Positions 1 to 64,000 of a stretch of 64,000 nt of DNA are shown here, piece by piece. Source of the DNA: Sphaerolaimus hirsutus. Taxonomy: Eukaryota > Nematoda > Chromadorea > Monhysterida > Sphaerolaimidae. Position 1 is the first letter of the stretch. Every line of letters starts with the position of its first letter. The DNA lies in contig OZ038460.1 in assembly GCA_964036195.1 (NCBI GenBank), positions 14,139,504 through 14,203,503 on the forward strand, given 5' to 3'. The position numbers were made by a program, and so were the translations under genes. The notes under the pieces were generated by a model. The model was not told the origin of the DNA and made no database searches. It saw only the letters and a list, made by a program, of their open reading frames with translations.

Positions 1-1908
1 ACGTTTTCCAACCAGAGCAATGTCTGGACGCTTGACAACGCGCTGTTTTTCTCTGTCGGTGCTTGCAACTTTCTATTGCTGCCTAGGGCTCTAACGGGTT
101 TGACTTTTTGGTATCAGGATTGGTATTTTGAATTTTCGGGATCAGGATCGGGATTAGGATTTCGGGATCGGGATTGGTATTTTGAGTTTTTGGGATCAGG
201 ATTGCGGTGCGGAATCGGGACCACAAAATCCGTGAATTTTTTGGAATTCGGAATCGGTATCCCTCCCATTTGAACCCTATTGCTGGCTGGCAACTTTTTA
301 CACTCAAATGTATTTCTCACGCAGGTGAGCATGTTGCTGACTATAGGATTTGGAAATCCAGCGCCAGAGACCGACATGGGCAGGATTTTTAGCGTCGTGT
401 ATGGACTCATCGGTTAGAATATTCCGGCATCAAATGCTGCGGTGATTTTAAAATGAAATTGTCCCCAGGCATACCGCTGGTGCTCGTAACGGTGGGAAAT
501 ACGGCGAAATGCTGCTCAGATCTATCATATGAGATCTTCCAAATCTACTTGACTTACAAGGCCAGAATTAATGTAAGTGCAATTTTTCAAGGATTCTTTT
601 GAGATCGCAAAATCGTTTGACCATATCAGGCGAAGGGAAGTCGACGACGGGCTGCAATAACAGAGGACGAAACACAGAAAATGCTGGAAAACATCGATGA
701 GTATCTGCACAAAGTGAAGCTGTTTCGATTCCCATCGCAGTTTCTCTTCGTTGTGGTCAGTGAGCAAGAAAGTATAACAGAAATTGATTGAAACAGAGAA
801 TTATAGCTATTTATCTGTTCTGAAAATGCAGGTGTTACTATACGCGTTGGCAGTTGCCGCGATACTTCTGATATATGAGACGGATTGGACCTTCAATGAG
901 TCGCTATACTTCACCATGATTGCCATATGCACAGTGGGTCGGTTCAGGGCAGGGGCGTATCCGGGGGGGGGGGGAATTCCGGGGGTGAGACCAGAAAAAT
1001 CCAGGGAAATGTAAGTTTTGCTATAATTTTTTCAAGATATATGCGACAATTTTACGCACAAGCGCGCAATTTGCCACCGTGCACTAACTACCTACTCAGT
1101 ATTGTCAGCGGATTGGTGCCAATAGACACAAATCTTTGAAAACGCACTCTATCCTGCTCATGCGCTGTATTTTATTAAATATGCAAACGTAGCGAGCGCA
1201 CAGCACACAAAACAATACGGTTAAATGCAACAAAAAAACCACTCTCAGGGTTCGGCGATTTTCGGCCAGAACCGGAAAACCAATGGATCGCTCTCGTTTT
1301 CATCCTCATCGGAGTGACCATCACCACGATGACTATGGACATTTTGGGCACGCTTTACGTCACCGAAATACACAACTTCGGTAAGAACAGCGGAAGAAAC
1401 AGAACTACCGTATTTGCTTGAATAGCCCCCCCCCCTTGAATAATTCCCTCTGTGAGACGAGTGCAGAAAATCTAATGCCCCGCTCGAATAAGACCCCCTC
1501 AAGATTTATGATCAATTTGTTTTGTCCAATTTGAAGAAAAATGCGTGTGATTTTTTGAATAAAGCACACTTCGTGTAATGTCTTGATAGCAACAATCTTT
1601 GAAAATTATAACGAAATAATTACCCCCCCCCCCCTGAAATAGTCCCCTCCCCTCTGACGAAATAAAAATTCCCCGGGGGGATTATTCGAGCAAATACGTA
1701 TTTACACAGCACATCGAAATCGCATTGACCCGACGCAGGCCGACGTTTGCAATCGAACAATCCGTGGAAAATGCTACAAGACGCGATGAAACGCCGCCGC
1801 CGGCGCATGGTGGCCGAAACTTTGTTCGGTCTGACCACTGGCATTGCCACTGTCCAGGCACGAGATTTTATCAACGTGACAGCTATTTTCGGGCGGCTCT
1901 ATTCATGA
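1..1908 (+). CDS. Two-pore-domain (K2P) potassium channel, 3' part, seven exons
   Basis: Leak K+ channel of the plasma membrane; the 5' end lies outside the window. Exons, joined by GT-AG sites with consistent phase: 1-54, 325-412, 469-572, 630-755, 832-937, 1249-1380, 1739-1908 (stop TGA 1906-1908). The spliced protein fragment (about 259 aa) shows the family order: pore helix 1 with filter TIGFGN, transmembrane M2 (GLIGIPLVLVTVGN), a cytoplasmic link rich in R and K, M3 (VVVLLYALAVAAILLI), pore 2 with filter TVGFGD, M4 (ALVFILIGVTITTMTM), then a short C-tail of about 55 aa containing KRRRRR. Both filters keep the GFG core, so K+ selectivity is expected. The gene is probably a nematode/arthropod-like TWK-type member, but the subfamily cannot be set. 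Introns 1 and 6 carry MITEs. No frame break is seen. Confidence 0.93.
84..279. mobile_element. hAT-like MITE, GGGATC theme, in K2P intron 1
   Basis: It starts TAGGGCTCTAACGGG and ends CCCATTTGAACCCTA. The flanking 8-mers TTGCTGCC (76-83) and TTGCTGGC (280-287) match at 7 of 8 positions, as expected for a hAT target duplication. The body is a run of degenerate GGGATC/GGATTGG words. It is non-coding. Confidence 0.7.
1406..1700. mobile_element. ACCGTATTT-family foldback element in K2P intron 6
   Basis: Left end TACCGTATTTGCTTGAATAG, right end the inverse of TACGTATTTGCTCGAATAAT. The interior alternates runs of C with GAATAATTCC words. The same termini recur at least ten times in this window. 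No coding capacity is seen. Confidence 0.7.
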
Positions 1909-1926
1909 TTTAACCGCCTGATTGGG

Positions 1927-2989
1927 CCCACACACGCTAGTCGACATCACAAATTCGTGTCAACTCAATGCAGAGTTGGAAAAACGTATTTACGTTTACC
2001 CGAAATACCCGGTTATTCGGGTATTTATACTTACGTTTACGTTTACGTTTTCCAAAAATACCATTACGTTTTGTTACGTTTTCCTGGCACAATTACCCGG
2101 GTACCAAAGAAAACGTAAAAATCCAGCTACACGAAACCACGCGTCTGTGAAATGTGCTCTATTACCGCAGTAACATATTGATTTTGTGTAAATAGTTATA
2201 CCACTGGACCTAAATAATGCCATTTTGTTGTGTAATTGTCTTTTTGACAGTGAAAATATTGTAAATAAGTGCAATCAATCAATTGTAAATGTAATCAATG
2301 TGTCAATTTTGGAATATGAACAGTGTCTAGGAATGTGTTAACTATCAATACAAGCAGAAAAGTGGAATGTGTGTATTTATTTGTGTAGTGGATTTTATAA
2401 TCATTCACTGTTTTGTTTTATTCATATCCTGCTGAAGTTTTGCAGTAATGGAATTTTTGATGAAGAAGCGTGCTAATCCATGTGCTAAACTGCGAGCCAT
2501 CAGCACCAACATTTGTAAACAAATAGACAAAAATTTAGGTAAATAAGATTTTTTGTTTGCTATGAAATGTAAGTGGAAAATATGGATGGAAATAATGTAT
2601 AGATTGTTGAAAATGTCACAACAATGGTTTTTTCAGAAGCTCTGCTCATATGGGGCACTTCTTGAAACTTTTACGTTTACGTTTTTTTTACGTATTCCTT
2701 GGTATTTTAAAAATACCTTAAGTTTTAGTATTTATACTTTTGATTTGGAAAAGGTATTTACGTTTACGTTTACGTTTTCCAAAAATACCAGTATTTGCAC
2801 AACTCTGACTCAATGTCAACTAAAAAACACAAAATGAATTCTAAAAGCATCATAATTAACAGTAACAATGAAAATTAAGTGTCATGGTGTAAAATTGAGT
2901 ATGCTCTATCAGATAGGAAAGTTGAATACCGATAATTCACTAAAATTTAGTTGACACAAATTCAGTTGACATCCAGCGTGTGTGTAGGG
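1927..2989. mobile_element. CACTAG-ended MITE (GACA subtype) carrying a nested hAT MITE
   Basis: Left terminus CCCACACACGCTAGTCGACA; the right terminus is its inverted relative, reading inward CCCTACACACACGCTGGATG. Both arms continue into the TTTGTGTCAACT theme. A hAT-like element (1,971-2,807) interrupts the interior. Confidence 0.7.
1971..2807. mobile_element. hAT-like element, TTTACG theme, nested in a MITE
   Basis: It begins CAGAGTTGGAAAAACG and ends GCACAACTCTG. It is flanked by a perfect 8-bp duplication ACTCAATG (1,963-1,970 and 2,808-2,815). The two ends are built of TTTACG and ATACCC words in opposite orientation; the middle is unrelated AT-rich DNA without a convincing ORF. The insertion is younger than its host MITE. 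Confidence 0.82.
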
Positions 2990-3387
2990 ATGTATCATGT
3001 GTTGCATGATCGTTTTGATGCTATTCAACGCCACATTTAAACGGACACCCTGAATTGGACCGCCCGAAAAAACGTGTCGGGGTGATAAAATCTCACGCCA
3101 GCTCACCGACGAGCATGCGCGCAAGAAGAAAAAGAAAAAGGGTTTCAAGAGGGGAAAAACCTTGCGTGAGTGATTACAAAATGTTTCGTAAAATGTGTGG
3201 AGCGCACGCTTTGTACAGATAATACGATATTTAGATGGAAGGAGTTGTTCGGTAAATTCGGCGTTAATTATCCAATAGTGAAAGCATTGTTTTTTAGAAA
3301 CTTCAGATTCAGATAAGATACGGTAGACTTCTGTGCAAAGCGTGCAGTCAACAGACCGCCTATATCTAACCCAACATCCAATCCCAG

Positions 3388-5721
3388 TGCACCACAACGC
3401 CGCCTTCGGTCGTTTCCTGTTCGCCCGATCGGCGCCCGACCCGCCGGCCGAATGCCAGATAATGAGCACGTCGGCGCACTCGCTGCGCGTCGGCTGGGCG
3501 CCCAACTTCATCGCGAACGCGCACGCGCCCACCACCTACACCATCACGTGCAGGGCCATGTGCGTTAGCACAGCACCCGTGCAGGGGGCACTCCCAGACC
3601 CTGTAAAAGACCATGTAAAGTGTAAAAAGCCATGTAAAATGTCTCATGTGTCATGTAAAATATCATGTGTTATGTAAAAGACCCTGTAAAGTGTCGAATG
3701 TATCTAAATGTTATTTTATATTATCCAAATCTTATGTTTGTGTATCCAAATATCACATTTTTTACATAAGATAACGATACAAAAACATAATATTTGGATA
3801 TGATAAAATAATATTTGGATACACATGACACTTTACAGGGTCTTTTACATGACACACGACATTTTACAGGTCCTTTACAGTACATGTATGAAATTTTTAT
3901 AATTTTAATTAATAAGTTAATTATTCACCATACTTCTTGTATTTTACATCATTCATTGTATACAAACGTTCACGCGCATGGTTATACGCATAGCATACTC
4001 ACGATCCAATCAAACATACGACCATCCTACCCACCTCCACGCAATGTCAATAGCCACCCTCGCAGACACACGAAGCGGGTGCTGTCGGTGTCGCAGCGCA
4101 TGCGCAAGCTGCAGGTGCGCCGCGCCAAGCCCGGCGACGAGGCGCTGCTGTCGGGCGGGTCGACGGGCTACCCGCCGGTCGCCACAGAGACCATCACTAG
4201 CGACACGGCGCGCAGACACCAGCTTAAGATCGAGGTGGGTAGCTTTAGAATGGCTATATTTGGAGCGCCGCTATATTATTAGCTGAATACCGTGTATCCT
4301 GGCCCACCGGGGAGTTATTTTTCAGCAGACTTTTTAGACTGGGGGATTATTCAAAAGGGTCATTCGAGGGGAGGAGTTTTTCCATCAGAATTTTCAGTAA
4401 AATGCATGATGAATTTACTGCGTAAATGGGGTCAAATTAGTTTCATAAATCATCAGTTTACATACAAATTTCATAATTGGAAGCAATAAAATCAATACTA
4501 ATGAGTACCAACTGCAAAATAATACCCAGGTGCTTACATTTTACTGAATACATACATAACAAATATTACATAAATGCATGTGACATTTCTCATCAGAGTT
4601 ATTTTTCCTCACTCGGCTAACAGGGGGGGGGAGTTCTTCGGGGGCTGGCAATTTTCGAGGTTGACATATTCGAGAATATACGGTATCGCCATTTTAATTT
4701 CAACCAAGGGAAGCAAGTAGTGCTTCAATTCAGATCGAAACCACGCAGGGCATCAACGGGTGCGCCTACGAGCTGCTCGGCCTGGAGTCGTGCGTACTGT
4801 ACGAACTGCGCGTGACGGCGCAGAACAAATTCGGCCGGTCCAAGCCGGTCCGCCTGATGGAGTACACGGAGCCGGAGCTGTCGCCGCAGCACGTGATCGT
4901 CGACCGGCTGGGGCCGAACGCTCTGCGCGTCTCGTGGTCGCAGCCGCTCAAGCGGCACGCCGAGGTCACCGGCTACGTGCTGTACTACGTGGCCGGCGCG
5001 GACACCAGCTACGACAACTGGCGCAAGGTGTTCGTGCCCGGCAACGACGCGTGCGACACCCGGCTCGTCGACTTGGATTTCGACACGTTTTACAGGATGT
5101 CCGTCGTTTTGACGCATTGACGCTGCACTGCACGCAATGACTAATTGCCGGTATATTTATAAAGCCACGCCAACGATTTGCGCAGGAGCGTGCGCGGCGT
5201 GTACGGCGACGACAGTTTCACGCCGCTCTCCAGGACGATCGTCATCAAGACAGAGAAACTGAACTTCAACATCAATGGTAAGTCTCCCCAAACCGACGAA
5301 ACCGATAACAATCACAATACAATAGACTGTACATACAGATCGCCTTACAACGAATGATACCATATTTTAATGAATAAAGTCACGTGGAAAACTGCATCAA
5401 ATTCACCCAAAGTAGAAGCAATGTGAAAAAAATGATGAGAAAATTTTTACGTTTGTTCCTTTTTTCAGATGGGATATGGTAGATTTCATTGTAAGGTGTA
5501 ATGTTGGTGAAGTATACATAAATGAATATATTTACGCAGTGATCGGGCACTCGAAAACCATCGAAACGATGGTGGGGCTGTGGCGACGTAAAGAAAGCAC
5601 CAAAAACGGCTCAGAGGAAAATGAGAGTAGCGAACGCAAACCGCTTTTAGCCGCGGCGGCGGCAGTGGCCGCAACGGGACCGGGGCCAAGCGGCGCCGGC
5701 ATCAGATACAGTATTTGGTAA
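3388..5721 (+). CDS. Fibronectin type III domain protein, 3' part, five exons
   Basis: Exons 3388-3559, 4066-4234, 4734-5098, 5186-5277 and 5540-5721 (stop TAA 5719-5721) join with GT-AG sites and matching phases. At least two FN3 domains are visible: one starts at PDPPAECQIMSTSAHSLRVG and runs through exon 3 (YELRVTAQNKFGRSKP); the next starts at SPQHVIVDRLGPNALRVSWS and ends at YRMSVRGVYGDDSFTPLS across the exon 3/4 join. The C-terminal 60 aa are polar with an Ala run and end GIRYSIW. No transmembrane segment is seen in this part, so the protein may be secreted, cytoplasmic or membrane-anchored upstream. Upstream exons were not found between the K2P gene and 3,388, so the true gene start is unknown. 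I cannot assign an orthologue. It converges on the DEG/ENaC gene. Confidence 0.8.
3583..3880. mobile_element. Degenerate copy of the introner/MITE family
   Basis: GGGCACTCCCAGACCCTG at 3,585-3,602 is followed by TGTAAAG/CATGTAAAA words and, after 3,825, their inverted repeats. The right terminus is truncated. It lies inside intron 1 of the FN3 gene and does not coincide with the intron ends. Confidence 0.6.
4288..4685. mobile_element. ACCGTATTT-family element in FN3-gene intron 2
   Basis: Starts TACCGTGTATCC, with GGGGGATTATTC and CATTCGAGGGG words and a run of G near the right end, and finishes CGAGAATATACGGTA. Same family as 1,406-1,700. Confidence 0.6.
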
Positions 5722-8700
5722 CTGCGGTAAAATACTCACCCGAAAATTGGTTGGAAGTGGGCTTCTTGGCGGCGCGGCGCCGGCGGCTCAGCCACGTGGG
5801 CACCACGTAGATTAGCGCCACGCCGCCGTAGTACACCATGTGCACCAGCGTTATTAACCGGATACCTGTGTGACATTTAATGCATGTGATCTGTGAGCAT
5901 GTGATTTAATGCATGTGAATGTGTCTGCGCACACTAGTTTTCACACGAAATTTGGAAAACCCACAATTCAGCTTATGAGTTTTCTACAATGAGGTGGCCG
6001 TCAACAGCAGTCGACGGAGATTTAAAATGACTCATTGTGAAAAACTCAAACACGTTCAAAGCTGAATTCTCGAAATTTCGTGTGAAAACTAGTGTGCGCA
6101 GAACCAATATTTACAGATGAAATTTTTTCGAATTACAATGCGAACACGATTATGATAAACTATAAAACGAAATGTCACGAAATCCAACCCAGCCAAATGG
6201 ACAACTGGCCGCCGATATTGGACACAAAAACGCTAGCGGGGGTGAGCTTCTTTTCCTCGGTCAGCTGCGTGACGAGCTCGGGGAAGTAAACCTGGACGAC
6301 GGTGGTGTCGTTCAACTGGCCGTCGTCCGGGATGCGACGCAGCGCCGTGGCCGAGAACTGGCGCTGGCCCATGCCGCTTCGCAATAGTCGCAGCGCGTTC
6401 TGCGAAAGTTGCGCACAGCGATTATCGCATGCTGCCATTTAGAACCCACAGACATTAGTTGACATCGCAAATTTGCGTCAACTGAATGTCAACAAAATAA
6501 CACCAAAAAATTTTTCAAAGCATCACACTTAACAGGAACAATGAACATTGAGAGTCACGAAAATTACGTGTGATTATAAAAAAACTGTTCTCTATCAGGT
6601 AGGAAAGTTGAAATAACATAATAAAAATGACCAAAATTTAGTTGAATTTAGTTGACACGAATTTCGGTGTCAACTAGTGTGTTTGGGCATTTTGTAACCT
6701 GATTTTGCTTTTGCACAATTTACGATGCACTTTTTGTATTCGCAAAATCACTTGTACGGCTGAAACATTTTTTTACGGTAACCAATGCACAAAGAACACC
6801 GCGATTGCAAAACATGTGGTGGGAAGGGAACAAGGGTGCCTGCACAGATAAGCATACCATAAATGCAGGGTTCGGCATTTCTCTGAAGGGTAAATTATAT
6901 TTAATACAACAACTGAAAAAAGGACGCTAAATGCGATAAAAGTGAAAAATAAACCAGTACTCACGCGTAGCTGGTACGCGGATCGTATGTTTCTATTGAA
7001 CACTGCAGGGGGCAAACGCACTTATCGGCGATATTGAATATGTCCCACAAAAATCCCATGTTGTTCGCTTGGAACAGCGCCTGCACACACGCGGTCGACT
7101 TGGAAGGCGAGCAAATTTTCTGCAAGTTTTTTTCTGAAGTGTAAATGAGGTAAAAGTTGACAAAAACAAACAGAGCTCAGATTTCAATTAGCGTGGAAAT
7201 TTTTGATCAGGGTAAACTGATAAAATAGTCAGCTATTGCTATTCGCACCCAAATTAAATTAGGTATCCTATTTTTGAAAACCTTTTGAATTTCCGTGAAC
7301 GTGGTCAGGGGATACAACTAAACATAAACATCAGCATCGGCGGCAGAAAAAATCAGCATAACTGACCCCGTCCCTCTCCAGCTGCTCGTACTTCTCCACG
7401 ATGCCGATCTGCACGCAGCCGCACGTTTTCATGGTCATGTCGGCCACGCACTGCGAGAAGCACGAGTCGAACGTGTACTGCTCGAAGTACTCCAACCTGC
7501 GGCACAATTCGGGGGGGGGGGGGGGTTAACTAGACGGTATACAATCAGTTGAACTTTTATCAATCAGTTGAAGTTTCAAATTTCAATTTCTACAAATTTG
7601 CTTTACCATTGATTTATCTTAAATGCATGGGAAGGCACTTCAACGTACATAGGTACTTTAATTCCAACACTTGAAAGGATGCAATAATTTTACCCAATTA
7701 CGTACACGCTTCTCTGCCATAAATTCATAGCGAATCTCCACTAAATCCCGATGGAAAATACGTCGCCTTGAATAACATGCCCGTCAAATCTGTCTGACGA
7801 AAAAGTCCCAAGAGCATGATAAAAACTGTACTCCAGGTGGCAGTCCCAAGCCCTGTAAAGTGTACAGTAAAGTGTCAAATATAAAGTCAAATGCAAAGTA
7901 AACTGTCAATTGCCAATTGTCAAAGTTCAGTAATAAAATCTTTTCTTTTTTGTTTTGATTGACACTTGACTTTGCATTTGACTTTACATTTGACACTTGA
8001 CTTTACACTTTACAGGGCTTGGGACTGCCCCCAGGTAAACAAATCAAATCAAACCTACCAGAAATCTTCGCATAAGACCGCAGGTAGCATTCAAAAAAAT
8101 CACCAATTGTTTGGAAAATATATATAAATATATCACCCCAAACTTGGAAAAAATATAAATATATATAAATCACTCAAGGCCTTCATAAAATATAATTAAA
8201 TCACTGAAAAAATAACTCTAAGCTAAAAAAAAATCACAAAAAATCACTTGCGGTTTATTTCAATTACAAGCAAAATTGTGGGCTATTGCAGGCTTAATTT
8301 ACCATTTGCAAGCACAAAAATGTACTCTAACATCCCACAATCTATTTATTAATGTTTCACAAGCAGTATTCATATCATACAATATTGACAAGTTAAAATA
8401 TCACGCAAATATCACAACAGAAAAATTCAACCTACAACCTCAATGACAACTTCAAAAACATTTTGCACTGCAACACTTAACATATAGTGTCTGGTTGTCG
8501 CAGTGATGTTTGACTGAAAGGTGCTTAGTACTTGTAGCAGTGCCAGGTATGCCAAGGAAGTTTAGTGCAAATTCACTTTAGTGCGAATTCACTAACATGT
8601 TTGGCAAAATTTTGGTGATATTTAGGTGACACCATGGTGACAGTGTTCCACAGTTGTCCCCCATATTTGATAACTGGCAACATTGGTTGATGTCACCAAG

Positions 8701-11700
8701 TGTTGCCAGCTTTCAAAAGTGGTGAAGTGAGTTTTCAATTACTGTAGATCATTTTTGATGACATCAAGCAGGTATTTTTGATGCAATGTTATGTTTTATT
8801 TTAGAAAAGTATGTTATAAGATAGAGAGATGCTTTATACACTAAAACATGACAATACAATTCATAGCAGGATGACATAAAAAGTTACTAAAACAGTTTAC
8901 ATCTTTGTCACACACATAAAGCCGGAATTAGAGCTCAGCGTCGATTCAACATGAAATGACGACGTAAAATGACGTCGTGAAATTAATTACACGAGTGTGG
9001 ATCATGCTATGGGTCTACAATTTTCTAAGGATAATATATGAATCAATACCTTAATCGTGTCCAATACTGAGTGTTATCAGCCACAACTAGAGCGAATTGA
9101 AAAATTCAATTTTTATCATTTCACGTCACCATTTTACGTCAGGGAACTAACTTTACATTTCACGTCAACGGTTGCTCAATCGTTGACGTGAAATGTCAAA
9201 TTAGTTCCCTGACGTAAAATGATGACGTGAAATGATAAAAATTGAATTTTTCAATTCGCTCTAGTTGTGGCTGATAACACTCAGTATTGGACACGATTAA
9301 GGTATTGATTCATATATTATCCTTAGAAAATTGTAGACCCATAGCATGATCCACACTCGTGTAATTAATTTCACGACGTCATTGTACGTCGTCATTTCAC
9401 GTCGAATCGACGCTAAGCTCTAATTCCGGCTTAATGAAGACTAAGTGATGGTGATATCACCATTTGTCATCATTTGAGTTTTCACATTAGGTAAACACAG
9501 TAGCAAACTAGTGACTTGCCAAAACAACCCCACTGAAATCCACCCTATTTGTGAAAACTTAACATCTACAGCATTCTATTGTGGAAAACTGGATGGTGAC
9601 ATGTCAAAATTTTTGGCCATTTCAGTTTTCAAAAAAGTCATGGTGAAAACTAGTGTGTGTAGGCACATTGGCCCTACACACACTAGTTTTCACCGTGACA
9701 CGTGTGAAAACTGAAATGGCGACATGGCGACATTCAACTTACTCTTATCGTACGCTATATGTGTTTTAGTTTTCAAATTTTCAAACTTTAACTTTCATTA
9801 ATTTAAATACAAATTTAATTTAAATTAAATCATTCACCCATGTTCATTAATTTGCATTTGAAAAGTTTTCAGTTTTCACACAAAGTCACGGTGAAAACTA
9901 GTGTGTGTAGGCACAATAATCACCTGCTTCAAACACTATTATAACTCAATAATGCTCTACATGAGCAGATGAGAGATTTTCAGGAGAAAATTCTCTTGCA
10001 AAATTCAAAATTCTCTTGCACAAATTACATGTTTTAGTCATGAAGCGCAATACTTGCACCACAATGTATCTAGTATGAGTGATTTTCTCAGTGATTTTTT
10101 TTTCGAAATTAAAAAATATATATAAATATATCACTCAGAATTTGAAAAAAATATAAATATATATAAATCACGGGTTATTTTTCGAATGCTAACCGCAGGG
10201 GAGTTATTTTTTCGTCAGGACTTTTGAGGGGGGTCATTCGAGGGGGTTATTCAAGGGGGAGTTGCTCAAGGGGGCCTTATTAGAGGATTTGCGGTATACT
10301 AAGAGTGTAACAAACGTTGTATTACCGCACGAAGGCCTGCCGGCGATGTCCCGCTTGTAGAGTTTCTGACGCCCTTTGCGCAATTCGATCATCGCATGCG
10401 AACCGGGCTTGAGCGTGATCGGACTGCGCTATTTTTATCATCGAAATGGAGGTAAAATATGTCGAATAAAAACAAAATGAAGCCGGAAATCGCACCAACC
10501 TAAGGCCGATATATGACTGCATGTCGTAATCGGAAAGATGTATGAGCACTCCCAAATCTGGATTGTTGTTAATCATCAGATTTGGATACTGATCAGCGCG
10601 GTTGCGAATGTACAGACTGACGCCTCCCTGCCCGCCGGGAAAAATTTGCTTCCACTTCTCCCTGTCGTTGCGTACGACGAAACAGTTGCCTGCGTGCAAG
10701 TCTAATTCCTGGATTTAAGTGGCGCAGTTTCTCTCATTAAATTTATAGTCTAGTGACGGCACACCTGACAATGAAATCTACCGTATTCCATCTGATTAAA
10801 CGAACACACATCAAACCTTTTTCGTCACATTTCATTGATTCCACTTTTGTTTAATTTGGTGCACAATTTTTAACGGGATCTTTTTCATCAAGACATGGTA
10901 TCATTCATTGTATAGCGTTATGTGCGTCCAGTATACTGTATTTGCGTGGATAGTTTCCCCCGCCCATTAATAATTCCCCCTTGAATAGTTCCCCCCTGTA
11001 AGATGAGTGAGGAAAAAATAATTCATCCCCTTGAATAATTTACCCCTTAACGCATATGCTCAATTTTTTTCTTCAGTTTTTAACAGAGACAGCATGTTAT
11101 TGTGTTAATTAGGTAAGCTTATATCGTGAACTTATCTGATGGAAACATGCTTAATAATTTTGACGAAATAATAATCCCCCCCTTGAAAATTCCCCCTTCA
11201 AAAAGCCTTTCGAAGTAATAATTCCCCAGGGGGATTATTCGAACAAATACCGTAATTCCACACGACAGCAACCCCAGAGCTAACCAGTCTCCCCCAGAAA
11301 CACAGTGCCGCTGCGACAACAGTCGAAGCTCTCCCCTTGGAACATGCAGGCGACCAAAAGTTGATCGCAATCAAAGCCATTTTCCTGAAAAAATCGTACG
11401 AGCGAGAATTCGCCGGAGCGGTTGTGCGCCCGTTTGAACGACTCGTAGCGCTCGTTTAACTCCAGCTCTCGCTGCCGCAGGTTTAGATCGTCGTAGAACG
11501 TGTAGATGCCCTGTGTGTACATTCCAAATACCTCAGAGCGATTTTCTCAGAGCGGCACACTAGAACTGAGAAGAGCAGAATAGAGCAGTGATGTATGTAT
11601 GTATGTATTCATTGTTTTTACCGATTTTCGATACTGGGACTGCTAATGAAAATGTCATCATGTATGAATCCCATCGGTTGTGTATGCTCTACACAGAGAA

Positions 11701-14700
11701 CGTGCATAAATTTTAAACAACGCAAAACGGTTGTAAAGAAATGTCACAACGTGAAGTAAAAAAACATCACAACGTGAAGTAATCACACGTGAAAGTATCA
11801 CATATACTGGGACCGTTGTCGACCATATTCCGCGAGGAGTGCCAGAAGAGAAGCAGCCATCGCGGTAGGATAAAATGCATATTTATAGCTCATGCATGAG
11901 CAGTCAGATAATTTGTCTATCTGACGCGCCATGCGTAAGGCGCATACACTGCCATTCAGTGTTTGATCCGCTTTGATATCAAGCTCAAAATCATTTCGCG
12001 ATGATTGTGACATCTAGCGTCAGATGTCAGCCAGTGTAATTTGGCTGTTGTTGAGTCCATGCTTGGAGCTTGACAAGGACATTTATTACCTTGTTTTTCA
12101 AACAATTTCACATCCTTATGGCATGTTTTTGAGCACATCAGTAGTATATGCTTAGGTGTCAGTATTGCTCCTCCTGAGTCACGCCCACAATCCATGCAGC
12201 GCGTTCCATTTGGAATTTGTAAGGCATTGTACCGTGCCTGTAGACACCATTTATGGCGGCCCAAAAAGCTGCGTATATGTAAAACATCATCCAAATCATG
12301 TAGTCAGTAAAACTGACTTTTCTTCCTCGCCATCAAATTCCGTTGCCGATCCGTACATCAGACCTTTACCAACTTTTTGAGCCAAGCCTTATTCCTCGGA
12401 GCTCCATCGTTTGGCGTGAAATTATAGAAGCGCGCAGAAATCGCGGCTCTATCTGGGACACAGGTGCCCATCAAATCTTGCTGTAACGCATTTGAACGAC
12501 GGGGAAGATTCTTGCACAAGTGATCATAAGCAGATCTCGTCAAATTTCCAGTTAATCCACTCAAATAGCCCGAATACGCAATCGTGTGCTTTCTAATCCG
12601 ATCGGAGGGCTTGACACAGCCCAGGTCAAACCAAATTGCATCAGAACACATGGTTTTAAGCAACCCCACACTTTAACTGCCTTTAGAAATGATTTATCAA
12701 TCGCTTCCAACTGAGGGCGCCGTATTCCGGTCACCTCCAGGCCATACGCAATCACGCTTTCCGCGTATTGTTTCCATACAAAGTCTACACACCAGAATTT
12801 TGCATCTGTCAAACTCGCAGATTTTTGACACAGTTCACCAAGCCGTTCAGCTTTCCGCACGGCATTTTTCCTGTGTTCTTCAAAGGTGTCACGAGCACTA
12901 GTTAAGAGTCACACCGAGATATTTTATTTTGTCGGTTTCGGAAATGAACATTCCTTTTTTGTAATGGTCAAAGCCCAGCTTCCATTTTTTGGATGGGTTC
13001 GCCTTTTGCCCCCATCGCAGAACAAAACTCTTTGTGGCGTTAATTGCCACATCCCAATCCCAACTCCATCTGGAAAAGATATCCAGCGTGCGTTGTAGAT
13101 CAGATTCTGTATTGCTCATAAAGCAAATATCATCCGCGAAAAATAAAGCCCGTACTTTATGGGGCCCAAATTTGGCTCCCACGTCAGCCGCCTCTAGGTG
13201 GAAGCGCAAATCCGTTAGGTAAATTATAAAGCCAGTGGGAGACCAACAGCATCCCTGTCTCAGACCGATGGGATACTCCAATTCCTTGCTAACGTGGTCT
13301 CCAAATGTCATTACGCATTTTTGGTTTTTATAGGTATTTGCTACCGCTTGCACAAATTTTGATGGGTATCCAAAGTGACCCATTTTAGCCCATAATTTCT
13401 TTCTATTCACGCGGTCAAATGCCTTTACCGCGTCGACGAAGCATGAGATTAATTTCCCCTTTGTTTTATCCGTGTGTCTTTTGCATGCCTGCATTATCAC
13501 GACGTTATCCAGTGTTCGTCGCTTTCCGTGAAATCTGCCCTGAATGTCACCGAATCCATTATTTTTCTCAAAAGCGTCAAGCGTGCGCCTATTCAGAACC
13601 GACATGTATAATTTCATTACATTACATCCAATTCCCAGGGTACGGTAATTTCTAATATCCATAGTACTCCCCTTTTTGTGCAAAAGTACCATTTTGCACA
13701 GCTGTTTATCGGGGTCAATTCTGCCTCTGTTGAACCAGTCATTAAACAGCGTCACAAGGCAAAGAATTCGTGACTGGTCCAGAATTTTCAGAACCTCATG
13801 TGGCATATTGGTTGTGCCAGCAGATTTTCCGCTTTTTAATTTTTTGATTTCCGCGCAAATTTCCAATTCGGTAATCGGTTTCGTTAGCTCAGATTTTGAT
13901 TCGGGGCTAATAATGTCCCCGCCAAACCATCTTCGCGCATCCATATTTTTGGATCCTGGGTTTGGAGACATCACAATGTCCCAGGCCCGTTCCAGTTCCC
14001 GTTGAATTTCCGGTTCGGTGCAAACTAGCCCCGCCTCGTTTTCCAATGCAAAGCACCTCGATGAAACATCCTTCATTCCATTCATATGATGGTAAAGGCG
14101 CTTTACTGCCGTACTGCAGTTATATTGCAACTGAGTTATAAAATGTAACTCTTTTTCGTCTTTTTTTGCACATCTGTATTTGCGCAGATGTAGGCGGGCC
14201 AAACGCAGCCGTAAAATGGCCTCTTTGTTGTTCTGATTTTTTTTAAGTGCCGTCGGGATTTATTAACCTTCCTGGACAGCTTCAACTCATAATCTTCGTA
14301 TTTTTCCCGCTTTTGCCGCCCGCCCTTGGGTGTCATTGGCGCAACCCTATTAGCTAAATCATGAATCAAATCAATGAAACTCGAGTGTGAGTTTCCCTTA
14401 TTCAGCGGGTTATCATTCATGAGTGCAGATAACTGTTCCAGGTGCAATTTTTTCCGTGAAATTTTCGCCGAGTTAGCAGTTACATCACGAGCCTCACAAT
14501 CCGGCCAATGCAAAGTTAATTCCAGTGCGTGATGGTCACTCGACATCGGACTTGATGTCCCATCGTCGCCTATTCTACCGTTGATCAGTCGTGTTTGCCA
14601 ACTGTCCAAAAGCGCCAGATCGATAATTGATCTACAATTGTGGTGCGTAAATGTCCATTTTTTTATTCAGTAATTCTAAGCCAGATTCTTTGTACCAATC

Positions 14701-17700
14701 GCGAACTTCTCTACCGTTTGCGTTCAATGTCGCAGTGTTGCCTGGTATCCCCCATTTACCGGTACCTATATGGCCGTTAAAATCTCCGACCAATAGTGTT
14801 TCGATTTTTTTTTGATTTGTTTTTCGCAACCACATCCGTCAAAGTGTTCAGAATTGACTTGTTAATATCCATTATCGATTGCGAGCAGCTTGCCTTGCCA
14901 TTGTTTTCCAGGTAAACTAGCGTCACACCTACTCTACCCGTTTTGCTTCGTAAATGAACGCTCATTATGTGATCTTCATGTCTGTTGGGTGAGACATATT
15001 CACCCCGCCACTTCACATGCGTGTAAATCAGCAGACCACCTGTCTTCTTTGTGTCTGACTTGACACGTATGAATTGATCGTAGTTTTTCAATTGCGGAGC
15101 ATCTACACTGGAAAGACATTGCGCCTCACATAAACAAATGACGTCATACTGCGTCGTGCTCGAGAGTTCTCTTAGCGCATTAAAATTTCCGCATAATGAT
15201 CTAACATTCTGGTACAGGACTGTTAAATCATGTCCATTTTTCACGTCATTATCCATACTCCGACTGCACTCAGCCAAAAATGCCCCTGTTGCTAGGCTTG
15301 CTGTTATTGGCAGGTCTGCTACTTTTACGTTATTTGTATTTTGCAGTGTAATCGCAAAAGTCGGAGCACAGTGCAATACCAGCACACAGACTAGTAATTT
15401 GAACGCAGTAATTTCAATTCTTGACTTCCAATTCACGCCAAAAATCTTCATGTAATTGCCAAAAAACGAGCACCAAACAAACACATCAAAAAGAAATTGC
15501 ATACAGAGTGCTATCCATTTTTTTACCGGTTCCAAGGTGAACAATGCCTGAATGTTCCAAAAAAAACCCCAAAAAATACGTATTTGGGGGGGGGACAAAT
15601 TACCCGATAAAACATTTCCAAAAAACTGTAAAGCGATAAATTCGAAGGCAGAGATCTCTGTAAACGCAAGAGATTAAAAAAAAATCAAACAATCACATTT
15701 GGCAGCAATACACGCTGTCAAATGGTCCCCTAAAAATTTCTGCCCAAATCCTCCGCTCTCTGACCGGTGCACCAAAAAACGGGTGGCATCTGCGTGCGTG
15801 CAGTTGATTTCGTATGGGTCAATTTCAACAGCCAACAGCGTTACTTGGATACAAGCCAAGTTATAGCTACAAACCTCAGCGGCTGTTGCGGCGCGGCATG
15901 CACAGCCGGCGCAGGATGTCCCTAATATTGTTCGCCCACACCCCCTTGACGCTGGGGACGACCAAACCGGCCTCCAGTCTCTGCTCCAAATCGACCCGCG
16001 CCTCGGCCTCGGCCGCGCCAACCCCGCCCACGATTCTGATAAGGGGGGTTCATTAATGTCAAACGGTTTGCAATACATACTATAGCGGTTCTTAATTGGA
16101 ACCAACGGTTCATTCAAGCTCATTTCCTTCACCAGTTCGCGCGTAACAATCGCGTCAAATAGGTGGGAGGCGTGAATGCCATCCCTTTGGCAGCCGAACA
16201 GATAAGCGATCTGTTCGTTGTTCAGCTCGCAGAACCGCACCGAGTTCTTTGTCAGCCACTCGATCGGCCGCAGTGCCGTCACAAAGGGCACGTCCCGGAA
16301 GTAGCTCCAAACCAGGTACTCCAGGTTGCGCACCCATTGCAGGGTGTCGTCGATGCTGCGCTCGTCCATGCGCCGAGACAGGGGCGCGTGCAGCAGCGGG
16401 CTCACAATGCACACATAAATTTGTGCGTCGCGCATCTGCCAGTTGCTCATCCAGGCCCGCAGGCGCGTCAGCATGTGCAGCATCGGGTGGCACAGCGTGG
16501 CTGTGGCGTGCGCCTTGTCGAAGTGGTTCATGCTCTCCAGCGTGGCCAGGCTGTTGAGCACGCCCTTGACCAGAACGGCGTCGTAGCGCCTCATCGGGGC
16601 GTAACAGTTGATAACCGTGGGGATTATCGACCCCATGCGCTAGCCGTGGAAAGCGCCGCGGAACAGCTTCATTTCGCCGGCCCAGTTTCGATTTTGGGTG
16701 AGGCGCTGGTATTCAATTGGCAGGCGCGCCGTGGTGCTATCTCCAATGGTCAGCACAAATTTGGACGCGCGTAGCAGGTCAATGTAGTGCCTGCGCCAGG
16801 GCGGCTGGTCGTAGAACACGTTGAGCGGCCGAGTGAATTCTCGGTGCGGGGCATCCGGCGCCCAGGCGGAAATTTTTCAGCCGGAAAACGGAAAAATGGG
16901 CCGGAAAAACGGAAAACGGAAAGGTAAAAAAATTTCAGCTGCCGGAAAACGGAAAACGGAAAGGTAAAAAATTTTCCTGCGGAAAGGCGGAAACGGAAAT
17001 TTGACACCCTATGCCACACTATAATTTGGATATATTAAAAGGTCTATTACAGGGCCTTGGACTGCCCGCTGAATTGTGTGTCGGTGAGCCTTCCGATCCG
17101 AAGCGCGTACCAAAATATTTTTCAGTATTGTCAGCCTACCGAATAAGAAAAGTATCACCAGATTAAACGCAACAACTCCACTGAATTTTTTCGTACAACC
17201 TTTAAACCGGGGTTTTATTCACGTGAAACTCATTCGACACACTGCAGAATCGACTCTCCTAACCGACCTTGAAAGAACTGAGCATGTAGTCGAGCAGGTC
17301 GTCGTCCACGCCGGCTGCGCGCACCTTGGTCGCGTTGACGCGCGCGAACGTGCACACGGTCAGCACGGGCATTTGAAGTTCGTTCTCGTTCTGCAATGGT
17401 GTTTTGAAGTGAATAATGAGTGGGTTTTGTTCCTTTGTTGTTAGATTGACTAAGTGAGAGCGCTGTGCCTGTGATACTGTCACTTCTTGACAATTGGAAA
17501 TTTCAGTTGCCTAGATGGATGTCGATTGTGCACTTTTCTTATACTGTATTTGCTTGAATAGTTCCACCCTTGAATAATTCCCCCCTCGAATAATCCCCCC
17601 CCCCCCTGTAAGACGAGTGAGGAAATAATAATTCCCCCCTTGAATAATCCCCCCGTAAGACGAGTGAGGAAATAATAATTCCCCCCTCGAATAATCCCCC

Positions 17701-19409
17701 CTTAAAGATACTTAATCAATTAGTTGTGTTAAATTTGAACAAAAATGACACGTTTTTGTGTTAAAAATGCACATTTCGTGAAATGACTAGATAGAAAGAT
17801 GCTCGAACACTTTGACGAAAGAATAATTCGGGGCAGGCCTGATACGCACATCAGCCCGTTACGCACATTTGCCCGTTTTTTTCACTTGACACTTTTTCAA
17901 GTGATTTTCAGATATAAGTGAAGTTAAAAAAAGTTGCGCAATGACATTAGTGAACTTTTTTCACTTCACTCATATCTGAAAATCACTTGAAAAAGTGTCA
18001 AGTGAAAAAAACGGGCAAATGTGCGTAACGGGCAGATGTGCGTATCAGTGCACCCCCGAATAATTCCCCCCTTCGAATAGTTCCCCCTCAAAAAAGTCTG
18101 GCGAAATAATAATACCCCAGTGGGATTATTCAAGAAAATACGGTAGTTTTGTTTTGAGGGTGAATATGCAGAAAAACCAGCATTACGACCTCCAGCTACT
18201 GATTATGGGTACGGCTAACCGGCTATTATTTTAGAAACTATCAGGAATAGGTTTATTTAAGCGCAACCCAAAAACGATGCAGTTACCAAAACTATACTAC
18301 TGTATTTCCTCGAAGTACTCCCCGAGGATTATTGTTTCAGAGTGAAATTGGGATATTTCGAGGGGGTTTATCAGTTCATAGTGACCATTTTGAGGGGGTA
18401 CTTCGAGGGTTTTTTTAGCATCATCGCAACTCACCTGTATAGTTACGACACTATTTGGCAACTCGGTGGTGTACTGATTCAGCAGTTGCGTCATTTGCAC
18501 TACACAAAAGGAGACAGCGAAAATTCCCAGCCCTATCCAGATCACCTTTCCAAACCAGCTCACCGGCTTGGCGATGTCCCGCAGCACGCCCACAGACATT
18601 ATGAATGCTCGGATCTGAGGCGGTGAAATATATCCATGCACCCACTGACCCACTACGGCAAAACTTCAAAAAAACATTTGACGTTTTGCAGCCGTGACGA
18701 CAGGTGATGTCGAAATCTGACTTGAAACAAATGTCAACTATTTAGTGTGCGTAATTTGAATGAAATTTTGCAAGACGACTGGCACATGACTCACTCACCC
18801 CCGCCCTCCCCCAGCGACGCAGTCACAAAACAGTCACACACACCGCCCAATAAATATAACCTCAGCCACCCTGGCGTCGTATCCATCCCGTCTGCGTCTC
18901 TTGATGCTCTGCTCATAGTCGGCGACTACCCGCTGCTTGACTTCGTCGCTCGGCGGCAGCCAGGCGTCGTGCTGCGGCGGTGGCTGTCTGTGCGCGGCGG
19001 GCACCTCCTCCAGGGGGCAGTCACGGACCATGTGACGTGTCATGCAAAGTGACAAAGTTGTGTAAAGTGCCCTGGCAAGTGACCATTCGGTTACTAGGGT
19101 TGGGAAACCGAACCGCGGTTCCAAGTGTATTTTAAAACCGAGACCCGGATTTTGAGCAAGCGAGAACCGATACCCGAATCAAGAACTTCTGAACCCGAGA
19201 ACCGGCACCAAAAATTTGGCAATTCCCGACACTATCAGTTGCCATTTTCCAGGACTTTTTACATAACTCTTGACACTGCACGACATTTTTACAGGGTCCG
19301 AGATTGGCACCTGGTGACCGGACGGCGACGGCAGGACGCCGGCGCTGCCGAATGAAACCGGCCGGCGCAACTTCTGCCGCGGGTTATCCGCAGCTGGAGG
19401 AGATTTCAT
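5702..19409 (-). CDS. DEG/ENaC-family sodium channel subunit, about eleven exons
   Basis: Amiloride-sensitive-type cation channel subunit of the plasma membrane. Exons (complement): 19311-19409 (start ATG at 19409), 18870-19007, 18435-18614, 17268-17390, 11304-11510, 10500-10708, 10326-10423, 7367-7496, 6965-7119, 6189-6376, then 5865 to 5740 or 5702. An N-terminal cytoplasmic region precedes TM1 (WIGLGIFAVSFCVVQMTQLL). The ectodomain shows MPVLTVCTFARVNATKV, DCDQLLVACMFQG, GNCFVVRND and the cysteine-rich block (SCFSQCVADMTMKTCGC, CVCPLQC). IGGQLSIWLG leads into TM2 (LITLVHMVYYGGVALIYVV). All joins fit in phase except exon 7 to exon 8, where a small exon or another splice site must be missing. 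The last exon contains a strong donor (CGG/GTGAGT at 5,739); if unused, the frame runs to a TGA at 5,702-5,704, overlapping the FN3 gene tail. Intron 1 is an introner copy; intron 4 holds a LINE. Confidence 0.88.
5935..6101. mobile_element. CACTAG-ended MITE (TTCA subtype)
   Basis: Both ends read inward (T)CTGCGCACACTAGTTTTCAC and continue ACGAAATTT. It is 167 bp and palindromic, in the last intron of the channel gene. Several relatives occur in the window. Confidence 0.75.
6445..6687. mobile_element. CACTAG-ended MITE (GACA subtype)
   Basis: Left end CCCACAGACATTAGTTGACA, right end the inverse of CCCAAACACACTAGTTGACA. It is non-coding, in an intron of the channel gene. Confidence 0.7.
7838..8030. 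mobile_element. Introner-family MITE copy inside a channel-gene intron
   Basis: The ends are TGGCAGTCCCAAGCCCTG and, inverted, GGGCAGTCCCAAGCCCTG. It is flanked on both sides by CCAGG (7,833-7,837 and 8,031-8,035). The arms hold TGTAAAGTGTCAAA words that pair with each other. On the plus strand it would read CAG/GT...CAG/G, a splice-ready layout, but the surrounding gene is on the minus strand, so it is silent here. Confidence 0.8.
8096..8190. repeat. AT-rich repeat shared with 10,085-10,170
   Basis: Two arms of ATATATATAAATATATCAC and its variant with inverted polarity. The same arrangement recurs at 10,085-10,170 about 2 kb away. The family is not recognised. Confidence 0.5.
8918..9433. 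repeat. Near-perfect 516-bp palindrome
   Basis: Left arm starts TAAAGCCGGAATTAGAGCT; right arm ends with its inverse AGCTCTAATTCCGGCTTA. The arms stay collinear through to a centre near 9,175 (CAACGGTTGCTCAATCGTTG). Both contain many ACGTCA/TGACGT words. It looks like a long foldback MITE with TA at its ends, in a channel-gene intron. Confidence 0.82.
9673..9909. mobile_element. CACTAG-ended MITE (TTCA subtype), next to a facing partial copy
   Basis: Both ends read inward CCTACACACACTAGTTTTCA then CCGTGAC. Directly to the left, 9,636-9,663 carries the right end of another copy, so the two termini face each other across about ten bases. Confidence 0.75.
10085..10170. repeat. Second copy of the 8,096-8,190 AT-rich repeat
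   Basis: Carries the same pair of ATATAAATATATCAC arms as 8,096-8,190, followed immediately by the end of an ACCGTATTT-family fragment (10,195-10,303). Confidence 0.5.
10195..10303. mobile_element. Partial ACCGTATTT-family element
   Basis: GGGGAGTTATTTTTTCG, CATTCGAGGGGGTTATTC and a right end of the form GAGGATTTGCGGTATAC. Only one arm is present. Confidence 0.55.
10934..11254. mobile_element. ACCGTATTT-family foldback element
   Basis: Left end TACTGTATTTGCGTGGATAG, right end the inverse of TACGGTATTTGTTCGAATAA. Internal words are TTCCCCCTTGAATAATT. In the intron between channel exons 5 and 6. Confidence 0.68.
11798..12897 (-). pseudogene. LINE ORF2 C-terminal region, frame-broken
   Basis: Three overlapping minus-strand reading frames carry the continuation of the reverse transcriptase protein: the thumb-like part (12,561-12,897), a short middle part (12,358-12,669) and a Cys/His-rich tail (11,956-12,294) followed by a last stretch ending near 11,798. 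Each change of frame is a decay event. The Cys/His tail resembles the zinc-binding C-termini of many LINE ORF2 proteins. Confidence 0.65.
12898..14202 (-). pseudogene. LINE reverse transcriptase domain
   Basis: This 434-codon open segment has the RT blocks in order: LHKKGSTMDIRNYRTLGIGC, CFVDAVKAFDRVNRKKLWAK, YPIGLRQGCCWSPTGFIIYL and the catalytic box FFADDICF. The ADD aspartates are present, so the fold is recognisable, but the segment ends in a TAG at the frame change near 12,898 and lacks an intact link to the endonuclease part. Nearest LINE group not assigned. Confidence 0.85.
14136..15598 (-). pseudogene. LINE APE-type endonuclease region, frame-broken
   Basis: The open segment 14,777-15,598 carries the start of an apurinic/apyrimidinic-like endonuclease (LTVLYQNVRSL, VICLCEAQCLSS, GGLLIYTHVKW). 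The frame moves at about 14,800 to a segment with LLVGDFNGHIG (the GDFN block), then at about 14,620 to one with MSSDHHALELTL (the SDH catalytic block). All three endonuclease landmarks exist, but in different frames. The N-terminal 90 residues before the domain are hydrophobic and not recognised. Confidence 0.75.
15922..16862 (-). pseudogene. SGNH-hydrolase-like ORF with in-frame TAG, possible LINE ORF1 remnant
   Basis: Minus-strand frame open from about 16,862 to 15,922 except for one TAG (about 16,640). It shows FVLTIGDSTTARLPI (the GDS nucleophile block of SGNH/GDSL esterases) and, near the C-terminus, DGIHASHLFD (the Asp-x-x-His block). Between them is an alpha-rich stretch with many aromatic residues. 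The 5' end is cut by a low-complexity hAT-like sequence. At the 3' end three frames are plausible, one Gly/Arg-rich. It precedes the LINE ORF2 by about 0.3 kb in the same orientation; some CR1-type LINEs encode an esterase in ORF1, so it may belong to the LINE. A captured host-type esterase is the alternative. Confidence 0.5.
16863..17006. mobile_element. hAT-like fragment, GGAAAACGG theme
   Basis: Repeats of CCGGAAAACGGAAA ending TTTGACACCCTA, the same right terminus and word as the element at 34,289-34,888. No target duplication was found on the left. Confidence 0.5.
17542..18145. mobile_element. ACCGTATTT-family foldback element with a nested palindrome
   Basis: Starts TACTGTATTTGCTTGAATAG and ends with the inverse of TACCGTATTTTCTTGAATAA. 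Several CCCCTTGAATAATTCCC units lie inside. A different palindromic element (17,840-18,048) is inserted near the centre. Confidence 0.72.
17840..18048. mobile_element. Palindromic MITE with TACGCACAT ends
   Basis: Ends read inward TGATACGCACATCAGCCCGT and continue TACGCACATTTGCCCG, then TTCACTTGACACTTTTTCAAG. It is nested in the ACCGTATTT element. A second copy lies at 53,206-53,472. Confidence 0.72.
18298..18414. mobile_element. Partial ACCGTATTT-family element next to channel exon 3
   Basis: TACTGTATTTCCTCGAAGTA followed by CCCC runs and inverse words ending GGGGGTACTTCGAGGG. It sits 20 bases from the splice donor of exon 3. Confidence 0.55.
19008..19310 (-). mobile_element. Introner: MITE forming intron 1 of the DEG/ENaC gene
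   Basis: On the minus strand exon 1 ends GGTCACCAG and the element starts immediately with GTGCCAATCTCGGACCCTGT. It ends GGTCCGTGACTGCCCC, followed by CTGGAG and exon 2. The donor layout (CAG/GTGCCA) is the same as in Frizzled intron 6. Without the insertion the target reads CACCAGGAGGAGG, an open frame (HQEEV). The duplicated CAGG on the acceptor side is now CTGG, so the likely acceptor is the AG three bases further (CTGGAG/GAG). A separate AACCGAGA-rich sequence (19,093-19,235) is nested inside. Confidence 0.75.
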
Positions 19410-20384
19410 GGCGCACCTTGAATGGAAGCTACAAGTGGAAGCGATACGAGCTGTAGTGCTGTACTGGCTGATTCAATGCAGAGTGGAGGCAACGTCGGTG
19501 GCAGGCAGGCTGTGATGCTAATGATGTTCAAACACAAACAGCGACCGCACAGTAGTTGACACATGTATGTCAACTGTGAACTCAGATTCAGCTTTCACGT
19601 GTTGCAGAGCGATCTCCAATGGATCAGCGAGCACATGCGGCCATGTTGAAAAATAAATATTACGACAAGGGCATTGGAAGATCGCTCTGCGACACGTGAA
19701 ACCCAAATCTTGAGTTGACACAGACCAGTTGACACACATGTGTCAACTAGTGTGTGGGCCGCCAAAACGCAGCTGCACCGCCGTCTCACCACATATTTAT
19801 GTAGAATTTGTAGTGCATTTCCCGCTTGAAGCAGTGAATCAAAGCACGAACAAATAAATTCCACAAATGAGCATTGGGTAGGCAATCACTTTTTCAATTT
19901 TATTTATTCACAAATTTGAAAATTAGGTAATAATCTGTGAACTTTTGCTAAGACGTGCACAAAGCAAAGATGACGGAAGTACAAACATATCACGCGGAAG
20001 ACAATGCTAGCAATGTTTTTCCTTGACAGTTCGAAAACATTTCAATATTTTATCACTGTGGTCGCAAATTAAGTCTTTAAAAAACCAACTTTAATTTAGT
20101 AAAATTTTACAATGAAAATAACTGTCAGAAACGCAACAACAAAAAAACACATCATATTTACAATACAAATGCCAGGCGTATGCAAACTATTCACAACAGA
20201 TCGGAAAATTATAGCATCAATGTTATTTATTCTGAACTTCTGATCACTGACGATTTAAAATATAATTTGTGCATCGTTCATTGTAGTTCAATCTTGGAAC
20301 ATAGTTCTACAGTCTAGTTCCAATTTGAGACAGGCATGAATGCATATTCAAAAAGAAGCAAAATGGTAAAATGATATACCTATT
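19410..20384. other. Non-coding upstream flank of the DEG/ENaC gene
   Basis: AT-rich, with a CACTAG-ended MITE at 19,553-19,756. No exon with coding character or clear promoter element was recognised. Transcription of the channel gene presumably starts here. Confidence 0.5.
19553..19756. mobile_element. CACTAG-ended MITE (GACA subtype)
   Basis: Left arm GTAGTTGACACATGTATGTC, right arm the inverse of GGCCCACACACTAGTTGACA. The arms pair through AGATTC/GAATCT and ACGTGTTGC words. Confidence 0.6.
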
Positions 20385-20706
20385 TACCGTCTTTCCTCGA
20401 TATATCCCCAAGGGAGTTGTTATTTATTTCGCCAGCAGATTTTAAGGGGGATAATTGAAGGGGGGCTTATACGAGAGCGATTATTATGTTTTCACCAGAA
20501 TTTTTTTCTGAAATTCCATTGTTTATTCATGGTTTGTAACAGACTCAGACGTAGAAAAATCCAACAATAACAGACCTGTTTTTATATTTGTCTGTACACC
20601 TAATTAGAGGGGAGTTCGAGGGGTTATTAGTTCCCCAGGTCACTCAAACCAGGGAGTATTTTGAGGTGGGTTTATTTGAGGGTTTTTCTCTCGAGGAAAT
20701 GCGGTA
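20385..20706. mobile_element. ACCGTATTT-family foldback element
   Basis: TACCGTCTTTCCTCGATATA at the left, and the inverse of TACCGCATTTCCTCGAGAGA at the right. Internal words GGGGGATAATTGAAGGGGGG. No ORF. Confidence 0.65.
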
Positions 20707-22477
20707 ATACATTTTCGTTGTTTGTTTGTTTCACGGCGTAAATGTGACTGGGGGAGGGGGCTAAAAATGAACAATGCACATGCGGAGCGATACGTAAATA
20801 TACCCTGTATGCATGCAAAACGCAAGAACTCCACAAAGAAATATCAAAATGGCAACATATCGAACGTGGCGAGGTGTCAGTAAACAAACATACTTTAGCA
20901 ACTACAATGTTCGTTAACTAATTAGAAACGCGAAAATACTGACGCTAAAGGAAAGCAAATGTCAATAGAAGTGTGATAAAGTTGGAAATGTTCAGATATC
21001 GAACTGACTAGTGAAGATCGGAATCAAACAACAAATACAGTCTACATTACTAAATATTTTATAATTTCTGTGACATTTAATTCGCCCAACAGATTTTTGG
21101 TCATATCTTTTCATTGTATTGTAAAACACGTTGATGTGTGTTTTTTGGATGCCAATAATGTCGGGTAAATCAAATCAAGTAAAAGAACAATGAAGTAGTA
21201 TCAAGAACAGACATTTACCTATCCAAGAGTCATAGAAATTTACATATTTTACGTGCACAATAGATTCAAGACAAACTCGATAAGTAGAAAAATACACATT
21301 TTTAAAAATAAATACACGTATCATGGACGGCAAAGTATGGCCGTGATTGCAAGCTGCGTCGCGCCGCCAACAGCTATCCATCCTGTGAACAAAAATGTGA
21401 TAAGTTATTTATGTGTAAAATTTCGAATTGATTAAAACGTATTTAATGGCTCCAAACACGCTAGTTTTCAACCAAATTTTGAAAAATCACAAATCAGCTC
21501 TGAACACATTTGAGTTTACATTCATGAATTGTATGAATTATGGCGATAAAAATGCCACATTCCAGTAAACTCAACTGCATTCAAATCTATTTCCGAGTTC
21601 TCCACATTTTGACTGAAAACTAGTGTGTGCAGGCACAATGCGTAATTATTCACGTCAGCCCCTTTCCCTAAATCATTTTAATTAGTGTTTCGCCCACATT
21701 AAATACCCACAAATATGAACACTTCCCCCACGTTTTCGCAGTCCATTTACGCGTAGGCAGGCGCCACGGCGCGGCATTATGCAGCGCGTCAAAACGAAGA
21801 AAAAAACACGCATAGCAGCTGTCCAATTCCACACAACAGAACCTGCACAGAGACAGAGAGCCCATTTGCAATTCTCACTCGACATAGCGCCGGGCGCAAA
21901 CAATGAGAACTGTTCCCACACAGATGTGAAAACGAATCAGCGAATAAATAAACAATGCCAATCAAAAATCGGCCAGCTTAACCCGAAAAGCGGATTAAAC
22001 CATGCGAAGGTCGGGCGGCGGCGGCACTCGACAGTACAAAGGCCGTATGCGACACAATAAACACTGTACAATATTTAGTAATGAGAATCGGATGGATATA
22101 ATATCCAGCAGCGGAGATAATGCAGAACGGAGGTCAGCGGCAATTCGAGTGCACTGCGGCGCGCATAATGCAATGAACGCCGCGCGCTAGCACATTTATA
22201 TTCAAGACACCTCCGTTTATTAGTGCAGCTGCTAGTGCTTTTTCATTTTCTACACAATGCCCAGCGCAACGAGTCGAATAAACGTGTGAGAGACAAAGCA
22301 AAGCTGTGCCGCGAAGCAGCGGCAGCCGCGACTGTCAGTCATCCCGGGCGGCGGCGGCGGCGACGCGACGCAGGTGCGCGCATGGCGTCGGCGCTGCGCG
22401 TTATCCAGCCGACGCAGAGCGGATGTGACAAGCGCTGGCGCATTCACCTGTCGCCGATGGCCGACCTAATCCGCTGT
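20707..22477. other. Intergenic stretch with one MITE; no gene recognised
   Basis: Contains a CACTAG-ended MITE at 21,451-21,641 and becomes GC-rich after 22,000. An open frame at 22,382-22,477 is arginine-rich and may be a first exon or promoter-proximal DNA, but nothing confirms it. Confidence 0.4.
21451..21641. mobile_element. CACTAG-ended MITE (TTCA subtype)
   Basis: Left CCAAACACGCTAGTTTTCAA, right the inverse of GCACACACTAGTTTTCAGTC. The arms share CAAATTTTG/CAAAATGTG and GAGTTTAC words. Confidence 0.65.
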
Positions 22478-23789
22478 GAGGCCAGACCACTTTACATTCT
22501 AGCTACTTTACATTCTGTCCAAAAGCTCTAGTTTACATCCCACACTGCTTCACTTTACATTCTATAGTGCATTAGTTTACATTCTGTGGAGAAATCTGAC
22601 ATCCCCTACTTTCTGCACACTTTACATTCCACCACAGTGCTATACTTCACATCCCACTGTTACTGCAGATATTGTAACTTAATATGCTATGCTTTACATG
22701 GTGTTCTGTGACCTCCACATCTGTTATGCAATTAGTGCATAGTTTGTGAACTTTTGATGTGTAAGTGTGAATGACATGTAGGTGACACTTGAAATGTACT
22801 TTATTTATTCATTTGTTCTACAGATTGTATTTACATAAATATTTGTAATGGCAATTGTATTGTGTGTCACAGGTGTGTTGGCAAACCCTCTGGAAAAAGT
22901 ATTTTGATTATAAATGTTTTTTTTCTCAAATCACTTCACATATATTTTTTTGAAAATAGTTTTAGAATTTTCAAATTAAAATTTTAAAACTTCAAATCTT
23001 CCTGATTACTCAAAGTGATTACTAAATTTTTAAAATTTCCAGCACTTTTTAAACTTGAATTTAAAATTTTAAAATAAGCAAAATAGAAAAATAGAGAAAG
23101 TTTTTGAAGTTACAAATTTAGATTTTATTTGATTTTGAGTTTTCAATTTTTTTTATTTTTGTATATTTCTGATTACATTTCTGAAAATTTAAATTTTGAA
23201 CATTTTAAAACCCTGAAACAATTCAAAAACTTGTGAACTTTTAAAATTTAAGAATGTTTAGTCATTTTGAAGTTTGTACATTTTTATTTCACAACAAAAA
23301 ACATCTATCAAAAAAACTATCTATTTAAAATGCCTATAAAATGCAAAACACAATTAAAAACATCAAATTTAAATGGAGTATCAGAAGAAAATTCAAAATT
23401 CAAAATATTCAAAATTCAGAACTCATTACTGTACTCTATGGACACTCTATTATTTACCTCTAAATATTACATGACCCCTGAATTGTTTTGTAAATACCAA
23501 CACAAAAGTGGTGTTTGTATAATATGTCAAATGATTTGATGCACAGCTGTTTCCTGTTGCTATCTTATGGGATGTGTGCACAATAGGGGATTAGTGTTGC
23601 CCATTGTAATCACTTTTTTGATGGAATGTAAAGTGAAGCTTTTCAGTGGAATGAGAAGTGTGCAAAAAGTACAGGATGTGACATTTTATTGTAGGATGTA
23701 AACTGGAGCGGTGAACACAGTACTGTGGAATGTAAACTGTGCAAATACAGAGAATGTAAAGTGACTAGAATGTGAAGTGATGCACCCTC
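22478..23789. mobile_element. TIR element with 9-bp target duplication (MULE-like size)
   Basis: It is flanked by the 9-mer ATCCGCTGT (22,469-22,477 and 23,790-23,798). The ends start GAGGCCAGACCACTTTACAT and, inverted, GAGGGTGCATCACTTCACAT. Subterminal ACTTTACATTC and related words repeat at both ends. The interior is AT-rich with one short open frame (23,267-23,539) that I do not trust. A nine-base duplication fits Mutator-like elements, but no transposase is present. Confidence 0.68.
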
Positions 23790-23798
23790 ATCCGCTGT

Positions 23799-25934
23799 CC
23801 ACACCGAGCAACACGTCGTTCTGTCACTGAGGAATGCGCGTGCACCGCGCGCAGGTGGCTGACATGCGTGCCCATTTTTTCCCACACGAATTACAATGTA
23901 CACGATTTGTACATATTCAAGAAATGACCTTAACACTCGATAACCGCCCCCCCCCCCCCGAGAACGTGACCACTGTAACAAATGTCGCAAAACCAAGTAT
24001 TTACACCCCCGATAGCGCGTCAATTTCGCATGGGGAAAAGCCAAAAGATAGAAAATGACACCGCATATATCACGGGACGAAAATCCGGCCGCTCAGCGGC
24101 GCACTGGCACTGCACTGCGTGAGCCCGCGGCAGCGCAGTCGGGGCCGCCCGGCCGCAACTTGCGCAGGATGCATCGTATGATTGAGCAATAAATCATGCA
24201 CGGACAAGGCGAGATCAGAATAGCGCGGCTAAGGAGAATATCAATCTTTCCCATTTCGAGCAGGATTATGGTGCCGGTGGCCGCTTGAGAACGCAATCAT
24301 CGTGGCAACCCCCCCCCCCCTTCCCGCCCCCAACAATCGGCATGCGAACTCCGTCGAAACTGTGACTCCTTTCAACAGCAGTTGCCCATGGGCAAATCTA
24401 GGTGCATCTGGCTCAACTCAGCCGCGGCAGCGGCGCCGGTGCCGGCCGTCTGCCAGTGTGAAAACAGTGACGCCGGCAGCGGCCGCGCCGCAGTTGAATA
24501 GAGCGACCCGTCCGGCCGAGCGGCCGAGTCGATCAGTCAAACGAGCGGCCGAGCGGCCGCGCCGCTTATCGATACGAAGACGCGCGGCCGCCGGTGGGAC
24601 CCGGCGCCACATGCCGCCCCCCGTGATGCGCTCTTTCTATTTACGTGCATACCAGCAAATTTTCGCGTGTGCACCGTGCGTCGGAAATTGACGCCAATTG
24701 CCACCAATGCCGGCAGTATAAATACGCGGAAATATTGCATGAAAAGCAAAGGGACGTCATTCGACAACATCCCAAGTGCCCACAATTATTACAGGGTTTT
24801 TTTCCACGAAATACTTGTAAATAAACACCATATTTACACGGTTTCAAGTAGCCCAATCCCACTGTGTCCGCAAACATGACATAATCACCGGGCGGGCACA
24901 ATTTATGGCCGGCCATAAAATCGACGTGACGCCACCCAGGGCGGAATGGCGGCCGCGGCGGCATGTCGCAGTGGGTGGCGCTAATGGCCGGCCATAAAGC
25001 ATTATCAATTGATTTTACCTGATTTAACGGGCCCCCTTCCTGCGGGGCAAACTAATGAATGCAGTCTCATTTGTCGGACAATTTTCATCCTATAGGTAGG
25101 TCATCAATCATCCATACACGGGCGGGCATGTGCAGATTGAAAATGTACGCAGTGTGGGAACGAAATTGAGCGCGATCTGTGGGATTGCGATTATTTTCCG
25201 ATGGCAATTTTCGATAAGAAAATGTGCTCGATATTCGATATTTGATATTTTGGTGTTGACATTTGAAATTGTATGAACATTTTCGATAAAATTATTCGAC
25301 GGAAATGCTCAATATTCGATACATTGTTACAAACCCAGGTATTGGCAAAACACCAACTTGCGGCCGTTTCTCTGTTTTACTGCACTGCCAAGTAAATATT
25401 CACGTGCAAATAGAACGCAAAGTGAAATGGATCAGGCATTGAGCATACAAATACAGACCCAATGCAAATACCATCCGTTTTTGCACCCACTTCGCATATT
25501 CAGTGAATCAATCAGAGCAAACAAAAACGACGCCCTTCGCGGTTTGCACATAAATATGGAGAAGATGGGCTTCGCATTAAAAAACGAATCGAAAAAATAA
25601 GACCGAAAAGCTCGCGACACCGTTTGACCAGAAAAAAACACCCACAAAAAACGTCCCCAACTCGAATTGCATTCCACCAAATAACATAGCAGCCAAGCCC
25701 AAACCGAAATCGAACAAAACAGGCAAATCGGTCAGGCGGCAGAATCGCCGGGGCTGCGTCTGTCAATCCGATGGCGCCCATCGGTCAGGGCGGCGGCGGC
25801 GCGGCGGCACGGGCCGCGCCGCTCCGTGACAAGCTCGAATTGATGCAGCCGCACGCCTGTCCGGCAGAACTGGAAGGCCCGCACTCACGCATACAATAGC
25901 GTTTTCCATCTCTAGAAGAAAATGCGTTCTGTAG
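23799..25934. other. Intergenic stretch, partly GC-rich; no gene recognised
   Basis: 24,060-24,660 is strongly GC-rich with repeated GGCCG words, like a CpG-rich promoter zone, but no coding exon could be tied to it. 25,195-25,335 is a low-complexity TCGATATT region like 53,734-54,867. 25,780-25,900 is GC-rich again. Confidence 0.4.
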
Positions 25935-26564
25935 CATATTTAATTGTTAAAACGTATTTACGCTTACTCAAAAAATACGGATGCTGGAGTACAGCGTAAA
26001 TACGTTTACGTTTCCTCCCGGTAAAAATACCGTTACTCACTTACTCGCATACTTTTTGAAAGTACGCGACAAAAAGTACGCGAGTACAGAAAACGTATTT
26101 CAAACAGGCTTTTTAATAGGCTTTTTCAAGGCATAAATGAAAAAAGGAGAGAAAAGCTAAAAATGGGGACAAAATATCCAAAATAGGATAAAAAAAGCAA
26201 ATATATGTATCACTAATTGTAAGCATTGTAGTGAATAAATAATTAACTTTAAAAATATTTTAAGTATTTTCAACTGTCAACTGAAAAAGCGTCACAACCC
26301 CCCGCCCCCTGAAAAAACACATTAACTAGTGAATTTGATGGTCAAAAAGCTCGAAAATTAGTGATTTTGAGCAAAAATTGGGCAAAATTTCGCAGAAATC
26401 CCCACTTTTACGTTTTCCGGGGACAAAAGTAACTTAGTCACGTCTACTCATGAGTAAACGAAAAAAATAAATACTTTACGTTTTCTGTACTCACCTGTGA
26501 GTAAAAAATAAATACTTAAGTTTACGTTTACTTTCGAAAAATTTCAATACTTTTAACAACTCTG
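25935..26564. mobile_element. hAT-like element, TTTACG/TACTC theme
   Basis: It is flanked by a perfect 8-bp duplication TTCTGTAG (25,927-25,934 and 26,565-26,572). The right end is inverse CAGAGTTGTTAAAAG; the left is CATATTTAATTGTTAAAACG. Both subterminal zones are built of TACGTTTAC and GTACTCAC words. It is non-coding. Confidence 0.78.
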
Positions 26565-26837
26565 TTCTGTAGGAGAAAATGGCCAAACAACATTGAGCGG
26601 CAGAATGGGCTGCCCCTCTTCAAACCGCCCGGAGATAAGACACTATGAGCTTTCGAGATTGAGAACGAATTTGGAGGGCACCCTTCAGTTGGGATTTCTG
26701 ACACATTCGACTGTCGCACGCGGCGGCGGCCAAATTTCGCGTCATTGGCGCTACGCACACTGAAGCCGAAATATTCGGCATACGCACGTTTTTATATTTT
26801 ATAAGAATGTAAATGAATTGTAAAATTCATTATATGA

Positions 26838-27004
26838 GCTATTATTCCATGATTGACATTAGGTATATACGGTTTCTCCATTATGTTTATCTCATTTAGA
26901 TGGAAGGGCGCCATATGGCGCGTGTTTGAAACTTAATACGGCTTGGGCGTCTGTTGCTAGGTTACCATTTAAGAGGGCGGAACGCCTGTGCCGACTAGTT
27001 TTTT
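26838..27004. repeat. DIRS inverted terminal repeat, downstream copy
   Basis: Starts GCTATTATTCCATGATTGAC and ends GCCGACTAGTTTTTT. It is the inverse of 32,253-32,419 over 167 bases. Confidence 0.92.
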
Positions 27005-27252
27005 ACATGGAGATTAGGTTTCATCTGATGATAGAGTGGAATAAGCTCAAAGTTGTATTCATTAAGTGTTTATCGAATGTCGAAGCAAGCTGAAAGTACA
27101 TGAACAAATGCGGGGTGAACCAATAGTGAAATAGGTGAAATCATTTAAACATTTTTTCGGAACCAATCAAATCGCAACCAATTGAAATGCGTGTGGCATT
27201 GAAATCAACAGGACGTTTACGTTTGCGTAAATGCATGCGGAATTTTGGGGTA

Positions 27253-27489
27253 TCACTTGTCTTCTCTTTTGTTTTGGTGCTGGAAGTTGCGGCCATTACC
27301 GTGCCCATGGTGGGGGCGGCCGCGGCCACGCTGGCCCCGATTGCCTCCCCCCCCTCCGTTTGTTCCCCTCGAATTGCGGAAGGAGTTGTAGCCGCTGCTG
27401 GAGCCGTAGTGGCTGTTGGTGCCGTAGTTGCGGCTGTCGCTGAAGCCGCGGCCGTTGCCGTGGTTGCCGCCGTAGTCATTCCTGAACAT
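27253..27489 (-). CDS. Gly/Asn/Arg-rich (RGG-like) reading frame inside the DIRS element
   Basis: A 78-codon frame of low complexity, rich in G, N, R and S (blocks such as NGGGGGNRGQRGRGRP), ending TAA at 27,253. It lies between the internal complementary region and the downstream terminal repeat, outside the three usual ORFs. A good acceptor (GTTCAG/GAATGAC, about 27,484) opens the frame, so it may be a spliced 3' exon. Its composition suggests a nucleic-acid-binding, nucleocapsid-like tail. The upstream exon was not identified. Confidence 0.45.
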   Translation of the reverse strand: MFRNDYGGNHGNGRGFSDSRNYGTNSHYGSSSGYNSFRNSRGTNGGGGGNRGQRGRGRPHHGHGNGRNFQHQNKREDK

Positions 27490-27521
27490 GTACAGAAATA
27501 AGCGGTGGGTGTGGTGGGTAC

Positions 27522-27618
27522 ATCATGGAATAATAGCTCATATAATGAATTTTACAATTCATTTACATTCTTATAAAATATAATTACATTCGCTATTATT
27601 CCATGATTGACATTAGGT
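27522..27618. repeat. DIRS internal complementary region
   Basis: 27,522-27,582 is the inverse of the element's downstream terminus (26,793 onward). 27,583-27,618 is the inverse of the upstream terminus (up to 32,429). This would template the joining of the two ends during circle formation. Confidence 0.9.
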
Positions 27619-27621
27619 GAT

Positions 27622-28836
27622 TTAGAAGGCTAGCAAGTGAAGGAATGCACCTTTAATTGAATCCCTTGCATAAAATTTTTGGAAGCATTTGGAGTTTGGT
27701 GTCCAAAGTCCCGCCTTTAAAATATCCTTAAGTGGCAAACCCTTGCGGCGGGATGAATTGGCAACCGCGCCGCGAATGCTGTGTGGCGCGAAGTTTCTGG
27801 GAACTCCGGCCTTAAGCATGATAGTTGCGAGCCAGCGTCTGATAGTGTCTGACGTGGCTGGCTTGTGTGGAGTTGTGCATGTGATAAACAATTCTTTGAT
27901 GTCTCCGCGAATAGGAGCGGTGACATGCAAATAGTGTTGAAGTGTTCCAATTAGGCGTGAATTGGAATTATGGCTGCACTGAACACTGAATGTGGCTAGT
28001 GGGCCAGCTTTTTGTGTTTTGTGTATTCGCAACAAGCTAAATTTGATAGCATTGTCAGCGAAGGAAATAGAGTGGCTGTTAATGGAGGCTAGTTCAGCCG
28101 CTCTACAGGGGCGTGTCAGAGCCAATAAAGTGGCGAGTTTTTGTGAAAGTTGATGCAGATGCAATGTGGCATCATCAGACATATGCTGTTCAATGTAGGA
28201 ATCCAAAAGTGATGTATCCCAAGTATCTTGATAGCGGGGTTTGGAGGGCTTTAATCGGAAAGCACCCTTAACAAGCTGTTTCAAAACTTTGTCTTGTCTG
28301 ACGTGTTCAGCTATTTCAGGGTTAAGAAAAGCTAAAATGGCAGCTTTTTCATTAACAACGGATTGGGAACTGCAAATGTGCCCTTGTGAAAAGTAGTGTG
28401 CTAAGTAATTTGCAACATCTACTGGAGTAGGCGCCAGCGTATCAATTTGCCGCTGTGCAGCCCAAGCGGACCACCTTTTCCAGGTGGATTCGTAATGCCG
28501 CTTTGTTGTGTCAGCCAGTGACACTGAGACGAGCTTGAGAGCGTCGTCCGAAATGCCTCGCTGCGCGAGGAAATTCCGGTAACTGGCCAAGCCAGAAACT
28601 GTAGTTGATTTGGAACCCATGGGTGACATTTCCCGTGTGGATTCGTTATGAGGTCTGGAATTAATGGGAGCAGGTAAGGTTCCATGAAGCACATGTCCAG
28701 CAAAAGTGGCCACCATGACTTTTTTGGCCACAGTGGTGTGATTATGACTGCCGATGATTTTTGATCGAAAATCTGACGCAGAACTCTGCCGATAAGGCAA
28801 AATGGGGGGAACATGTAGCTCCAGTATTTGTTCCAA
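27622..28836 (-). CDS. DIRS tyrosine recombinase
   Basis: A 404-codon frame overlapping the 3' end of the RT frame by about 418 bases in a different phase, as is usual in DIRS elements. The N-terminal SAM-like core-binding region (TTKRHYESTWKRWSAW, VANYLAHYFSQG) is followed by the catalytic domain. The first arginine lies in TRPCRAAELASI, the H-x-x-R box in PHSIRGAVANSSRRKG, and the tyrosine in CFQKFYARDS near the end, with a tryptophan (AGLWTPN) in the second histidine position. All residues needed for strand exchange appear present. It would integrate the circular DNA copy without a target duplication. Confidence 0.92.
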   Translation of the reverse strand: MEQILELHVPPILPYRQSSASDFRSKIIGSHNHTTVAKKVMVATFAGHVLHGTLPAPINSRPHNESTREMSPMGSKSTTVSGLASYRNFLAQRGISDDALKLVSVSLADTTKRHYESTWKRWSAWAAQRQIDTLAPTPVDVANYLAHYFSQGHICSSQSVVNEKAAILAFLNPEIAEHVRQDKVLKQLVKGAFRLKPSKPRYQDTWDTSLLDSYIEQHMSDDATLHLHQLSQKLATLLALTRPCRAAELASINSHSISFADNAIKFSLLRIHKTQKAGPLATFSVQCSHNSNSRLIGTLQHYLHVTAPIRGDIKELFITCTTPHKPATSDTIRRWLATIMLKAGVPRNFAPHSIRGAVANSSRRKGLPLKDILKAGLWTPNSKCFQKFYARDSIKGAFLHLLAF

Positions 28837-31083
28837 TCAAGTTGGAAGGCATCATTGCAGATAGCATTTGGGTCATCACCCCATGATGCGTAGACGTCAA
28901 GTTGAGCATTGTGACGACTGGCAAAAAGATCGATATCAAAATGATCGAATTTTGATGCCAATAAGTGAAAAATGTCTGGGTTCAGTGTCCAATCACTGGG
29001 CGTCGATTTCATACGACTCGCTTCGTCGGCAAGCGTGTTGTCGACACCAGGGACGTGTTGAGAGCGCAAAATTATGTTGCGCTCTGTACACCAGTTCCAT
29101 ATTTGGATTGCCAGGCGTGACATGGCTTTGGAATGTGTTCCGCCACGGCGATTGATATACGCAATCGCTGTCTTGTTGTCGCAACGCACAAGAACTTCAC
29201 AGTTTGAAGTAGTTTTGCAAAAACATTTCAATCCATAGAAAATGCCAAGCAACTCGAGGTGGTTGATATGGTAGGTCTGTTCTAAAGGGGTCCAATGGCC
29301 ATGAACTTTATGGCCATGAAGTGAGGCGCCCCAGCCAGATCTAGAGGCGTCAGTGGAAAAAACCACGTCTGGAGATGCCTCAATAATGGGGCGTCCATGC
29401 CACATAGAGAGCTGTGTGGCCCATGATTTGAGTTCAGCTTTACTTTCAGAACTCAAGAACACAGAGTGATTGTAGGAGTTGTGTTGACGGAGTCCATCGA
29501 TCAAGTCAAATTGGAGCTCCCTGAAGTGGCATTCGCCATCAACAATGGCGCCTGCAGCAAATTGCAACTGGCCGATAAGGGCGGCCAAATCACGCAAAGT
29601 CACCTTATATGCACCTGACATTGACTGTGCAGCACTTTGCAACCTGTTTCTTTTATCTTCAGGCACTGAGAAAATCATTTTCTGGCTGTCGATTGACAAG
29701 CCCAGAAAGTCCATTTGTTGAGTAGCTTTTGTGACACATTTCTTGTCATTAACTACAAATCCACATGAACGCAGAGTGTGGATAATGAATTTGGCAGCAT
29801 TTTCAGCTTCAAAATTTGATGAAGCGAAAATGCCAATGTCATCTAGGTAGGCAATGCACCTAATGCCTAACTTGCGCCAGAAGGTCACCAGTGGTGATAA
29901 TATTCTCGTGAAGGTGTGTGGCGCTGAGGCTAACCCAAAGGCCATGCATGTGAACTGGTAAATTTTGTTGTTCCATGCAAATTGGAGGAATTTGCGTTCT
30001 TCGCTGTGAATTGGCACAGCGAGATACGCGTCTGAAATGTCTATTTTGCACATATAGTCAGACTGTCTAAGTGTCGATTTTACTGTAGACAGTGTTTCCA
30101 TTTTAAAGCTTTCCACCCTGATATATTTGTTCAGCGGTGAAAGGTCCAAGATGGGGCGTATTTTCCCGTTTTTTTGTGTGACGACAAATAGTCGACACAC
30201 AAAGCGTTTGTGTTGTGGTTTTATTTCGACCACTGCACCCTTGTTCAAAAGTTCTTGAACTTTTTCCGAAATGATGGCTTCATCATGAGGGTTGAAGTTG
30301 ATAGGTGACATGAATAAATTCGGTACATTTTCCACAGAAGTATCAAAGAATAGGCGTGCTCCCTGAACTTGAGAGAGCACCCATTCATCCTGAGTGATGT
30401 TGCGCCAATTTTCAATGGCTAAGGCAATTCTGCCAGCGATTGGTGAACTGTCCAGTGTTTCGTGGACATCACGGAAGATGTGAAAAGGCATGAAATTGGA
30501 TGCCGAATTCAAGTGGGTAGAAGCATGAGAGTTGTCAGAATCGTTAACATGCAAGTTGGGATCAGGCATAATATGATGTCTGATTTTCGGAGTCACCATT
30601 TTCTTATGAGTATCACTATAAAAAGGAGTGATAGGCGTCGAAGAGTGAATTCTGACCGACCTGTCAGATAGCCGGTTCCTGTTGAAATTGCTGCGCGGCC
30701 TGTCTGCGCGGTCGTATGGCCGGTAGCGCGGCTGCGACCTGGAGTCGCTGTCCGGCTTGACGCGCACGCCGAGACCACTGGCGAGGCCACTGGTGCGTTC
30801 CATGTGGCTTTTGCCGTGTTCGTGTAGCAGCTTGAGGCTGTTGTGCGAACACAGCAGTGGAGCCGCCGACTTGATGTCCGCGCCGGCGTTGTAGCGTTCC
30901 GATTCCGATCGGACCTCGATGGGCGCGTTGATGAGCGGCTCGAGGCGAGTGCCCTTCAGCCGCGTGAGGCCGACGTTCAGCGGCGCCAAGTTGGCCATGC
31001 GGCGAAGCGCCTGCAGCTGGTACTGGGCGTGGGAGACGGCGCGCAGCGCCCAATTTGCCGCGGTGCGCGCTTCCGCCTCGTGG
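28419..31083 (-). CDS. DIRS Gag C-part / reverse transcriptase / RNase H
   Basis: The frame opens at the acceptor CGCAG/CCACGAG (31,083) and runs to about 28,419. After an Arg/Ser-rich linker, RT blocks appear in order: QKNGKIRPILDLSPLNKYI, CKIDISDAYLAVPIHSEE, MAFGLASAPHTFTRIL and the active-site box IAYLDDIGIFA. RNase H follows: VVFSTDASRSGWGA, ELLGIFYGLK, VRCDNKTAIAYINRRGG, DNTLADEASR. The segment DIDLFASRHNAQLDVYASWG after RNase H is typical of DIRS elements. The last part overlaps the recombinase frame and is probably not conserved. It is joined to gag by two short introns. Confidence 0.92.
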
Positions 31084-31230
31084 CTGCGAAAGCAAAAAAT
31101 GTCTATTATCCACTTTTAATTGCATTGGTGGACAAATTGTGAAATCCATTTTTAATTGAAATTAATGGATTTGTGAATTGAGTCATCCCTTGTAACATAA
31201 AGAAATCGATGTTACTAAAAGAGAGCTCAC

Positions 31231-32331
31231 AAGGAAATGGTGCTGCCCGAGTTGATTTTCTGCTGCACCAAATCGGCGGTGCGCAGCAGCGGGCGCCGCA
31301 CCAAGTTGACCGTCTCGGTGAGTTGCGCCATGCACTTGTCCATGAAGCGGACCACTGGCGTATCGACGGTTTTGAATTTGGGGAAGTTGTCGAACAGGTT
31401 TTCCCTGCGTGGAGGGAAAGCATGTGTAATATTGGCAACAGCACAATTGATTTGCTTAATTATGAAGCATTTGCAAATGGTGTTGCATTAGTCGTTGCAT
31501 AGAAGTTCGATGAAATTCATATAAAGATGAATTTACGCAGATATAAGCTGTAACTCACGTTACAGGGTGTTTGTCAGCCCTGGGGTCGCCGGTTTTCGGG
31601 TAACGCTTTCCAAGCTTAGCCAGTCCGGTGCGCGACATCTCTAGGCCGCCGGCGGTGCGCTCCAGTAGGGATTTGACCTCGGGAGTAGAAATGAGCGCGT
31701 CAGAGCTGGCCGCGTTGTCCAGCTCCAAGACCGTCTCGGGGTCTTCGGTGAGTTGAGCCAGCTCCTGTTCGGTGAGCTGACTGAGCGCCGGGTTCAATTT
31801 GACCGGTAGCTTGGCTTGGTCGCCATTCTGCATGGCGATCTGGATGCGCGCTTTAGTGTCCGGGTCCAATTGTGTGAACCACTCCTCCACCTGGGACAGA
31901 AAATTAGCTCTGTCCGCAGGCACAGTGTTAGCCGGGTCGTCGTGGGTGTCGTTGTCCGGCAACAAGTCGTTGTCGTCGTGGTTGGACATTGCCGAGCCGT
32001 GTCGAGGCCGTTCATCTAACACAGATGAATGACCAGTGGCCTCAACCAGAACGCGACTGGAGCTAGCCGCGGAGTCGGACGGCTTGTGACGCTTCGGGGG
32101 CTCGTTGTCGCTGAACCCACTGGATGCTGAACGACAACGCTTCCTCGGAGTAGCGCGGTCAGAGTGCTGTGCGCCATCGTCGCTGTCCGAACCAGAGTCG
32201 TAATCGAAGGCGGGCATCGTGCCAAGAAAGCGAGATAAATCTATCTCAGATGAAAAAACTAGTCGGCACAGGCGTTCCGCCCTCTTAAATGGTAACCTAG
32301 CAACAGACGCCCAAGCCGTATTAAGTTTCAA
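31231..32331 (-). CDS. DIRS Gag, two exons leading into the RT frame
   Basis: Exon 1 is 31,559-32,331 (the start may be ATG 32,217, MPAFDYDSGSDSDDG, since the upstream ATG lies in the terminal repeat). Exon 2 is 31,231-31,404 (ENLFDNFPKFKTVDTPVVRF...). Introns 31,405-31,558 (154 nt) and 31,084-31,230 (147 nt) have GT-AG ends and keep the frame (phase 2 both times), joining gag to the RT exon at 31,083. The protein is acidic and Ser-rich at the N-terminus, then helical. It has no zinc knuckle. Confidence 0.75.
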
Positions 32332-32419
32332 ACACGCGCCATATGGCGCCCTTCCATCTAAATGAGATAAACATAATGGAGAAACCGTATATACCTAATG
32401 TCAATCATGGAATAATAGC
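32253..32419. repeat. DIRS inverted terminal repeat, upstream copy
   Basis: Inverse of 26,838-27,004. It includes the extended N-terminal codons of the gag frame, so the promoter and start probably lie in or just after it. Confidence 0.92.
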
Positions 32420-32626
32420 GAATGTAATTGACAAATGCCGAATTAAATGCTGAATAGAAAAAAACTTGCTGAACTCAAATCGTCCGTACTCTTGAAAATT
32501 AGGCGGTTTGTCAATTCAGCATGTATTTCAGCATTCAAAAGATGCGTACACTTTTTCATGCGGAAACATTCAGCAATAGGATAAAATCTCAAATGCTGAA
32601 ATGCAAAGATAAACGAGGATTGGTTT

Positions 32627-33095
32627 TTGAGATCTCGGGATCGGATCGGGATTGACCTTTTGGTATCGGGATCGGGATTGGTTTTTGAGATTTCGGGATC
32701 GGGATTGACCTTTCGGGATCGGGATTGGCATTTTTCGGGATCGATAATGGCATTTTTGAAAACATTCTAATATACACGTTTTCACAAAACAGGCTCAAAA
32801 ACAAGTCTGGATGCCAGAAAAGAGGCATAAAGTGGACATTGGTTAAAATTTATTAATGCAAAAAGGGCATTTAATGAGGTTGACCAAATTTTCTGGGATC
32901 GGGATTGTATAAATTTTTTCGGGATCGGGATTGTGATTTTGAAAGTTTCTGGATTGGGATCGGGATTGTCTTTTGAGATTTCGGGATCGGGATCAGGATT
33001 GAGGTTTAAGGATCGGGATCGGGACCACCAAATCCCGAAATGTTTTAGGATCGGGATCGGGATTCCGTTTCGACCATAGTGCCAACCCTATCCAA
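32627..33095. mobile_element. hAT-like fragment, GGGATCGGGATTGG theme
   Basis: A run of GGGATCGGGATTG and TTTTGAGATTTC words ending GTGCCAACCCTA. The left terminus is not clear and no duplication was found. Same theme as 84-279 and 34,932-35,432. Confidence 0.5.
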
Positions 33096-33215
33096 TATAC
33101 ATAATCACTATTGTCTATTGACCGAAGTTGATGCTGTACAGAGAATGTAACTAATTATATCTTGTCATAAAGTTGACATCAAAAATTGTCATCAATTATA
33201 TCTTGTCACACACAC

Positions 33216-33706
33216 TAGTCAGGGGTAGGAAAGGGGGGGTTCCCCCCCCCCCAAATCGCCCAGCTATCTATCTATTCCAGAGGCCGCTCAGCTATCTATC
33301 TATCCCGGAGGCAAAATTTTGGGCTATTATCCCCTAAACCCCTCCCCCCAATCGGCCAGCTATCTACCTATCTGGAGCGATTTTTGGGAAACTATACCCT
33401 AAATTTCGCTCAAAATCGCTATTTTCATACCTATATATAGATTTTCACCTCCAAAATCACTAGTTCGTGCATCTAACTGCCTATTTTGAGCTATTTTTAG
33501 TACTATATGTCCTTATATACCCATTTTTAGCCATTTTTCACCTACTTTCAGCAATTTTTCTCCTTTTCCTCCCTTCTATGCCTATATATTGAGCCCCAGC
33601 GAACCCCCCCCCCCAGAAAAATTTTCAGCTATCTATCCCTCCGGAGGAGTGATTTGCTATCTATCCAACACCCAGGAGGGCCGAAAACTAGAATACCCCT
33701 GACACT
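33216..33706. mobile_element. TIR element with AGGGGTA ends, inserted in a CACTAG MITE
   Basis: Left TCAGGGGTAGGAAAGG, right the inverse TACCCCTGA, with ACACTAGT sequence on both outer sides. The interior holds repeats of CAGCTATCTATCTATCC separated by runs of C. The outer MITE is GACA-subtype (TGACATCAAAAATTG on both sides). Confidence 0.6.
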
Positions 33707-33765
33707 AGTTGACATCAAAAATTGTGTCAACTAAATTTTGGATAATTATTGGTTTTACTTGGCAG

Positions 33766-34039
33766 CAGGGTTGGCAAAATCTCAGGAAAAAAAAATCAAA
33801 TACAATTTTTATACAATTTTACTACAATTTTAGTAAAAAGAATTTCACAAAAACTAATCCTGGTCACAAAGAATAAAAAATAAAAATAAAATAATAATAA
33901 AATAATAATAAAATGGAAAATTGAAGAATAAAAAAATAAAAATAAAATGGAAAATTGAAGAAAAAATAAAAATAAAATATAATTTATTTACAATTTTACT
34001 GCAGTTTCAGTAAAAATAATCTTACTAAAACCAACCCTG
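33766..34039. mobile_element. hAT-like MITE, AAAATAAAA theme
   Basis: Begins CAGGGTTGGCAAAATC, ends CTAAAACCAACCCTG. It is flanked by a perfect 8-bp duplication CTTGGCAG (33,758-33,765 and 34,040-34,047). 274 bp, with ACAATTTTACTACA words in both arms. Confidence 0.83.
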
Positions 34040-34288
34040 CTTGGCAGACGCCACAGTGTATGCACAACTTCATGTGTGCAGTGGCAAAAAGGATGAAAAT
34101 TGGGGTTAAGGGTGACTTCTAGTGAAAATTATGGTCATCGTTTTTAAAAATACTTACTTTTACATTTTCCCATGGAAATAAAAGTAAAAAATTCTACTAT
34201 ACGTTTTCTGCACTCAGGAGTGACTAAAAATGAATATTGAACTTTGAAAACATTGATTACTTTCAACAATCTGGTTTGCAGGCATGCT

Positions 34289-34888
34289 TAGGGTGACAAA
34301 TTTCCGTTTCCGTTTTCTGCAGGCAAATTTTTTCCATTTTCCATTCCGTTTTCCGGTAATTGAATTAATCTTTCCGTTTTCCGTTCCGTTTTCCGACTAC
34401 AAAATTTTTTTCCATTTCCGTTCCTGTTTTTCTGGCTAATTATCCCTTTCTGGCTAAATTTTCAGTTTTTCTGCCTTTTTCCGGCTGAATTTTCAGTTTT
34501 TCCGGCTGAATTTTCAGTTTTTCCGCCTTTTTCCCGTTTTCAGGCTCAATTTTCAGTTTTTCAGCCTCATATTCCCCTTTTCTGGCTCAATTTTCAGTTT
34601 TTCAGCCTCATATTCCCCTTTTCTGGCTCAATTGTCTGTTTTCTGTTTCAGCCAAACTGGTAAACATGCATGCAGGTTTTCAATTATGTGACTTTTTCCA
34701 TTTTCCATCAAAATTTCAGCAATTTTTAGCATTTCCAGGAAATTTCCACAATTTTTTTTGTTTTCTGGCAAAATTTCCAGTTTTCCGGCCTTGTTTTCCT
34801 TGTTGCTGAAATTTTATTTCCGTTTTCTGGCAAGTGCAAAAAAATTTCCGTTTCCATTTTCCATAACAAAATTTTTTTGACACCCTAG
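34289..34888. mobile_element. hAT-like MITE, TTTCCGTTTTCC theme
   Basis: Starts TAGGGTGACAAATTTCCG, ends TTTTTTTGACACCCTA. The flanks GGCATGCT and GGCACGCG are only similar. The body is a drifting TTTTCCGGCTNAATTTTCAG repeat. Confidence 0.65.
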
Positions 34889-34931
34889 GCACGCGCTGTT
34901 CCAATGTTTATCATTACTATTCGCTCATGTA

Positions 34932-35432
34932 TAGGGTTCAAACGGGATCCCGATCCCGGATCCCATGAAATTCCGGGATTTACCAGTCCCGATCCCGATC
35001 CTGAAACCCCAATCCTGATCCCGATCCCGAAATCTCAAAAATACCAATCCCGATCCCGAAAGTTTTCAAATCCCGATCCCGATCCCGAGAAACTCCCAAG
35101 TCCGGGATCCCGATCCCGGAAAAATTAGTGGAAATTATAAAAAGTGAAATAATGACGTTTTTGCATGCAAAAAAGTGGATGCAAACCCCCAGCGTCAATT
35201 TTATGCCACTTTTCTGGCATCCAACAGTGTTTTGAGACCTTTATGAACAACTGTGAATGCCAGAAAAATGGCCAAAATTTCTATCCCTAGAACCCAATCC
35301 CGATCCCGGAAAAATGCCTATCCCAATCCCGATCCCGTGACCCCAATCCCGGCCAATCCCGATCCCGAAATCTCAAAAAGTGAATCCCGATCCCGATCCT
35401 GATCCCGAAAAGTCAATCCCATTTGAACTCTA
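34932..35432. mobile_element. hAT-like MITE, GATCCC theme
   Basis: Starts TAGGGTTCAAACGGG, ends the inverse of TAGAGTTCAAATGGG. It is flanked by a perfect 8-bp duplication CTCATGTA (34,924-34,931 and 35,433-35,440). The body is a run of CCCGATCCCGAT words. Confidence 0.85.
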
Positions 35433-35925
35433 CTCATGTACACACATTGCCCAAATTCCCAAAATGGTTCGTACGTTTTTTCTGTTTACACACTGTTGAA
35501 CTGTGCTGAACTACAATATCTCAAGAATGAGCAGTTTTTAAAAAAAATTTATGGTCTTCATTTTTGAAGATCATGTTCATACATGTTCATAAAAAATGTT
35601 TCATGAAGATGTATGAAAAACTAGATGAGATCTGGATCATTTCACAGCAGTAGATTTTCTGCCAATTGCTGAACTGGTTTGCTGAAATGAAAGTGTCCGG
35701 ATACAATTTTTTCACAAGATGCTGAAATGTTAAATTCAGCATATGACCAAAAATGCTGGAAAATCATCTAAATCCGTCCGAATTTGTCCGAATTCGTACG
35801 GTTGCTGAATGTCTGGACCCAAAAATGCTGGTCTAAAACCGTCCGAACAGCATTTTTTTAGTTCGGATTCGGCAGATGAAAACGTGCGTATGCCGAATAT
35901 TTCGGCTTCAGTGTGCGTAGCGCCA

Positions 35926-37820
35926 TTGTGTCCAGAAGCGGCCCGTCTGATTGACTATAGCATTGTCGCGGAGCTGCGGGCTGCAGTGCACCGGGTGCGC
36001 ATAGATCAGTCAGCCAGGGGGCACTCTCAGACCCTGTAGTATGTCAAATGTCATGCAAAGTGTCAAAAGTCATGTAAAATGATCTGCAAAATGGCAACTC
36101 GGTTGCCATTTTTCAGGGCATTTTACATGATTTTTGACACTTTGTATGACATTTGACATTTTACACGGTCTGGGAGTGGCACCACAACACGCCCGAAGTT
36201 CAGTGCAATAAATAGAAACTATTCAATCGGGACAGAGCTGCCGTCACAGCGGCCGCGGCGGAATCAAATCAAAGATGAATGCATGCATGCAGACCATGCG
36301 ACACAATGCACACTTTTCGAACCGAACCGAATAAACCCCAAGAACTTGTGCCCAGAATGCGATATCATTCCAAAACAATGGGGTTTTGAAAAGAAAGTGC
36401 ATAAATTTAGTATGATCAAGATCACTCATCAAGAAAATTTCCTATTACACCACGGAAGTTGGTCCCCAAACCAAAACATGCAACACTAGTAGCGTGACTA
36501 CAAAGACAGAAAGTCGACCAACTGCGAGCGTAGTCGCAACGCGTTGCACCGCACACACACACACACAGCACCAGCGCGGCGGCAGAACCGCGGTCGCGCG
36601 CCGCGGCAACTACGGGCTCGCATGCATGAAGCATGAGCGCGGCGGCGCCGGCGCAACAATAAAGCGGGCGGTGATGAAATGAAGCCGAAACGACCCGCGC
36701 GGCACGCTGCCGCCGTCCAATGAGCTCGCTCGCTCGGAACGCCAGAGCAGTGCGCTGCAGAGACGGGCCACGCGCTGGGGTAACGTAAAAGTCGTGAAAG
36801 TTACATTTGCCAGCATCCCGAAGCCCATTTTAATCATCACGGGCACTATATACGACACACGTAAACCGGGTCATCTCATTTTTATTTTTACAACCCACCG
36901 CGAAATGAGCCGCCGGTCAACCTTTAACAGCAGCACGTTTTCACACGCTAAAAAGCGCCGCTGCGAAGCCGGTTTTATTTTTATCACCCCAGCATTGCCT
37001 CGCGCGGTCGAGCGAGCAGCTAAAAAGCAAAACTAAAGTAAATAGGCGGCCGTAGGCGCGCGCCGCCGCCGCCGCCGTGCACTGGGCGAAAAAGCGCCGC
37101 CGCGGCGCCCAATAGTCGCTGCCATTGCCGCCCGGCAATGTGAGAGCGGGCGCGGCGGCGGCGTGCAAAAAGCCCACTATCACAAACACGGCATAGAATC
37201 TAATCAACCGGCCGGCCAAGGACCAAATGACAACACTGCATACATAGTGCAGACGCGAATCGAGGGCGACTGAGTGAAGAAAAGGGATTTGCGTCGCGCC
37301 GTCTCGAAAAGACGGCCCGAAGATGCAAAAGTAGCCTGTGCTTAGTCGGGCGTCGGCGCAACATTCAAACAGTCCATCGCAGCGCGGCCGCCGCGTGCGC
37401 ATTGCACGTAAGCCGGCGCCGATAGAATGCAAACACTCGGCCCGCCGTATCACCAGCCAACTGCACGGCGAGCGGCATTACATTGAACGTGGGTGGGTGG
37501 TGTTAGCGCCTGATCCCCAGCCGCGTGGTACTTGCGAGCGTGCAGCAGTCAAGATGCGACGGCATTCGTATACATGCATACGTGTGTAGCTGATTCATTC
37601 CGCTGCGCACAAGACACTAGTCAACGCGCACGCGAACGGGAGATTTATGGCTGCACAATGGCAGCGCGGCACTACTAATACGCCCCCCATCACAAAGCAA
37701 CCAGTAGGTGGAATGCAGCAAGGTGATAATAGCGCGCGCGGAACGAAGTCACACGAAAATGAAAAAAACCCGACTAACTGATTATCAATTTGGCACGCTG
37801 CCAGCGTGGCAAAAACTGCA
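35926..37820. other. Intergenic stretch; possible small exon and an introner-family copy
   Basis: 35,939-36,018 (+) reads EAARLIDYSIVAELRAAVHR in an open frame after an AG, amphipathic, perhaps an exon of an unrecognised gene. The rest to 37,820 is GC-rich with several palindromic zones and no coding exon I can support. The 3' end of the Frizzled transcript should fall near 37,800. Confidence 0.35.
36018..36182. mobile_element. Introner-family MITE copy
   Basis: GGGCACTCTCAGACCCTGTA at the left and the inverse of TGCCACTCCCAGACCGTGTA at the right. The centre ATGGCAACTCGGTTGCCAT is identical to the copy in Frizzled. The target duplication is not clear. Confidence 0.72.
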
Positions 37821-40800
37821 TCATACTTGAGGCGGGTTGACCGGGTGGCCCAAGGCGAGCGGCTGTCTGTGCATGGGCATGCCGGCGACTGGCGCGGGTG
37901 CGTGGTGCAGCATGGGCATGGCCTGGTGCTGCGGCGCGAGCAGGTGCTGGTGGGCGCCTCCAGCCGTTGCCGCGCCGCCCCCGTGCACGTGGTGGTAATG
38001 CATAACCGAGCCGCCGGCGACGGACGCGGGCGGCGGCTGCGTCGGCACCCGCCGCCGCCCGTGCACCGTGCGCGCGTAGAAACTGTGCCAACTGGTCATG
38101 GTCTTGCCGCTGCAGATCCACACGGCGCACGTGATGCCCACCTGGAGTATGGGACGGCGCCGATCATGGTTGGAAAAAAACAAACAATTTTTTCAAACGC
38201 CTTTATTTGAAAAAAATAAATTTTTAAATAAAATCATAATTTTTTGAAGAAATTTTTTTCAAAACCGTCCAAAATGGGGCTATAGAGCAAAAATATGTAT
38301 ATGTGCATATCTTAGGTGTCAGATAATTTATTGTTATGTCTATTGTGGTCATATTATGACGGTGGAGCTATGAGATTGCATTGAGTGATGATTCCACCTA
38401 GTGATTTATTTTAAAAATGAACAGCAAAAATCAAGATCCATTTCAAGCATCAATTCAACCAAACAAGAATAATAACCCAAGCTTAGACAAGTAAAAATGC
38501 CCAAACCGACCACCATGGCCATCAAATACTTGAACACGAATACGAGAAACTCGGGGGCGACGCCGTCGACCCTCCGGTCGAAGTGCGCGTCGCCGCACAC
38601 GGGCACCGGCGGCATGGGCGCGCCCGCAGCTGAAGCGCCGTTGGCGGAGAGGGCGCCGAAGCCAAGGGCGTCGCTGGAGCCGGCCGCTAGGGTGCAACGC
38701 AGGTTGTACCTGTAGAGGTAGGGGGTAAGAGGGTTGGGAAAAAATCATATTTTTTATCAAACGCTATGATAAAAAAATCGATTTAAAAAAATTGTCAGAT
38801 TGTCTCGTCTCGTCACTTGTCCAACTAGATAAACACGCTAAAATCGCTAGATTTCCGAGCAGAATGGTATCGACCCTACACACACAAGTTTTCTACCGAT
38901 ATTTCCGAAAACTCATAAATCATTTTGGAAAACATTCGAGTTAACTTGAATGATGTCTCCGTCAACTAATGTAAATGGAGATAAAAATAACTGATCCCGG
39001 TAAACTCAAGTGCTCAACGCTGATTTATCAGATAAATCAAAAAATTTCGGTAGAAACCTAGCGTGTATAGGGAAGACACCGTATTTCAACTAATAGAACA
39101 GCACCTCTCAATAGAACGGCACCTCCAATAGTACGGCAGGCAAAATAGTTGACGAACAAAATACCACGGCGCTCTTCCATTAGAAGAAATACGGTAACAC
39201 ACAACCAATCAGCCACCAAAACAACCAACCAAGTCCTCAGCCAAGCGGGCATCATGGAGCTCTGATAGCCCAGACAAGCGAGGGTGATCACGGCCGGCAC
39301 GATGTACATGACGGAGAAGGCGGATATGCGCAGCATGAGCTTCTCCAGCTTGTCGATCTTGTCCACCTTGCCGGCGCACCCGTCCGCGTACTTGATGTAG
39401 CGCCGGATGCGCAGCATCGACACGAAGCCGCAGAACAGGAAGATCACGCCGATTACTGAAGGGAGGTGAGGGTGGTTGGAGGGGGTTGGGGGGGTTGGAG
39501 GAGTTGGGTTGGGTGTAGGGATGGCCAGCGCTTTTTTAAAATAAAATGCCGCTTTTTTAAAATGCGCAATGATCACAGCGCTGTTTTAAAAAGCGGGCCT
39601 TTTATCTTTTTTTTAAAAGCGGGCCTTTTCCATCCCTAGTTGTGTGAAATTGGAAAAAATCTCAAAGTAAATGGATGTTTTAGAAAGCTATACGCTGGCA
39701 CATGACATTTGATACTTGACTTTACACTTTACAGGGTGAAGGACTGTCCCATGGTGTATTTTGTTATGTAAAAATGCCAATGGCAGCCTGAAGCAGTGAT
39801 ATTTGCCCCAAACTTTTTAAACCTTGTCGCGTAACACCCCGTTCAAGGTTTCAGGCAAGTTTTCAAACTGCCGAGAATAGGCACCAGAAAGTCGTAAGCA
39901 CTCACCCAAACAAACAGCCAGCGGAATCAGAACAAAGTTCCTCAACGCAGTACCGTCCCAGTTGCCAACCGAGCAAACTCCAGTAAACAGATCGCCATCA
40001 ATATGATGCGAAATGAGTATCCACATCATGAGCACTCCAGGTACGCCCCACGCGACGAAATGGAAGGCGCTAGCGTAGCTCTCGATTGCTTCCTGTGGGC
40101 AGTCCCAGACCCTGTAAAATGCCATGTAAAATGTCAAATGTCACGCAAAGTGTCAAAAGTCATGTAAAATGCCCTGCAAAATGGCAACTCGGTTGCCATT
40201 TTGCAGGGCATTTTACTTGACTTTTGACATTTTGAATGACATTTTCCATCTTCCAGGGCATTTCACAGGGTCTGGGACTGGCACCTGGCCCCACTTGAGG
40301 CTGGCTGCGAGGAACCAGGTGAAGCACAGCACGACCCACCAAATGGCGCTGGACAACGTGAAGTAGTAGTGCATGATGGCCAAAGTGGTGCATGGAATTG
40401 CCTCGTAGCTGCCCCCAGTGCCCTGAGGAGAGTGGGGCGGAGGGTTGGAAATAATCGTATTAAAAAAGACTTTTTAAACTTTTAAAAGATCTTTTAAAAA
40501 AACCCTAGTTTTTTAAAGAGATTTTTTAAATCGTTTTAAAAATTGAAATCGGATTTTTTTCACAAGGGTCAATGTACACACAGGCATAAAACAATGTGAA
40601 ACCTGCGACTGCGAGTCATACCACTCACAACCAATACTGGAAAAATATGGCAAATCGAACAAAGTTTTATGTGATGGAATCCCATCACAATGGAATGCCA
40701 CACATACTAGTTGACATAAAATGTACTACCTAGACTATAGAACATATTTATGACAGTTGAAATCATACAATTAACCAAAATGACACCAAATTTAATGTCA

Positions 40801-42609
40801 ACTAGCGCGCGTGTGAGCCCAACACCCCGCAACACATCACCCCGAGCCAAAAACCAAAAAAACCTCAGCCGCACCTGCGCAATGAGTGCCGTAGGCAGCG
40901 TATCAGCCCCACCGGCGGCGGCGGCGTGCGGCGACGCGATGCAAGCTATCCGACTCTCGCCGACGAAACCGGCGATGTACACGGCCGCGATGAACATGTA
41001 GCACAGCGCCATCAGGAAGATCGGCCGCACCGGGTACGGGAAGCGATCCATGTCGATGAAGAAGGTTAGCACCTGAGGGTGTGGGTTTTGTGGAAAGGTT
41101 TTTTTGAAGACACCAAGTTTGCAGGAATGCAAACTGACTAGGGATGGAAAAATCTTAAAACGACACTTTAAAAAACTTTAAAACTTTTTTTAACAAAACG
41201 GTTTCGATGCCCATGTTTTAAAAACAACAACTTTAAAAAAATAAAACCCTTAAAAAAACATCGGCCATCGCTAAAACCAACTGTGAAAAGCGTGGCGGCG
41301 GCGCAGGCGATCGCCCACATGCCCGTCCACCAGCGCAGGAAGTTGCGCTCCTGCTGGCTGAAGAACACCTGCAGGAAAATTTGTCGCTCTCAACACACTC
41401 AAAACGACAAACTAAACTTTTTCTTGAAAACACCACCAACCGCTTCAAAGTCATCCCGGGCACACGGAAACGAGCACTGCGGCGTGACATCAACCCCAAA
41501 ATTCAGCGAGTAATACTTGTCGTTCTTCAATCCAGCGACACTAAGCAGCGGCGGGCACTGATAAGTCAAGTTCAATCCACGCTGCAGCGGCGGCGGCGGC
41601 AGCGCGTGCGGCACCAGCGGCGGGTTGCCCGCGATCGCGGGCGGCTGGGTGGGTGCGGGTCGCTGCCGCCCGCCGCCGTGGTCGGTTTTGGTGCGGTTCT
41701 CGCCCACGCAGAGACCTTCCGTGGGGAACTGTTCGCAGTCCAGCATCTGGGGGGGAGGTGGGGGGTTGTGAAAGAGCCTAGATAAAAGTTTTGCGACTGG
41801 TGTACCGCTGATAAATAGACAGTTCAGGCGTGTATCATGCATGTGAGGCCTTCATGACGACTCAGGAACACATTAAAGTCAAACTTGTGCATGTGCATGT
41901 TTACAAAAACAAGTTTAAATAAGAAAATATACAAAAGAAAACATTCGCAAACAGCTTTCTAATGAATTATAAATGTATCCCATTTTATAAGTTCTCATTT
42001 GGAAAACTGCCTTGCGAATATGCATAAAGCATTAGCATCAGTCTAAAATTCACAAAACACATCTTCACACCACCCTCGCCCACCCACCTGTGGCCAATCG
42101 AATCCAAACTTGTTCATCAGGTTCTCGCAGCCCTCCCTGGCGCTGTGGCACACGTGCCTGCAGGGCGGTATAGGCCTTCGCAGCATAGTACACACGGGCG
42201 CGTACATGGTGCACAGGAAGAAGCGCAACTGCGGCGAGCACTGGACGCGCACCAGCGGCGCGAACTGCTGCAGCTCCATGTGCGCGTCTTCTTGCCGCTG
42301 GTGGTTGAGTAGGTTGGGGAAGACTGTCATGTTGTATGGCAGGTCCATGCACATCGAGATGGTGATCGGCTCGCATTTCGAGGTGGGCTCCCGGCGACCG
42401 CCCTGCGTACAGTGCACAAGGTGATAATGGCACTTGGTGAAGGGAAATGAGCCATGGAATGGAAAATGAACCACCTGAAAATGAAACGGCTCGTCGAAAG
42501 TGTCCGCCTGCGCGGCGGGACCGGCCGCGCCGCCGTCGGCCGCCAACAACAGCAGCAGGAACGGCAGCGCGCAGCCGCCGCCCGCCGCCGAAAGCGCAAA
42601 ATATTGCAT
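37821..42609 (-). CDS. fz: Frizzled Wnt receptor, complete, ten exons
   Basis: Seven-pass Wnt receptor of the plasma membrane. Exons (complement): 42475-42609, 42088-42402, 41441-41746, 41282-41368, 40875-41072, 40285-40422, 39906-40092, 39206-39455, 38511-38709, 37821-38141; all joins keep the frame, about 710 aa. A signal peptide ([12 protein letters not shown]...LLLLLA) is followed by the cysteine-rich Wnt-binding domain ([57 protein letters not shown]), then a Pro-rich linker. TM1 onward: [84 protein letters not shown]. The Dishevelled-binding motif KTxxxW is present as KTMTSW. The tail is His/Pro-rich. Intron 6 is an introner. Which Frizzled subfamily cannot be set by eye. Confidence 0.96.
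38874..39072. mobile_element. CACTAG-ended MITE (TTCT variant) in Frizzled intron 8
   Basis: Left CCCTACACACACAAGTTTTC, right the inverse of CCCTATACACGCTAGGTTTC, continuing TACCGAAATTTT. Immediately followed by an ACCGTATTT element (39,078-39,197). Confidence 0.7.
39078..39197. mobile_element. Short ACCGTATTT-family element in Frizzled intron 8
   Basis: ACCGTATTTCAACTAATAG at the left, the inverse of TACCGTATTTCTTCTAATGG at the right, with AGAACGGCACCTC words. It ends 9 bases from the exon 8 donor. Confidence 0.6.
39516..39638. mobile_element. hAT-like MITE, TTTTAAAAGCG theme, in Frizzled intron 7
   Basis: Starts TAGGGATGGCCAGCGC, ends TTTTCCATCCCTA. Flanks GTTGGGTG and GTTGTGTG match at 7 of 8. 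Related words occur near 38,165-38,275 and 40,441-40,560. Confidence 0.72.
40093..40284 (-). mobile_element. Introner: MITE forming intron 6 of Frizzled exactly
   Basis: On the coding strand exon 6 ends TGGGGCCAG; the element begins GTGCCAGTCCCAGACCCTGT and ends GGTCTGGGACTGCCCACAG; exon 7 starts GAAGCAATC. The 192-nt intron is one palindromic MITE copy. CAGG stands on both sides: the left copy supplies CAG plus the G of GT, the right copy supplies the acceptor CAG. Removing the element and one CAGG restores TGG GGC CAG GAA GCA (WGQEA), matching the conserved family run WFLAA-x-x-KWG-x-EAI. This is the layout expected when a DNA transposon creates an intron at insertion. Confidence 0.92.
40698..40817. 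mobile_element. CACTAG-ended MITE (GACA subtype) in Frizzled intron 5
   Basis: Left CCACACATACTAGTTGACAT, right the inverse of CACACGCGCGCTAGTTGACA. 120 bp, palindromic. Confidence 0.7.
41139..41273. mobile_element. hAT-like MITE, AACTTTAAAAA theme, in Frizzled intron 4
   Basis: Starts TAGGGATGGAAAAATC, ends GGCCATCGCTA. Flanks AAACTGAC and AAACCAAC match at 6 of 8. Confidence 0.6.
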
Positions 42610-44921
42610 CGTAAAATCTGCGGCCCGGCCGCAGTTAAGTGCCGCGCGGTGCAGCCGGCCGGACCCGACGGCCGCTTTCGCACTCGTAAAAAATATGCCG
42701 CCGCTCGGATGTGTGCGCACCGCTTCTGCCTGCGATAGAGCACCTCGAACGCATGAATTTCCGCGCGCAAAATTTATTGGGCGGCGTGAAACTGAAGTTA
42801 AGGTAATTACGATATATTTATTGGGCATTTACTAGAGACAATGGAGCGCGTAAATACGCATTATCTGCGCAGCGCCATGTATCAACTTAAGTGACTATAA
42901 ATTATCAATACACTCTAAACGGCAGCAATTGACACAGGTTTTACGAGCGGACGGGGGACAGGGCGACGCGCGCCGCGCGACCGCTGGCGATGAGATCACG
43001 CGCGGCGCCAAACGACCATAATTTCGCGTCCAAATAATAATGCGGCGCGCCAGATTTTCACCTAGGCGGCGCGCTAATCGAATTCGACGTGCAAACGGGC
43101 GCGTAAACGGCCGCCGCGGCCGGGCGGCAGATCGGCCGACGCGAAAATCCCATAAAACACACTATAAAACTGAAATATATACACGTGCGCGCGCGCGCTG
43201 CTGCGCTACCGCCGGGGACGGCATAAATTTGAAAACATAACCGGCCATTTTATGTAGACACGCAGATAGGGACGGTTGGAATACACTGCGCGCCCGTTGG
43301 GGGCAGGCGCACTGGGCAACTGGTCCGGAGACAGATAGGCCAAATGCGATGCTGTCCCGCGCGCTTCGCAAGCGGCGCGTTTCGCAGAAAAACAGCGGAA
43401 GGGTCTGCTTTTGCATGGCGAATGATTCAGGTTATTTTTATTTATTGATATTGATACTAGTTTAGAATTGAAATTCCACTGGTGCTTAGAACAGAACAGG
43501 CTACCATTTGCATAAACTCCAGCAAATGTGATTTAAATATTCCACCAAGGTTACTGCTGATAACCCTTCAGAATTTGATAACTTTGTGCAAACAAAAAAC
43601 AGTCTTGGATTGCACTAATAGCACTAATAGCACTTTCAGTAAATACATGTATACTGGTCAGAATATTTAAAAATTTTGAGGCATAAAAAATCAGGATAAA
43701 ACCACAAGGTGAATAAATTAGCTAGTTCTTCAATACTGCTCAGAAAAGCCCAGCCCCCAACCCCACAGCAACCCCAAGCAATCACAACCCAAAAGCCTAC
43801 ACAATACGCAGCATGTAATCCACCCCAAAGTGTCAGTGCGTCTGGAAAGTGCGCCGCGCGGCGGCGGCCGCCCAACGCGCCCGTTGGGTTGGAGATGGAT
43901 GGGCGCCGCGGCGAACGCGCCCCCCCCCCCCCGCTGCCAAATGAAACGAATGTCACTGGCCGCCCACACTGCTCTATCTATCGCTTATTATGCGCCTCCC
44001 TGCCGCCCCCCCCCGCCAACGACAGAGTCAATCGCGCGCCATATTGGGAAAGGATTGGTTTCCGCCAGTTTTGTGGTGGAGGGGGGTTTTGTGTGGGCGA
44101 CAAATTACGATTATGGATTTTAACGCATTTTCATCTGTTAATGCATACGATGGCGACATGTTTTCCAGCGGGAAGATCCGCTTTGCAAAAATCACGTGGA
44201 AAATGGAAATAGAACCATCGCTTATACTTCCTTATATTCCGAGAGAACAAAACAACACGGGGGGGGGGGGGGGGGTTGAGCACGATCCGGCGAGATTATT
44301 GCAAAAATCAACACACATGTGCGCACAGGGGAAAGGGTATCAATAACACGAATGAGGGGGTGGCGCTGGCGGGGCGATGCGAGCGCTGCACGTCGAAATT
44401 ACTGCAGGCGAATAGACGACTTGTTTGGGGGAGTATCTACTGACTCTATTTTTTTCTGATTTGATAATATACGCTTCCCAACAAATTTAAAATAGGTACC
44501 TAGGTAGTACTTCCGCGTATTCTAAAAATATTATATTTTGGTAAGAAAGCGTAATGTCTCTAAAAACGAAACTGCCTCAGATTTTACATTCAAGTGAATC
44601 TTCAAGCGTATCCTTTAATAAACCCCTCGAACAACTCCCCGAAAAACGTCAGACGTGAGGGAGGATATGTTAAGTCCTGTAAGTTTGGCACTGGTACTGC
44701 GTACTGTGTACTGGTTTCAGCCACCCAAATCTTAGAGAACTCGCCACTAATGATGGAATGGCGCCATGGCGCTGGCGCGCTTAAGTGGCGCCAATGTGTA
44801 AGTGTAAGCGTAAATATAAATACCCATTTACCCGGGTATTTCGGGTAAGTGTAAATATACTTTCGCAACTCTGGTGCAGTGTTGTTCAAATACGGGTATT
44901 TTTGGAAAATGTAAATGTACC
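42610..44921. other. GC-rich 5' flank of Frizzled, no other gene recognised
   Basis: 42,610-43,420 is GC-rich (CGGCGCGC words) and probably holds the Frizzled promoter and 5' UTR. 43,420-44,450 is mixed DNA with homopolymer runs of C at 43,920 and G at 44,262. 44,750-44,880 carries GTAAGTGTAAGCGTAAA and ACCCGGGTATT words like the hAT-like element at 45,800. Confidence 0.45.
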
Positions 44922-44923
44922 GT

Positions 44924-45280
44924 ATTTCCTCGAAATACCCCCCCCCCTCGAAATACCCCCCCCCCCCCCAAATTTAGTGTATAGAGAACGCAAATGACAA
45001 AGGCTGCGGTTTGTCATCCCGACAATGCAGAACACACGTTAAAAACGATGACTCTGTTATGTGAGAACAGTGTTTGTACGTCTACACACTTATAAATGTC
45101 TTTAGAGTCTTATAAATGGCGATTTTTGTTGCATTTTTCGACGTCTGCGTACGTTTCAGACGACATTTTAGTACTGGGATTTCAAAAAATTTGAAATACC
45201 CCCCCCTCGTTTAACCCCCCCTCAAAATTCTCACTCTGAAACAATAAACCCCCCGGGGGTATTTCGAGGAAATACGGTAA
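44924..45280. mobile_element. ACCGTATTT-family foldback element
   Basis: TACCGTATTTCCTCGAAATA at the left and its inverse at the right, each followed by runs of CCCC. It is inserted in a hAT-like sequence whose halves resume outside (AAATGTAAATG on the left, AATACCTTTTCC on the right). Confidence 0.72.
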
Positions 45281-45799
45281 ATACCTTTTCCAAATAAAAA
45301 GTATAAATACGTAAGGTATTTTTAAAATACCAAGGAATATGTAAAATAAAACATAAACGTAAAAAATTACATGCATATTATTTGCCATTGTGCTTTGGAC
45401 AGTAAGTTCACTCAACTACTACAATTATTTTCACCTTAAGATGGGTTCAAAGATGTAGGCTCATACCACATCTAGGTAAACCCGAATTTCAGATTTTTTA
45501 TTTCTGTAAACAATTTAGTAATAAGATTCATAAAGCGTCGGTGAAGTGCATTCCAACGGTGATCAGGCTTGATCAGGATCTGAAGTGTGATCACGAGCGG
45601 TGAAGTGCCCGGTGATCAGGCTTGATCATGCTCTGAAGTGTGATCACGAGAGGCACTTCCAACCGCTTCAGTGCACTTCACGAGCGCTTTATTTGCAGTG
45701 ATTATTTAATGGGAACCCCAATTCAAAATTTGAGTCGAGTAAGGCAAAAATATCGTGTCTTGAGTCACAGCCATATTTCACCCAATTCCTCACCTCTAG

Positions 45800-46578
45800 C
45801 AGAGTTGTTAAAATACCGGTATTTTTGGAAAGTGTAAGTGTAAGTGTAAATACACTTTCCAAATTTTGAGTATGGATACTGTAAGCGTAAGGTATTTTTT
45901 AAATACCTAGGAAAGTGTAAAAAAAAGTGTAAGTGTAAATTTTTTTTATAGAAATAGCTCTCACTGTTGAGCATCAGAAAACACCACTGTTTTCACCTTT
46001 AGATCAATTTATTTATCATTTTCATGCATTATTTCACATTTTACTGCTGTATGAACAGCCGTATGAAACATTTCAGACTGTAACAAATTTAGTGGTATGA
46101 AGTTGCGTAATAATGGCACGTTTTCAGTGTTGATATTTTACTGATTAAGCTATGTGATACACACTGTTTGAATACAAGAATGACATACAGCAATAATGTC
46201 AATGCAAAAGCCAGTGTCCAGCAGGTGAAATTGATCTTGTCCTCCTTACAATGTATGATGAAACTGTAGAATACCATGAGTACTGGAAATTGACAGTTGG
46301 AGCTGGTGCACGTTTGTACATTTGCCATATTTTCTACATTCAATGCATAAACTGCATGTGTGCACTGTGCTGTTTTTTTTTGTACATGACCCTGTTTTAT
46401 GCTTCCTCAAACAGGGCCATCTGAAAGAAAAAATACACTTTCTGTATCCGGGTATTTTGCCCAGGAAAGTGTAAAAAAAGTGTACGGGTATTTTATGAAA
46501 GTGTAAGTGTAAGGGTAAATATAAATACCCATTTACCCGGGTATTTCGGGTAAGTGTAAATACACTTTCGCAACTCTG
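45800..46578. mobile_element. hAT-like element, AAGTGTAAGTGTAAA theme
   Basis: Starts CAGAGTTGTTAAAATACCGG, ends ACACTTTCGCAACTCTG. It is flanked by a perfect 8-bp duplication ACCTCTAG (45,792-45,799 and 46,579-46,586). The central 400 bp are unrelated AT-rich DNA with no transposase. Confidence 0.83.
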
Positions 46579-46816
46579 ACCTCTAGTCCTCACCCAATTT
46601 TGCCCTCGAGTCATGAGTTGAGTTGAGTCAAGTCGAGTTTGAACCCTAGATGCAGTTACCGTCATAAAGGGAGAACTGCGTGGGTACCTAATATGTAGCA
46701 GATAATTTTTTGAAAATGAGGCTATGATTTTCATTACTCAGACACAAAAGAGCACTGATCAGACATATATTGACAATATGGAATGGAATCACTTGTCATC
46801 ACCGCAAGCCAGCCAC

Positions 46817-53597
<6,781 letters not shown>

Positions 53598-53733
53598 CGT
53601 ACCCGGTACTGTCCACGGGAGCAATCTTCAGCGTTTGTGATTTGCGTTGAAGTGATTCTCAATCCAAAAGTGCCGCATTTTATAGTTACCCGAAAAATTA
53701 CAGAGCACCAGCTGGATAAACCTTCATCGTTCC

Positions 53734-54867
53734 TAGGGTTGGGAATGATATATCGCATTGAATATTGAATATCGTATATGGGCCGATTTTTACCTGTTTT
53801 TTTTACCCTTTGAGTATTTGATATGTGTATCCACAATGTTTATAGAAATAAGTCAAATGCCCATTAACACGAATTTTAGCATGAACACCTTGTTTCTGTT
53901 GTTGTTGAACTGTTCAATACCTTGATTAGGTACATGGGTTGATGGAATGTGTTGATACAATGAATAAAGTGTAAGTTCCGAGGACTAATAACACCCCCTC
54001 TTGAAAAAAATCTTCCTTGAATAACTACTCCCACGAAAACCTATGAGAAAATAATAATTCCCCTTGGCTCTTTTTCGAGGATATATAGTAGCTAGCTAAA
54101 GTCGGCAGACGTATCGCCCTACAAACATTTGCGTCAGTCTCTCCAGTGGAGAGTGCATGACGGCATTAGGTATTGTGACGAATATTTTAACCATTGGAAT
54201 GGATCGGGTCACGTATGAAAACTTGGCCCTTATCCCAGTTACCAGTTGCGTATTATACAAATGAGAGTGAAAACTGAAAGTTAGCTAAAAATTATTAAAA
54301 TTTGCTCCGCTTTGCCAATTTCCCCTGTCATAATCGCTATTTTTGTTTATATACATGGTTATATAGCTATTGTGAGCCTATTTTATTCATATTAATAGCG
54401 GATTTCGAATTTTTGGCCGGCTGCCAAGTTCTCTTCTGTTGGAACGGAGCCAACAAATGAAAAATAAAATAAAAACAAAAACGGTAGTTTGAACGGTAAA
54501 ACGGTAGTTTTAACGGTCAAATTCTTTACGAGCAACGTTGAAAATGTAGATAACTAGGGCGCGGCGCGCACCGACGCAGCGAAACGTCCATTTTTCTTTT
54601 AATATGATTTTCTTTTTCAATTTCTAGCGTCCGCGTGGGACACAAGTTTCGTTGTTCGCTCTATTCACGAGCGAATTCTAACTCTCCGATTTTGTAGGGT
54701 GAAATGTCCGCCGACTTTAGCTATATATCAGATATATCCCCATTTTTAATATCGAATAATGATGACGATATCGAGGGTTCATATTGTATCTACCTATATC
54801 AAATATCGAGTGTCAGACAAAATTTGTCGAATATTGATATCGAAAAGTCATATCGTTCCACTCCCTG
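53734..54867. mobile_element. hAT-like element, ATATCGA theme
   Basis: Starts TAGGGTTGGGAATGATATAT, ends with the inverse of CAGGGAGTGGAACGATATGA. The subterminal zones are GATATCGA and ATATTGAA words; the centre is non-coding. No clear duplication. Confidence 0.55.
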
Positions 54868-55389
54868 ACCTATTGTTTCCCGATTGAAACGGTGCCATAA
54901 TAGGCTATTTCAATGCCACTATATCCACCAAACAAAATGAAACCATGAAATGCGAATATCCAATTCAGGAAAAAAGACCATTGGTTGATAGGGATGAGCA
55001 GCTGATCAAACTATTGGTTTAGCACATTTCTAAGGGGAAGCGCGCTGCAATTGATGGCATTCCCAATGATGGATAAGTACCATATTTGCATGAATAATCA
55101 ATGCAAGGGTTCAATATATAGGCTTTTGTAAGGTGTAGAAGGAAGAAAAAAGGGGAAAAAGCACTAAAAGTAGGTGGGGAATTCCTAAAAATAGGTTATT
55201 TGCTTTGGGAAAGATATAAAGCTGAGCAGTGCCTGCGTAGCATTCAAAAATCTACGGGCATTTTAAAAATATAGGAAAATAACAAAATTATAGGATATTT
55301 AATTATATTCAGATTTTCCACAGTTTTTCAGAGAGATCTGATAAAGGCCTATCTGAAGTATGTTTTGTGTACTGGAGTACTTACAATAA
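54868..55389. other. AT-rich stretch, nothing recognised
   Basis: No ORF, repeat arm or splice-site pair stands out. Confidence 0.4.
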
Positions 55390-55545
55390 GCATATGTAAA
55401 AGCGAGTACAGGTTCCTTTTCTGAAGAAATGTAAAGGTATTTACTCAGTACTCAAGTAAATATAAATACCTATATTTACTTGAGTACTGAGTAAATACCT
55501 TTACATTTCTTCCGAAAAGTTACCTGTACTCGCTTTTACATATGA
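55390..55545. repeat. Palindromic MITE-like repeat
   Basis: CATATGTAAAAGCGAGTACA and its inverse pair across a centre of TATTTACTTGAGTACTGAGT. Confidence 0.7.
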
Positions 55546-56070
55546 AGGGTGTGCTTCTAAAAGTACCGATCTACAAAAACTCGATTTTAAGATAATTGCG
55601 ATTGAAAGTATTGAGCGATTGAGAGTATGCAATACCCATACATGGGTATTGGGTATGGGAATTTTGGGTATGGGTATTTCGGCCATATTGTTGGGTATCC
55701 ACATGCATGAGTATAATAATTGCTTATACACATAACACTAGCTATATAAAATTTCGTGAATTGTATTTTTTGTAGTACAGTACATTTTAAAGGAACAAAT
55801 TGGTAATAGCATGTAGATCGGTACATTTTAAAGCACAAAATCAGATAGATGTAGATCGGTACTTTTACCCATAATAAAAAAGCACAAAATGAGCTTTTGC
55901 TCAATTGGACGCCGATCTGACATTGGTACTTTTAGAAGCACAAAAAATTAAGTGCAGATTGGTACATTTAAAAGAACAATTTTTAAAAAAGTGTGTAGAT
56001 CGGTACTTTTAAAGACACTAAAGCTGAAAAAGCTTGTAGATCGGTACTTTTAAAATTTCGGAAACTGTAT
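55545..56070. repeat. Imperfect tandem array of GTAGATCGGTACTTTTAAA units
   Basis: At least seven units of (G)TAGATCGGTAC(A/T)TTTTAAA, some followed by AGCACAAAA, spaced 40-90 bases and partly inverted at the left end. It stops where the LTR of the BEL/Pao element begins. Confidence 0.65.
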
Positions 56071-56109
56071 TTTGTGATTTTTTGGCATTTTTTGACCCCC
56101 CAGGGGCCA

Positions 56110-57303
56110 GTTCTGCAAGTGGAAAAGTTAAGAGATAAAGGTTAAGAGTTGAGAGTAAAATGACAAATGGCAAGTTAAGAGTAAAGTTAAATGATAAATG
56201 ATGAGTTGTAAAATAATACGGAACTTGTTGAAATGACTTGTGAACCAGCTCCTATTCCTAACCGAGGAAGAGGACAAATGTGAACGTATGAAAGTTGACG
56301 TGAAGCGTCGTCTCTAGTTGACGTTCCGTTATTTTATCAAATGTGATTAGTTGAGTTGAAGTGAATTGACGTGAGTTAGTGTGAAGCAAATTTAGATTGT
56401 TTACCAAAGGTTTTGACGAACGTTTTTATTTAGACAATTAAATACAAAGAAATAAGTGTAAATAAAATATATATAAAAATATACGTAAACAAAGGAATTA
56501 ATTTACAACTAAATTAATTACTTAATTAAAACGTAAGAGAAGCTCTAGTTACCGGAGAAATAAGGCAATTTAAAGAAGGCACTTAATTACGACAAAAGGC
56601 GACAATTAAGTGGCGCGGTTGTGAGAACAGGCACCTCAAACAGCGCTGGTGTGAAATAAAGCACTGAGGTGACTTAAAGCACCAAGAGTTAAACTTAGCA
56701 CCAAAAACAAGCGACTTAATAAAGTGACTACGGCGCTTATTTAGATCCTAGGAAGAGATTTGTGTGAAGTTGACGAGGTTGCAAACACTGCCGATTTTAG
56801 CTGTGAAATCGGCTTTTAAGGGCCAGACCGATGGCGATTGACTTGGCGCCAATCGGTCGGCTCTAATCTCCGATTTTTACCCAACATTTCCAATTGTGAA
56901 AGTTCAATCCTTGCCCGCTCGCTTCTCCGATGAAAAGCGAGCTAAACTGGCAAGATAGTGAAAATGTGAGCCAAGCCAGACAGCATTTGAAATGGCGCGC
57001 GGGCCCGGCCCCCCACTCGGGGCGGGCCCGCCGCTTAACATAAACATGACGGCGTATATGCGTGCTGCTTGTCAAGGAAATGTGGCTGAATGTGAGCAAT
57101 GACTAAGATCTAAATATGTGAGCGATGTGAAGCGCACGTTGTAAACAACTTCGCTTGAGATATTAAATGACGAATGTGAAGATGTTAAAATTGGAATGTA
57201 AATATAAATGAAATCTTGATAAGTTGAATTAATTAAATATAAAAGCGAACAAAAAGACGTTAACTTAAATATTATAGGTTTTACATTTTACGATAATGTT
57301 ACA
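56110..57303 (-). repeat. Putative 3' LTR of the BEL/Pao element
   Basis: The right border (5' of the LTR in element orientation) reads CGGGAGTG then TGTAACATTATCG, a plausible polypurine tract plus TG start, just after the env stop. The left border near 56,110 is inferred from where the element's TGTGA-rich composition begins. The partner 5' LTR lies beyond the window, so the borders cannot be checked here. Confidence 0.5.
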
Positions 57304-57388
57304 CACTCCCGAAACTAGAATAAAAATTAAATTTAATTTAATTTTATCTCAGCCAATCTCGGCAAATTGATGTGAAACAAAATCAAAA

Positions 57389-60300
57389 TCAAACGCCTGT
57401 GATACTCTCATCACTCCTGTGGTAGCAGATCGTCGGCGTCTTCGACGCCGGCATTTTCCCGGCCCTCCTCATGATGCTCGTCCATGGGTTCGACGGCATC
57501 CTCCTCAGGCTGGCTGCCTTCCCCGTGTCCGGGCGCCTGGTCTTCTGGGGCCCTCGCTGGTCTGCCTGGCCAGTTGGGGAGTTTCTCAGATTCCTTGGCG
57601 AGCTTTTCGAAGGCTTGTCGGAGCGTGTCGGTCTCGTCGACGATCGTCTTCGACGGCTTGGTGGGCTGCCATTGCTCCGATGCTGCAAGCGGTTGGCTTG
57701 ATAGCAAGGGGACATGGGAGGTTGTGAATGAGGTCGTACATTGTGAAGTGATTGAGTTGAATTGGTCAAATGGTACGGAGGGGGATCTAGATCTTGATCG
57801 TGACTTTCTTCCATCTCTCCAAGCTCTATGTCGGACTGTGAAGGTGTTTGTTTGAGGAAGGTCACTGATCTTTTTAGATCGTTTAACTTTTGATTTGACC
57901 AGTTTTTTATTGATGTTATTGAATTTGTGAAAAGTTTGGGGTATAAAGGAAAATGTCTGGTGTGACGATTGCTGCTCACCTGGGAGCCCTGCGACTCCAG
58001 CGAATCTCTTGAGTCGCTTTTGCAAGGGCTCGCGGTCAGGGATCGCGTCTTCCATTGTGACTTCCGCTGTGACAGGCTCGGTGACTGTGAGTCTGGCGTT
58101 TGGTGACGAGCTCTGCGGTTGTGACTCGCAGGGGGGTGCAGGTTTTGTGACCCGGCGCGCACCCGTCTCCATTTTGATTTCTTCGGCGCGTTCGGTACTA
58201 TAACCGACCGGGGGATCCGATCTAGGCTGTACCGAGCGTCCTGAAAGCCGTTTGAATGGAGATACTCGTTTGAGGGGTGTGACAAACTTTGAAGGTAACT
58301 GTGACGAACTTGACGATTGTGTGACGGTTTGATTCGACAAAGCGGGTTTGTTGAAGCCGCTTTTCGGTTTCTTCTGGCAGTTACGTCGCCGTCGCTTACC
58401 GATTTTTCCTTGCTGAACGGACGGGGTTCCCATTTGTTTGGGCTTCTGTCCCTTCTGCCCTTTCTTCGGAAAAAGCCCTTGATGTCTGGCAGTATACCCC
58501 TGCCGGTTACGAGCCGCCACTGCATGTAAACATAACCAATATACCCAATACAAGCAATTGTGATAATAATGAGTATGATGTTCACAGCTGTTTGAAGTGG
58601 CCCAGTAAGTAACGTGTCTAATGCAGACGCACCACCTGTGACACTACCGTGAATGATGTGACCCAATTCTTTTCCTACACCTTCAAAATATGCACCAACC
58701 CCTTGGCCAATGCCAGCAATATATGCTTGCACTGCTTTAGGATCGTTGGATTTTGTTGCAATATAATCGACTGAACGTGTGACTTGTTGTTCGAGTCGTT
58801 GCAAATTTTGAAAGTGATGATGTGCAGCCATGATACTGAATGCAATGTCAGTCATGCTTACACCTGGTGACCCGGAAACATTTAGTGTGAATGGTTTCCA
58901 CGAGCCAGCCCAAATTAATTCGATTGGGAGTTTTGTGACGTGCAAATTCGTTGGTCCGTTTTCGTTGGCCCATGAATTATCATTTAATTGATAATATTTG
59001 TGATCTTTCATGAGACAATGATCTATTGGTGAATGTGTGATCAGATCATTGGTACCAGAAGCAACGAACATAATATGTGGGTGATTTGTGACTTTGACCG
59101 GCAGAAATTTATAACAAGTATTGTTATATTCATGTTGAAAATAAATAATTTCTGCGGTGACTGGTTTACAATCCCAAAACATTAATATATCTCCATGCCA
59201 TTCAGCATAGAGATTTTGACGTCCTAGCAATGCTCGCAAGCCAAGTGTAGGATTGAATGTGACAATTGCGTGAATTATATCTAGCTGGGTCTGACGGATG
59301 TGACATAATTGTTGCCAGATAGATCCAAATTGTTTTTGTTCTAGATGTGCAATTTTGTCAACTTCGTATTGTTGATGGGCTGTGAGCAAGTGAAACACAC
59401 CAACATCAAGATTTGGTGCGAGTTTAAAATGAAGAGGAGCTTTTTTGGTTTCAGGTTTTTTCAATTTCTTAAGTTGATATCGAAGAAATTGAATGAATGC
59501 CGAGCCCTGGTCAATATATTTTGCGTCTTTTGGCACACATTCTGCATTATTTGGAAATTGTTGTGATCTCCATGTGACAGAAAATGCAGCTTGCAATTTT
59601 TCCACTATGTAATGATTTTGTGAATATTGCGCATCGAATTGACCAATCTCTTGGAATGCACACTGTTTGTTAAAAGCAGTAGCATTCCATAAAGAGACAC
59701 CATTGTTGCTGTCATAACAATAGCCGGCTTGTGGGTTGCAATGTGACAGATCTTGAATTTCGGAAACAATTTTCTTTCCGTCAAGACTTGCGACCACACC
59801 TTCCTCTATGTGAAAGTTCATTACTGTGTTACTCAGATTGTGACAAAAATAACAATAATCGATGTGAAGTGATTTGTTGGTGCTCCACAATGCATGACCA
59901 ATTTTTATTAAAGGTTCGCCTTTCCAAGTTTTATTTTGGTAGGCGATCATGCAATCGTAAGTTGTGACTCTGTGGTTTTTTATGATTTCTGGTGGCAGCA
60001 TAGCTTTTCCGCCCACCAGACTCATATACGTGACTATAGTATGCTCTTGTTGAAAGCATCTATAAATTGGTGTCGTTTGCGGCTGAACACGCAACGTCCA
60101 TATGGATACCACAATATCCTCTATGGCTGTAACTTGAGGAAAGTGACATGTTACTTTTTCCGGAAGTTGAATTGCGTGACCAGTGCGTGTTTTATGGCAC
60201 AGATTGAAAGTTTTGTGATATTGATCTGTCCATGTGAGCGCGTTGGCTAATTTTGATTGTATTAGCAACGTGAGCGCCATTAAATGCGACACGTTTCCCC

Positions 60301-60442
60301 AGAACGAATGTGCCAGTGTAGCGACACGTTCGACGTGGGTTTGCGCATCTTGCATCTTGTTGTGAAGATTGTGATTGTTGATGTGATTGATCTGTTTGTG
60401 AATCATCACCCTTATCAGGTGAAGGTTGTGAATTATCATCAT
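57389..60442 (-). CDS. env: Envelope-like glycoprotein of the BEL/Pao element
   Basis: A 1,017-codon frame overlapping the 3' end of pol by about 250 bases in another phase. The functional start is probably an internal ATG opening a signal-peptide-like segment. A large ectodomain with spaced cysteines and several N-x-S/T sites is followed by a glycine-rich amphipathic stretch, one clear transmembrane helix about two-thirds along (IILIIITIACIGYIGYVYM), and a long Arg/Ser/Pro-rich tail. The order fits a viral class III-type fusion glycoprotein; by overall layout it most resembles those that BEL/Pao elements have acquired from chuvirus-like RNA viruses, but this rests on impression, not alignment. 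It is an endogenous element copy, and its frame is unbroken. Confidence 0.75.
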   Translation of the reverse strand: MMIIHNLHLIRVMIHKQINHINNHNLHNKMQDAQTHVERVATLAHSFWGNVSHLMALTLLIQSKLANALTWTDQYHKTFNLCHKTRTGHAIQLPEKVTCHFPQVTAIEDIVVSIWTLRVQPQTTPIYRCFQQEHTIVTYMSLVGGKAMLPPEIIKNHRVTTYDCMIAYQNKTWKGEPLIKIGHALWSTNKSLHIDYCYFCHNLSNTVMNFHIEEGVVASLDGKKIVSEIQDLSHCNPQAGYCYDSNNGVSLWNATAFNKQCAFQEIGQFDAQYSQNHYIVEKLQAAFSVTWRSQQFPNNAECVPKDAKYIDQGSAFIQFLRYQLKKLKKPETKKAPLHFKLAPNLDVGVFHLLTAHQQYEVDKIAHLEQKQFGSIWQQLCHIRQTQLDIIHAIVTFNPTLGLRALLGRQNLYAEWHGDILMFWDCKPVTAEIIYFQHEYNNTCYKFLPVKVTNHPHIMFVASGTNDLITHSPIDHCLMKDHKYYQLNDNSWANENGPTNLHVTKLPIELIWAGSWKPFTLNVSGSPGVSMTDIAFSIMAAHHHFQNLQRLEQQVTRSVDYIATKSNDPKAVQAYIAGIGQGVGAYFEGVGKELGHIIHGSVTGGASALDTLLTGPLQTAVNIILIIITIACIGYIGYVYMQWRLVTGRGILPDIKGFFRRKGRRDRSPNKWEPRPFSKEKSVSDGDVTARRNRKAASTNPLCRIKPSHNRQVRHSYLQSLSHPSNEYLHSNGFQDARYSLDRIPRSVIVPNAPKKSKWRRVRAGSQNLHPPASHNRRARHQTPDSQSPSLSQRKSQWKTRSLTASPCKSDSRDSLESQGSQVSSNRHTRHFPLYPKLFTNSITSIKNWSNQKLNDLKRSVTFLKQTPSQSDIELGEMEESHDQDLDPPPYHLTNSTQSLHNVRPHSQPPMSPCYQANRLQHRSNGSPPSRRRRSSTRPTRSDKPSKSSPRNLRNSPTGQADQRGPQKTRRPDTGKAASLRRMPSNPWTSIMRRAGKMPASKTPTICYHRSDESITGV
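57411..58553 (-). CDS. 380-codon ORF overprinted on the env cytoplasmic tail
   Basis: The whole frame lies inside the env frame in a different phase. It starts at an ATG in the transmembrane coding region and ends just before the env stop. It is strongly basic at the N-terminus (KGQKGQKPK, RRRRNCQKKPK), Ser/Pro-rich in the middle, and ends with a heptad-like segment (LRQAFEKLAKESEKL) and an acidic tail (EDADDLLPQE). That end looks more like selected protein than the matching env tail, so either the long env tail or this frame may be the real product; it could be reached by splicing or frameshift. No known domain recognised. Confidence 0.45.
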   Translation of the reverse strand: MYWVYWLCLHAVAARNRQGYTARHQGLFPKKGQKGQKPKQMGTPSVQQGKIGKRRRRNCQKKPKSGFNKPALSNQTVTQSSSSSQLPSKFVTPLKRVSPFKRLSGRSVQPRSDPPVGYSTERAEEIKMETGARRVTKPAPPCESQPQSSSPNARLTVTEPVTAEVTMEDAIPDREPLQKRLKRFAGVAGLPGEQQSSHQTFSFIPQTFHKFNNINKKLVKSKVKRSKKISDLPQTNTFTVRHRAWRDGRKSRSRSRSPSVPFDQFNSITSQCTTSFTTSHVPLLSSQPLAASEQWQPTKPSKTIVDETDTLRQAFEKLAKESEKLPNWPGRPARAPEDQAPGHGEGSQPEEDAVEPMDEHHEEGRENAGVEDADDLLPQE

Positions 60443-63400
60443 TTTTTACTTCAGTGTCGATTTTATATTCAACACCGTCCTCTGTGTCGATTTCAAGAGG
60501 CACTAGGTTAGATGGAGATCTACGTGTGCGACGGCCGTTGCTTGACAATACTGTGACTGCACGTATTTTGCCATTGCTTGACACGTGTATTTCGTGAACG
60601 CGGCCCATTTGCCACATGCCGCGTGGCTGTTTATCATCTGTGATTAACACCACTTGTCCACGTTTGGGAGCTTCGTTGATTGTACCTTTTTTCAAGCGTT
60701 GATTTTTAGCTCGATCTTTGAGTAGGTCAATGTATTGACGTGACCACTCATACCAAAGCACTTCACGATTGTGACGAATTTGGTCCCAAAGTAGTGTGAT
60801 ATCATCTCTGTCCTTTTCAGGTACAGAATTGAGTGCAATTTCATCAATGCAGTTGACGTCATTGACACGTGGGGGTGTGAGTGTGTAGGATTTTCCAATT
60901 TGTGAAGGTGTGAGATTGAAAGATCCATCCGTCAGCTTATCCCATTCCTCTTTTGGAATTTTTCGCATGGGTTCAATCGTGGTGGAATCGAGTTCCATCT
61001 CACGTTTTTCATCCATGTAACATGGTGGTGGGGTGCCCCAAAGAAAATGTATTGGGCGCAGGATCGCTGCACCAATGTCTGTGTTTGACAAGTATGACAA
61101 TGGTCGCGTATTGACGGAGAATTCGACGTCAAGCATGACTGTGAGAAATTCATGCCATGTGAGACAACGTCGTCCGCATGCCTTTTTGAGCAAGCGTTTG
61201 ACTAATCCTACCATGCGTTCGTACACGCCGCCTTGCCAAGGACTATTGGCTGTGATAAAATGCCATTTCACGTCCGGCAGTAATTTGACACAGTTTTTAA
61301 ACGCGGGGGCATTGTCGGACCAAATTGTGTCCGGCATGCCACGGCGCGAAATAAAACGATTTAGAGCCATAATTGTGTCGGCCGTTGAGACACTATTGGT
61401 TGACTCTAAATGAATGGCGCGTGTGCTGAAGCATGTTAGCAACAAAATGTGTTGACTGTGACGGGTACCGTTTTGTGAATAAATTAACGGTCCCATATAA
61501 TCAATACCAATATGTTGAAATGGTTTGATTTGTGATTGAGTTCGAGTGACAGGTAGTGTGTGAAAATCAGGTAATGTGAATGGACCTCCTTCCGCTTTGC
61601 GGCATGTGACACATTTTCGCAGAATTTTTGCAACTACCTGCTTGGCACTTGACAACCAGCAGTGTTCGCGTAAATCTGCTAAAGTGTGAAGCATGCCACT
61701 GTGACCAGCAAGCTCATGAAAATGAGTAACTACTAGCGTTGTTAACCACCCGGTCTTTGGCAGGTAGTAAAACAACGAAGGGTTTCGGTGTTCTTTGTGA
61801 GACACACGCGTGACACAATATAATAAATTATTCCACGCGTCCCATTTGAGCATGTGGTGTTTGCCAAGTTGCGCTTGTGAAATGCAACCGGCACATTCCT
61901 CTGCTTGTGAAATGCGCAATACATGTCTAAATGCTTCGTTTAAATCAGCTTGTGTGATGGGTTTCGATAAATATTCGCTTTCACGCTTTGCAGCTTTATG
62001 CATAGAGCGATTTAGCCAATATGTTTTGACACGAAGTAGATATACGACAGTGCGCAACAATTTTGACAGTGTTGAAAATTGTCGAATGTCGATTTCGAAT
62101 GGATTTGAAGGGATGTGACGTTGTCGACTTTCGACAAACGGATTTTGAGGAGTGACATTTTGTGACAAATTGGGGTCCAAATTGACAGGCGCTTGCTGTG
62201 CAAGAGCATTAGCTGGTTGTGAAACAGGCTGTGAAGTTACTGCTCCAGCATATAAAGGTCGACTGATGTGAGTGTCGCCTTTCGCAAGCTCTTCGGTGAC
62301 AGGTTGCGCTTGATATTGCGAAATGTCAAGCATGGTTGATGTGAGGGGTTCAGCGAAAAATGTGGGTCCGGTAAACCACATTGTTTCGATCATTAGTTGA
62401 TCAAAAGTACATCCCCGTGACGCAATGTCAGCTGGATTGTCTTTTGTAGCAACTTTGCAAATTTGAATGCAATGTTTTGACATTAGTGAATGGATTTTGG
62501 TGACCCAATTGTTGACAAAAGTAGCCAGCGGCTTTGCTGTATATAGCCAGCCGATGACAACTGTACTATCGGTCCAGAGGAAATTACTGTGAATTTTCCA
62601 TCCACCCAGCTCAGCGAGTTCATGATGTAAATAATCGATGAGCTGTGCACCAATTGTGACACCTAGCAATTCCAAGCGTGTGATTGTGAGGGGTTGACCT
62701 TGTTTTGACGGAAGTGGGGCTAATTTTGTGCGAGCTGTGAGAAAACCACTAAAATATCGGTCATCTTCATAGCCATATTCGTCAGGTGAAATCGCTTTTT
62801 GACGTAAATAAGCGCAAACGGCGTATCCGTCTTTTGAGGCATCACAAAACACATGTAATTCTAATGGCCGTGTTTCGGCTTTGACATCGATGCCAAAAGA
62901 ATGAAATGAGCGCGGGAATTTGATTTGACTTATGGACGAGAGATGTCGTTTTAAATCGTCCAGTAAATCATCCGCCTCTGGGTCTTCGATGAGTTCATCC
63001 CAGGTTGTGATATTGCACCTTTGAATTATTTGTGACACGCGAAATTTCAACCGAAATAACGCAGGTGCTGTGATGCCAATAGGATCGTATGTTGAAGCCA
63101 GCAATTTGTTCAAATTGCGGCGTGTGGCTGTGACAATGAGCGTGAAATCTTTCTTGGGAGCTGGCACCGCAATGGTGTCTTCAATGTGATCGTAAACGAG
63201 ACCCATTACTTTGATATATTGTGACTGTTTCGGGTTGAGATCATCAGGTTTGATTTTCTCCGAAACAATACGCGAATTTGTCATCCATTCGCGCATGTTG
63301 AAATTTGCTCTGGCAAAAACAGCTTTAATTAAGCGATAGAGCTGTATTGCATATTTTTCATCATCTACGCTGATAACTAAATTATCAACGTAAATGCTGT

Positions 63401-64000
63401 TGAGCAACAGCTCCAGTTTCGATCGTTCATGTGTCTCAGCGGGATGCATGTGAGCTAATTCCGCTTCTAGGTGATATTTGATAACAGTTGACAAAATGGA
63501 TGGACTGCATGTGAGACCAAACAGCACCCTTGTGAATTGCATCATTTGAATATTGTCTTCGTGAGATGGAATAGTGTCATCACGCAGCCAGTAAAATTTT
63601 GTGAAAGCGCGTGATTTTGGGTGAAGAGCAATTTGTAAAAATGCTTTCTCAATATCTGCTAATAACACCACTTTTCCGGCTCTGAAGCGAAGCATTAATC
63701 CGAGCGCCAGTGGTGTGAGAACTGGGCCTCGAAATAAGCAATTGTTGAGACTTGGCTTGCCTGCAGAACCATCATACACTATTCGACATGTTGTCGATCT
63801 GCCAGGTGTGATGACAGGTTGGTGAGGTAAGATGTGTTCTTGCAAACCATCTTGTGAACCATATACGGGTTCTATGACACCCTTGTGAAGTTGATCTGAG
63901 ATGACTTTCGCGTATGTGGCGAATAAATCGGGATCTTTTCGAAACCGTTTCAACAGTGATAGAAAGCGGCGAAATGCTTCTGCATTGTTGGTTGGCAATT
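60192..64000 (-). CDS. pol: BEL/Pao Pol: reverse transcriptase, RNase H, integrase (5' end outside)
   Basis: The open frame enters from the right edge. RT: FATYAKVISDQLHKGVIEPV, CRIVYDGSAGKPSLNNCL, LLADIEKAFLQI, VLFGLTCSPSILSTVI and the active-site box YVDN (usually YVDD). RNase H: LHVFCDASKDGYAVCAYLRQ, RLELLGVTIGAQLIDYL, LWTDSTVVIGWL, NPADIASRG. Integrase: zinc-binding HHCC (HFHELAGHSGMLH ... CVTCRK), catalytic D in IGIDYMGPL, D in WSDNAPAF and E in GGVYERMVGL, then a Pao-type C-terminal domain (GQVVLITDDKQPRGMWQMGR). No internal stop, so this copy may be young. Gag and protease lie beyond 64,000. The last 250 bases overlap env. Confidence 0.95.
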   Translation of the reverse strand, partial: LPTNNAEAFRRFLSLLKRFRKDPDLFATYAKVISDQLHKGVIEPVYGSQDGLQEHILPHQPVITPGRSTTCRIVYDGSAGKPSLNNCLFRGPVLTPLALGLMLRFRAGKVVLLADIEKAFLQIALHPKSRAFTKFYWLRDDTIPSHEDNIQMMQFTRVLFGLTCSPSILSTVIKYHLEAELAHMHPAETHERSKLELLLNSIYVDNLVISVDDEKYAIQLYRLIKAVFARANFNMREWMTNSRIVSEKIKPDDLNPKQSQYIKVMGLVYDHIEDTIAVPAPKKDFTLIVTATRRNLNKLLASTYDPIGITAPALFRLKFRVSQIIQRCNITTWDELIEDPEADDLLDDLKRHLSSISQIKFPRSFHSFGIDVKAETRPLELHVFCDASKDGYAVCAYLRQKAISPDEYGYEDDRYFSGFLTARTKLAPLPSKQGQPLTITRLELLGVTIGAQLIDYLHHELAELGGWKIHSNFLWTDSTVVIGWLYTAKPLATFVNNWVTKIHSLMSKHCIQICKVATKDNPADIASRGCTFDQLMIETMWFTGPTFFAEPLTSTMLDISQYQAQPVTEELAKGDTHISRPLYAGAVTSQPVSQPANALAQQAPVNLDPNLSQNVTPQNPFVESRQRHIPSNPFEIDIRQFSTLSKLLRTVVYLLRVKTYWLNRSMHKAAKRESEYLSKPITQADLNEAFRHVLRISQAEECAGCISQAQLGKHHMLKWDAWNNLLYCVTRVSHKEHRNPSLFYYLPKTGWLTTLVVTHFHELAGHSGMLHTLADLREHCWLSSAKQVVAKILRKCVTCRKAEGGPFTLPDFHTLPVTRTQSQIKPFQHIGIDYMGPLIYSQNGTRHSQHILLLTCFSTRAIHLESTNSVSTADTIMALNRFISRRGMPDTIWSDNAPAFKNCVKLLPDVKWHFITANSPWQGGVYERMVGLVKRLLKKACGRRCLTWHEFLTVMLDVEFSVNTRPLSYLSNTDIGAAILRPIHFLWGTPPPCYMDEKREMELDSTTIEPMRKIPKEEWDKLTDGSFNLTPSQIGKSYTLTPPRVNDVNCIDEIALNSVPEKDRDDITLLWDQIRHNREVLWYEWSRQYIDLLKDRAKNQRLKKGTINEAPKRGQVVLITDDKQPRGMWQMGRVHEIHVSSNGKIRAVTVLSSNGRRTRRSPSNLVPLEIDTEDGVEYKIDTEVKNDDNSQPSPDKGDDSQTDQSHQQSQSSQQDARCANPRRTCRYTGTFVLGKRVAFNGAHVANTIKISQRAHMDRSISQNFQSVP

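Follow-up and report, generated by a model that had tools for sequence, protein, structure and literature searches.

A CWG-targeting MITE family that appears to make introns in the exons of an animal, with the target base probably setting AG or TG as the 3' splice site

The Frizzled gene on the minus strand of the analysed window (a stretch of 64,000 nucleotides of contig C16) contains an intron that has the ends of a transposon, and this raises the question whether the transposon has itself made the intron and, if so, where the splice sites came from. We analysed the locus together with related copies in the genome (348 Mb, 762 contigs were searched) and consider it likely that a non-autonomous transposon (MITE) that targets CWG makes introns within exons, in such a way that the copies at CAG are GT-AG introns and the copies at CTG imply GT-TG splicing by the host.

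The Frizzled intron comprises 192 nt (40093..40284, minus strand), begins at 40284 with GTGCCAGTCCCAGACCC and ends at 40093 with GGGTCTGGGACTGCCCACAG, and its GT...AG ends are such that excision rejoins KWGQ|EAIE in frame. The preliminary description of this DNA had stated that removal restores the frame across the KWG-x-EAI block, and with the intron excised we indeed found a single open frame across the junction. The intron is composed of a MITE copy of 189 bp (GTGCCAGTCCC...GGGACTGCCCA; 40096..40284, minus strand) and the 3' copy of a 3-bp target-site duplication, CAG (40093..40095, minus strand), which would serve as the 3' splice site; the 5' copy of the duplication (40285..40287, minus strand) stays exonic and provides the Gln of KWGQ. 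An inverted-repeat element thus lies exactly between two exons, as had been claimed, but the element does not account for the full 192 nt, three of which belong to the duplicated CAG. In the Frizzled copy the element ends in A instead of the consensus C of the family, which yields the acceptor CCACAG. The exon upstream of the element covers 40285..40422 (minus strand; acceptor CTCCTCAG|GGCACTG, read by eye) and the downstream exon covers 39906..40092 (minus strand; its end was placed by eye at a GTGAGT donor), the latter being clearly related to the Frizzled proteins in the Protein Data Bank (Frizzled-6, E = 7e-16; Frizzled-3, E = 2e-14; Frizzled-7, E = 4e-12). The two best matches, FZD6 and FZD3, at first pointed to a chordate host, an idea that was given up when the other exons were compared by eye with features of FZD1/2/7. 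The intron had been numbered as the sixth of the gene; our count over the exons, read by eye, makes it the fifth coding intron, to which an intron in the 5'-UTR may have to be added. Five other introns of the gene that were read by eye, four upstream and one downstream, have AG acceptors and plausible GT donors, although these donors are not all fixable from the protein. Within Frizzled introns, at 39520-39640 and 40460-40560 of the window, there are also runs of TTTTTAAAA and GCTTTTTTAAAA motifs, which probably represent another repeat family.

The inverted-repeat arms at the Frizzled intron (40081-40188 and 40192-40299) are 82% complementary over 108 nt. The calculated folding energy of the 192-nt intron is -136.6 kcal/mol, as compared to -44.3 ± 4.3 kcal/mol for 100 mononucleotide shuffles, and the predicted hairpin spans nearly the whole length of the intron. 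Two properties count against splicing of the introner: the near-perfect RNA hairpin could hide both splice sites, and the donor GTGCCA looks weak when compared to the usual consensus.

The correspondence between MITE and intron in Frizzled is not a matter of chance, because the element belongs to a family with thousands of tip matches. A 30-base tip pattern, with at most three mismatches allowed, gave 7,537 matches genome-wide and its reversed control gave none; as both tips of one copy can match, the copy number is uncertain and we estimate it at roughly 4,000 to 7,500. Sequences similar to the Frizzled copy reach both ends of the intron at many non-paralogous sites, and these ends are coding junctions in unrelated genes. 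The first 60 loci that were collected comprised 50 distinct copies, seven loci with a junction in common with another locus (one and the same place retrieved again, or a region present in duplicate) and three loci without an element according to the tip rule. A further 30 loci supplied 29 new copies and one repeat, and after collapsing two paralogous pairs 77 distinct copies were retained. The sample is non-random: some loci were chosen for their similarity to the Frizzled copy, others for an exact CCAGG tip, and others again for exact CTG tips, the last in the order of the contigs. TIRs are present in the Frizzled copy and in the collected copies, the latter of which were found by their tips. 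The consensus of the 77 copies has 189 nt and ends in CCCC, and the median divergence of the copies is 6.9%, a value that may be low because one third of them was chosen for likeness to the Frizzled copy. Three pairs of loci were observed in which the same element has the same flanks, indicating that the region was duplicated after the insertion: L081/L082 (C2:3376925 and C2:3450239), L007/L059 (C2:4177974 and around C2:4070883) and L005/L021 (C13:15096842 and C3:20523724); such pairs could be of use for dating.

Three more copies are located in the window itself. The one at 19011..19310 (minus strand) is a second probable introner of 300 bp with extra internal sequence, a 5' CAG and a 3' CTG, and it interrupts a coding stretch (...PSPSGHQ|EEVPAAHRQ...; coding score 49.9 in the sense frame versus 26.1 for the next best). 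An AG is found 3 nt downstream of this copy, so that GT-AG splicing is possible at the cost of one codon. Its extra internal sequence is perhaps a nested insertion. The two other copies, one with CAG at both ends (7837..8034, plus strand) and one that is diverged (36015..36182, minus strand), are in stretches without coding signal.

Alignment of both ends of the copies revealed that the duplicated bases are CWG, within the preferred context CCWGG. A duplication of 4 bp (CAGG) or of 5 bp (CCWGG) was considered and rejected, as the outer bases vary on each side and CWG is kept; the CAGG flanks that the preliminary description had read as the duplication are therefore the 3-bp CAG within a preferred target. 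We counted the copies with exact tips genome-wide (element length 171-201 bases) and retrieved 243 with CAG at both ends (CAG/CAG), 130 with CTG at both ends (CTG/CTG), 62 CTG/CAG and 29 CAG/CTG copies. The base W is identical at the 5' and the 3' end in 373 of these 464 copies (Fisher p = 1.4e-38), as a duplication predicts. The tips themselves are asymmetric: the sense tip is GTGCC and the opposite tip, read inwards, is GGGGC, and the combination GTG/GGGG was encountered 241 times, versus three times for GGGG/GGGG and three times for GTG/GTG. Two bases distinguish the tips, and it is the G versus T at the second position that makes the GT donor, which suggests that a G-to-T change in one of the tips may have created it. 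The earlier proposal, in which one copy of the duplication plus the first TIR base gives CAG/GT and the other copy gives the CAG acceptor, holds for the acceptor, which is the duplicated CAG; the GT donor, in contrast, is derived wholly from the element.

The orientation of the copies with respect to the interrupted genes was assessed with a codon model that was re-trained with the tested fold left out (four folds); its starting version had seen L001-L060 and its first seed consisted of genes recognised by eye. At the loosest cut-off 38 of the 77 copies were in a clear coding signal and the remaining 39 received no clear coding call. The GT end comes first in 36 of these 38 coding copies (p = 5e-9), the exceptions with an antisense call being L002 and L041, and in 34 of 35 and 30 of 30 at the stricter cut-offs. 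Of the signs that the set of survivors was shaped by splicing rather than by insertion alone, we regard this orientation bias as the strongest; a palindromic target offers no ground for it at insertion. The term introner, that had been applied to the Frizzled intron, is hence supported as far as a sequence analysis reaches, and it extends to other genes. The agreement between the frames to the left and to the right of the copies (19 of 22, with a shuffled mean of 13.7 and a maximum of 19) is non-discriminating, nearly all being in one frame. The possibility that the CTG copies are simply CAG copies of genes on the opposite strand was rejected, as 17 of the 18 coding CTG/CTG copies (loosest cut-off) are in the sense orientation.

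These properties can be accommodated by the following mechanism. The MITE would insert into exons at CWG, preferably CCWGG, and duplicate three bases; in copies whose GTG tip leads in the direction of the coding strand this would create the arrangement CWG|GTGCC...CCCC CWG|, in which the element would supply the GT donor and the duplicated CWG the acceptor. Loss of the element together with one CWG would then restore the gene exactly, in any phase. Where W is A, as in Frizzled, a GT-AG intron would be the result; a T at this position would give a CTG acceptor and a GT-TG intron. The RNA is presumably spliced at the element ends, by the spliceosome, and the host animal then probably splices TG as the sole 3' splice site.

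The CTG copies, the most unusual part of the family and one that the preliminary description had not reached, were inspected more specifically for their presence in conserved genes. We searched 20 rejoined proteins with Pfam: 16 from CTG/CTG copies and those of L019, L015, L024 and L046. Of the 16 CTG/CTG proteins, 12 have a domain that extends over the junction, and these domains are: ligand-gated ion channel, M18 peptidase, OATP, NUP210, Rcd1/CNOT9, EF-Tu domain 2 (U5 116-kDa protein), xanthine/uracil permease, sugar transporter, receptor ligand-binding region, protein kinase, Oscp1 and E1 dehydrogenase. The four other CTG/CTG proteins (L014, L025, L004 and L084) had no Pfam match, nor had the two CAG/CAG proteins that were tested (L024 and L046); a domain spans the junction in L019 (CTG/CAG), and in L015 (CTG/CGG) the match lies downstream of the junction. 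Alignments to solved structures were gapless across the junction in all four proteins tested, each from a CTG/CTG copy: a kainate-type glutamate receptor, an aspartyl aminopeptidase, CNOT9 and the U5 116-kDa protein. The clearest case is CNOT9, whose exons meet at IGAL|VKTDE across C1:10595875-10596052, with 120 residues aligned without a gap (E = 3e-65); a genome search with CNOT9 returned only two matches, both flanking the element, and no second gene. The U5 116-kDa gene was dropped as a proof from a single-copy gene, as near-identical exon pieces occur on C13 and elsewhere on C1. The pieces of this EFTUD2-like gene (C1:20014798-20026808 and C13:19278921) indicate that it is partly duplicated. 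In 15 of the 17 coding CTG/CTG copies an ACAG ends 19 nt before the 3' end of the element, and this ACAG might help in the early recognition of the 3' end, with TG then being used in the second step. As it is missing in the coding copies L018 and L085, the ACAG cannot be the whole answer.

The interpretation of the CTG copies has to be weighed against two other explanations. They could be harmful insertions that remain unspliced in the sequenced individual, with real introns formed only by the CAG copies, which we consider unlikely. CTG does lack the AG, the CTG/CTG copies are less numerous than the CAG/CAG copies genome-wide (130 versus 243) and the 3' W leans towards A (62 CTG/CAG versus 29 CAG/CTG, p = 0.0007). 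However, the coding CTG/CTG copies are about as diverged as the coding CAG/CAG copies (median 6.9%, n = 17, versus 7.4%, n = 15; p = 0.31) and thus do not look like fresh arrivals; CTG/CTG copies are also as often coding (17 of 37 in sense at the middle cut-off, versus 13 of 28 for CAG/CAG). One of them interrupts the only CNOT9 gene found, and the 17 of 18 in sense orientation are at odds with this explanation since a harmful or neutral insertion has no reason to prefer one orientation. A 3' base that does not enter the mRNA and can mutate freely would, with TG tolerated but AG the better acceptor, be expected to produce both the lean towards A and the excess of CAG/CAG as well, and we favour the reading in which GT-TG splicing works in the host, somewhat less well than AG. 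The second explanation, that the CTG copies are spliced as shifted canonical GT-AG (or GC-AG) introns at the expense of some changed residues, appears quite improbable. It was evaluated for 19 CTG/CTG copies, namely the 17 that passed the coding cut-off and L028 and L075, which failed it but have protein matches. An equivalent placement with canonical ends (GT-AG, GC-AG or AT-AC) was found in none of the 19, and a scan of donors from -45 to +59 nt of the element start and acceptors from -80 to +60 nt of the element end found a shifted GT/GC-AG intron that gives the same protein in none of them either. In-frame, stop-free alternatives that alter the protein do exist in 18 of the 19, for instance with a TTACAG that lies 19 nt before the 3' end, or with an exonic AG, but in CNOT9 the nearest one that preserves the length alters five residues in an otherwise gapless stretch, and L062 has no in-frame canonical alternative in the range scanned.

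Three further explanations concern the family as a whole. Were the elements nested in older, ordinary introns with splice sites nearby, no intron would have been created at all; this is very improbable, given that the element ends equal the intron ends to the base, in Frizzled and in the other genes with gapless proteins, and that no remnant of an older intron is seen outside the element. The hairpin, rather than the dinucleotides at the splice sites, could guide the removal, with the direct CWG repeats setting the join. A near-perfect hairpin, direct repeats at the ends and tolerance of both CAG and CTG would be in line with this, and there are precedents in the Amoebophrya introners, which have inverted repeats and direct repeats of 3-5 nt at their borders (PMC7789003), and in the nonconventional introns of euglenids, which fold in such a way that their two ends come close (PMC4770533). 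A symmetric hairpin should, however, work both ways, yet 36 of the 38 coding copies have the GT end first and the tips are asymmetric in 241 copies versus three and three symmetric ones, and for these reasons guidance by the hairpin seems rather doubtful to us. Finally, the element might be cut from the DNA of somatic cells, like the internal eliminated sequences of ciliates; the direct repeats and the exact excision would fit, but excision of DNA should be indifferent to the orientation of the gene, contrary to the GT-first bias, and we regard this as hardly credible. Intron creation by the inserted MITE, with splicing at its ends, accordingly remains our preferred reading.

Introners are a leading explanation of bulk intron gain. 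Those of Micromonas, Aureococcus, Symbiodinium and others have been described as MITE-like, with TIRs and target duplications, and most families are length-neutral; in Chrysochromulina the donor is carried by the introner and the acceptor is co-opted from the duplication (PMC9860276). The present family resembles these in that an inserted MITE becomes an intron with one splice site carried along and the other taken from the duplication, and the preliminary description, which had invoked the target-duplication logic of known introners, was right in kind, but the duplication is a 3-bp CWG and the donor is carried by the element. It differs from the surveyed introners in the 3-bp palindrome CWG, of which the middle base would decide between AG and TG, and in its host, as only two groups with introners were reported among animals and land plants, both of them animal (PMC9860276). 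GT-TG splice sites have been reported for the Micromonas introners IE-B and IE-D, with 25 and 6 members (PMC3879977); those are small algal classes, whereas in the present animal a single family would give rise to both GT-TG and GT-AG introns, according to the target base. The introners of Amoebophrya have variable splice sites in addition to their hairpins and direct repeats (PMC7789003). In human, TG is reported as a 3' splice site only where an AG within 28 nt can be used instead, and never as the sole site (PMC2374985). The CTG copies are similar in having an AG nearby, i.e. the ACAG 19 nt upstream that is found in 15 of the 17 coding CTG/CTG copies, and dissimilar in that no site other than TG would restore the protein. 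The animal Fritillaria borealis splices mostly non-GT/AG introns, of which AG/AC and AG/AT are the commonest non-canonical ends, and has duplicated U2AF subunits that were linked to the 3' ends (PMC13326754). It likewise is an animal with many introns that break the GT/AG rule; in our case, however, the other Frizzled acceptors end in AG (by eye) and the departure from the rule is linked to a single transposon.

The family suggests a simple route to an intron maker, in which one base in a tip makes the GT donor and the palindromic CWG gives the acceptor. We lean, with some reserve, towards the wider reading that introns, perhaps in the thousands, go back to this one family, that TG is the only 3' splice site in a large part of them, that the spliceosome accepts TG constitutively for these, and that the CWG target amounts to a side-by-side test of AG versus TG with all else equal. 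The natural pairing of CAG and CTG copies makes the choice of the 3' splice site directly testable. Surveys that are based on annotated introns could miss the CTG copies if the annotation assumes GT-AG.

With respect to its origin, the family shows affinity to the NuwaI group of the PIF/Harbinger-like (PHIS) transposons, which make CWG duplications, have a TIR that usually starts with GGG and are reported only from animals (PMC4482050). The CWG target duplication is shared with NuwaI; of the two tips one starts with GGGG, and the sense tip, which starts with GTG, is a difference (PMC4482050). On the basis of these likenesses the MITE may be placed in or near the NuwaI group, and a transposase of the NuwaI type of PIF/Harbinger would be the candidate for moving it. 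A literature search (mostly open-access, without preprints) retrieved no account of this introner family nor of GT-TG introners in animals, and a NuwaI-like element that targets CWG and lets the target base decide between AG and TG, in an animal and at large scale, looks new. The DDE_Tnp_4 transposase domain (PF13359) has 163 matches in the genome; these are matches at the level of the transposase family, and none of them is tied to the introner TIR (tip GGGGCAGTCCC). More than 100 of the DDE_Tnp_4 matches are nearly equal in score and length, and most of these contain four in-frame TGA codons within the matched stretch of about 633 bp, a pattern that would fit a single amplified element whose reading frame holds an intron or a lesion common to the copies.
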